Below are positions 1-39,462 of a DNA stretch of 39,462 bases, one piece after another (the first letter of the stretch is position 1; the number at the start of each line of letters is the position of its first letter). Below the pieces are notes generated by a model. The model was given only the letters and a program-made list of their open reading frames with translations, had not been told where the DNA came from and did not search any database. Position numbers and translations under genes: made by a program. Source of the DNA: Lentisphaerota bacterium (GTDB lineage: Bacteria; Verrucomicrobiota; Lentisphaeria; Victivallales; Victivallaceae); the NCBI GenBank assembly GCA_015061775.1, contig SUVY01000021.1:1-39462 (forward strand), in the 5' to 3' direction.

Positions 1-76
1 GTATGCGACTTCGGTGTTCTTGGATTAACATAAATCCGTTTTTATCAAGAGGCAAACCACTTTTTGTTTTCAGGCA

Positions 77-107
77 TAAAAAATGAGAGACCTCTTGTGT
101 CTCTCAT
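77..107 (-). terminator. Rho-independent terminator of the dus/serine hydrolase pair
   Basis: Arms 83-91 and 99-107 (ATGAGAGAC / GTCTCTCAT) form a perfect 9-bp stem with a 7-nt loop. Read on the minus strand the stem is followed by six T residues (83 down to 78). It lies about 170 bp past the stop codon of the minus-strand serine hydrolase, so it most likely ends that transcript. Confidence 0.75.
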
Positions 108-110
108 AAT

Positions 111-190
111 ATCTTGAAAGGGTGAGAGGGGCGCGGGGAGAGAGGGAAAACTTCTTTTCTCGTGAAAAGAAGTTTTCCCGCTTTCCCCGC
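111..190. repeat. Long-hairpin interspersed repeat, copy A
   Basis: A perfect 16-bp stem (144-159 with 164-179, loop TCGT) is extended, after a 4-nt internal loop, by GCGGGGA/TCCCCGC (133-139 with 184-190). The left flank (CTTGAAAG, GAGAGGGG, GGGGAGAGAG) and the core GAAAACTTCTTTT recur at 10711-10788, so this is a repeat family and not a single hairpin. Both copies sit just beyond the 3' end of minus-strand genes. No T-tract follows either arm, so it is not a textbook terminator. Confidence 0.7.
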
Positions 191-277
191 ATCATCTCCC
201 CATATCGGGAACAAAGCTTTTGTTTAATATTTTCTTGTTTGAGCAGAAAAGCAGGAAAAGACTGCTTGCTGAAGAAG

Positions 278-1384
278 TTACTTGTCTTTAAACGAGTTGT
301 CCGGGATCTCCATCGGATCCCAGTCACGGTTTTTGAAGCCAACTGAACTGTAAACGTCGCCTATTACGACCGGATTTGCAAAGCAGTTGCGGGTGAATCC
401 GAATGCAAGGTGGTGTTTCCGGTCAAGCAGTCCCTCAGAGCCTCCGACTCCTCCGTGTCCGAAAACCTCAGTGATATCGTGCAGCGGACCTGAAAGCACG
501 TAGCCCAGACCGAAGAAGGTCCACCGTCCTTTTTCAAAGGCGAATGGATCGTTTTCCATATCTCTCCACTTTGTATTGATGGCGTTATCGATGGTTTCCT
601 TTTTGAGCAGTTCACCGCGGTCGAGAGCAGCATAGTGTTTTGCGATCGAAAGCGCATTGCTCATCGCGCATGTCGAGGGGTTGCAGCACATACGGAAACA
701 GGGTTTGTTCATCATTTCTATAGACTTTTCAGAACAGGACTCTCCCTTTTCGTTGGGAACGAGGGTCGCCGCATTGTCTTCAAACGGAGATATTCCGTAG
801 AAAAATCTGTCCATACCGGCAGGCTTTCCGACAAGTTCGCGGAATATCTGCGGGTAATCGGTTCGGTTAAGTGCATGACAGGCTATTCCTCCGGTGAGCC
901 ATCCATAGGTCACAGGATGATATTTCTGGCACCCACCAAAGAGCTCTTCGGGAGTCGCCTTTGCCATGAGGCGGGTCATATATTGGAAATCGCTCTTTTC
1001 AAAATCCGAAAGCGGAGCTCCGTCAAGGTTGAACTCGGGCATTTTATACAGCGCGGAACGGTAACTCAGGACATGCCATATTCTCATATCCTCTTTTCCG
1101 TTGCAGCCGAACTCCTTCCAGATATCGGATATCCTGGTGTCGTAGTCGATGACTCCTATTTCAACGAGCCGGTGCAGAACGGTCGAGCTCATCGCTTTGC
1201 CTGTGGAGTACACCGGAAAAACGGTATTTTCATCCACCTTTTTCGTTCTTGTCCAGTCTGTCCATCCGGCACAGGCGTTGACGGCGAGTTTTCCATCTAT
1301 GAAAATAGCCGCCTGACATCCGCACTCTGTGCCGCGTGATACAGCGTCATCGAGTATCTGTTGTACGATTTTCTGATAGTCCAT
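278..1384 (-). CDS. Serine hydrolase, class C beta-lactamase/esterase fold
   Basis: A 368-residue protein of the penicillin-binding-protein-like serine hydrolase family (beta-lactamase class C, EstB-type esterases, D-aminopeptidases). The nucleophile motif SxxK is S60-T-G-K63, a candidate catalytic tyrosine lies in YHPVTY (155-160), and the third motif appears as HGG in FGHGGVGGSEG near the C-terminus. No signal peptide is visible, so a cytoplasmic esterase or amidase is likelier than a periplasmic beta-lactamase. The start codon abuts the stop codon of the upstream dihydrouridine synthase gene (TAAATG), so the two are translated together; an AGGAAA lies just ahead. The substrate cannot be told from sequence. 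Confidence 0.85.
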   Translation of the reverse strand: MDYQKIVQQILDDAVSRGTECGCQAAIFIDGKLAVNACAGWTDWTRTKKVDENTVFPVYSTGKAMSSTVLHRLVEIGVIDYDTRISDIWKEFGCNGKEDMRIWHVLSYRSALYKMPEFNLDGAPLSDFEKSDFQYMTRLMAKATPEELFGGCQKYHPVTYGWLTGGIACHALNRTDYPQIFRELVGKPAGMDRFFYGISPFEDNAATLVPNEKGESCSEKSIEMMNKPCFRMCCNPSTCAMSNALSIAKHYAALDRGELLKKETIDNAINTKWRDMENDPFAFEKGRWTFFGLGYVLSGPLHDITEVFGHGGVGGSEGLLDRKHHLAFGFTRNCFANPVVIGDVYSSVGFKNRDWDPMEIPDNSFKDK

Positions 1385-2290
1385 TTAAGTAGTTTCCTGT
1401 ATGTTTTTAAGTGTTGACTTGAATTTATCAGAGTTGGTTCCCCACATCATGCGGGCTGCTTCAATGAGAGCACCTCTGCCGGGAGAGTATTTTTTCAGCG
1501 TCTCAAAGAAAAGCTCCCGGGCGTCCTCCGGAGACAGCTCGTTATATCCCTCTATGCGTCTGAGCAGACCGGGATCTCGCATCCATGATCTCGCACACAT
1601 TACACCGCAGGAGCCCGCTTTTTCAGAGAGTAGCCGGGCATGCTGCACCGAGGAGATATCACCGTTGAGAATCAGCGACATTCCATCTTTGCGTGCCTCG
1701 CGGGTGAGCGATATGACTTTGTCAAAACGCCCGGACATATTTTCTACGGGCGCATACATCTCTTTTGTAGTGCGGCAATGAACAAAAAGACGGTCAGGTT
1801 TGCCGTTTTTGAGGATAGTTTTCAAGACTTCCTCACTCCTGTCCCGGTCGTATCCGATGCGGGTTTTGACGGAGAAAGCTCCCGTGGGCATGGCGGAACG
1901 CAACGCCTGCAAAATATTTTTGAGCAGATCAAGATCGCGGAGAATACCTCCTCCTGCGCCTCCTGATATCACTCTTGAGCTGGGGCACCCGCAGTTGATA
2001 TCCACATCAAAACACCCGAGTTCAAGCATTATTTGAGCTGTTTTTGCCAACCGTTCAGGGTGAGTTCCCATTATTTGACCTGATACCGGAAGTCCGGTTT
2101 CGAGAAACACCTGAAGAAATTCCGCGACTTTCGCTTTTTTAGGGACGTGCGTAGTGACTCTGAAAAACGGAGTCATCCAGCGCGAGGCGAGTTTCAGTTC
2201 GGAAACCGTCCTGACGAAAGGTTCTCTCATTACTCCTTCCATCGGACCGGGCCATACTTCCGTTATGTTGTTTTCCTGATGGTTGTGCAT
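1385..2290 (-). CDS. tRNA-dihydrouridine synthase family protein
   Basis: A 301-residue FMN-dependent Dus-family oxidoreductase, which reduces specific uridines of tRNA to dihydrouridine. The N-terminal PMEGVM matches the family's P-M-x-G-V substrate/FMN segment, and NCGCPSSRV carries the catalytic cysteine. VKTRIGYD and LNGDISS are the usual barrel-strand motifs. The length fits bacterial DusB/DusC proteins (about 310-330), but I cannot assign the subfamily. The gene has no Shine-Dalgarno sequence: its ATG follows an A/T-rich leader of about 23 nt, counted from the start predicted by the promoter at 2320-2348. It leads a two-gene minus-strand operon with the serine hydrolase. Confidence 0.88.
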   Translation of the reverse strand: MHNHQENNITEVWPGPMEGVMREPFVRTVSELKLASRWMTPFFRVTTHVPKKAKVAEFLQVFLETGLPVSGQIMGTHPERLAKTAQIMLELGCFDVDINCGCPSSRVISGGAGGGILRDLDLLKNILQALRSAMPTGAFSVKTRIGYDRDRSEEVLKTILKNGKPDRLFVHCRTTKEMYAPVENMSGRFDKVISLTREARKDGMSLILNGDISSVQHARLLSEKAGSCGVMCARSWMRDPGLLRRIEGYNELSPEDARELFFETLKKYSPGRGALIEAARMMWGTNSDKFKSTLKNIQETT

Positions 2291-2319
2291 ATTTGAATAA
2301 AAAAAGCTGACTTTTGCTC

Positions 2320-2348
2320 AATATAACCTCTCAAGAATGTTTTTTCAA
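2320..2348 (-). promoter_or_regulatory. Promoter for dus (minus strand)
   Basis: On the minus strand TTGAAA (2348-2343), a 17-bp spacer and TATATT (2325-2320) are followed about 30 bp later by the dus ATG. The hexamers match those found upstream of ligA, the rpiB-glyA fusion and the PL8 gene. Confidence 0.7.
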
Positions 2349-2350
2349 GC

Positions 2351-2379
2351 TTGATAAATCACCGATTGTGGAGTATCTT
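2351..2379 (+). promoter_or_regulatory. Probable promoter of the pfp operon
   Basis: TTGATA (2351-2356), 17 bp, TATCTT (2374-2379), diverging from the dus promoter. A start near 2386 would give a leader of about 65 nt with the ribosome-binding site GAGGAAG just before the pfp ATG. An alternative -10, TATACAAT, begins at 2381. Confidence 0.5.
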
Positions 2380-2452
2380 ATATACAATACTGTTTTAGTA
2401 CATTCAATGTTAAAAATCATATAACAACAAAAAACAAGAAAAGAGGAAGATC

Positions 2453-4111
2453 ATGAGCAGAATTTCTCCGCTTCAGAAGGCCCGTGCGGCCTACCAGCCC
2501 AAACTCCCCGTAGCGTTGCGCAACGGAGCCGCCGTAAAGGTCGTTGAGGGAGCTCCGACCACCAGCGCAGGTGATGTCGAAGCCATCGCAAAACTTTTCC
2601 CGAATACCTTCGGCAGCCCCGCTCTGACCTTTGAGCCCGCCTGCTGCAAGGGTGAATTTGCCCCCATCAACGTCGGAGTTATTCTTTCCGGAGGACAGGC
2701 TCCCGGCGGACACAACGTTGTTTCCGGAATCTATGACGGCTTGAAGAGCCTCAATCCCGCCTGCCGCATCTACGGTTTCCTCAAGGGACCCGATGGTCTG
2801 GTCAAAAGCGAGGCGATGGAGCTCAACGATGAGATCATCGATGCCCACCGCAACACCGGCGGATTCGATATGATCGGTTCCGGACGTACCAAGCTCGAGA
2901 CCGAAGAGCAGTTCCTTGCCGCCAAAAAGAGCTGCGAAGAGCGCGGAATCACTGCTCTCGTGATCATCGGCGGAGACGACTCCAACACCAATGCCTGCGT
3001 GCTCGCTGAGTTCTTCAAGGCGAACAACATCAAAATCAACGTCATCGGCTGCCCCAAGACCATCGACGGAGACCTCAAAAACGAGTGGATCGAGACCAGC
3101 TTCGGTTTTGATACCGCCTGCCGTGTTTACAGCGAAGTCATCGGCAACGTCGAGCGCGATGCCAACTCCGCGAAGAAATACTGGCACTTCATCAAACTTA
3201 TGGGACGCAGTGCTTCCCACATCGCCCTTGAGTGCGCTCTGCAGACCCAGCCCAATATCGCCATTATTTCCGAGGAAGTCGCCGCCAAAAAGATGACTCT
3301 CGGAGAGATCGTCGATCAGATCGCGCAGGTCGTCGCTGCCCGCGCCGCCAAAAAGATGAACTTCGGAGTCGCCCTTATTCCTGAGGGACTCATCGAGTTC
3401 GTTCCTGAGATCAAAGTCCTCATCGCCGAGCTCAACGAACTGCTTGCCGCCAACGATGCTAAACTTGCCGACCTGGATGCCGCCGCCAAAGCCGAGTTTG
3501 CCGCCGCCAATTTGCAGGCGAACTCCGCAGCAGTCTTCAAGAGCCTGCCTGCCGGAATCCAGAACCAGCTCTGCAACGACCGCGATCCCCACGGCAACGT
3601 GCAGGTCTCTCTCATCGAGACTGAGAAAATGCTCGCCGAGATGGTCAAGAGCCGCCTCAAGGAGATGAAAGCCGAAGGCAAATACGACGGCAAATTCTCC
3701 AGCCAGGTGCACTTCTTCGGCTACGAGGGACGCTGCGCAGCTCCTTCCAACTATGACGCCGACTACTGCTACAGCCTCGGATACAACGCCGCTGCTCTCA
3801 TCGGTGCCGGACGTACCGGATATATGTCACTTGTCCGCAACACCACACTTCCTGCCGATCAGTGGATCGCCGGAGGTATTCCGATCACCATGATGATGAA
3901 CATGGAACGCCGTCACGGAGCCGACAAACCGGTCATCCGCAAAGCTCTGGTCGAGCTTGACGGAGCTCCGTTCAAGTATTTTGCCTCCAAGCGTGATGAG
4001 TGGGCGATCGAGACCAGCTTTGTCTATCCCGGTCCCATCCAGTACTTCGGACCCAGCGAAGTCTGCGACCAGATCACCTGGACTCTCGCTCTCGAAAAAG
4101 GCGCAAAATAA
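2453..4111 (+). CDS. pfp: Pyrophosphate--fructose 6-phosphate 1-phosphotransferase (long form)
   Basis: A 552-residue PPi-dependent phosphofructokinase that reversibly phosphorylates fructose 6-phosphate with pyrophosphate in glycolysis and gluconeogenesis. GGDDSN (D175, D176) replaces the GGDGS of ATP enzymes, and PKTIDGDL (K202) is the catalytic/PPi segment; this pair of motifs marks PPi use. The length and the inserted alanine-rich segment around residues 325-365 fit the long plant/Borrelia-type group. The first gene of a six-gene operon: gatC starts 12 bp after its stop. Codon use is strongly biased towards C-ending codons and GGA for glycine, as expected for a highly expressed gene, and this bias opens a long false ORF on the other strand. 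Confidence 0.95.
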   Translation: MSRISPLQKARAAYQPKLPVALRNGAAVKVVEGAPTTSAGDVEAIAKLFPNTFGSPALTFEPACCKGEFAPINVGVILSGGQAPGGHNVVSGIYDGLKSLNPACRIYGFLKGPDGLVKSEAMELNDEIIDAHRNTGGFDMIGSGRTKLETEEQFLAAKKSCEERGITALVIIGGDDSNTNACVLAEFFKANNIKINVIGCPKTIDGDLKNEWIETSFGFDTACRVYSEVIGNVERDANSAKKYWHFIKLMGRSASHIALECALQTQPNIAIISEEVAAKKMTLGEIVDQIAQVVAARAAKKMNFGVALIPEGLIEFVPEIKVLIAELNELLAANDAKLADLDAAAKAEFAAANLQANSAAVFKSLPAGIQNQLCNDRDPHGNVQVSLIETEKMLAEMVKSRLKEMKAEGKYDGKFSSQVHFFGYEGRCAAPSNYDADYCYSLGYNAAALIGAGRTGYMSLVRNTTLPADQWIAGGIPITMMMNMERRHGADKPVIRKALVELDGAPFKYFASKRDEWAIETSFVYPGPIQYFGPSEVCDQITWTLALEKGAK

Positions 4112-4123
4112 GGAGTTCTCCCG

Positions 4124-4429
4124 ATGCCGGAAACGGAAATCGATATCAGATACGTTGCCGAGCTTGCCCGTCTGGAGTTGAACGACAGTGATGCCGCAAA
4201 ACTCCAGCGTGAGCTGGGGCAGATAGTCAACTACATCGCCGAACTCGGTGAACTTGATGTCACCGGAGTTCAGCCGACCGCCCACGCGTCACTTCTCACC
4301 AACGTCGTGCGCGAAGATGTCCGCAAGGCGTCTTTCGACCGCGCCGAGATGCTGAAAAACGCTCCGGGAGTCGTCGATGAAAACTTGGTAAAGGTCCCGC
4401 AGGTGCTGCCGGGAGAGGGGAGCAACTGA
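4124..4429 (+). CDS. gatC: Asp-tRNA(Asn)/Glu-tRNA(Gln) amidotransferase subunit C
   Basis: A 101-residue GatC, the small belt subunit of the GatCAB amidotransferase that converts mischarged Glu-tRNA(Gln) and Asp-tRNA(Asn). Family features are the N-terminal helix IRYVAELARLEL, the segment ELGQIVNYIAELGELDVTGV, and the C-terminal REDV...NAP...ENLVKVPQVL. AAGGAG, which overlaps the pfp stop region, is its ribosome-binding site. gatA follows after 3 bp. gatB is not in the operon and must lie elsewhere. Confidence 0.95.
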   Translation: MPETEIDIRYVAELARLELNDSDAAKLQRELGQIVNYIAELGELDVTGVQPTAHASLLTNVVREDVRKASFDRAEMLKNAPGVVDENLVKVPQVLPGEGSN

Positions 4430-4432
4430 CCT

Positions 4433-5890
4433 ATGGATCTCTCAGAAAAGAACAGACGTACTCTGCCGCAGATCGCTGCGGATCTCAAAGAGAAAAAGAT
4501 CTCCGCAGTCGAGCTTGCGAAGGAGTGTTTCAGCAAACTTGATGAGCGCGATAACACCGTCAAGGCGTTTCTTTCAGTTGACCGTGACGCCGTGCTTGCC
4601 GCGGCAGAAGAGGCTGATAAACGCCGTGCTTCCGGAAACGCGCTCAGCGATTACGACGGAATTCCCGTCGGAATCAAAGACAATATCGCCGTTCGCGGAG
4701 AGACTTTGAGCTGTGCTTCAAAACTTTTGAAGCCGGTGGTGTCTCCCTATGATGCAACTGCGGTATCCCGTCTGCGTGCCAAGGGCTTCATTCCCTTCGG
4801 CAGATTGAACATGGATGAGTTTGCCATGGGTTCAAGCTGCGAGAACAGCGCGTTCCAGAAGACCTGCAACCCCTGCGATACCGACCGCGTTCCCGGAGGC
4901 TCATCCGGAGGCAGTGCGGCAGCAGTCGCCGCCGGAATCGTTCCTGCGACCCTCGGTTCTGATACCGGAGGCTCCATCCGTCAGCCTGCGTCATTCTGCG
5001 GAACCGTCGGACTCAAACCGACCTACGGCAGAATTTCCCGCTACGGACTTGTCGCCTTCGCGTCGAGCCTCGACCAGATCGGCCCCCTGACCAACAGCGT
5101 TCCGGACGCGGCGGCTCTGCTCGACATCATGTCCGGAGTTGACAGCATGGATTCGACAAGCCTCGATGCAGCAGCTCCGAATTCTCTTGAGGCGGCACTT
5201 GCCGGAGCATCCGGACGCAGTCTCAAGGGTGTCAAGATCGGTCTGCCTGAGGAGTATTTTGCATCCGGACTTGCATCCGGAGTTGATAAAGTAATGCAGA
5301 ACTCAATCGAGCTTGTCAAGAGCATGGGCGCTGAGATCGTCAAGGTTTCGCTTCCGCACACCAAATATGCTGTGGCGGTTTATTATATCGTAGCGACAGC
5401 TGAGGCGAGTGCCAACCTTGCCCGTTTTGACGGAATCCGTTACGGAGACCGCAAAGAGGGCCGTGATCTTATCGATACCTACTTCAAGAGCCGCGGAGCC
5501 GGCTTCGGAGACGAAGTAAAACGCCGTATCCTGCTCGGAACTTATGTTCTCTCAAGCGGATATTACGACGCCTATTATCTGCGTGCCCAGAAGGTGCGTA
5601 CCCTCATCCGCCGCGACTTTGAGGAGGCTTACAAGAAGTGCGACATCCTGTTGACTCCTGTGACTCCGAATGCGGCGTTCAAGTTCGGAGAAAAATCCGA
5701 TCCGCTTCAGATGTACCTCTCTGATATCTTCACCATCGCCCTCAATTTGTCCGGCGACTGCGGAGTGAGTGTTCCCGGAGGAATCGACGATGCGACCGGT
5801 ATGCCGGTCGGCGTTCAGTTCCTCGCACCTGCTCTCGGTGAAGCCAAACTGCTCGGAGCCGCCTCCGCTTTTGAAGCGGCTTTGAAGTAA
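4433..5890 (+). CDS. gatA: Asp-tRNA(Asn)/Glu-tRNA(Gln) amidotransferase subunit A
   Basis: A 485-residue amidase-signature enzyme, the glutaminase subunit that supplies ammonia to GatB. The catalytic triad is complete: K82 (VGIKDN), cis-Ser157 (GGSSGGS) and nucleophile Ser181 (SDTGGSIRQP), with the same spacing as characterised GatA proteins. The full length matches the family (about 485). It starts 3 bp after gatC; GGGAGAGGGGAG at the 3' end of gatC provides the ribosome-binding site. Confidence 0.97.
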   Translation: MDLSEKNRRTLPQIAADLKEKKISAVELAKECFSKLDERDNTVKAFLSVDRDAVLAAAEEADKRRASGNALSDYDGIPVGIKDNIAVRGETLSCASKLLKPVVSPYDATAVSRLRAKGFIPFGRLNMDEFAMGSSCENSAFQKTCNPCDTDRVPGGSSGGSAAAVAAGIVPATLGSDTGGSIRQPASFCGTVGLKPTYGRISRYGLVAFASSLDQIGPLTNSVPDAAALLDIMSGVDSMDSTSLDAAAPNSLEAALAGASGRSLKGVKIGLPEEYFASGLASGVDKVMQNSIELVKSMGAEIVKVSLPHTKYAVAVYYIVATAEASANLARFDGIRYGDRKEGRDLIDTYFKSRGAGFGDEVKRRILLGTYVLSSGYYDAYYLRAQKVRTLIRRDFEEAYKKCDILLTPVTPNAAFKFGEKSDPLQMYLSDIFTIALNLSGDCGVSVPGGIDDATGMPVGVQFLAPALGEAKLLGAASAFEAALK

Positions 5891-5911
5891 TAGCCAAAGG
5901 GGCTGCAAAGT

Positions 5912-6415
5912 ATGGTGATATTCGGTCTTGACCCGGCGATACGCACTACCGGATACGGAGTGATAAGGATCGTTGACCGCAGTTTTGAGATAATAGACTG
6001 CGGAGTTATCACCAATACTCAAAAAATGCCCCACAGCGAATGTCTGCGCCGCCTCTACGGAGGAGTGGCGCAGGTTTGCGATCTCTACCATCCTGATTGT
6101 GCCGTGCTTGAAGACCCCTTTGTCGGACGCAACAGCAAGACGGCTATCATCCTCGGTATGGCGCGCGGAGGAATACTCTCTTCGCTTACCAACAAAGGGG
6201 TTCCTGCTTACTCATATACTCCGAGTGCCGCCAAGCGCGCCGCTTTCGGAAACGGAAAAGCCGCGAAAGAGCAGGTCGCGTATCTCCTTGCCGGAGAGCT
6301 GGGGATCTCTGCTGATAACATTCCTCTCGACAGTACCGATGCTCTCGCGCTTGCTATCTGCCACGCCCAGAAAGTTCTGCATCCCGAACTTGCGGTGGAG
6401 CCCAAATGTCTCTGA
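5912..6415 (+). CDS. ruvC: Crossover junction endodeoxyribonuclease RuvC
   Basis: A 167-residue Holliday-junction resolvase that cuts four-way junctions with RuvAB during recombinational repair. The four acidic metal ligands are visible: D7 (GLDPA), E67 (LEDPF), D140 and D143 (LDSTDALALAICHA). The basic segment around PSAAKRAAFGNGKAAKEQV also fits the family. The usual GIDPG is GLDPA here, a mild variation. A GTG follows the ATG directly and could serve as the start instead. The downstream tatD-like gene begins inside its last codons. Confidence 0.95.
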   Translation: MVIFGLDPAIRTTGYGVIRIVDRSFEIIDCGVITNTQKMPHSECLRRLYGGVAQVCDLYHPDCAVLEDPFVGRNSKTAIILGMARGGILSSLTNKGVPAYSYTPSAAKRAAFGNGKAAKEQVAYLLAGELGISADNIPLDSTDALALAICHAQKVLHPELAVEPKCL

Positions 6416-7014
6416 ATTGTGCGGATATGCACACCCATAGGACGGGGGAGGGGAGTTTTCGTCTTCTGTCCTGCGGCAGCAGCAAACTTGCTGAATATAC
6501 CTCGTTGGAGTTTCATCCGTGGAGTCTCCCGGATAAATTTGAGTCTCCCCAAGAAGAGTTTATTTTGAAATTAAAAGAGTTCAATGCGCTCGGAGAGATC
6601 GGTCTTGACCGTCTGCGAGGTCCTGAACTCGGAGTGCAGAGGCGTTATCTCGACTTTCTGCTTGAAACAGCCCAAGCCTGCAAAAAACCGGTAGTTATCC
6701 ATAATGTCAGGTGTGAGTCTGAGGTTATTTCTGCACTCAGGGGATTTCCAAATCCTGTGTTGTTTCACGGTTTTTGCGGAGGAGTTTCCTCCCTTGAACG
6801 TTTGCTTGAGGCGGGATATTTTGTGTCGTTCCGGAAAATATCCAATGCTGAAGTGGCAAATTTTCTGCGTCGAAACGGTTTGAAAAATACCGGAATAGAG
6901 AGCGATGACAGCGGCGTGGATATCGAAGTTGTCGCTCAGGAGTTATCTGTTATCCTTGAAATTGATGTAAAAAATAATTCAATAGAAACATTCAAAAGGT
7001 TTTTGTCAATATGA
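6406..7014 (+). CDS. TatD-family metal-dependent hydrolase (short form)
   Basis: A 202-residue TatD-like phosphohydrolase/DNase with a metal-binding TIM barrel. Visible ligands are D7-M-H9-T-H11 at the N-terminus, E in GEIGLDR, H in VVIHN, H in LFHGFCGG, and D in IESDDSG. It is shorter than typical TatD (about 255-260), mostly through a reduced region after the HxH motif, resembling compact TatD paralogues. The ATG lies 10 bp before the end of ruvC, and the stop overlaps the next gene by 4 bp (ATGA), so it sits in a translationally coupled chain. The substrate is unknown. Confidence 0.85.
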   Translation: MSLNCADMHTHRTGEGSFRLLSCGSSKLAEYTSLEFHPWSLPDKFESPQEEFILKLKEFNALGEIGLDRLRGPELGVQRRYLDFLLETAQACKKPVVIHNVRCESEVISALRGFPNPVLFHGFCGGVSSLERLLEAGYFVSFRKISNAEVANFLRRNGLKNTGIESDDSGVDIEVVAQELSVILEIDVKNNSIETFKRFLSI

Positions 7015-7712
7015 TGGATTTGAAATACGCCGATAGAACGATAAGAGTGCTCGGAAAAGAGCGTTTCGAGCGTCTTTCCCGCGCAAGGGTGCTGATTTGC
7101 GGAGTGGGAGGCGTCGGAGGCTATGCCGCAGAACACCTCGTCCGCAGCGGAATCGGAAGTTTGACTATCGTTGACGGAGATACCGTAGATGCGAGCAACA
7201 TCAACCGCCAGATAGCGGCATTGACTGGAACCGTCGGAAAAGACAAGTGTGAAGTGCTGAAAGAGCGTTTTACAGATATAAATCCCGATATAAACATCAA
7301 GACGGTGAGCAAGTTTATCGAGACCGCGGAAGAGATCAATGCATTGCTTGATGAGGGTTTTGATTTTGTTATCGATGCAATAGATGATGTTCCAGCGAAA
7401 ATAGAATTGATATGCTGTTGTGTCGAGAGAAAAATTCCGCTGATAAGTTCGATGGGAGCGGCGGGAAAACTTGATATCTCAAAAATAAAAGAGGCGGACA
7501 TCAGTAAGACGACCGATTGTCCGCTTGCGCGAGCAGTCCGCCGCAAACTCAGAGAGCGCGGAATAACCAAAGGAGTCCGGACAGTATTTTCCACCGAAGA
7601 GTCGATTCCGTCACAGGGAACCGAAAAGCCGGGCTCACTCTCCCACGTCGTATCGACCTTCGGAGCCTATTGCGCCCAAACAGCAATAAAACATCTTACT
7701 GAAACCGTTTGA
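7011..7712 (+). CDS. tcdA: tRNA threonylcarbamoyladenosine dehydratase
   Basis: A 233-residue E1-like/ThiF-fold enzyme that cyclises t6A37 of tRNA to ct6A in an ATP-dependent dehydration. The nucleotide-binding glycine motif is GVGGVGGYAAEHLVRSG, followed by the adenylation motif DGDTVDASNINRQ and a DAIDD segment. The C-terminal part has the TcdA-type VFSTEE and GTFGAY-like (VSTFGAYC) segments. The length fits TcdA (about 230-270). The last gene of the pfp operon; no stem-loop terminator follows. A promoter-like sequence starts at its stop codon. Confidence 0.88.
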   Translation: MMDLKYADRTIRVLGKERFERLSRARVLICGVGGVGGYAAEHLVRSGIGSLTIVDGDTVDASNINRQIAALTGTVGKDKCEVLKERFTDINPDINIKTVSKFIETAEEINALLDEGFDFVIDAIDDVPAKIELICCCVERKIPLISSMGAAGKLDISKIKEADISKTTDCPLARAVRRKLRERGITKGVRTVFSTEESIPSQGTEKPGSLSHVVSTFGAYCAQTAIKHLTETV

Positions 7713-7780
7713 AAAATTTTTAAGCTGTGCTATCTTAATAAGAAGTTATTTTTAAACCACAAAAGAAAGGAGTTTTTTTT
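7709..7780 (+). promoter_or_regulatory. Orphan promoter and ribosome-binding site with no reading frame
   Basis: TTGAAA (7709-7714), 16 bp, TATCTT (7731-7736) has the promoter form used across this window. Downstream, AAAGGAG (7766-7772) and a T-tract copy the layout seen before the PL8 gene (GGAG, T-run, ATG). Here the T-run ends in CTGATATAA with no usable start codon. It may be the front end of a gene lost or displaced when the downstream island arrived, or it may drive the structured leader. Confidence 0.4.
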
Positions 7781-7831
7781 CTGATATAAACATTTTGATT
7801 TGAAAATTTTTACAGCATAGAATTTCAGGCT

Positions 7832-7963
7832 ATCCTCACAAACCACCACCTTGTATTGAAAGTCCTGAACACAACGAAGAATGGAGTTTTGTGCCGTGTA
7901 TTTTTACACGGTGCATTTCTGCGTTTGTATCGTTGTGTACGTCTGTGGTGGACGTGTGAGGAT
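7832..7963 (+). other. 132-nt nested imperfect stem-loop upstream of the methyltransferase
   Basis: Four coaxial pairings stack in order: 7832-7840 with 7955-7963 (9/9), 7843-7849 with 7945-7951 (7/7), 7869-7877 with 7930-7938 (9/9), and 7894-7900 with 7905-7911 (7/7, loop TTTT). The third internal junction is asymmetric (19 nt against 6). A promoter-like TTTACA, 16 bp, TATCCT (7809-7836) would start transcription near the 5' edge. No reading frame here looks real. It could be a structured RNA, a folded-DNA substrate or a miniature element; the sequence alone does not decide. Confidence 0.6.
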
Positions 7964-7993
7964 TGCAAACAGGGGATGCACCTCTTTTTTTGC

Positions 7994-8021
7994 GGTGTTT
8001 CCCTATACAGCAGGAGACACC
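7994..8021 (+). promoter_or_regulatory. Hairpin enclosing the methyltransferase ribosome-binding site
   Basis: GGTGTTTCC (7994-8002) pairs with GGAGACACC (8013-8021) with one G-U and a 10-nt loop. The ribosome-binding site AGGAG (8012-8016) lies almost wholly in the 3' arm, 9 nt before the ATG at 8026. If the RNA folds this way, translation of the methyltransferase would be restrained. Confidence 0.5.
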
Positions 8022-8025
8022 ACAT

Positions 8026-9195
8026 ATGGCAGGCAATCGCGATTTACAACAGGCGAATAGAGCTAAAAAAGATGAATTTTATACGCAACTTGTTGATATT
8101 GAAAAAGAGTTGAGATATTACAAAAAGCATTTTAAAGACAAAATAGTTTTCTGTAACTGCGATGATCCCTTTGAAAGCAATTTTTTCAAATATTTTGCAA
8201 TGAATTTCAACTTTTTGGGGTTGAAAAAACTTATAGCCACCTGCTATGACAACTCTCCCGTTGCCGGAGATGAACTTCCTTTATTTGCCTGGACAAACTC
8301 TCAATCCGGGAAAAAAGCCTATAAGATAGAGATAACCGAAGTCACCGATGAGAACGGAGACGGAGCAATCGACTTGGCAGACGTCGAGCTGCTGATAAAA
8401 AATCATAAAAATACCTTGTCGATACTTGATGGAAACGGCGATTTCCGCTCAGAAGAGTGCATCGAACTCTTGAAAGAAGCGGACATAGTCGTTACTAATC
8501 CTCCTTTTTCATTGTTTCGGGAATACTTGGCACAGTTGGTGAAGTATAAGAAAACATTTTTGATTATAGGTAATGTAAATTCAATTACATATAAAGAGGT
8601 TTTTCCGCTCATTAAAGACAATCTTATGTGGTTGGGCGCAAGCATACACAGTGGAGACAGAGAGTTTGGAGTACCTCAAAGCTATCCATTAGATGCTGCT
8701 GGATGCCGGGTTGATGAAAATGGAAAAAAGTATATAAGAGTAAAAGGCGTAAGATGGTTCACAAACTTAGATTATCTCCAGCGTCACGAGGATCTTATTT
8801 TGTATAAACGTTACACTCCCGAAGAGTTTCCGAAATACGACAACTATGACGCAATCAATGTTGATAAAACATCTGATATCCCTTATGATTATGACGGTGT
8901 AATGGGTGTACCTATTACTTTTTTGGATAAATACAACCCCGAACAGTTTGAAATATTGGGTATAACGGCAGGACGTGATGAATTTGAAGCAAGACCAATC
9001 AAAAGATATATAAATCCTATGCAGATAAACAAGGATGGTTCTGTTTCAAATGGAAGCAAAGCAAACACGAGGGCAACTATTTTATTGGATAAGATTCCGA
9101 ATGATATTTATTATACTGCAGATAATGCAGATGGAGCTTTGAAAATTTTATACGCCCGAATACTTATCCGCAAAAAAGGAGTTGTCAGCAAATGA
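8026..9195 (+). CDS. EcoRI-type adenine-specific DNA methyltransferase
   Basis: A 389-residue protein of the M.EcoRI family of N6-adenine methyltransferases. The family-typical N-terminal block is present: KKDEFYTQL (about 14-22), FCNCDDPFESNFFKYF (42-57) and KKLIATCYD (67-75). The catalytic motif is NPPF (158-161) in VVTNPPFSLFREY. I chose the ATG at 8026 because AGGAG lies 9 nt before it and family proteins start close to the KKDEFYT block; a longer frame from 7963 would run through the leader hairpin. The gene is more A/T-rich than its neighbours, with ATA and AGA codons frequent in the second half, which suggests transfer. It overlaps the nuclease gene by 4 bp. It may protect DNA in a restriction-modification pair; the target site is unknown and need not be GAATTC. 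Confidence 0.9.
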   Translation: MAGNRDLQQANRAKKDEFYTQLVDIEKELRYYKKHFKDKIVFCNCDDPFESNFFKYFAMNFNFLGLKKLIATCYDNSPVAGDELPLFAWTNSQSGKKAYKIEITEVTDENGDGAIDLADVELLIKNHKNTLSILDGNGDFRSEECIELLKEADIVVTNPPFSLFREYLAQLVKYKKTFLIIGNVNSITYKEVFPLIKDNLMWLGASIHSGDREFGVPQSYPLDAAGCRVDENGKKYIRVKGVRWFTNLDYLQRHEDLILYKRYTPEEFPKYDNYDAINVDKTSDIPYDYDGVMGVPITFLDKYNPEQFEILGITAGRDEFEARPIKRYINPMQINKDGSVSNGSKANTRATILLDKIPNDIYYTADNADGALKILYARILIRKKGVVSK

Positions 9196-10274
9196 AAATT
9201 GAACTGCACGAACTAACTGTAAGAGAGATTGCCGAGGATTATGTCGATAATGCTGAAAACGGTGTTGTCGGCTATGGAGGCAAGCTGAATATCAGACCTC
9301 CGTACCAGCGGGAGTTTGTCTATAATAATGAAAAAAGAGACGCCGTTATAGAGACGATCATCAAAGGATTTCCGCTCAACGTTATGTATTGGGTGAAAAA
9401 TTCCGACGATGAGTTTGAGGTATTGGATGGGCAGCAGAGAACTATCAGCTTCTGCCAGTATATCAACGGAGAATTTTCTCTAAACAAGCGGGCATTCCAT
9501 AATCTCACTAAAACCGAACAGCAGCAGATACTCGACTACAAAGTCATGGTCTATTTTTGCGAAGGCAACGACAAAGAAAAACTCGATTGGTTTGAAACTA
9601 TCAATATCGCCGGAGAAAAACTAACCCGCCAGGAGCTGAGAAACGCTGTTTATACCGGTCCATGGCTGAGCAACGCAAAACACATATTCAGCAAAAGAGA
9701 TTGCGTTGCCTACAAAATGGGCAATAAATATCTCAATGGAGAATCCATACGTCAGGATTACCTTGAAACTACTTTGAAGTGGATAAACAACGGTGAAGTC
9801 GAAGACTATATGTCAAAACATCAGCACGATCCCAATGCAAATGAACTGCATTCATACTTTCGCAAAGTGATCGATTGGATAGAGATGACTTTCATAAAAT
9901 ACCGTAAAGAGATGAAAGGCATAGACTGGGGAACATTATATAACCAATACAAAGACGATATTTTCGACACCGCAGCTCTCGAACAGGAGATATCCGAATT
10001 GATGGCTGATGACGATGTGACAAGTAAAAAAGGAATATACCACTATGTTTTGACCCGTCAGGAAAAATACCTCTCAGTCAGGGCATTCGATAACCGCATG
10101 AAGCGAGCGGCATACGAAAGACAGAATGGAATATGTTCCAAGTGCGGAAAACATTTCGAGATAGAGCAAATGGAGGCAGACCATATCACTCCGTGGAGTG
10201 CCGGAGGAAAAACTCTGGCAGAAAACTGTCAAATGCTTTGCCGCGATTGCAACCGCAGAAAATCAGATATATGA
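9192..10274 (+). CDS. DUF262 (GmrS/D N-terminal-like) and HNH endonuclease protein
   Basis: A 360-residue two-part protein. The N-terminal DUF262/ParB-like domain has RPPYQR (35-40) and DGQQR (79-83), the motif used for nucleotide handling in GmrSD- and BrxU-type enzymes. The C-terminal HNH nuclease has C315-x2-C318, D330-H331, N345 and C350-x2-C353-N354. DUF262-HNH proteins act as modification-dependent or phage-restricting nucleases in several defence systems. The ATGA overlap with the EcoRI-type methyltransferase indicates one functional unit, either a restriction-modification pair with DUF262-HNH as nuclease or a modification-sensing system. The stop codon's last base is the first base of an 88-bp repeat. 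A/T-rich like its partner. Confidence 0.88.
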   Translation: MKIELHELTVREIAEDYVDNAENGVVGYGGKLNIRPPYQREFVYNNEKRDAVIETIIKGFPLNVMYWVKNSDDEFEVLDGQQRTISFCQYINGEFSLNKRAFHNLTKTEQQQILDYKVMVYFCEGNDKEKLDWFETINIAGEKLTRQELRNAVYTGPWLSNAKHIFSKRDCVAYKMGNKYLNGESIRQDYLETTLKWINNGEVEDYMSKHQHDPNANELHSYFRKVIDWIEMTFIKYRKEMKGIDWGTLYNQYKDDIFDTAALEQEISELMADDDVTSKKGIYHYVLTRQEKYLSVRAFDNRMKRAAYERQNGICSKCGKHFEIEQMEADHITPWSAGGKTLAENCQMLCRDCNRRKSDI

Positions 10275-10361
10275 TTATCGTCTCAAATGTTGTGAAACAA
10301 CCTTACCCGCGGCGGCGCCCCGCGGTCAATCTCGTGCCTTGCAGCTGCGCCGCGGCGGTCG
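10274..10361 (+). repeat. GC-rich direct repeat, copy 1
   Basis: An 88-bp unit matching 10552-10638 except for one inserted base near position 78. It begins at the last base of the nuclease stop codon. The first 30 bp are A/T-balanced (TCAAATGTTGTGAAACAACC) and the rest is very GC-rich (CCCGCGGCGGCGCCCCGCGG, then CAGCTGCGCCGCGGCGG), unlike the surrounding DNA. Confidence 0.85.
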
Positions 10362-10551
10362 TGTACAAAAGTACACTCCCTTGCTATGCTCACCGCAAAA
10401 CACGACATTGCCTCACGGATGCATCCGCCGATGCAAACAAACGTTTTGCGTATGTCAAAAAAATATAACCGATGTACTATGTTTTAACGCATAACAAAAT
10501 AGCGTTTCTCTTCAATTCAGAAAAGTTTTCACAAAAATTGAGACAAATCCA
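10362..10551. other. Palindrome-rich spacer between the two GC-rich repeats
   Basis: This stretch has no credible gene. It holds GTGTAC-AAAA-GTACAC (10361-10376), an outer stem CGCAAAAC/GTTTTGCG (10394-10401 with 10443-10450), and inside it the 12-bp palindrome CGGATGCATCCG (10416-10427), which overlaps GCATC-CGCC-GATGC (10421-10434). The last hairpin resembles GCATC-GCAA-GATGC in the element at 39247-39260. 10451-10551 is A/T-rich with no clear signal. Confidence 0.55.
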
Positions 10552-10638
10552 ATTATCGTCTCAAATGTTGTGAAACAACCTTACCCGCGGCGGCGCCCCG
10601 CGGTCAATCTCGTGCCTTGCAGCTGCGCGCGGCGGTCG
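10552..10638 (+). repeat. GC-rich direct repeat, copy 2
   Basis: An 87-bp second copy of the unit at 10274-10361, same orientation, one base shorter. The copies are 190 bp apart and end in unrelated sequence. 10639-10710, between this copy and the long hairpin, shows no feature. Confidence 0.85.
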
Positions 10639-10710
10639 AGAGCAAGCCCCGGAAAAAGAGCCAGCTCACTCCGGAAAAGAGAGTAAAAGACGCAAAAGAA
10701 TACCGTTTTT

Positions 10711-10788
10711 CTTGAAAGTGAGAGAGGGGTTTGGGGAGAGAGCGAAAACTTCTTTTTCCGCAAAAAGAAGTTTTCGCTCTCTCCCCAA
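10711..10788. repeat. Long-hairpin interspersed repeat, copy B
   Basis: Arms 10731-10757 and 10762-10788 form a perfect 27-bp stem with loop CCGC. The left flank CTTGAAAGTGAGAGAGGGG and the core GAAAACTTCTTTT match copy A at 111-190. It lies 20 bp past the hydG stop codon on the minus strand. There is no T-tract, but such a stem would still slow polymerase and protect a 3' end. Confidence 0.75.
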
Positions 10789-10807
10789 TTCCCACTCCTC
10801 AATCTTC

Positions 10808-12232
10808 TCAGAAACGGAAGTCTCTTTCGCCTGAGGCTATTTTTTCGATGAACTCTTTGGCGGTTTTTCGGGCGACTTCGTTCGGAATTTTCTCGAGTTC
10901 TTTTTCGATGACTGACATTCCTTTTGCTTTGGTGTCGCTGGAGGCGTAGTCTTCGAGGTATTCTTTCAGAGTTATGAGGGCGTTGGGGTGACAGCAGTTG
11001 GCGATTTGTCCGGTTTTAGCGAGGGACATAAAGCGGTCACCGGTACGGCCTTCGCGGTAACAGGCGGTGCAGAAGCTCGGGATATAACCGAGTTCGAGCA
11101 GCCAGTTGACGACCTGGTCAAGGGTACGGCGGTCGCTCAGTTCAAACTGGGCGGAGTTATCTTCTTCTTCCTCTTCTTCGGCGTAGCCTCCGACGCTGGT
11201 GCGTGAGCCTCCGCTGATCTGGGATACTCCGAGTTCGAGCACTTTTTTGCGGGCTTCGGGGCTTTCGCGGGTGGATATGATCAATCCGGTGTAGGGAACG
11301 GCTATACGCAGAACGGCGACGATTTTGGCAAAAGTTTCGTCATCGATTCCGTTGCTGAACGCGGAGGGATCGATATCGTCTGCTTTGCGGATGCGCGGAA
11401 CGCTCATGGTGTGGGGACCGACGCCTTTGGCTGCCTCAAGGTGTTCGGCGTGCATAAGCAAGCCGACGAAGTCATAGCGGTACAAATTAAGTCCGAAGAG
11501 GACTCCGCAGCCGACGTCGTCGATACCGCCATCCATGGCGCGGTCCATGGCTTCAGTGTGCCATGCGTAATCGTGTTTGGGACCTGCGGGATGCAGCTCC
11601 TCGTAAGTCTTGCGGTGATAGGTCTCCTGAAAGAGGATATAGGTTCCGATTCCGGCGTCTTTGAGCTTGCGGTAGTTCTCGACCGTGGTCGCTGCAATAT
11701 TGACATTGACGCGGCGGATGGCTCCGTTTTTGTGCTTGATGCTGTAAATGGTCTTGATGCTCTCAAGGACGTATTCTATCGGGTTGTGAACGGGATCTTC
11801 TCCGGTCTCAAGGGCGAGACGTTTGTGTCCCATATCCTGAAGCGCGATGACCTCTTTTACGATATCCTCCTGACTGAGTTTGACGCGGCGTATCTTCTTG
11901 TTTTTTACGTGATACGGGCAGTAAACACAGCTGTTGACGCAGTAGTTTGAGAGATACAAGGGCGCAAACATCACGATACGGCTGCCGTAGATCTGCTCCT
12001 TTATCTTTTTTGCCAGAGACAAAATCCGTTCATTTTCTTCCGGAATCCGGCAATCCAGCAGAACGGCGGCCTCGCGGTGGGTCAAACCTTTGCAGAGAGC
12101 CGCCTTGTCGATGATGGAAGAAATAAGTTCCTTATTGGTGCTGTTTGCTTTTGCGTATTCGAGAGTATCAAGGATCTCAGCGTCATTGATAAACTCGTCA
12201 GCGACAGATGATTTTACATCATAGCGGTACAT
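10808..12232 (-). CDS. hydG: [FeFe]-hydrogenase H-cluster radical SAM maturase HydG
   Basis: A 474-residue tyrosine lyase of the radical SAM superfamily that makes the CO and cyanide ligands of the hydrogenase H-cluster from tyrosine. The N-terminal cluster motif CX3CX2C is C98, C102, C105 (NYCVNSCVYCPYH). The C-terminal auxiliary-cluster motif CTACYREGRTGDRFM with a later CCHPNAL marks HydG and separates it from ThiH. An acidic run of six glutamates (GGYAEEEEEEDN) sits in the loop after the conserved GGSRTSVGGY; it looks like local codon expansion. GAGGAG about 10 nt upstream is the ribosome-binding site. It implies an [FeFe]-hydrogenase and an anaerobic, hydrogen-evolving metabolism; hydE, hydF and hydA are not in the window. 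Confidence 0.95.
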   Translation of the reverse strand: MYRYDVKSSVADEFINDAEILDTLEYAKANSTNKELISSIIDKAALCKGLTHREAAVLLDCRIPEENERILSLAKKIKEQIYGSRIVMFAPLYLSNYCVNSCVYCPYHVKNKKIRRVKLSQEDIVKEVIALQDMGHKRLALETGEDPVHNPIEYVLESIKTIYSIKHKNGAIRRVNVNIAATTVENYRKLKDAGIGTYILFQETYHRKTYEELHPAGPKHDYAWHTEAMDRAMDGGIDDVGCGVLFGLNLYRYDFVGLLMHAEHLEAAKGVGPHTMSVPRIRKADDIDPSAFSNGIDDETFAKIVAVLRIAVPYTGLIISTRESPEARKKVLELGVSQISGGSRTSVGGYAEEEEEEDNSAQFELSDRRTLDQVVNWLLELGYIPSFCTACYREGRTGDRFMSLAKTGQIANCCHPNALITLKEYLEDYASSDTKAKGMSVIEKELEKIPNEVARKTAKEFIEKIASGERDFRF

Positions 12233-12269
12233 GATAACAATTCTCCTCGTTTGAAATATACCGCCAATT

Positions 12270-12297
12270 AATATAATATCAGTTGAAAATTTATCAA
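12270..12297 (-). promoter_or_regulatory. Promoter for hydG
   Basis: On the minus strand TTGATA (12297-12292), 16 bp, TATATT (12275-12270), about 38 bp before the hydG start codon. It lies between rubrerythrin and hydG, so hydG can be expressed independently. Confidence 0.6.
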
Positions 12298-12314
12298 GCA
12301 GCCAATGAGGTTTT

Positions 12315-12890
12315 TTACCAGTTTTCGCAGTTCAGTTCAAAGTACGATTGCTCGTGTGCGCACGCAGGACAGAGCTGCGGAGCGGAGTAATCCATGTGCA
12401 GATAACCGCAGTTGCGGCATCTCCAGACAACGAGGCGTCCGCGTTTGAAAACCTCTCCGCGTTCGATGTTTTCGAGCAGGTGACGGTAGCGTTTTTCGTG
12501 CTGTTTTTCGGATACGCAGATGGCTTTCCATACGGAGGCTATCTGATCGAATCCCTCCTGCTTAGCGATTTCCGCAAAGGAGGGATAGAGGTCATGCCAC
12601 TCTTCATACTCTCCATCGGCGGCGGATACGAGATTTTCCGCGGTTGAGCCGATCTTTCCTGCGGGAAAACTTGAGGTGATCTCGACCATGCCGCCCTCAA
12701 GAAATTTGAAGAAACGCTCGGCATGCTCTTTTTCCTGATCTGCCGTCTCGGCAAAGATGGAGCTTATCTGCATGAAACCGTCTTTTTTCGCCTGGCTGGC
12801 AAAATAGGTGTAACGGTTTCTTGCCTGACTTTCACCTGCAAATGATTTGAGCAGATTGACTTCGGTGCGGGTTCCTTTGAGTTTTGACAT
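12315..12890 (-). CDS. rbr: Rubrerythrin
   Basis: A 191-residue rubrerythrin, a non-haem di-iron peroxidase that removes hydrogen peroxide in anaerobes. The N-terminal ferritin-like domain has the E-x-x-A-R-N-R-Y motif (GESQARNRYTYFASQAKK) and ADQEKEHAERFFKFLEGG; the C-terminal rubredoxin-like domain has CRNCGY and CPACAHEQSYFE for one iron. An in-frame ATG ten codons further upstream exists, but AAGGAG lies 9 nt before the ATG at 12890, and that start gives the standard N-terminus MSKLKGTRTEVNLL. It precedes hydG by 82 bp on the same strand, an oxidative-stress gene next to an oxygen-sensitive pathway. Confidence 0.95.
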   Translation of the reverse strand: MSKLKGTRTEVNLLKSFAGESQARNRYTYFASQAKKDGFMQISSIFAETADQEKEHAERFFKFLEGGMVEITSSFPAGKIGSTAENLVSAADGEYEEWHDLYPSFAEIAKQEGFDQIASVWKAICVSEKQHEKRYRHLLENIERGEVFKRGRLVVWRCRNCGYLHMDYSAPQLCPACAHEQSYFELNCENW

Positions 12891-12920
12891 AACAGTTTGC
12901 TCCTTGAATGATTGTTGCAA

Positions 12921-12952
12921 TAAAAAAATGCCGGAGACGCGTTCCCCGGCAT
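12921..12952 (-). terminator. Rho-independent terminator of the GH130 operon
   Basis: On the minus strand ATGCCGG (12952-12946) pairs with CCGGCAT (12934-12928) around an 11-nt loop, followed by seven T residues. It is 30 bp past the GH130 stop codon and separates that operon from rubrerythrin. Confidence 0.85.
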
Positions 12953-12982
12953 ATATTCAAGTTAAACTGTTATCAGCAAAAA

Positions 12983-14164
12983 TCAAGCGTTCAACGCCTC
13001 ATTTTTTTTGATGAGAGCTATGCGCTGCTCGACGCATTTTCTGCTGGTCAGCGGATCGGACGGAGTGTTTTTGACCCAGTCACAAAGTTTTTCCACGGTC
13101 GAAGTGGCAACGTGCATACGCGTATCGCTCGAGGCGTAGTAGAGGAAAACGCTTCCGTCATCTCTGACCACCATGCCGTTGCTGAATACTACATTGGAAA
13201 CGTCTCCGACACGCTCATCATTCCAGGGGGCGAGGAAGTAGCCTCCCGGAGAATATATCACCTTGGAAGGATCCTCCAAACTTGTCATGAAAGCGTAAAG
13301 CACGTAGCGCAGTCCGGCAGCCGTGTTGCGGACTCCGTGGGCGATGTGGAGCCAGCCGTCCTGAGTCTTTACTGGAGTAGCTCCACAGCCGTTTTTGACC
13401 TCCTTGACAGTATGATACAGCTTGCAGTCAACGATCTTTTCGTTTTCGAGTCTGGCGTTTTCGATGGTTTTGCTGAGTCCCCATGCGATGCCGCCGCCTG
13501 AGCCCGCATCGATAAAGCCATCCTGCGGACGGGTGTAGAAGGCGTACTGACCGTCGATGAATTCCGGGTGCAGTACGACGTTGCGCTGCTGCGGGCTCGG
13601 AGTGACAAGGTCGGCGAGACGCTCCCAGTTTTCAAGATCTTTTGTTCTGACGATACCGCAGGCGGCAACTGCGCTTGAGGTGTCTCCGGCGGGAGCAGCA
13701 GGATCTTTTCTTTCGGTGCAGAAGAGACCGTATATCCAGCCGTCTTCATGGCGGGTGAGCCGCATATCGTAAACATTGGTGTCCGGATCATCGGTCTGGT
13801 CGATAAGAACGGGATAACGTTTGAATTTGAAATTGTCGATTCCGTTTTCGCTTTCTGCGACAGCGAAGAAACTTTTGCGGTCATAACCCTCGACACGGCA
13901 GACCAGACAGATTTTTCCGTTGAACTCGATTGCTCCGGAGTTCATGACCGCATTTATTCCCAGCCGCTCCATTCCGAAGGGGTTGGTCGCGGGATCAAGG
14001 TCGTAACGCCACTCAAGCGGAATATGTTCCGCTGTGACTACCGGATTTACATACCGCTCAAAACAACCGTTGTACCAGTTTTCGTCGATGGAGTTCGGCT
14101 GATTGGTCAACTTCTGATGACGTTCAGCCATCTTTTTGAAAGAGTTTGAAAAATTGTCGTACAT
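12983..14164 (-). CDS. GH130-family beta-mannoside phosphorylase
   Basis: A 393-residue five-bladed beta-propeller enzyme of the GH130 family, whose members phosphorolyse beta-mannosides (mannosylglucose, mannooligosaccharides, or mannose-GlcNAc of N-glycans). Family features are [32 protein letters not shown], the general-acid aspartate in [21 protein letters not shown], and [15 protein letters not shown]. The length fits the GH130_1/GH130_2 range. It shows no signal peptide, so it works in the cytoplasm on imported disaccharides and yields mannose 1-phosphate. It follows a large glycosidase-like gene by 58 bp with its own ribosome-binding site (AAAGGAAT). The exact substrate cannot be fixed from sequence. 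Confidence 0.88.
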
Positions 14165-14222
14165 TTTTTATTCCTTTAAATGCATAGGGAAATGGTTGCT
14201 TGTTTAAATTGGAGAAAACTGT

Positions 14223-16397
14223 TTATGCCAGCTCCCTCATAATATAGCGGCAGTTGATTATCTTTTCAACCAGATCGTTGATGGAGTAGTAGTAATGATT
14301 GCTTGCTTCGTAACCGATACGCGAGTCATTTATTACTGTTTCAAGCAGCGACAGGGTATTTTTCAACTCATCTTTGACGGCCTTTTCCATTTTTTCTTTG
14401 TCTCCGGCATTGCGGGCGCGGACAAAAATTATTTGAAGCAGCGTGCTTTTGAAGTGGCAGTATGCGGCAGTTGCGATGCGTTTCTGAGCTTCATAGACAG
14501 ATTTTTCTTCTGGAGCGAGCAACGGTTCAGCAGAGATGAGTATATCCAGACCAGCTTGCCATTGGTCACAAAGGATCGCAAACTGATTTTCAAAGATATC
14601 TTCGGGATATATTGCCCTCCAAGAGTCAAGATCATCGTAGGGAAATCCCACCATGGAGGCTTTGTAATTGCTCTTTTTAAGATGAAAAATATTTTGCGGA
14701 CCAAAGTTGACCGGAGAGTTGTAGATCACTTCAAAATAGAATGGAAAGTTTCTGAATGCTTCGCTGAAACGCTTCCATGCCGAGCAGACCAATTCCGCAA
14801 CCTGCGGAGAAAAGCTTTCGGAAGCAAGCTCTTCGCAGCTCATATTGACCAGTTTTATATTGTCTCCCGGATATCCTCCGAGCGTCCAGCTGAGCATAAG
14901 AGAGCTTATTTTGCAAGCTTTAAGTTTGTCGATATGCTCCTTTACCAGATAGGGAACCGGAATAAACGGAACAGCCGACAACTCCCAGGAGTTGTTTGCC
15001 TGTATCTTTGCGGTACATTTGATGCCTTTTGATTGAGCATACGTCCATACAGCTTTGGATGCCGGAGCTGGACCCGGCTGTGAGATAGAGTAGTCAAGAA
15101 TATGCTGTGTGATGCCTCCGATGGAGGTTTCCATGCCGTTTTCGCTTACGCTGCATATCTCTATTCCCGGTATAAGCAGATCTATGACTCTTTTTTTGAA
15201 GCTGACGGTATCTTTGTCCTCGTCGCTTCTCTGCCAAACCCAGTCGTAAGCCAGCATTTTTGCGTCATCTGATGCGCGCCTCATTCCGCGGTACATGGCG
15301 TTGACAACGCCGGATATTATTTTTTCCGGAGAAGTGTTTTTGCAATACGGACACTCTCTGCTCTTCATTCGGAAATGACAGTTTGTGGGGTTTTCGCTCA
15401 TGGTGATAAGCAGAATACCTCCGAGTCCGGGAACGGCTGAAAAAAGCTGCTCAGTACCGTTTTCGAGCCATTGCAGCGGTTCTTGAGTGCGGGTGGTGCA
15501 GACGTTTTTGGTTTCGAGTTCCGGAACATCAAGTCCAGCCCAGAGAGGTTTCTTTTCAAAGAAAGAGTTGTTTATTCCGCGTGGTTCATTGAAATAAAGA
15601 AAGAGCTTGATTCCGTATTTACTGCAGCGGTCAACGAGGAGCTTGAGGTTTTTTCTGCGTTTCTGATATCCTTCAGAGAACTCTTCAGCTCCCGGAATGG
15701 GAGAAAACTTATGCAGCAATCCGTGAGTCCATACAGCATTTATTCCAAGCTTCTGATAGCAGGCAAGCAGATTTTCAGGAAGCGGGTCATTCGACTCTAT
15801 GTCGATATAAAGGTCTCCGCAGCTTGCCGAGTAGGCGTGGATCATGGCAAAATCGAAATCTTTTCTGTTGACGGGGGAAATTCCTTCAGGAACAGGAAAA
15901 TCTGTAAATGCGAACGCGGGTTCCCTGCGCTTGGGGAATCCTGACGGAAAATATTCCCTGATGATCTGCCTGATTTCCCTTGTCTGTTTTTCCTCTTCCG
16001 GAGAAAGCTGATGATAATGCAGATCCGGTAAAGAGGGTTTGTGACTGCCGAGTTTGACGTAAAAGAAATCCTCTTCTTCGAGTATGGTCTTGAGACGTTT
16101 TGCGTCAAATCCGGTCAGCTGCATAAGCTGCGGATAATTGAGGATGTGCCAGTTGTTACGGAGGATGGTGAGATACCCTTTTGTCAGCCATTGCGGATCA
16201 CTCTTGCCGTCCGGATCAAGTCCCATTGCTTCTGCTGCTTTTTGCACAGTAACTGTATCGGTTCCGAGTACCGTTGCCAGCCTTTCCGCCGGAACGAGCA
16301 TCCAGTTTCTCCAGATGAAGTGCTGCCATCTGGACGGGAAATATCCAAACGTCACAGGGGCAGGGGCGTTTCCCGCAGGAAGCAGATAGTTGTTCAT
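14223..16397 (-). CDS. Large unassigned glycosidase-like protein
   Basis: A 724-residue protein that I do not place in a named family. Residues 1-150 are a compact helical region that starts with GYFPSRWQHFIWRNW and includes a repressor-like stretch (AERLATVLGTDTVTVQKAAEAMGL). Residues from about 170 read as a TIM barrel with strand-end motifs: IDIESNDPLPENLL, GINAVWTHG, YGIKLFLYFNEPRG, GGILLITMSENPTNCH, and MLAYDWVWQR. The acidic residues in SENP and NEPRG could be catalytic. ECPYCKNTSPEK with CH nearby suggests a metal-binding or disulphide site (MKSRECPYC). There is no signal peptide. Pairing with GH130 suggests cytoplasmic hydrolysis of a mannose- or hexosamine-containing oligosaccharide. 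The start region carries a 24-bp tandem duplication. Confidence 0.6.
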   Translation of the reverse strand: MNNYLLPAGNAPAPVTFGYFPSRWQHFIWRNWMLVPAERLATVLGTDTVTVQKAAEAMGLDPDGKSDPQWLTKGYLTILRNNWHILNYPQLMQLTGFDAKRLKTILEEEDFFYVKLGSHKPSLPDLHYHQLSPEEEKQTREIRQIIREYFPSGFPKRREPAFAFTDFPVPEGISPVNRKDFDFAMIHAYSASCGDLYIDIESNDPLPENLLACYQKLGINAVWTHGLLHKFSPIPGAEEFSEGYQKRRKNLKLLVDRCSKYGIKLFLYFNEPRGINNSFFEKKPLWAGLDVPELETKNVCTTRTQEPLQWLENGTEQLFSAVPGLGGILLITMSENPTNCHFRMKSRECPYCKNTSPEKIISGVVNAMYRGMRRASDDAKMLAYDWVWQRSDEDKDTVSFKKRVIDLLIPGIEICSVSENGMETSIGGITQHILDYSISQPGPAPASKAVWTYAQSKGIKCTAKIQANNSWELSAVPFIPVPYLVKEHIDKLKACKISSLMLSWTLGGYPGDNIKLVNMSCEELASESFSPQVAELVCSAWKRFSEAFRNFPFYFEVIYNSPVNFGPQNIFHLKKSNYKASMVGFPYDDLDSWRAIYPEDIFENQFAILCDQWQAGLDILISAEPLLAPEEKSVYEAQKRIATAAYCHFKSTLLQIIFVRARNAGDKEKMEKAVKDELKNTLSLLETVINDSRIGYEASNHYYYSINDLVEKIINCRYIMRELA

Positions 16398-16434
16398 GTT
16401 GATTTTCCTTTAGTTGTTCATGTTGATTTTCCTT
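16387..16434 (-). repeat. 24-bp tandem duplication of the start region, creating an MNN upstream ORF
   Basis: 16387-16410 and 16411-16434 are identical. On the minus strand each unit carries AAGGAAA, a short spacer and ATGAACAACTA. The downstream copy is the true start of the glycosidase-like gene at 16397. The upstream copy gives a three-codon ORF (16421 to 16410, Met-Asn-Asn-stop) whose TAA runs into the second ribosome-binding site (TAAAGGAAA). Confidence 0.85.
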
Positions 16435-16443
16435 TCGCCGCAT

Positions 16444-16471
16444 ACCATACACCCGATTCGAGGTTTTTCAA
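16444..16471 (-). promoter_or_regulatory. Promoter of the glycosidase-like/GH130 operon
   Basis: On the minus strand TTGAAA (16471-16466), 16 bp, TATGGT (16449-16444). Transcription would start near 16437, just ahead of the first copy of the duplicated ribosome-binding site. Confidence 0.55.
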
Positions 16472-16531
16472 GTCTTATCTTCTCATTTTATAAAAAATAC
16501 AAAAAAAATGCAGTTTTTTTAATAAAATGAC

Positions 16532-16573
16532 TTGAAAATGGAAAAATATGGAATATATTGGAAATAGTTGGAA
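16532..16573 (+). promoter_or_regulatory. mraZ promoter with four 10-bp-phased TGGAA boxes
   Basis: TTGAAA (16532-16537), 16 bp, TATATT (16554-16559). TGGAA occurs at 16539, 16549, 16559 and 16569, each separated by exactly 5 bp. MraZ proteins of other bacteria bind direct repeats of a five-base TGGG-type box with 5-bp spacers in their own promoter, so this array is very probably the operator for autoregulation, with boxes spanning the promoter spacer and the start region. Confidence 0.75.
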
Positions 16574-16604
16574 AAAATAATCTTAAAATCCGGAAAAAGA
16601 TATA

Positions 16605-17099
16605 ATGCTTCCATTCAGCGGCTGTGAACATTGCCTCGTGGACAGCAACGGCAGGTTGCGTCTTTGCCAGAGGTTTGTCGATGAATTCCTTGCGGAGTGC
16701 AAGGGAGAGATAGTCATCTACGGACTTCCGGAGGGTGCTTTGGCGTTGTATCCCGAAAAAGTGTTCCGGGAGATGCGCGAAAAGGAGCTCGGCGACATCA
16801 ACCGTATCGGAGCGAGCTTTGCCGCGCGGCGTTCTCTGCGCCGGTTCGGCAGTCTCAGTGCCCCGGAGGTGATAAGCCGGCAGGGGCGCGTGACGATTCC
16901 GGAGCATTTGCGGACGTTTGCCGGATTGCCTCCGGGAGCGGCTGCGGCGGTGGTAGGCGTTGAGATCGGCGTCGAGATCTGGGCAAAGGAGCGGCTTGAA
17001 CGCGAGATGGAATCGATCGAACAGGATGAACAATCAGCCCGCGAACGCGAGCTTGAAGAATACAGAAACAACAGAAATACGACAGGAGAAAGCAGATGA
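16605..17099 (+). CDS. mraZ: MraZ-family transcriptional regulator
   Basis: A 164-residue protein with the two AbrB-like halves of MraZ. The first half has EHCLVDSNGRLRLCQRFVDEF and the strand/helix LALYPEKVFREM; the second has FGSLSAPEVISRQGRVTIPE, HLRTFAGLP and GVEIWAKERLER. MraZ forms a ring that binds phased repeats in its own promoter and represses the cell-division cluster. The N-terminal half departs from the usual D-x-K-G-R-L (here DSNGRL), and a charged tail of about 25 residues follows the second half. rsmH, ftsL and ftsI are absent downstream, so this copy is outside a division cluster. The ribosome-binding site is weak (GGAAAAAG). A small exported-protein gene overlaps its end by 4 bp. 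Confidence 0.85.
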   Translation: MLPFSGCEHCLVDSNGRLRLCQRFVDEFLAECKGEIVIYGLPEGALALYPEKVFREMREKELGDINRIGASFAARRSLRRFGSLSAPEVISRQGRVTIPEHLRTFAGLPPGAAAAVVGVEIGVEIWAKERLEREMESIEQDEQSARERELEEYRNNRNTTGESR

Positions 17100-17308
17100 T
17101 GAGGGCAGTTGCAGTAATTACCCTGACAGCGGCGTCGGTGCTGCTTTCAGGAGCAAGTTTCCGACAGGAAAAAGATGTTCAAAGTCAGCAGATGACAAGT
17201 GCGGCTTGTGAAGTGGTTTCCGGAGTGTCCGGAGAGCGCAGCCAATGGCTGTCTGCGGTTTCAGAAAAGGCTGAATATCTGCTCTCTGTTGAGGTCGGAG
17301 CTATTTGA
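17096..17308 (+). CDS. Small exported or membrane-anchored protein
   Basis: A 70-residue protein that I do not recognise. Residues 5-22 are hydrophobic (AVAVITLTAASVLLSGASF), a signal peptide or single membrane span, followed by a polar, alanine/serine/glutamate-rich stretch with one cysteine. The start overlaps the mraZ stop (ATGATGA), so the two are translationally coupled. In canonical clusters mraZ is followed by rsmH and the small single-pass protein FtsL; this protein has a similar topology but is shorter than FtsL and shows no clear heptad pattern, so I do not call it FtsL. The next promoter's -35 overlaps its stop codon. Confidence 0.6.
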   Translation: MMRAVAVITLTAASVLLSGASFRQEKDVQSQQMTSAACEVVSGVSGERSQWLSAVSEKAEYLLSVEVGAI

Positions 17309-17333
17309 AAAAACGTTTGTTTTGTGCTATATT
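17305..17333 (+). promoter_or_regulatory. Promoter of the PL8 lyase gene
   Basis: TTGAAA (17305-17310), 17 bp, TATATT (17328-17333). The -35 overlaps the stop codon of the upstream small gene. Transcription would begin near 17340 and leave a leader of about 36 nt. Confidence 0.65.
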
Positions 17334-17334
17334 T

Positions 17335-17375
17335 ACTCCATGTTCTATTGATGAAACAGAATATGGAGTTTTTTT
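17335..17375 (+). terminator. Hairpin with T-tract directly before the PL8 start codon
   Basis: ACTCCAT (17335-17341) pairs with ATGGAGT (17363-17369), extended by TTCT/AGAA after one mismatch, and is followed by seven T residues that run into the ATG. It can terminate the mraZ transcript. The 3' arm also contains GGAG (17365-17368), the PL8 ribosome-binding site, so read-through RNA would hide that site, while RNA from the local promoter, starting near 17340, would lack most of the 5' arm. Confidence 0.6.
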
Positions 17376-19361
17376 ATGCTCAAAGTATCTCTTACACTTC
17401 TTTTTGCGGCAGTATTGGTATTTTCCTGTATTGCAGATGATTTTACCCGTCTGGTGAAAAATTATAACTCTCTCATGCCTCCTGATCCCACGAATACCGC
17501 AGCGGCAGACAAGGCACTTGCCGATCAGCGTCCCGACGGCAGCTTCAAAAGTGTGAAATATCAGGATAAATCCCGCGGTCTGTGGAAGGGTATGCACCAT
17601 TGGACACGTCTCAGAGAACTCAGCAGCGCGTGGAACAAAACCGGCAATAAAAAGTACCGCAACGGAGTGATTGCAGGTCTCGACTTCTGGGGTAAAAATC
17701 TCCCCTCCAACAGCAACTGGTGGTGGCAGGAGATAGGAGTTCCGTTCCAGGCGATAAGCGTGATAAATAATACCAAAGGCGGTATTCCGCAGGAGACGCT
17801 TGAAAATCTGCGCCCGCTGTTTGCTAAAAGCCGTTTGCACGGTACCGGACAGAATCTCGCAGATGCCGCGCTGATACATTTCTGGAAAGGTGTTATCTAC
17901 CGCGATGAAAAAGCTGTAAAAGAGGGCATCGACTCCTTTATGACCGTCTTGAAAATATCTCCTCCGGGCAAAGAGGGATTGCAGTACGATAACTGTTTTC
18001 ATCAGCACGGCCCGCAAGTGCAGTTCGGAAACTACGGCAGAGGATATCTCCAAAATGCCACCATGTTCATTAAACTGCTTTCTGGAACCTCTTACGCTGT
18101 GCCGGAAAAGGTGGAAGATTTGATTTTCAACTACTTCTATTACGGTATGCGCTGGACTCTTTATAAGGGAAGCATGGATCTGCTTGCCTGCGGCAGACAG
18201 CTGTGGCATACTGCTCCATACACCAAATACGGCCAGATAAAATCCTATTCCCGGCGTTTCGGCAAGGCGCGCGGAATGAGGTCAAAAGCCGATGGATTTT
18301 TCAAAGATGATTCAGTTGTTTCAGGAAGTAATTACTTTTTCCGCAGCGATTACCTTATCCACCGCCGCAAGGATCTTTACTTTTCATTCAAGATGTGTTC
18401 CAGCCGGGTCATCGGCAGCGAGACGATCAACAATGAGAATTTGCAGGGCCTCTATCTTGGCAGCGGAGTCATGCAGTATAAACAGTCCGGAAAAGAGTAC
18501 GATAATATGCCCGCACTCTGGGATTGGAGACGGCTTCCTGCATTGACCGCCGTGTATGACAATGACTCACTCAATGCTTCGCGGGCAAGAAAAAAGACCA
18601 ATATGTCTTCTTCCGTCGGAGCGGTCACCGATCAGGTCAATACCGGCGTGATGATGGGGTGCAGTTCAAGCAAACTCGGCTACTGGAAGAGCGTGAGTGC
18701 TGTTGACAGAACAGTTGTTTTTGCTCTCAGCAATATTTATAATAAGACCAATAGTCCGGTCAACACGACTATCGACAGCCGCTTGTATGTTTCTCCGGTG
18801 GAAGTCACCTCGGCTGACGGTAAAAAAACGTATGACGGAGGAGTACATCATTTGAAAAAGGTCACGCGGGTCGTCCACGGAGACGTTGCCTATACCTTCT
18901 TTGCACCGCAGGATATGGTGCTTGCCATAGAGAAAAAGTCTGTTCCGTGGAAGCGTGTCAGCATCGACGCAAAAGGCGTGCAGACGGGTACCGTTTTCAC
19001 GCTCTACGTCGATCACGGAAACGCTAAACGCAGCAAATCTCTTTTGAGCTATGCGGTCTCTCCGGCGGATAGAGTTCCCGCTTTTTCAGTCAGCTCCCAT
19101 GCCTGCGGTCATATTGTAAAAGAGCTCGCAAGCGGAGCGATTTTTGCCTACTTCTTTTTTCCCGGAACTATGACGATCCCCGGGGGAGGGGATATATCCG
19201 CGGACAAAAAAGCTGCGGTCATGGTGACTGCAGATAAAGTCTTTGCCATTGACGCGCAGCAGAAGCATAAGAGATTGAAAATCACTCTCGGCGGAAAGGA
19301 GTATAACTTTGCTCTTCCGCAGGGAGGTTTTGCCGGAAAGACAGTCTCACTTTCAAAGTGA
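17376..19361 (+). CDS. Secreted polysaccharide lyase family 8 enzyme
   Basis: A 661-residue PL8 lyase, the family of hyaluronate, chondroitin AC and xanthan lyases, which cleave uronic-acid bonds by beta-elimination. A signal peptide covers about residues 1-20 (SLTLLFAAVLVFSCIA). The alpha-toroid catalytic domain has the aromatic patch N112-S-N-W-W-W, H211 in FHQHGPQ, Y220 nine residues later, and R274 in CGRQL, the spacing of the chondroitinase AC His/Tyr/Arg set. The linker has NNENLQGLYLGSG and WDWRRLPA, typical of the start of the beta-sandwich part. Substrate type (hyaluronan, chondroitin or other uronan) is undetermined. The gene ends in a 9-bp convergent overlap with the isomerase gene. 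Confidence 0.9.
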   Translation: MLKVSLTLLFAAVLVFSCIADDFTRLVKNYNSLMPPDPTNTAAADKALADQRPDGSFKSVKYQDKSRGLWKGMHHWTRLRELSSAWNKTGNKKYRNGVIAGLDFWGKNLPSNSNWWWQEIGVPFQAISVINNTKGGIPQETLENLRPLFAKSRLHGTGQNLADAALIHFWKGVIYRDEKAVKEGIDSFMTVLKISPPGKEGLQYDNCFHQHGPQVQFGNYGRGYLQNATMFIKLLSGTSYAVPEKVEDLIFNYFYYGMRWTLYKGSMDLLACGRQLWHTAPYTKYGQIKSYSRRFGKARGMRSKADGFFKDDSVVSGSNYFFRSDYLIHRRKDLYFSFKMCSSRVIGSETINNENLQGLYLGSGVMQYKQSGKEYDNMPALWDWRRLPALTAVYDNDSLNASRARKKTNMSSSVGAVTDQVNTGVMMGCSSSKLGYWKSVSAVDRTVVFALSNIYNKTNSPVNTTIDSRLYVSPVEVTSADGKKTYDGGVHHLKKVTRVVHGDVAYTFFAPQDMVLAIEKKSVPWKRVSIDAKGVQTGTVFTLYVDHGNAKRSKSLLSYAVSPADRVPAFSVSSHACGHIVKELASGAIFAYFFFPGTMTIPGGGDISADKKAAVMVTADKVFAIDAQQKHKRLKITLGGKEYNFALPQGGFAGKTVSLSK

Positions 19362-20189
19362 CTTGAGATACTCCATATTTTTCTCGATATGCCTGATGAA
19401 CCAGACGGGGTCTGCTTCGCGCTTTTGAAATGCGGGTGCGCTGAATCCCTCTCTTGAGACCTCATATATAAGCAGGCACTCGTGATCGAGGGCTTTGATT
19501 GCGCGCATGATCTCTTTCCAGTCAAGGACGCCGAAGCCGGGGACCCAGTGACACTCATCAAGCTCATCGCAGTCGGAAATATGGAACGTATTGATACGTT
19601 TGCCGAGCTTTGCGATCCACTCTGGAACTTCGGCATAGCGTTCGTTTGCGTGGTTGACGTCAAAGCAGATGCCGACACACTCAGGCATCCCATCCATGAT
19701 GGCGAGCATTTCCTCAGGCACGCCGCCGATAGATTTGCGCGGACATATTTCGACATTGACCTTTGCTCCTGCTTTTTCTGCGTAGGGAACAAGATATTTC
19801 ACCACATCTCTCACACACTCGATGGCGCTTTCTCTTGACTGATTCTCACCGCACCTGCCTGCGTGCAGAGTCAGGTGCTTCATGCCCAACGGAGCAAATA
19901 TCTCAATGCAGTGTGCCAGACGTTGGGCGCAGATATTACGCTCGAAATCGAGCTGCTGTCCCGGTCTTTCCGCATCCCAATAAAAGGGCAGATGCAAACT
20001 GGTGAAATTGATGCTTTTTTCTGCGATATAAGGAGCAAGTGCCGTCATGTTGGCTTCTGCCGCAACTCTTGACGGGAAAGCTCCGCAGGAGTATTCAAAG
20101 TGTTCAAACACCGACTCCTGCATGCGTTTCATCCATATCTCTTTTGCCGCATTATCCTGCGACACCGACAATGCCCACTTATGTTCCAT
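19353..20189 (-). CDS. Sugar phosphate isomerase/epimerase family protein
   Basis: A 278-residue xylose-isomerase-like TIM-barrel protein. Metal ligands are suggested by E in NVEICPR, D and H in CFDVNHAN, H in FHISDCDE and E in IYEVSREG; the segments TSLHLPFYWD and LTLHAGR form the early strands. The family includes keto-sugar epimerases, inosose isomerases and endonuclease IV relatives, so the exact reaction is open. There is no signal peptide. The gene diverges from the lacI gene, and a shared operator-like sequence covers its -10, which suggests it handles a sugar released by this region's enzymes. Ribosome-binding site AAGGAG. Confidence 0.85.
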   Translation of the reverse strand: MEHKWALSVSQDNAAKEIWMKRMQESVFEHFEYSCGAFPSRVAAEANMTALAPYIAEKSINFTSLHLPFYWDAERPGQQLDFERNICAQRLAHCIEIFAPLGMKHLTLHAGRCGENQSRESAIECVRDVVKYLVPYAEKAGAKVNVEICPRKSIGGVPEEMLAIMDGMPECVGICFDVNHANERYAEVPEWIAKLGKRINTFHISDCDELDECHWVPGFGVLDWKEIMRAIKALDHECLLIYEVSREGFSAPAFQKREADPVWFIRHIEKNMEYLKSL

Positions 20190-20217
20190 GGTAAAATCTC
20201 CTTATGGTTTTGAATAC

Positions 20218-20232
20218 GTTACATAGTTTAGC
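20218..20232 (-). promoter_or_regulatory. Candidate LacI operator O1 over the isomerase promoter
   Basis: On the minus strand GCTAAACTATGTAAC, nearly the same as O2 on the plus strand (GCTAAACTGTGTCAG). It covers the -10 of the isomerase promoter. Confidence 0.5.
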
Positions 20233-20252
20233 ATCAAAAAAATTTTTTTCAA
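20225..20252 (-). promoter_or_regulatory. Promoter of the isomerase gene
   Basis: On the minus strand TTGAAA (20252-20247), 16 bp, TAAACT (20230-20225). The -10 lies inside the candidate operator O1. Confidence 0.5.
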
Positions 20253-20281
20253 GAAAAATTCAAAAAAAACAGAAAAAAGAC

Positions 20282-20310
20282 TTGTAAAAAACAAAAAGGC
20301 TGCGTATAAT
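20282..20310 (+). promoter_or_regulatory. Promoter of the lacI-family gene
   Basis: TTGTAA (20282-20287), 17 bp, TATAAT (20305-20310). Transcription would begin near 20317, just before the operator copy at 20322. Confidence 0.65.
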
Positions 20311-20321
20311 ATATCCGGTAA

Positions 20322-20336
20322 GCTAAACTGTGTCAG
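20322..20336 (+). promoter_or_regulatory. Candidate LacI operator O2 over the regulator's start site
   Basis: GCTAAACTGTGTCAG shares 12 of 15 bases with O1, in inverted orientation about 90 bp away. Its place at about +5 to +20 suits autorepression by the downstream LacI-family protein. As a palindrome it is weak (GCTAAAC / GCTGACA), so the assignment is an inference. Confidence 0.5.
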
Positions 20337-20352
20337 CAAAAAAAGGACAGCA

Positions 20353-21402
20353 ATGGTTAAAGCAAAGAAAAATATGTCTTCTGTGGCGGAAAGCCTCGGA
20401 GTGTCCCGAAGCACGGTATCCCTTGTTCTCAATGGCAGGGAGCGTGAGGCGCGGATAAACCACGATACCGCGGAGCGTATTCGCAACTACTGCCGTGAGG
20501 TTGGTTATCAGCCGAATATCCACTCCCGCCGTATGCAGAGCAAGATAGTCCGCAACATCATGGTTTGCGTTGCTCCCGATATCTGCGCTCCTGACAGCGA
20601 AAACGTCTTTTCTGACAGCAACTTTTCCGGAATTCTCGGCGGAGTGGTCACCGCGGCTGCCCGGCACGATGTCAAAACATCACTCTGCCTCTGCAACTTC
20701 AACGCTCCGGATACCCGGGAGCTGGTGTTCAACAGTTTCCACAGCCGCGAGATAGACGGGATGATCTATTACGGTATGGATATTCCTGCCAGTTGGTCAG
20801 AAGGTATCATAGCAGAAAAATTCAATATTGTCGGAGTCAACTCCAATCCGGTCGCCGGAATAAGCAATGTCGATGCCGACAATTACGGCGGCACGATGAA
20901 CATGGTGACCGAGTTCCTGCTGAAACGCGGGAGACGCAATTTTGTCTATATCGGAGGAACTGCCTTGAGTGTGGTGAGCCATGAGCGTTACCGCGGGTTC
21001 ATCGATGCGCTTGGAGCTTACAACATCCGTTTTGATGAAGCCAATTATATAAAAGGCGATTTTATTGAGGATACAGCGGCATCCCGTTTGAGAGAATATC
21101 TCGATACAGCTTCTGTGATTCCGGACGCCGTTGTCTGCGCCAATGACCGCATGGCGATCGGAGCAGTCAGAAGTTTGCTGAACCGGGGGTTGAGAGTGCC
21201 TGAAGATGTCGCAGTTTGCGGAAGCGAAGGCATTGAGCTTGTTGATTATGTAAATCCCACGATCGCAACATGGAATCAACATTCAAAGAAGATAGGACAG
21301 CGGGCGTTTGAACTGCTGTGGGATAAAGTCAACGGCAAAGAGGTAAAAAATGCAGTCGTTGAAGCAAGTTTGAAAAGCGGCAGGTCAATACCGCAAGAGT
21401 GA
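20353..21402 (+). CDS. LacI/GalR-family transcriptional regulator
   Basis: A 349-residue regulator. The N-terminal helix-turn-helix with hinge is SSVAESLGVSRSTVSLVLNG followed by TAERIRNYCREVGYQPN. The periplasmic-binding-protein-like effector domain has FVYIGG, ERYRGFIDAL, DAVVCANDRMAIGAVRSLLNRG, VPEDVAVCGSEG and NPTIATWNQHSKKIGQRAFELL. The loop after the recognition helix carries an extra charged segment (REREARINHD), seen in a subset of family members. It heads a plus-strand operon of pseudopilin, CE7 esterase, LamG/GH20-like protein and a sialate esterase-like protein, and diverges from the isomerase. It probably responds to a sugar from the same pathway. Confidence 0.92.
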   Translation: MVKAKKNMSSVAESLGVSRSTVSLVLNGREREARINHDTAERIRNYCREVGYQPNIHSRRMQSKIVRNIMVCVAPDICAPDSENVFSDSNFSGILGGVVTAAARHDVKTSLCLCNFNAPDTRELVFNSFHSREIDGMIYYGMDIPASWSEGIIAEKFNIVGVNSNPVAGISNVDADNYGGTMNMVTEFLLKRGRRNFVYIGGTALSVVSHERYRGFIDALGAYNIRFDEANYIKGDFIEDTAASRLREYLDTASVIPDAVVCANDRMAIGAVRSLLNRGLRVPEDVAVCGSEGIELVDYVNPTIATWNQHSKKIGQRAFELLWDKVNGKEVKNAVVEASLKSGRSIPQE

Positions 21403-21450
21403 TAATAAAGTGAATATTTCACCTGAAACATATCGAAAGGAGTTCGTGAA

Positions 21451-22239
21451 ATGGAAAAGACAAGCATCATGAATCGTTCCGTCTGCAGACGGAGTGAAGC
21501 TGCAAGCTTCACTCTTATTGAACTGCTCGTAGTCATCGCGATCATCGCTATCCTTGCGGCTATTCTCATGCCCGCGCTCAGCGCCGCAAGAGAGCGCGGA
21601 AAAGATGCCGGATGCAAAAATAATATCCGCAACCTGGGATTTTATATGACTCAATATACCGAGGATTACAATGCCTGGTACCCGCAATATCCGACAGACG
21701 CCAATTCTACTCAATGTTGGACATGGCAGCTTGCCAGGTATTCGATGAAAATTATCAAAGGAGAACCTGTATCGAGTGATAGCACCCAGGCGTTCATGTG
21801 TCCGGCGGCAATGGTCCGCAATAACTCTTTATACAAAAGACGTCCCCGTGCGTATGTGATGAATTACCACGTTGCCGGATACAAAGCCGGATACAGCGCA
21901 TGGGGCAACTCAGTTGACTGGCACAATATGCGCCGTAATACGCCTGGCAAACAGAATGGCTCAGTCTTTGTTTTGGCAGATTTTGGTTTCAAGAACTCTG
22001 GTCTCGGTCTGGAATGGGAAACGGGTTTTTGTTATTCCAAAACTGCAAACGCTGAATACACCGCAGCGGTTAATTGCTATAAATTTATTCCTCCCCGTCA
22101 CCTCGGCAGAGCCAATATTTTCGTTAAAAACGGTGCTGTCAAGTCGGCGTATATCATGGAAGACGGTTATTCTATGGACATAATACCCCTGATTTTCAAA
22201 AACGGCAAGTATGTTCGCGGTAATACATTGGTTCAATAA
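21451..22239 (+). CDS. Prepilin-type (DUF1559-like) pseudopilin
   Basis: A 262-residue protein with a type IV prepilin/pseudopilin N-terminus. A 23-residue leader ends before SFTLIELLVVIAIIAILAA; the residue before the mature Phe is Ser instead of Gly, and the +5 Glu is present. The globular part contains ARERGKDAGCKNNIRNLG, a candidate CPAA disulphide region, and a C-terminal RHLGRANIFVKNG, the H-x-N-DG-like end of the DUF1559 family. These proteins are very numerous in Lentisphaerota and Planctomycetota and often sit beside carbohydrate-degradation genes, where a role in surface binding or secretion is proposed. Ribosome-binding site AAAGGAG. Confidence 0.88.
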   Translation: MEKTSIMNRSVCRRSEAASFTLIELLVVIAIIAILAAILMPALSAARERGKDAGCKNNIRNLGFYMTQYTEDYNAWYPQYPTDANSTQCWTWQLARYSMKIIKGEPVSSDSTQAFMCPAAMVRNNSLYKRRPRAYVMNYHVAGYKAGYSAWGNSVDWHNMRRNTPGKQNGSVFVLADFGFKNSGLGLEWETGFCYSKTANAEYTAAVNCYKFIPPRHLGRANIFVKNGAVKSAYIMEDGYSMDIIPLIFKNGKYVRGNTLVQ

Positions 22240-22254
22240 TAATATAAAAAGTTT

Positions 22255-23589
22255 ATGAAAAAGATATTTGTGATTTTGTTTGCGCTTTGCGCGCTCCCGG
22301 TGTTCGCCAAATACAGCGGCGATATCTCCCTTGATAAAAAAGACGGTTTTTACAAATCAGGTGAGACCGCGACGTGTCAGGTGCTGTTGAAAAAGGATGG
22401 AACTCCGCTTAAGGGCGTAAAGGCACGTCTTCTGCTCAAAAAGGAAGGCAAGACCATCAGTTCCGAGATTTTTGAAACCGATGGAAAAGCCAAAACCTTT
22501 ACCGGCAGCCTTGATGCTCCGGGCTGGCTCTACTTCGGATTTGAAGTTCTGGGAAGTGACGGAAAAGCTCTTAAAGGCAAAGGCGTTTGCAAACACCGCG
22601 CCAAACCATCTATCGTAACTGAGATCGGAGCGTTGTTCGATGCCGACAAGATCATCTCTCCCAACGAGTGTCCTGCCGATTTCGATAAATTCTGGGCGAA
22701 ACGCCGTGCTGAGCTGGATAAGGTTCCCGTTGAGGCGAAACTGACTCCGCTTGAGTGCAAGGAGAAAAACGTCAAACTCTATGCCGTTGAAGTCAAATGC
22801 TCCGGCAGCCGTCCTGTTACTGGATATCTCGCTGTTCCCGCCGATGCCAAACCGGGCAAATCTCCTGCCGTGGTGGAGTTTTTGAGCTGGGTCAACGGTG
22901 ACGCCAGCAAAACTGCTCCGGTTGCCAGAGCGAAACAGGGAGTTCTTGCTTTCTATGCCACCTGGCACGGATTTCCGGTCAATCAGACAAAAGAGTTCTA
23001 TGTTAAAAATATCCGGGCAGCTGTTCAGGGTGGACGCAAAGATATCACCAACCGCGACAAATGGGTGATGGGTGAGGTCTATCTGCGCGTTATGCGTGCG
23101 CTCGACTACATCAAGACCCGTCCCGAGTGGGATAAGAAAACCCTCGTTGTGGTCGGAGGAAGCCTCGGAGGAGCCCAGACCGCCGCAGCGGCTGCGCTTG
23201 ACAAAGATGTTACTCTTGCTCTGGTCGGAGTTCCCTGTTTTTCCGAGTTCGACAACCGCAAATCAGGACGCGCCAGTTCAACTCCCGTTCGCCGCAGCAG
23301 ACTTGTGAAAAAAGAAGGAGACCGTTTGTTCAATGCGGTGGCGTATTTTGATATCGTCAACTTTGCTCCCCGCACCAAATGCGAAGTTTTTGTCTGCACA
23401 GGATTTGCAGATGAGACATGTGCTCCGTCCAACGTTTATGCTTATTACAATGCACTCAAGTGCAAAAAGAGCATGAGCACCAACCCGAGAACGGGACATT
23501 TCGGAACCACCAAAAACATCAAGGGCAACAAAAAGCTCGAAGAGCTGGTGGGATCGATCACAGTTTACAATTATAGAGTCCACAAATAA
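22255..23589 (+). CDS. Secreted acetyl xylan esterase-like (CE7/AXE1) hydrolase
   Basis: A 444-residue secreted alpha/beta hydrolase. A signal peptide covers about residues 1-18 (IFVILFALCALPVFA). An immunoglobulin-like domain (about 20-120) is followed by an AXE1/CE7-type catalytic domain with CPADFDKFWAKRRAEL at its start. The triad is visible: S303 in GGSLGGAQ, D386 in GFADETCAPSN and H415 in TGHFG. CE7 enzymes deacetylate xylo-oligosaccharides and other acetylated sugars; the substrate here is more likely the acylated glycan handled by neighbouring genes. The ATG follows the pseudopilin stop by 15 bp and has no clear ribosome-binding site, so it may depend on upstream translation. Confidence 0.85.
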   Translation: MKKIFVILFALCALPVFAKYSGDISLDKKDGFYKSGETATCQVLLKKDGTPLKGVKARLLLKKEGKTISSEIFETDGKAKTFTGSLDAPGWLYFGFEVLGSDGKALKGKGVCKHRAKPSIVTEIGALFDADKIISPNECPADFDKFWAKRRAELDKVPVEAKLTPLECKEKNVKLYAVEVKCSGSRPVTGYLAVPADAKPGKSPAVVEFLSWVNGDASKTAPVARAKQGVLAFYATWHGFPVNQTKEFYVKNIRAAVQGGRKDITNRDKWVMGEVYLRVMRALDYIKTRPEWDKKTLVVVGGSLGGAQTAAAAALDKDVTLALVGVPCFSEFDNRKSGRASSTPVRRSRLVKKEGDRLFNAVAYFDIVNFAPRTKCEVFVCTGFADETCAPSNVYAYYNALKCKKSMSTNPRTGHFGTTKNIKGNKKLEELVGSITVYNYRVHK

Positions 23590-23609
23590 TTTCACACAGA
23601 GAGGTTTGT

Positions 23610-26600
23610 ATGAAAAAACAACTAATAGCGGCAGCTTTGTCTTTTTCCGCCATACTTTCTGCCGGAAGTATGGAAAAAGTACTCCATATCGACTTTGAAA
23701 ATCTCAAAGCCCAGAAGGATGCGACAGGCAAATATGCCATGCGCAGTTATGGAGACATCAAATCTGTAAAGGGTGTTTCTGGCAATGCCGGACTTTTCGA
23801 CGGTAAAAAAACTGCGATCCGCGGAAGTCACAAAAACAAATTGAGTTTCGATGAAAATACCAGTTTCACCATCGAGTATTTCATCAAACCCGAGCGCAAT
23901 CCGTCATCAAGCTGGACATATCCCGCTCTGATTAACAAAATAAGTTTTGGCGGACGTCCGAAAATCAATACTCCGTTCCTCTTTATTCCCAAGGGAGACA
24001 AGAAGCGCGTGGTCATCGGAGTCGGTACCGAGAGTTTCAATGACGACAAATGGCACCATGTCGCGATGACCCGCGATGCAGTTGCCAGGGAAGTCGCCTT
24101 CTACTGTGACGGAAAACAAATCGGAACAGCAAAAGAGACTCCGCACATGACCAAAGTGTTTGCGGCTCCTGAACCGTTCTATGTCGGAGCCAGAGGTTAT
24201 TTGGCTTATTACAAGGGCGCGATCGACGAATTTATCATCTGGAAGGGTGTCAAAAAAGGATTTGATACGGCGAAGATAGAGAAGCTCAACAAAGTTGAGC
24301 AGCCTCCTGTTGAAATCAGCAAAAACGTTGCCAACAGCTGGAAAGTTTTGAAGGAACATAAGATCAATCTTGTTCCTGCTCCCAAGACTATCAAAATCAC
24401 CGGAGCCTCCTTCGATTTCAAAGCTCCTGAGTGGAAGATCGACCGCAAAGAGACCTCAGACGCTCCCGGTTACGAGCACTTTGTCAAGCGTCTCGGAGTC
24501 TGCAATATCAAAGGAGAGTTTTCCGCCTCCGGTAAAAAACGCATAGTTGCCGGTTTCTACAAGGATGTGGCAAAAGAGCTCTCCTTCAAAGCCAAGCTCC
24601 AGCCCCGTCAGGGATATGTCCTCGAAGTTACTCCCGCTAAAATCGTCATCGCCGGTACCGATGCCGACGGTCTGCGTTACGGCTGGCTGACCCTCTCTGC
24701 TCTGCTCAACGAGAGCGGCAAAATGAATTGCGCTCAAATCACCGACTATCCCGATTATCTTGAGCGCGGAGGACATTATGCTCCCTATGTAAAGAAAATC
24801 GATGTCGCAAGTTACAAAAAATTGATCGACGAGATATTTCAGCTTCGTTTGAACCGTCTCTATTCGACCCAGATACTTCCGTTGAATGATCTTGATCCGA
24901 ATATAAAAGAGATCAACGATTACGCCTTTGACCGCGGAATCCTGTGCGGCTACGTCGGAGTTCCGAGTGTCGGAGATATTCCGGATTACCGCAAAAAAAT
25001 TCCGCGCGGACAGGATGCCCACACATACAGCTACCGCAGCGACGAGGGAATGTTTGGCTGGTATGGCCACGCCATATCCTGGAGCCGCGATGATCTTGCC
25101 GAAGCTCAGGCGAAAAAAGCCGCTGAGTTTGTGAAAAAATATGGCTTCCGGACATTGATGCTGCACCCAGTTGATGCAGGCGGAATCGACAATCCCTGCC
25201 GTTGGAATTCCCGCAGCAAAAAGTGCCGCGAAAAATGGGGAAATAACTTCTTTGCTGCCCACGAAAATCTGGTGAAAGTTTATTGTGACACCTTGAAAAA
25301 GCACGCTCCCGATGTTGAGGTTTACTACGTTGCATACCCCTATGCTCCTGCATTGATGGTGAAAAAAGAGTGGTCTGATCATATGCGCCGCCTCAACAAA
25401 CTTTGCGGTCTTGATGTGAAAATGCTCATCCGCGAGGGAGAAATCGCGCAAATGCAGCAGCTCGGAAAAGTTGCTCCCAACATCTTTACTGTGCTCTATC
25501 CCTTCATGTATGACTACTTGAATATGCATTGCAACGGAGCAAGATACTACGCAACATTTTATGTCAACGGCCTCAACTCCCGTGGCGGTTACGAGATTTG
25601 GGGACCGGCAGGACGCAGCTGCAATGCGTCTCGCATGACCTATACCGAGTATATGTGGAATCACAATGCTCCCGGAGCCGCAAACAAACCCGAAGGTCTT
25701 TACACCAACTTCGAGCTGATAACCGAGTCCTGTCCTGAGATCGAAAACGAGCTTCTTCCACGCGCCTGTGCTTATATGTACGGAGAGAAAGCCGGTGATG
25801 TGATGGCAAAAGTTTTTGCTGCGAAACTCTCCGAGCGTCATTCAGAGCATCCCTTCAAAGTTCTTCCCATCTCTGTCGATCAGGAAAAATACTTTGCAAA
25901 TCAGGTCGCCCTTACTGCCGATCTGCTCAAACAGATGGAAGGCATCAAAAAGTTTGTTAAACCCAATGCTCTTGATGCCTGGAGTCAGAAGTACAGCTAT
26001 GTCCGCAAGGTCAACGTCGGTTCTCAGGCACGTTTGTATTGCATCCGTGCCAACCGTCTGGCTGACGAGGGCAAAGTCGAAGAGGCAGAAGCCGAGGCTC
26101 AGAAAGGACTTGCTTTGCTCAAGAGCAGGAAGGCGCGCGGATACCGTGCCGTCAAACTTCTGCGCAACGAGCTCAATATTTCCGAAAAGCTCAAGAGCGG
26201 TTCAGTTAAACGCGCCTATGCCTCACAGGGCAAACACCGCAGCATCAACGTCGCATTTTATCAGTATGCCGGAACCGGCAAGGGCGGCGGAAGTGTGACT
26301 GTTCCTCTGATGAATTCATACAATAAGATGGGCGGAATCAAAACCAGCGCAGTCAGCGATCCCACCGAAGCCGCGTTGAAGGACGTCGATGTGTTCGTCT
26401 TCGCCGCAACCACCTACGTGGGAGATACCACCGGAGATTGGAGAAGCAATATCCGTAAAATGGTCGAAAAAGACGGTAAAGGCGTTATCTTTATGCATAA
26501 TGCCGTCGGACGCGAGAAGCTGACCAACCTCGGCAAATCTATATTCCCCGAGATCTGCGCCGGATTTGATAGCCGCGTGGCAAAGCACTCCGAACTTATC

Positions 26601-26879
26601 GTCGCAGATGATTCGATTTTCAAAGGCTTCCTGAAAAAAGGAGACAAATACGTCGAGAGTTACACCGACCACATGGCAGTCAAGCCCGGTAAAGATGGCA
26701 AAGTAATCCTGAAAGATGATACCGGCAAAGTCGTTGCTGTTATCGGCAAAGTCGGCAAAGGATACGTGGTCTATACCGGAGAGATCTTCGGTATCACCGA
26801 CAAAGACTTGCTCATCGAACCCGCTCTCCACAACTGGAAGATGCTCTATCACCTCATCCGTTATGCCTCCGGTGAGTGA
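23610..26879 (+). CDS. LamG / GH20-like / ThuA-like multidomain secreted protein
   Basis: A 1089-residue exported protein in three parts. After a signal peptide (residues 1-18) comes a LamG-type jelly-roll (about 45-230; GNAGLFDGKK, DDKWHHVAMTRD, YKGAIDEFIIWKG). From about 251 a GH20b-type N-terminal fold (LVPAPKTIKI, GYVLEVTPAKIVIAGTDADG, YGWLTLSALL, ITDYPDYLERGG) leads into a barrel of about 385-800 with LHPVDAGGIDNPCRW near 517-531; the GH20 HxGxDE motif is absent. Residues 876-1087 form a ThuA/class I glutamine-amidotransferase-like domain (DVFVFAATTYVGDT, GKGVIFMHNAVGR). The likely role is exo-hydrolysis of a hexosaminide or related sugar at the surface. It starts 20 bp after the CE7 gene and ends in a terminator. 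Confidence 0.75.
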   Translation: MKKQLIAAALSFSAILSAGSMEKVLHIDFENLKAQKDATGKYAMRSYGDIKSVKGVSGNAGLFDGKKTAIRGSHKNKLSFDENTSFTIEYFIKPERNPSSSWTYPALINKISFGGRPKINTPFLFIPKGDKKRVVIGVGTESFNDDKWHHVAMTRDAVAREVAFYCDGKQIGTAKETPHMTKVFAAPEPFYVGARGYLAYYKGAIDEFIIWKGVKKGFDTAKIEKLNKVEQPPVEISKNVANSWKVLKEHKINLVPAPKTIKITGASFDFKAPEWKIDRKETSDAPGYEHFVKRLGVCNIKGEFSASGKKRIVAGFYKDVAKELSFKAKLQPRQGYVLEVTPAKIVIAGTDADGLRYGWLTLSALLNESGKMNCAQITDYPDYLERGGHYAPYVKKIDVASYKKLIDEIFQLRLNRLYSTQILPLNDLDPNIKEINDYAFDRGILCGYVGVPSVGDIPDYRKKIPRGQDAHTYSYRSDEGMFGWYGHAISWSRDDLAEAQAKKAAEFVKKYGFRTLMLHPVDAGGIDNPCRWNSRSKKCREKWGNNFFAAHENLVKVYCDTLKKHAPDVEVYYVAYPYAPALMVKKEWSDHMRRLNKLCGLDVKMLIREGEIAQMQQLGKVAPNIFTVLYPFMYDYLNMHCNGARYYATFYVNGLNSRGGYEIWGPAGRSCNASRMTYTEYMWNHNAPGAANKPEGLYTNFELITESCPEIENELLPRACAYMYGEKAGDVMAKVFAAKLSERHSEHPFKVLPISVDQEKYFANQVALTADLLKQMEGIKKFVKPNALDAWSQKYSYVRKVNVGSQARLYCIRANRLADEGKVEEAEAEAQKGLALLKSRKARGYRAVKLLRNELNISEKLKSGSVKRAYASQGKHRSINVAFYQYAGTGKGGGSVTVPLMNSYNKMGGIKTSAVSDPTEAALKDVDVFVFAATTYVGDTTGDWRSNIRKMVEKDGKGVIFMHNAVGREKLTNLGKSIFPEICAGFDSRVAKHSELIVADDSIFKGFLKKGDKYVESYTDHMAVKPGKDGKVILKDDTGKVVAVIGKVGKGYVVYTGEIFGITDKDLLIEPALHNWKMLYHLIRYASGE

Positions 26880-26900
26880 AAAACACTGAACCATCAAAAA

Positions 26901-26937
26901 GTTACCGCAGCTCCTCAGCGTCTCCGGTAACTTTTTT
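26901..26937 (+). terminator. Rho-independent terminator after the LamG/GH20-like gene
   Basis: GTTACCG (26901-26907) pairs with CGGTAAC (26925-26931), followed by TTTTTT. It lies between this gene and the sialate esterase-like gene, so expression of the last gene is probably reduced or depends on read-through. Confidence 0.8.
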
Positions 26938-26957
26938 ATAATCAGAAAGGGATATAT

Positions 26958-28580
26958 ATGAAAAAAATAATCATGACGGCATGTTTGACAGTATTGGGAG
27001 CCGCGTGTTTTTCCGCTCCCTTTACTGTCAATAGAATATTTGCAAACAATATGGTGCTGCAGCGCGAGAAAGAAATTCCGGTGTGGGGAACTGCCGCTCC
27101 CGGAACAGAGATCACGGTCTCTTTCAAAGGAACAAAGCAGACTGTGAAAACTGGAGAAGATGGCAAATGGCTGGCAAAGCTTCCGGCACAGAAAGCCGAG
27201 AGCAAACCCCAGAATCTTATTGTCCGCTCAGGTAAAAACATGAAGGCCTTCAGCAACGTGCTGGTCGGAGAGGTGTGGATGTTTTTCGGACAGTCACATA
27301 TTGAGCTTTCTTATGGAGGCAAACTCCGCGAGCTCAACGGAGCTGACAAAAGAGTTATGGCTTCGGAAACACGGACAAATTTGATCGATACCATCAAAGG
27401 CTTTGTATCAAATGTTCCCGCGGATCCACAGCTGCGCTGCGGACGCATCTGGCTTACCGGAAAAGTGTACTGGTACCCCTGCGGCAAGCAGTTCATAAAG
27501 AACTTCGGAGTTGTTTCATACAATATGGGAAAAGCGTTGCGCAAGGAGCTCAATGTTCCAGTTGCCATACTCAATATTGCCCGCGGATGCTCTTCCATTG
27601 AGAGCTGGATTCCCGCAGAGTATTATGATCACCCGGTTTTAGCAGAAGAAAAGCAGTACCTGGATGAGTTTGTGAAGTTCTATAACGATAAAACAGCCAA
27701 AAAGCTGACCCAGGAACAGGAGGATGAATATTTTACCAAGTATTGCAAGACTCCGAAACGCAAAATGCGCGGAAACCTGAAGGGTGGAAAAGTAAGACCC
27801 GGAGCCCGTTCCTGGGTGTGGCAGCACATGCGCGCTGTAATGCCCACGGGGTGCGTATTGTCTGCAGCCCGTTACGCCAATCCGTTCCCGGTGCGCGGAA
27901 TGATCTGGTGGCAGGGAGGTACCAACTATTACGATCCAGACGGACACTATCTGCAGAAATTTCCGATCCTCATGGAAGCTTACCGCAAAAATTGGAATGA
28001 TCCGGATATGAACTTTGTCATGGTGCTGCAGGGACAGAGCAAAAATTATAAAGGCATTTACAGTAAATTCCGCCTTCAGCAGTTTGCTGCGGCAGAGACA
28101 TTGGATAAGCTGCTTTTGGTCAACAATGTGATGACTCCTCCGGCAGAGGCGAAAATGGTTCACCCCTACGGAGAAAAAGTTCAGGTCGGCAAAGAGACTG
28201 CCAAGCTCGTTCTGAAACACTTTTACGGACGCGCGGAAACGATGGGCAGCGGACCGTTGTTCGACACAGCTGTATTCAAGGACGGAAAGGCAACAGTAAC
28301 TTTCCGTTTCGGAAAGGGCTTGAAGACTTCAGACGGCAAAGCTCCTGTCGGATTTGAGCTCGCGGGAAAAGACAAGGTCTATCATCCGGCGCAGGCTGAG
28401 ATTTCCGGAGAAGGAGTCGTTCTGTCATCTGCAAAAGTTCCTGCTCCGGAATATGCCCGCTTCATGTGGGAAGACGTGGACAACGTCAGCAATCTCGTCA
28501 ATGCCGAAGCTCTGACCGCATTCCCGTTTGATACACAATATGAGTTTTTCCAGAAGAAAAACAAAATCAACGCCAAGTAA
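26958..28580 (+). CDS. Sialate O-acetylesterase-like (SASA/SGNH) secreted protein
   Basis: A 540-residue exported esterase of the sialate O-acetylesterase family, which removes acetyl groups from sialic or other acylated sugars. A signal peptide (residues 1-19) is followed by a beta domain (NRIFANNMVLQREKEIPVWG) and the SGNH domain with VGEVWMFFGQSHIELSY, KELNVPVAILNIARGCSSIESW, GMIWWQGGTNYY and VHPYGEKVQVGKE. The nucleophile serine (GQS) and histidine (HP) are present. The usual GQSN-M-E is GQSHIEL and the usual WYQGE-x-N is WWQGGTN, so two conserved positions differ. A ribosome-binding site AGAAAGGG precedes the ATG. Confidence 0.82.
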   Translation: MKKIIMTACLTVLGAACFSAPFTVNRIFANNMVLQREKEIPVWGTAAPGTEITVSFKGTKQTVKTGEDGKWLAKLPAQKAESKPQNLIVRSGKNMKAFSNVLVGEVWMFFGQSHIELSYGGKLRELNGADKRVMASETRTNLIDTIKGFVSNVPADPQLRCGRIWLTGKVYWYPCGKQFIKNFGVVSYNMGKALRKELNVPVAILNIARGCSSIESWIPAEYYDHPVLAEEKQYLDEFVKFYNDKTAKKLTQEQEDEYFTKYCKTPKRKMRGNLKGGKVRPGARSWVWQHMRAVMPTGCVLSAARYANPFPVRGMIWWQGGTNYYDPDGHYLQKFPILMEAYRKNWNDPDMNFVMVLQGQSKNYKGIYSKFRLQQFAAAETLDKLLLVNNVMTPPAEAKMVHPYGEKVQVGKETAKLVLKHFYGRAETMGSGPLFDTAVFKDGKATVTFRFGKGLKTSDGKAPVGFELAGKDKVYHPAQAEISGEGVVLSSAKVPAPEYARFMWEDVDNVSNLVNAEALTAFPFDTQYEFFQKKNKINAK

Positions 28581-28607
28581 TCAGACATCGTTTTACTGAG
28601 CAAAACA

Positions 28608-28651
28608 AACCGGTATGTCAACTGCTGTACGCAGAACATACCGGTTATTTT
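28608..28651. terminator. Terminator between convergent operons
   Basis: AACCGGTATGT (28608-28618) and ACATACCGGTT (28636-28646) form an 11-bp stem with a 17-nt loop, followed by ATTTTTAT on the plus strand and by TGTTTTG on the minus strand. It probably ends the sialate esterase transcript and may also serve the converging lipoprotein operon. 28652-28804 shows no other clear feature. Confidence 0.75.
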
Positions 28652-28804
28652 TATGTATAGAAAAATCAGGAAAGTGGCGCAAACTAAGGTGTGCAACATA
28701 CTCAGCTCCGACCAACGTGAGGCGCATAAGTACACCGCTTTTCTCGAAAAGAGATGTTTTTTCCCTTCCCCAAGAGTACTCTTTCCAAAGATCAGCGCGT
28801 TAGG

Positions 28805-29197
28805 TTATTTTTCGGGAACACCGATACCGAGCAGCAGAGTTTTTTTCTGTTTTAGATAGATCGCTGCCGGGTAGAGACCGCTGCTGTTTTTTTTGCCCAG
28901 CAGGAGGACTCCGTGGTGGGATTTTATGATGAGAGGGCTTTCCTTTTTTACTGCGGAAAAAAAGAAATCTCTTTTGAGTTCACGGCAGCCGTTGTTTTCA
29001 AGCATGATGCGCAGATTAACGAATTCTGCTTCGCTGATATTTTCTATTGTAAAAAGCTGATGATGTTTTGAAGCAACAGCTCTATCCCACAAACTGTCTG
29101 GCAGAGGAAATATTTTCTCTGCGTTGTTATACGGATCGCATCCTGCAAGCGTGAGTACTGCAGCCAATGCCGCAGCGAGCTTTGTCCATGCGGGCAT
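28805..29197 (-). CDS. Small lipoprotein of unknown function
   Basis: A 130-residue protein with a lipoprotein signal: hydrophobic ALAAVLTLAGC with the lipobox L-A-G-C, so the mature protein starts at about Cys19. The rest is a short mixed alpha/beta region with no motif that I know. It starts 2 bp after the stop of the helical-protein gene and is the last gene of the asd operon. It shows no sequence likeness to the 512-residue lipoprotein of the same operon. Confidence 0.75.
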   Translation of the reverse strand: MPAWTKLAAALAAVLTLAGCDPYNNAEKIFPLPDSLWDRAVASKHHQLFTIENISEAEFVNLRIMLENNGCRELKRDFFFSAVKKESPLIIKSHHGVLLLGKKNSSGLYPAAIYLKQKKTLLLGIGVPEK

Positions 29198-29199
29198 TA

Positions 29200-29730
29200 T
29201 TATTCCGAATCCTTGCGTGCACGACGGAGGCGTTTGATTTCATCTCTGGCGATTTTGGTGATCTCAATGACCAGCTCTTCGCGGTTTTCCTCAGGAACAG
29301 CAAGATAAGCACCCATCAGCTGATTTTCGCTTTCATTCAAGCTCTCAAAGGTGGAAGGTTTCCAATCGGCAGCAGCTTTGTTCGCCAAAATGGAAACAGC
29401 TTTTTTCTGTTTGCTTTCAGAGAGGACATTGAAGGCATCGAGCAGAACTTTCTGATCGCTCACCATTTCCACGAGTTCCGCATGACGGCGGTATCCCGGT
29501 CCGATGCGTTTGGGCGGAGGAACATCCTCCTGACCGGTCAGGTAGGGTTTTATGACCGGATATATCTTATCCCAGGTCTCAGCCTTTGCATCGTTTGCTG
29601 TGCGGTTGATGAAACGGCGCAGCAGTTCAAGACGGACTCCGGTGATGCGGGATATCTCGTCAAGAGAGAGAACGTTGGCGCAGAGTTTGAGTGCGTTGAT
29701 TTTATCTTCTTCTGTTTTGAGCTTTTTCAT
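29200..29730 (-). CDS. Cytoplasmic all-helical protein with HTH-like N-terminus
   Basis: A 176-residue protein without signal peptide that I do not recognise. Residues about 20-45 (VLSLDEISRITGVRLELLRRF) have the spacing of a helix-turn-helix. The rest is charged and predicted helical, ending in IARDEIKRLRRARK. The ATG overlaps the stop of the upstream lipoprotein by one base (TAATG), and the next gene follows after 2 bp, so the three are tightly coupled. It could be a regulator of the lipoprotein pair or a structural partner; neither is shown. Confidence 0.6.
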   Translation of the reverse strand: MKKLKTEEDKINALKLCANVLSLDEISRITGVRLELLRRFINRTANDAKAETWDKIYPVIKPYLTGQEDVPPPKRIGPGYRRHAELVEMVSDQKVLLDAFNVLSESKQKKAVSILANKAAADWKPSTFESLNESENQLMGAYLAVPEENREELVIEITKIARDEIKRLRRARKDSE

Positions 29731-31268
29731 TATTTGGACTCCTTATCGAGTAAATTATCGAGTTGTTCGGCGCGTTTGATGAGAGATAAAAACTCTTCTT
29801 CGCTGTATTGGCATACGGTGTGCAGAAAGCTTGCTATCCGTTTGACGCTCATTTGATTGGTAAGCACAAAGCTTCTTACTGAACCGTCATTGAGTACGGC
29901 GTGAAACACTCCATTGTGTGCATCAGGCATATCAATAAGTATTGGAAGTTTACCAGAGGAATCTCTTTCCCAGCTGCCGAAATAGACATAGTTGCGTTTT
30001 TTAGCCGGACAGGTCATTGTTTCAAGTTTGATATCAAGGGAATCTGCGAGCTGTTTCAATCCGTCACGGTGCAGTTTTTCGGGATAAGAGTTGTGCTTTT
30101 CCCTGTATTGCCCGAGAGCTTTGGCAAGAAGATTGATCTTTTGCAGACACTCTATTTTACTGCGGTCTATCTTGACGGCAGGTCGCTTTGAAACAGCCTG
30201 TGATCTTGTGTTGGCTTTGGGCGGCTCCGGAATGTCAATAAATTTTATGAAAAAATCCAGCATACGGAATACAGTTGTTTTGAAAATTCCGGAGTTCCAG
30301 TCATTGTTATCGATTCCATGACCGAAAAATCCGTAATCAGAGCGTTTTAAAGAAAATACGCAAGGAGTTTTTCCCTCATTGTCCCACGATAAAAATACCG
30401 CCGGATGATTGAAATTCCGGATCAGGTTTGCAAAGTGCGGGGTGTCTTTCAAGGTTTTTGCAGGGGATATGACCGAGTTTATGGTTTTGTAGTCAAAAGA
30501 TAAGATTATTCTGCCATCTTTGTGTGCTGCGAAGTAATTCAATCCCTCATTGTTGCCGATGTGTATGATTTCGTCATTGGGGTTGTCTGCAAACTCTTTG
30601 CAGCGGTTGAAGAGCCGATTTTCACTGTCAGGCAGGGACAGGGAGGCGGTTGTTTCACCGTTTTCGCGCGAATAGAGTGCAACGACTGCAATGCCGCTGT
30701 GACGACCGGCAAGGTTCTGAGGAGTGTCTCCCAGCAGGCGTCCAATGACGTAAAACGCCTTTTCTGCAAAAGGATGTTTTGAGTTTTTCGTTGAGTTGAC
30801 GATAGCAGTCCAGTCGAGGGCTCCAGCCCACGCGATGCGGCAGTTGTCAGGAAGTTTTGCTATTTCAGAAGCAAGATCACAGTTGTTTCCGAAAACGGAG
30901 ATACCGACCTGATTGCCATCAGCGGTTTTCACGGCAACACTGTTGATGAATTTGCCGTCCGGAGTAGCGGTCGAACTGGCTTTCAGGCACTCTATCCAGT
31001 TGATTCCGGAGTAGTTTGCGATGATTTTTGCAAACAGGATGTGCCTGATTTTTTTGACGGCTCCCGAATGGGGCGACACAGCTTCCGGAGCATTGTTGTC
31101 AATGAGTTCCTGACAATAGTTCTGCCATGCGGCGGATACGGATTGGGGACTGCATTGAACATAAAACGCGCCATCCCGGTCAACCGGAGCGTTTGAAAAA
31201 CTCTCCGGAACAGAACTGCATCCCGCGAGCAGCAGGACGGCAGCAATGACGGATATGGCGCGTTTCAC
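29730..31268 (-). CDS. Large lipoprotein with pseudopilin-like C-terminal domain
   Basis: A 512-residue lipoprotein with lipobox in SVIAAVLLLAGC. It begins with GTG, supported by GGAG about 10 nt upstream. Residues 20-360 form an unrecognised region of beta-rich character with DUF3352-like flavour (repeated strand pairs, no clear motif). The C-terminal 130 residues look like the globular part of DUF1559/type II pseudopilins: CLQKINLLAKALGQYREKH, SYPEKL, CPAKKRNYVYFG, PDAHNGVFHAVLNDGSVRSF. It lacks the prepilin N-terminus, so a pseudopilin-type head has been joined to a lipid-anchored body. It lies 24 bp after asd. Confidence 0.7.
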   Translation of the reverse strand: MKRAISVIAAVLLLAGCSSVPESFSNAPVDRDGAFYVQCSPQSVSAAWQNYCQELIDNNAPEAVSPHSGAVKKIRHILFAKIIANYSGINWIECLKASSTATPDGKFINSVAVKTADGNQVGISVFGNNCDLASEIAKLPDNCRIAWAGALDWTAIVNSTKNSKHPFAEKAFYVIGRLLGDTPQNLAGRHSGIAVVALYSRENGETTASLSLPDSENRLFNRCKEFADNPNDEIIHIGNNEGLNYFAAHKDGRIILSFDYKTINSVISPAKTLKDTPHFANLIRNFNHPAVFLSWDNEGKTPCVFSLKRSDYGFFGHGIDNNDWNSGIFKTTVFRMLDFFIKFIDIPEPPKANTRSQAVSKRPAVKIDRSKIECLQKINLLAKALGQYREKHNSYPEKLHRDGLKQLADSLDIKLETMTCPAKKRNYVYFGSWERDSSGKLPILIDMPDAHNGVFHAVLNDGSVRSFVLTNQMSVKRIASFLHTVCQYSEEEFLSLIKRAEQLDNLLDKESK

Positions 31269-31292
31269 TGCGGAAATCTCCTGATAACAGGG

Positions 31293-32297
31293 TCAGAGCA
31301 GTTCAGCGATCTGAACGGCGTTGAGAGCGGCACCTTTGAGCACCTGGTCTCCTGAAACGAAGATATCCAGTCCGCGGCGGTCGTTGCGGGAGATATCCTG
31401 ACGGATACGTCCGGCAAGGATGTTGTACTGCTCAGTGGCATCGACCGGCATCGGATAGAGTTTGTTGGCGGGATCGTCAACGACGGTGACTCCGGGGGCG
31501 GCTGCGAGGATGGCGCGTGCCTCTTCCGGAGTGATCTCCTCAGCGAACTCGAGGTTGAGAGACTCAGAGTGGGCTCTCAGCACCGGGACGCGGACGCAGG
31601 TGCAGCTGATCTGGATGGAGTCATCGTGCAGCATTTTGCGGGTCTCGTTGAGCATTTTGAGCTCCTCTTTGGTGTAGCCATTATCGAGGAAGCTGTCGAT
31701 GTGCGGAATGAGGTTGAAACCGATGCGGTGAGCAAAGGCTTTGGGCTCGATGGGCTCACCGTTGAGCAGCTGACGGGTCTGGATCTGGAGCTCCTCCATA
31801 CCTTTGGCTCCGGCGCCGCTGGTAGCCTGGTAGGTAGCTGCGACGAGGCGGCGGAGTTTTTTTGCGCGGTGCAGGGGAGCAACCGCGACCAGCATGATGA
31901 TAGTCGAGCAGTTGGGGTTTGCGATGACTCCGTTGTGCTTTTTGATATCCTCAGGGTTGACCTCGGGGATCACCAGCGGAACATCATCCTCCATGCGGAA
32001 TGCGCTGGAGTTGTCGATCATGACTGCGCCTGATTTGACCACATCGGCGCGGAACTGCTTGGAGATATCTCCGCCCGCGCTGAAGAGGGCGATATCAACG
32101 CCCTTGAAGGAGTTTGAAGTCATCTCTTCGATGACGATATCTTCTCCCTTGAACTTCAAGGTTTTTCCCGCTGAACGGGCAGACGCGAGCAGCTTGAGAT
32201 TTCCGACCGGGAAATTGCGTTTTTCAAGCGTTTTGATCATTTCGATACCGACGGCACCGGTGGCACCGGCAACGGCAACTGTGTAACTTTTTGACAT
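31293..32297 (-). CDS. asd: Aspartate-semialdehyde dehydrogenase
   Basis: A 334-residue enzyme that reduces aspartyl phosphate to aspartate semialdehyde with NADPH, for lysine, threonine, methionine and diaminopimelate synthesis. Motifs are VAGATGAVG (nucleotide binding), MIDNSSAFRM, the catalytic cysteine in ANPNCSTI, TYQATSGAGAKGMEEL, and the histidine region VPVLRAHSE. The length matches the family (about 330-340). It is first in a four-gene operon that continues into two lipoproteins and a helical protein. Its promoter overlaps that of ligA. Confidence 0.96.
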   Translation of the reverse strand: MSKSYTVAVAGATGAVGIEMIKTLEKRNFPVGNLKLLASARSAGKTLKFKGEDIVIEEMTSNSFKGVDIALFSAGGDISKQFRADVVKSGAVMIDNSSAFRMEDDVPLVIPEVNPEDIKKHNGVIANPNCSTIIMLVAVAPLHRAKKLRRLVAATYQATSGAGAKGMEELQIQTRQLLNGEPIEPKAFAHRIGFNLIPHIDSFLDNGYTKEELKMLNETRKMLHDDSIQISCTCVRVPVLRAHSESLNLEFAEEITPEEARAILAAAPGVTVVDDPANKLYPMPVDATEQYNILAGRIRQDISRNDRRGLDIFVSGDQVLKGAALNAVQIAELL

Positions 32298-32363
32298 ATT
32301 GTTTTACCTGTGATTTACTGTTTTTCCGCAAAAAGCGGGTGTTTTTCAAAAATGCAACATAAT

Positions 32364-32392
32364 AATATACACCTTACTCTTGAAAAATTCAA
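32364..32392 (-). promoter_or_regulatory. Promoter of asd
   Basis: On the minus strand TTGAAT (32392-32387), 17 bp, TATATT (32369-32364). Its -35 lies inside the spacer of the ligA promoter, so the two polymerase sites overlap. Confidence 0.65.
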
Positions 32393-32408
32393 CATGATAA
32401 GTTATATT
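32380..32408 (+). promoter_or_regulatory. Promoter of ligA
   Basis: TTGAAA (32380-32385), 17 bp, TATATT (32403-32408). The expected start near 32415 leaves only about 4 nt before the ATG at 32419, which would make the ligA mRNA almost leaderless. Confidence 0.7.
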
Positions 32409-32418
32409 CAATAGCATT

Positions 32419-34368
32419 ATGGATACACAAAACTTAAAATTTGATACAATGACGGCATCTGAGGCGGCGGAGCTGCTCCGTTACCACAACCGTCTTTACT
32501 GGGAACTCAATGAGCCGGAAATATCCGATGCAGAGTTCGATCTTATCTACGAAAAACTGCGCGAGCTTGCTCCCGATCATCCGGCGTTGAATGAGATACA
32601 TACTCCGGAAGTTGACAGCCGCGGCAAAGTTCGTCACTCTTCTCCGATGCTGAGTCTGGATAAAGCGTATAGTTTGTCTGCGCTCCTTGAGTGGGCTGGG
32701 AAATATGCCAGAAGTGCAGATGAAAAAATTCTGGTCGAGCCCAAATACGACGGAATATCTGCCCGCTTCGACGGAAAAGTGCTCGTGACCCGCGGAGACG
32801 GTGAATTCGGAGAAGATATCACCGATAAACTGCCCCTGATCGAACTCGAAGCTCCCGGGTATGTAGGTGAACTTGACCGTCCGGCGCGCGGAGAACTGCT
32901 GATTCGTGAAGATGACTTTTCAACCATCTACCGCAATATACGTAAAAAAGATGGTTCGTTCTACAAGAACAGCCGCAATGCGGTGGCGGGAATAGTCGGT
33001 TTGAAAGATATCTCTTCTATGCTTATGCAGCACGCGAAGATCACGCTTGCTGATTATTCGCTGTACTCCTATGAAGTCAAATTCAGCGAGCTTGAGTCGC
33101 GCTGGGAAGAGTTAAAAGAGCAGCTTGCTGCGCTTCCGTATCCCCAGGACGGCATCGTTCTCAAATTTGCAGATGAAATGTTCCGCAAGTCTCTGGGAAA
33201 TACCGCACACCATCCGCGCGGAGAGATCGCTTACAAGTTCACCAATATCCGCAAAACGACCAAGCTTGTCGGAGTCGAGTGGAGCTTCGGAAAAAACTGT
33301 CTCACTCCGGTAGCTTTGCTTGAGCCTGTCGAGATATCCGGAACGACCATCCGCAGGGCGAGTCTGCACAATGTCCAGAATATTCTCGAACTTGGAGTTA
33401 TGATCGGAGACGAAGTCGTCGTCGAACGGGCTGGCGATGTTATACCTTATATATCGGCGGTCACTCCGGGGAGCGAACGCAAGTCTCCGTTGATAAACAA
33501 GTGTCCTTCCTGCGGAGCTGAGCTTACCCAAGTCGGTCCTGAATTGGTATGCACCGGAACCGATTGCCCCGAGACTTCGCTTCAGCGTCTCTGCGCTGCT
33601 GTCCGCAACCTCGGTATCGAGCGGCTCGGAGAACCGACTTTGCGCCGCATAATGGAAAAATTCGGAGTGCGGCGTCTTTCTCAGCTTTTTGAACTCAAAG
33701 TCAAAGATATCCTGCAGCTTGAAGGCTTTGCCCAGAAGTCTGCCTCAAACCTTGTCGGAGAGATTTCCAAGGCGCGCACAGTAAAGGATTATCAGCTTCT
33801 TGCGTCGCTTAATATTCCGCATATCGGTTTGAATATGGCGCGTCAGCTTTTGCGTACATTGACCATAGAACAGCTCCGCAGCATGGGCGAAGAAGAGCTT
33901 TCTCTGCTTGACGGAGTCGGACCTGAGCGTGCAAGGGCTTTGGTTGAACAGTTTTCTGTCCAGAAAGAGTACCTTGATGAGCTGCTTGCCGCCCTTACTG
34001 TGACTCGCGGCGATGAGGCTGGGGCAGGGGCTGCCAAGAGTGTCTGTTTTACCGGAAAAATGCCCGAAAAGCGCAGTTATTATGAGCGTCTTGCCTCTGA
34101 AAACGGATATACCGCTGTTGACAGCGTAACAAAGGAGCTCTCCCTGCTGGTTGCGGCCGATCCGTCTGCTTCAGGAGGAAAGCTCGACAAAGCGCGCAAA
34201 TTTAATGTCAAAATCATTTCGCTCGAAGAGTTTTTGAGTGCGGTGTCAGGCAATACACTTCCTGATGACAACGGGAGCGGGGATCTGTTTGATTTTGTTT
34301 CCCCTGAGGAGCCTGGCAAGGATGAGGATCCCTTTGCAAACGGAGAACTGTTCTCTTTTGATGCATGA
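32419..34368 (+). CDS. ligA: NAD-dependent DNA ligase
   Basis: A 649-residue LigA that seals nicks in replication and repair using NAD+. The adenylation lysine is K109 in EPKYDGIS. The OB fold contains the GEIAYKF region and the segment from WSFGKNCLTPVALLEPVEI. A four-cysteine zinc finger is CPSC...CTGTDC, followed by helix-hairpin-helix repeats (GVGPERARALVEQF) and a BRCT domain (VCFTGKMPEKRSYYERLASENG). The C-terminus has an acidic tail of about 40 residues beyond BRCT. No ribosome-binding site precedes the ATG. It runs opposite to asd. Confidence 0.96.
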   Translation: MDTQNLKFDTMTASEAAELLRYHNRLYWELNEPEISDAEFDLIYEKLRELAPDHPALNEIHTPEVDSRGKVRHSSPMLSLDKAYSLSALLEWAGKYARSADEKILVEPKYDGISARFDGKVLVTRGDGEFGEDITDKLPLIELEAPGYVGELDRPARGELLIREDDFSTIYRNIRKKDGSFYKNSRNAVAGIVGLKDISSMLMQHAKITLADYSLYSYEVKFSELESRWEELKEQLAALPYPQDGIVLKFADEMFRKSLGNTAHHPRGEIAYKFTNIRKTTKLVGVEWSFGKNCLTPVALLEPVEISGTTIRRASLHNVQNILELGVMIGDEVVVERAGDVIPYISAVTPGSERKSPLINKCPSCGAELTQVGPELVCTGTDCPETSLQRLCAAVRNLGIERLGEPTLRRIMEKFGVRRLSQLFELKVKDILQLEGFAQKSASNLVGEISKARTVKDYQLLASLNIPHIGLNMARQLLRTLTIEQLRSMGEEELSLLDGVGPERARALVEQFSVQKEYLDELLAALTVTRGDEAGAGAAKSVCFTGKMPEKRSYYERLASENGYTAVDSVTKELSLLVAADPSASGGKLDKARKFNVKIISLEEFLSAVSGNTLPDDNGSGDLFDFVSPEEPGKDEDPFANGELFSFDA

Positions 34369-34372
34369 GACG

Positions 34373-34401
34373 TTGAAAAAAACAAGTACAGCGTGTATAT
34401 T
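34373..34401 (+). promoter_or_regulatory. Promoter of the rpiB-glyA fusion gene
   Basis: TTGAAA (34373-34378), 17 bp, TATATT (34396-34401). A start near 34408 gives a leader of about 58 nt with AGGAG close to the ATG at 34466. Confidence 0.7.
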
Positions 34402-34465
34402 ATAAGATTGATATTGTAAAAGCAACAAAAACATTTGAAATAAAAATCTTTCAGGAGTACAAACT

Positions 34466-36184
34466 ATGCAGTCTATCAGTGACATCGTCAAAGAGAAGCT
34501 GGTGATCGCGCTCGCGGCGGATCACGGCGGTTTTGAGGCAAAAAAAGAGCTTATGAGTTTTCTTTCCGGCAAGGGATACGAGGTGATGGATTGCGGTCCG
34601 TTCGTTTTCGATGCCGCAGATGATTACTCTGATTTCGGCTGTGCCGCCGGACGCGCGGTCAGCACCGGATGCGCAGATGCTGCGATCCTCATCTGCCGTT
34701 CCGGAATCGGAATGAGTATTGCTGCAAACCGTTTCCATGGAGTCCGCTCTGTGGTTGCTGAGGATATCGAGAGCGTCAAACTCAGCCGCAAGCACAATGC
34801 TTCCAACTGCCTCACTCTCCCCGGAGACAAGTTCGATGCTGCCAAGATGCAGGAGATCGTCGAGGCATGGCTCTCAACTGCTTACAGCAATGAAGATCGT
34901 CACACCCGTCGTCTCGAGAAACTTGAGCGCAAGAGCTACGACGATATCGCCGCAGTCCGCACCGCCGATCCCGAGATCGCCTCTCTCATCGACAAAGAGG
35001 CAGAGCGTCAGAATGACGGAATCGAGCTGATCGCCAGCGAAAACTTTGCCAGCTGCGCAGTTCGTGCCGCTCAGGGAAGTGTCCTTACCAATAAATACGC
35101 CGAGGGATATCCCGGCAAACGTTACTACAACGGATGCGAGTTCGTCGATGAGGTCGAGACCCTCGCCATCGAGCGTGTCAAAAAGCTTTTCGGAGCCGAG
35201 GCGGCAAACGTTCAGCCCCACTCCGGCAGCAGCGCAAATCAGGCTGTTTATATGGCTCTTTGCGAGCCCGGAGATACTGTGCTGTCCATGAGTCTTGATC
35301 ACGGCGGTCACCTTACCCACGGCCATCCGCTCAACTTCTCCGGACGTCTCTACAACATCGTTCCCTACGGAGTCAACCGCGAGACCGAGATGATCGACTA
35401 TGATGAGATCGAGCGTCTGGCTGTCGAGAACAAGCCCAAGATGCTGCTTGCCGGAGCAAGTGCCTATCCGCGTATCATCGACTTTGCAAGACTGCGCGAG
35501 ATCGCAGATAAGGTCGGCGCAAAACTCTTCGTCGATATGGCTCACATCGCAGGTCTTGTCGCCGCAGGAGAGCATCCCAACCCCGTTCCCTATTGCGATG
35601 TTGTCACCACCACCACCCACAAGACCCTGCGCGGACCGCGCGGCGGACTTATCCTCTGCAAAGAGGAGTATATCAAAGCGATCAACTCCAAGGTGTTCCC
35701 CGGAATGCAGGGTGGACCGCTCGAGCACGTCATCGCCGCCAAGGCTGTCTGCTTCGGAGAGGCTCTCACCGATGAGTTCAAAGCCTACCAGCGTCAGACC
35801 CGTCTCAACGCTGCCAAGCTCGCAGATGAGCTTGCCAAGCGCGGCTGCCGCATCGTTTCCGGAGGCACCGACAACCACCTCATGCTTATCGACCTGCGTC
35901 CGAAAGGAGCGACCGGAAAAGCCGTCGCCAACGCCCTTGATCTTGCCCGCATCACGGTCAACAAGAACATGATTCCCTTCGATCCCGAGAAACCCTTTGT
36001 CACCAGCGGTATCCGTATCGGAACTCCGGCCGTGACCACCCGCGGACTCAAAGAGGCTGAGATGGTTCAGGTCGCCGACTTCATCGATCGCGGAATCGCT
36101 GCCCGCGAGGATGAGGCTGCTCTGCGCGCCATCGGTGAAGAGGTCAAGGAGTTTATGACTGCTTTCCCGATGCCGCAGTTTTAA
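34466..36184 (+). CDS. Fused ribose-5-phosphate isomerase B / serine hydroxymethyltransferase
   Basis: A 572-residue protein that joins two enzymes in one frame. Residues about 10-150 are RpiB/Lac[13 protein letters not shown], the catalytic cysteine C77 in [11 protein letters not shown], and H110 in RKHNASN. The 33-residue spacing equals E. coli RpiB, but the usual CGTGIG is CRSGIG. Residues about 155-572 are a complete [25 protein letters not shown], and the PLP lysine K386 in [14 protein letters not shown], at the position expected from a GlyA offset of about 157. RpiB interconverts ribose and ribulose 5-phosphate; SHMT makes glycine and methylene-tetrahydrofolate. In many Firmicutes rpiB and glyA are neighbours, so this is a fused operon pair. 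serS follows after 29 bp. Confidence 0.93.
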
Positions 36185-36213
36185 GAAGTTGAATTTATAA
36201 GGAGTATTTTGAA

Positions 36214-37464
36214 ATGCTTGATATAAAATTTATCCGTGAAAATGCCGAGGCTGTGCAGGCAAACTGCAAACGCCGCAAATACCCGGTGGATATCGATGCG
36301 ATTTTGCAGATAGATGCAGACATCCGCAAACTCACCCGCGAAATCGACGAGATGCGAGCAGAGCGTAACCGCCTGAGCAAACAGTGCGGAGCAGATCCCG
36401 AGGCCCGCGAGCGCGTGAAATCAATGAAAGTCACCTTGGCGGAAAAAGAGGAGCTCTGCGCCGACCGTCAGAAGAAACTTTCCAAGCTCATCAGCTTCAT
36501 GCCCAATATGCTTGCCGATGATGTTCCGGATGGAGACGATGACAGCGGCAATGTTGAGCTTCGCAAAGAGGGAACGATCCGCGAGTTTGATTTCAAGGTG
36601 AGAGACCACCAGGAGCTCGGAGAGCTCTGCGATATTCTCGACATCGCCCGCGGTGCCAAAGTCGCCCAGAGCGGTTTCTACTATTGGAAGGGCAAAGGAG
36701 CCATGCTCGCCCAGGCTCTCTATTTCTGGGTCCAGAAAGAGCTTGTCGCCAAAGGCTTCACCATGTTTATGACTCCGTGCGCCGCCAAAGAGCGCACTCT
36801 GTTCGGAACCGGATACCTTCCTTTCTTTGCCGATCAGACCTACACTCTCAAGGACGAGGATCTGGCGCTTATCGGAACCAGCGAGCAGACTCTTGTCGGC
36901 TATCATACCGACGATTTGCTGGCGGCAGAGGAACTTCCTCTGAAATATACCGCTTTGACTCCCTGCTTCAGAACCGAGTCCGGCAGCTACGGAAGAGCGT
37001 CACGCGGAATTTTCCGTGTGCACCAGTTCCACAAAGTCGAGCAGATCATTTTCTGCAAACCCGAGGAGTCTCCGAAGTGGCATGACTTCTGCCTTGAGAA
37101 TGAGGAAATGATCCTCAAAAAACTCAATATCCCCTACCACGTCGTCAACGTCTGCGTCGGCGACCTCGGAGCTCCGGGATACAAGAAGTACGATATCGAG
37201 GCATGGTTCCCGGCTTTCGGAGGCTACCGCGAAGTCACCAGCAATACCAACCTGACTGAGTTCCAGTCACAGCGTCTGAATATCAAGTTCAAGGATGGCG
37301 ACCAGAGACGTTATGTCCACACCATCAGCGCGACTGCTGCGACCGACCGTCTGATCATCGCGATCATGGAAACCTATCAGCAGGAAGATGGTTCGATCGT
37401 CGTTCCTGAGGTTCTGCGTCCCTACACCGGATTTGATATCATCGAGCCGGTCAAACGCAAGTAA
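36214..37464 (+). CDS. serS: Seryl-tRNA synthetase
   Basis: A 416-residue class II synthetase that charges tRNA-Ser. The N-terminal coiled-coil arm (about 30-100) contacts the long variable arm of tRNA-Ser. Class II motif 2 is FRTESGSYGRASRGIFRVHQFHKVE, cited here in part as FRTESGSYGR with HQFHKVE; motif 3 is ATAATDRLIIAIMETYQ. TSEQTLVGYHTDD is the serine-binding TxE region (here TSE). The length fits the family (about 420). It follows the fusion gene with AAGGAG before its ATG and ends in a strong terminator. A serine metabolism link with SHMT is plausible but may be coincidence. Confidence 0.96.
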   Translation: MLDIKFIRENAEAVQANCKRRKYPVDIDAILQIDADIRKLTREIDEMRAERNRLSKQCGADPEARERVKSMKVTLAEKEELCADRQKKLSKLISFMPNMLADDVPDGDDDSGNVELRKEGTIREFDFKVRDHQELGELCDILDIARGAKVAQSGFYYWKGKGAMLAQALYFWVQKELVAKGFTMFMTPCAAKERTLFGTGYLPFFADQTYTLKDEDLALIGTSEQTLVGYHTDDLLAAEELPLKYTALTPCFRTESGSYGRASRGIFRVHQFHKVEQIIFCKPEESPKWHDFCLENEEMILKKLNIPYHVVNVCVGDLGAPGYKKYDIEAWFPAFGGYREVTSNTNLTEFQSQRLNIKFKDGDQRRYVHTISATAATDRLIIAIMETYQQEDGSIVVPEVLRPYTGFDIIEPVKRK

Positions 37465-37478
37465 GAAATACTGATGAT

Positions 37479-37518
37479 AAAGACGGAGAGGAGCGAGATT
37501 CTTCTCCGTCTTTTTTTT
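37479..37518 (+). terminator. Rho-independent terminator after serS
   Basis: AAAGACGGAGA (37479-37489) pairs with TCTCCGTCTTT (37503-37513) around a 13-nt loop, with an 8-T tract (37511-37518) that overlaps the 3' arm. Confidence 0.88.
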
Positions 37519-37532
37519 AAGGAGAACACCCA

Positions 37533-38270
37533 ATGTCACCACAGAAGACCGCAGTCGTCACCGGAGCCAGCAGCGGCTTGGGCAGGGCGATGGCAAGAAA
37601 ATTCAAGTCAGAGGGATTTTATGTAGTTGCCGTATCGCGTAAAGCTCCCGAAGACGGAGTTTTCGATGCCCATATTTCAGCCGACTTGACGGATGAAAAA
37701 TCTCTGGCTCAGGCGGCGGAAGAGATAAACAAACTCGAGCGCGTGGATGTATTTATCAACAATGCAGGAATAGGAGCGTATGCCAAGTGGGATGAGTTGA
37801 AAGTAGATGAGCTCCGCAAGCTTATGGAGCTGGATTTTTTTGCTCCGGTGCTGTTGACGACCCGTGTGCTTCCCAAACTGAGGGAAAGCAAGGCGTGCGT
37901 GGTGAATATATCGAGTGCGGCTGGATTGCTTCCAGTTGCTTGTATGGGAGCGTACAGCGCGGCAAAGGCTGCATTGAGGATGTTTTCCGACACGCTCAAA
38001 GTAGAGGAGCGCGATTTGCATGTCGTGACTGTTTTTCCTGGAAGGATCAGCACTGGCTTCGGTTCCCGTGCGTGCGGCTGCAGGGAGGTTCCGAATACTC
38101 CGAGCCACGGAAGCGAAACACCTGAAGAGCTTGCCAAAAGAGTGTATAAAGCATACCGTAAACGCCGCCGCAAACTGATATATCCCTTCTGGTATAAGTT
38201 TGTGATTTCGCTCATGCTGAAAATGCCCTCTCTGTATGAGCGCGGTTCACGCAAAGTCTGGAAGCTCTGA
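37533..38270 (+). CDS. Short-chain dehydrogenase/reductase
   Basis: A 245-residue classical SDR oxidoreductase. The cofactor motif is TGASSGLG (residues 10-17), the structural motif NNAG lies in FINNAGIGAY, and the catalytic set is S in VNISSAAG with Y-S-A-A-K. The C-terminal part is basic (KAYRKRRRKLIYPFWYKF) and has a hydrophobic segment (FVISLMLKMPSLY) that may touch the membrane, as in YdfG/DltE-type relatives. The substrate is unknown. The ATG follows the serS terminator closely, with AAGGAG 10 nt upstream. Confidence 0.88.
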   Translation: MSPQKTAVVTGASSGLGRAMARKFKSEGFYVVAVSRKAPEDGVFDAHISADLTDEKSLAQAAEEINKLERVDVFINNAGIGAYAKWDELKVDELRKLMELDFFAPVLLTTRVLPKLRESKACVVNISSAAGLLPVACMGAYSAAKAALRMFSDTLKVEERDLHVVTVFPGRISTGFGSRACGCREVPNTPSHGSETPEELAKRVYKAYRKRRRKLIYPFWYKFVISLMLKMPSLYERGSRKVWKL

Positions 38271-38303
38271 GAAAAGAGCATCACATATCCAAAGGAGCGT
38301 GAA

Positions 38304-39026
38304 ATGGTCAAAGTAGCTCAATGCTGGGATGACGGAGTGGCTACCGACATACGGTTGACGGAGATATTCCGCAAATATAACGCCAAAGCGACTTTCAATC
38401 TGTGTCCGGGATTGATGCCGGATGACAAAACAGCTGCGGCAGGATGGACTCCGATAGAGGGGCGAAATTGGAGTGTCAACGGCTTTTCCGGAGGCAGGAT
38501 CTGCAAAAAAGAGCTGAAATCTGTTTACGGAGACTTTCAAGTGGCAAGCCATTGCTGGAAACATGAAGTTGCCGGAGTTGTTCCTGATGACGTATTTCTG
38601 CAATCAGCAATGGATGCTCGCAACTTTCTTGAAGATATTTTTCAGCGCCCCTGCCGCGGATTTGCCTGGCCGGGAGGCCGCCATACTCCGGAAACCGAGT
38701 TGCTGTTGAGTAAGGCAGGATTTCTCTATGGAAGGACAGTCGAAAGCACCCCAGACGTGACCGGAAATAAAAAACGTCTTGCGCTTGCCGCGAACTGCCA
38801 CTTTATGAGCCGATCATTCTGGAAAATATTTGAAAATGCCAAAAATACCGGAGTCTTTTATTTTTGGGGGCACAGCCACGAAATGACAGACTGTCCGCAG
38901 TATTGGGAACGTTTTGAAATGTTGATAAAGAATTTGAGTGAAGATCCGGAAGTAGAGTGGATAGACGTGTCAGAAATACCTGAAATACTCGCTAATGGAG
39001 ATAATTCAGCAGAAAAGAGCGAATAA
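38304..39026 (+). CDS. NodB-like (CE4) polysaccharide deacetylase family protein
   Basis: A 240-residue protein of the CE4/NodB family. Motif 1 is CWDDG with the metal/catalytic aspartates, motif 2 is the H-x3-H pair in ASHCWKH, motif 3 is RGFAWPGGRHT, and motif 5 is FYFWGHSHEM. The set required for a metal-dependent deacetylase is present. No signal peptide is seen, so it probably acts in the cytoplasm or by non-classical export, perhaps on a soluble acetylated sugar. It starts 33 bp after the SDR gene with AAAGGAG before the ATG; the two may form an operon. Confidence 0.85.
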   Translation: MVKVAQCWDDGVATDIRLTEIFRKYNAKATFNLCPGLMPDDKTAAAGWTPIEGRNWSVNGFSGGRICKKELKSVYGDFQVASHCWKHEVAGVVPDDVFLQSAMDARNFLEDIFQRPCRGFAWPGGRHTPETELLLSKAGFLYGRTVESTPDVTGNKKRLALAANCHFMSRSFWKIFENAKNTGVFYFWGHSHEMTDCPQYWERFEMLIKNLSEDPEVEWIDVSEIPEILANGDNSAEKSE

Positions 39027-39041
39027 AAATCATAAAACGGC

Positions 39042-39070
39042 TTGAAAAATCATAAAACAGGTGATATCTT
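39042..39070 (+). promoter_or_regulatory. Promoter of tRNA-Ser
   Basis: TTGAAA (39042-39047), 17 bp, TATCTT (39065-39070), 17 bp before the tRNA 5' end. Confidence 0.65.
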
Positions 39071-39087
39071 ATAAGTATTACCTCAGC

Positions 39088-39175
39088 GGAGAGATGGTTG
39101 AGTGGTCGAAGGCGCCGCATTGGAAATGCGGTGTACCGAAAGGTACCGAGGGTTCGAATCCCTCTCTCTCCGCCA
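39088..39175 (+). tRNA. tRNA-Ser(GGA)
   Basis: A full cloverleaf with encoded CCA. The acceptor GGAGAGA (39088-39094) pairs with TCTCTCC (39165-39171), the discriminator is G and CCA is 39173-39175. The anticodon arm CCGCA-TTGGAAA-TGCGG gives anticodon GGA (reads UCC and UCU). A long variable arm GTACC-GAAA-GGTAC is typical of class II tRNA-Ser. The T arm is GAGGG-TTCGAAT-CCCTC. Confidence 0.97.
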
Positions 39176-39201
39176 TTTTTTTTGCCCAAAAAAATGGCGG
39201 A
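39169..39201. terminator. Inverted copy of the tRNA 3' end, acting as terminator-like hairpin
   Basis: 39169-39182 (TCCGCCATTTTTTT, the last seven bases of the tRNA with CCA and the T-run) is the exact reverse complement of 39188-39201 around a 5-nt loop (TGCCC). The T-run within the 5' arm can terminate the tRNA transcript. The second arm re-creates the tRNA 3' end in opposite orientation. Confidence 0.75.
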
Positions 39202-39373
39202 ATGAAGCCGTCAGGCTTTGCTTCATGGCACGCAGTGCCGCTTCATGCATCGCAAGATGCGCTTCATATTTTGCGGCATTGCCGCAAAATGCTTCATAAA
39301 AAATGCCTGACGATGAAGCAGCTCCATTTCATTCTGCTATGAAGCATTTTCCGTTTCACTCCAAATATGAAGC
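39202..39373. repeat. GCTTCAT heptamer cluster with hairpin spacers
   Basis: Forward GCTTCAT is at 39220, 39240, 39261 and 39291; the reverse form ATGAAGC is at 39202, 39313, 39339 and 39367. The three spacers between forward copies are each a hairpin: GGCAC-GCA-GTGCC (39227-39239), GCATC-GCAA-GATGC (39247-39260) and ATTTTGCGGC-ATT-GCCGCAAAAT (39268-39290). CGTCAGGC (39209-39216) pairs with GCCTGACG (39305-39312) and closes the set into a multibranched fold. 39374-39462 shows nothing further. Confidence 0.8.
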
Positions 39374-39462
39374 ATTCGCTTCGCTCATATGATGTAAAAA
39401 TGAAAAATGAGAGTTCCGGTTTGCAATACTTCATCACAGATATTATATTAACCAACGGATAT

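Follow-up and report, generated by a model that had tools for sequence, protein, structure and literature searches.

The tRNA-Ser junction and its heptamer array

The window analyzed here (the whole stretch of DNA, 39,462 bp) is contig C68 of a 2.7-Mb genome. Close to its end, a tRNA-Ser (GGA) gene is followed by a T run, by the tRNA 3' end repeated in inverted orientation, and by an array of GCTTCAT words and hairpins that starts 27 bp past the tRNA (Table 1). An earlier note on this DNA had reported eight copies of the heptamer, a different perfect hairpin in each spacer between forward copies, an 8-bp pairing enclosing the three hairpins, and an array start directly after the inverted tRNA end. 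Inspection of the sequence bore out each of these features. Positions 39202 to 39373 contain eight exact matches to GCTTCAT or ATGAAGC, four per strand; the forward-copy spacers GGCACgcaGTGCC, GCATCgcaaGATGC, and ATTTTGCGGCattGCCGCAAAAT form stems of 5, 5, and 10 bp, respectively; the arms CGTCAGGC and GCCTGACG pair over 8 bp; and the inverted tRNA end pairs with the tRNA end over 14 bp. In other arrays, the outer stem has CTGAAAAGGC or CTGTCAAGGC as its 5' arm and a correspondingly complementary 3' arm. Since the entire 39-kb window holds only 15 occurrences of GCTTCAT or ATGAAGC (7.9 expected), eight copies in 172 bp are extreme, and the heptamer-hairpin clustering is far in excess of chance.

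The inverted tRNA end at 39188 to 39201 proves to be an insertion junction, and the inserted DNA of the window copy would begin at position 39184. The conserved tail behind the array leads, in intact elements, to a gene encoding a four-helix-bundle protein. That gene is out of view for the window copy because both the window and the contig stop at position 39462. No Rfam intron match was obtained in the window.

Three further observations concern the surroundings of the array. A polysaccharide-deacetylase gene (window positions 38304 to 39026), located between a dehydrogenase gene and the tRNA-Ser gene, is absent from genome G111 (locus L194), indicating that the gene content upstream of tRNA-Ser varies too. 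A single open reading frame (34466 to 36184) encodes an RpiB/LacAB isomerase domain fused to serine hydroxymethyltransferase. Finally, an extra insert of ~55 bp (AAAAATGCGGGATAGCC...GCATTTTTGAA) was found in two genomes (L200 and L383) inside the loop of the tRNA-Ser T-run hairpin.

Table 1. Coordinates of the tRNA-Ser junction and of the heptamer array in the window
Feature	Position	Strand	Basis
tRNA-Ser (GGA), docking gene	39088..39175	+	
22-bp target repeat, left copy, CTCTCTCTCCGCCATTTTTTTT (tRNA 3' end plus T run)	39162..39183	+	
Inverted tRNA 3' end (AAAAAAATGGCGGA), pairs with 39169-39182	39188..39201	+	
Heptamer word 1 (ATGAAGC on +)	39202..39208	-	exact word match
Outer stem 5' arm CGTCAGGC	39209..39216	+	read from sequence
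Heptamer word 2 (GCTTCAT)	39220..39226	+	exact word match
Hairpin 1, GGCAC-GCA-GTGCC	39227..39239	+	sequence plus spacer/loop analysis
Heptamer word 3	39240..39246	+	exact word match
Hairpin 2, GCATC-GCAA-GATGC	39247..39260	+	sequence plus spacer analysis
Heptamer word 4	39261..39267	+	exact word match
Hairpin 3, ATTTTGCGGC-ATT-GCCGCAAAAT	39268..39290	+	sequence plus spacer analysis
Heptamer word 5	39291..39297	+	exact word match
Outer stem 3' arm GCCTGACG	39305..39312	+	read from sequence
Heptamer word 6	39313..39319	-	exact word match
Second-half spacer AGC...GCT	39320..39338	-	sequence plus comparison with other arrays
Heptamer word 7	39339..39345	-	exact word match
Second-half spacer ATTT...AAAT	39346..39366	-	sequence plus comparison with other arrays
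Heptamer word 8	39367..39373	-	exact word match
Conserved tail, sigma-70-like promoter (TTGCAA 39421, TATATT to 39449)	39374..39449	+	comparison with other arrays

Docking sites and insertion

Other clusters in the genome, as required by the reading of the earlier note, were indeed found, and their spacers are palindromic. The source genome contains nine arrays at eight places, namely, behind tRNA-Gln, -Phe, -Val, -Leu, -Pro (two places), -His, and -Ser, in a single orientation throughout and at 24 to 33 bp from the tRNA 3' end at all eight places. Three words in the spacing of the array were detected in 41 of 137 genomes of the order, mostly metagenome-assembled genomes, versus 0 for a reversed-pattern control. 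The relatives identified through a named genome collection are Lentisphaeria of animal guts. Overall, arrays lie 23 to 49 bp behind tRNAs or within pilin genes, and the loci fetched comprise 42 distinct tRNA-linked GCTTCAT arrays representing 17 anticodon types. Lentisphaeria also contain a second class of arrays based on the word TCTTCAC; confinement of this class to tRNA-Ser was considered and rejected, since tRNA-His is occupied too. Most of the loci from other phyla returned by a generic three-word scan, few of which were inspected, were set aside because their spacers are not palindromic. A viral origin of the arrays was likewise rejected, since no palindromic-spacer array was present in the IMG/VR stretches that the word scan had picked up.

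Comparison of two tRNA-Ser (CGA) loci, L219 in genome G106 and L431 in genome G094, revealed an empty and a filled site. L431 contains a 392-bp insert, and the two loci are 77% identical over 1617 bp upstream to the T run and 89% identical over 230 bp downstream. The insert is bounded by a 22-bp direct repeat, CTCTCTCTCCGCCATTTTTTTT, which comprises the tRNA-Ser 3' end and is present in a single copy in L219; a direct repeat of a tRNA 3' end at both ends of the element, as expected for integrative elements, was thus observed for this pair. The array of the window is 93% identical to the array inside the L431 insert, and the junction has the same order in both: the 22-bp copy is followed by a short loop and the inverted tRNA end, after which comes ATGAAGC. 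Such a clean insert with a 22-bp direct repeat indicates a mobile element, in agreement with the proposal that the repeat had been moved to many dispersed positions. This is the one clean empty/filled pair found, between species ~77% identical, and the 22-bp direct repeat is read from L431 and L219 only, the far boundary of the window copy lying beyond the contig. The tRNA-His site, recognized across species by its conserved upstream gene, is occupied by a GCTTCAT array in some species and by a TCTTCAC array in others, and is free of arrays in yet others. The tRNA-His locus of G109 was dropped as a candidate empty site, since it carries another insert with a repeated tRNA end. Word-free inserts of 166 to 251 bp with repeated tRNA 3' ends (25 to 148 bp) were also seen at tRNA-Ser, tRNA-His, and tRNA-Arg (L195, L199, L217, L461, and L040).

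Arrays are also present in prepilin genes in 15 of the 137 genomes, in frame in the copies that were read. They adjoin the hairpin encoding FTLIELL and are located between two copies of that stretch (L491, L494, L496, L498, and others). Two successive arrays of differing word classes occupy the prepilin gene of L491. Prepilin-array junctions number 32 in G103 and 11 in G127, and contig ends are frequent among them.

These target sites bear on the possibility of a tyrosine-recombinase element in which the array would be the attachment region, the tRNA 3' end would provide the 22-bp core, and the integrase would be supplied from elsewhere. tRNA 3' ends are classic attachment sites, and the 22-bp direct repeat contains the tRNA end. 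In pilin genes, the right-hand copy of the FTLIELL core hardly varies, as if borne by the element, and inserts with repeated tRNA ends exist without arrays. However, 17 anticodon types in addition to pilin genes would demand many distinct cores, and the immediate surroundings of the arrays showed no integrase gene. We therefore regard this explanation as unlikely.

Word-hairpin units and the linked four-helix-bundle protein

Among 137 distinct same-orientation word-to-word spacers, 74% have ends that pair perfectly with each other over 4 bp or more, versus 0.6% after shuffling, as anticipated by the earlier note, which had proposed selection on structure combined with a fixed word. Read on the word strand, the 3-nt loops were of the GNA type in 32 cases and of the TNC type in 3, the 4-nt loops were GNNA in 16 and TNNC in 0, and the loop-closing pair was C-G in 77 of 82 hairpins. 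This bias of loops and closing pairs on the word strand indicates that word and hairpin form one oriented unit. DNA mini-hairpins with C(GNA)G loops are unusually stable. The GNA loops lie on opposite strands in the two halves of the array, and no single transcript can therefore show every unit in the same orientation, which favors recognition of the units as DNA or of each half separately. A strand test based on mismatches in the spacers gave 7 G-T versus 5 A-C, a split that favors neither strand.

Folding of the window array as single-stranded DNA gave a z score of -6.3, with none of 200 shuffled sequences reaching an equal value, and folding as RNA gave a z score of -3.6. Since the minimum-energy folds include pairing between words and inverse words, the cloverleaf has several alternative folds to compete with. 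This strong fold, the fixed spacing to tRNAs, and the conservation of the window array above that of the flanking intergenic DNA (G000 versus G111) are compatible with a functional and immobile regulatory RNA, acting either as a trailer or terminator of the tRNA or as a leader of the four-helix-bundle mRNA. Against this stand the empty and filled sites with their target repeat, the arrays inside pilin coding frames, the promoter-like site between the array and the gene, and the GNA loops facing opposite strands in the two halves, so that a regulatory RNA appears very doubtful indeed.

The tail behind many arrays consists of a promoter-like site and an open reading frame of ~119 codons. The product belongs to TIGR02436/PF05635, the four-helix-bundle family of the 23S-rRNA "IVP" (E = 7e-28 for TIGR02436, with profile scores of 97 and 107 bits versus a curated cutoff of 24), and has a structural relative made of five chains, PDB 2rld (E = 8e-30). 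No recognized nuclease domain was detected in this protein, and we know of no catalytic site in the four-helix bundle. About thirty genes encoding the protein start ~260 to 700 nt (mostly 298 to 556 nt) behind a tRNA, with a word-hairpin array in between. Of the 41 array-bearing genomes of the order, 34 have PF05635, compared with 43 of the 96 genomes without arrays (P = 3e-5, shared ancestry being ignored), and the association holds within families f1 and f8 (P = 2e-7, for genome counts that are non-independent by descent). The physical linkage between array and gene stands irrespective of shared ancestry. The seven array-bearing genomes without a PF05635 match are all incomplete (72 to 87%).

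Behind the 42 arrays, the protein gene is intact in 12 cases, present as a fragment in 1, and absent (over up to 1.3 kb) in 20, whereas the contig ends in the remaining 9, including the window. The closest relatives of the window copy (L194, L431, and L152) are without an intact gene; in L152, the same tail is followed by what look like the final codons of the gene, as read from the sequence, although a profile search did not score them. Because these relatives lack an intact gene, the window copy itself is probably a non-autonomous derivative without an intact gene.

The earlier note had proposed a dedicated protein, possibly a linked Y1-type (REP-associated) transposase. The first part of this proposal is upheld by the PF05635 gene, through both adjacency and co-occurrence, and the second is not, since Y1 proteins were found in 17 of 41 array-bearing versus 50 of 96 array-free genomes (P = 0.27). 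Mobilization of REP/REPIN-like repeats by a Y1 (HUH) transposase, for example, TnpA-REP or an IS200/IS605 enzyme, would nevertheless be a match in the way of working, with a short word and orientation-locked hairpins. TTCAT or TTCAC could serve as the cleavage word, and Y1 proteins do occur in the order, with one weak match in the source genome. We consider this explanation very unlikely in view of the lack of co-occurrence, of the absence of Y1 proteins from the well-assembled, array-rich genomes G094, G098, G101, and G104, and of the adjacency and association displayed, by contrast, by PF05635. REP/REPIN sequences and their RAYT (TnpA-REP) proteins (Bertels and Rainey 2011, PMC3116915) resemble the arrays in being short dispersed palindromes, present in many copies with a fixed word and orientation, from which the protein gene is often missing. 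They differ in that the protein is a Y1 nuclease rather than a four-helix bundle, that the hairpins of the arrays vary freely in sequence between identical words, and that the arrays have tRNA genes as docking sites, with a target repeat of 22 bp.

Other candidate partners and functions were discarded. Reverse transcriptase was rejected as a partner (RVT_1 in 14 of 41 versus 42 of 96 genomes, P = 0.35), as was a defense function of the four-helix-bundle protein, which had no match in PADLOC (antiphage defense) or PHROG.

Together, we consider it likely that the arrays belong to a mobile element that docks behind tRNAs and at a few other hairpin sites and combines a hairpin array with a PF05635 protein, which would bind the word and the hairpins. 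This proposal draws on the 22-bp-repeat insertion of a near-identical copy, the docking sites, the constant word with varying hairpins, the gene linkage, and the clustering of words by protein subclade (see below). It has against it that no recombinase or nuclease for movement of the element was identified. The full element would comprise, in this order, an inverted copy of the target end, small hairpins separated by words, a promoter, and the four-helix-bundle gene (TIGR02436/PF05635). The protein, related to a solved pentamer and to the retroelement factor Avd, would bind the word and the C(GNA)G hairpins in single-stranded form, thereby uniting the element with its hairpin target and guiding insertion beside that hairpin. 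Strand joining would be performed by a host enzyme or by one supplied in trans. The inverted target-end copy found in the junction hints at copying by fold-back or at a pairing arm that acts like a guide. Landing at tRNA 3' ends and in pilin frames without a recognizable recombinase would imply that strands are joined by a new mechanism or with the help of a hidden partner.

Related words, proteins, and repeat systems

In Clostridia, the word GCTTCAT was found at 3 of 20 protein genes, and about 10 more follow hairpin arrays of other words, such as ACATCAT, CAATTCA, ATATCAT, ACTTCAC, ATATCGC, and ATTCCAT; most of these lie downstream of a tRNA or of a hairpin resembling a terminator. In a tree of 100 proteins, built from 101 columns only and with many inner forks unresolved, the proteins associated with hairpin arrays fell into one clade (97/92) and those of the Lentisphaeria GCTTCAT arrays into a single clade (100/100). 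Words clustered by protein subclade in this tree, with 22 label changes versus 56 after shuffling.

Outside the hairpin-array clade, many genes are preceded by plain tandem repeats of 7 nt (sometimes 8 nt) and followed by the inverse word. Over all 85 protein genes tested, five or more occurrences of a 7-mer within 300 bp upstream were seen for 35, versus 12 of 765 control pieces, and strong 7-periodicity was detected for 11 of 85 versus 1 of 765. All eight genes inspected by eye on named plasmids (L432 to L439, from Bernardetia, Monoglobus, Treponema, Nostoc [three], Planktothrix, and Chlorohelix) had heptamer flanks, clear in six and weak in Monoglobus and Chlorohelix. In Nostoc N6, for example, the gene lies between TTCGCAA repeats and TTGCGAA repeats. 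Genes between tandem heptamers and inverse words were also seen at L427, L343, L348, L355, L366, L367, and L370, in several phyla.

Stand-alone IVP/S23 four-helix-bundle genes occur widely and, to our knowledge, no function has been assigned to them. Their link to the arrays provides a first testable job for the family, namely, binding of its own word. It is conceivable, although we propose it tentatively and hold it to be somewhat short of probable, that TIGR02436 genes across bacteria are the protein part of an unrecognized class of mobile elements with iterated 7-nt words. In its simple form (Cyanobacteria, Bacteroidota, Spirochaetota, Chloroflexota, and Bacillota; also Lentisphaeria), the gene would lie between tandem heptamers and inverse heptamers. 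In the derived form, the words would be interleaved with hairpins, and docking of the element at tRNA 3' ends would involve a copying step from which an inverted and a direct copy of the target remain. The intervening sequences (IVSs) of 23S rRNA would be members that landed in rRNA. Such IVSs, with their S23/IVP gene, as described for Coxiella (PMC4990558), have the protein family in common with the arrays and are selfish, with complementary borders, at a hairpin of a structural-RNA gene. They differ by their location within a 23S rRNA helix rather than behind tRNA genes or in pilin genes, and the word-hairpin arrays belong to the tRNA-docked element.

Heptamer arrays, whose mechanism is not known in cyanobacteria and other phyla, are linked here to IVP/S23 genes, and four-helix-bundle genes flanked by tandem heptamers may explain where such repeats come from. 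In Nostoc, small dispersed repeats embedded in heptamers were reportedly described by Elhai et al. in 2008. TAACTGA tandem heptamers occur in Beggiatoaceae, Cyanobacteria, and Bacteroidetes, for which "no mechanism is evident" and no linked protein of the PF05635 family is named (PMC4679880). Tandem-heptamer systems resemble the present ones in the intergenic iteration of 7-nt words in unrelated phyla, the hairpins among heptamers, and the suspected mobility; unlike the TAACTGA repeats, the word arrays studied here accompany a protein gene. PF05635 also resembles Avd of diversity-generating retroelements (PMC10053308), from which the arrays differ, since RVT_1 is missing from 27 of 41 array-bearing genomes and does not co-occur with arrays. 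Group IIC introns differ in the same respect, the arrays having neither reverse transcriptase association nor an Rfam intron match in the window. A paper in Science listed the 23S rRNA IVP as a CRISPR-associated protein; a resemblance of heptamer arrays to CRISPR repeats may be the reason. No description of the array-protein system was found in the open-licence literature, to which our library was limited, and this constitutes weak evidence of novelty.

One Lentisphaeria genome (G127) contains, at tRNA-Thr (L406), an element with the word CATCGTT whose protein groups with those of Clostridia. This element may reflect transfer or contamination, the genome being listed at 6% contamination.
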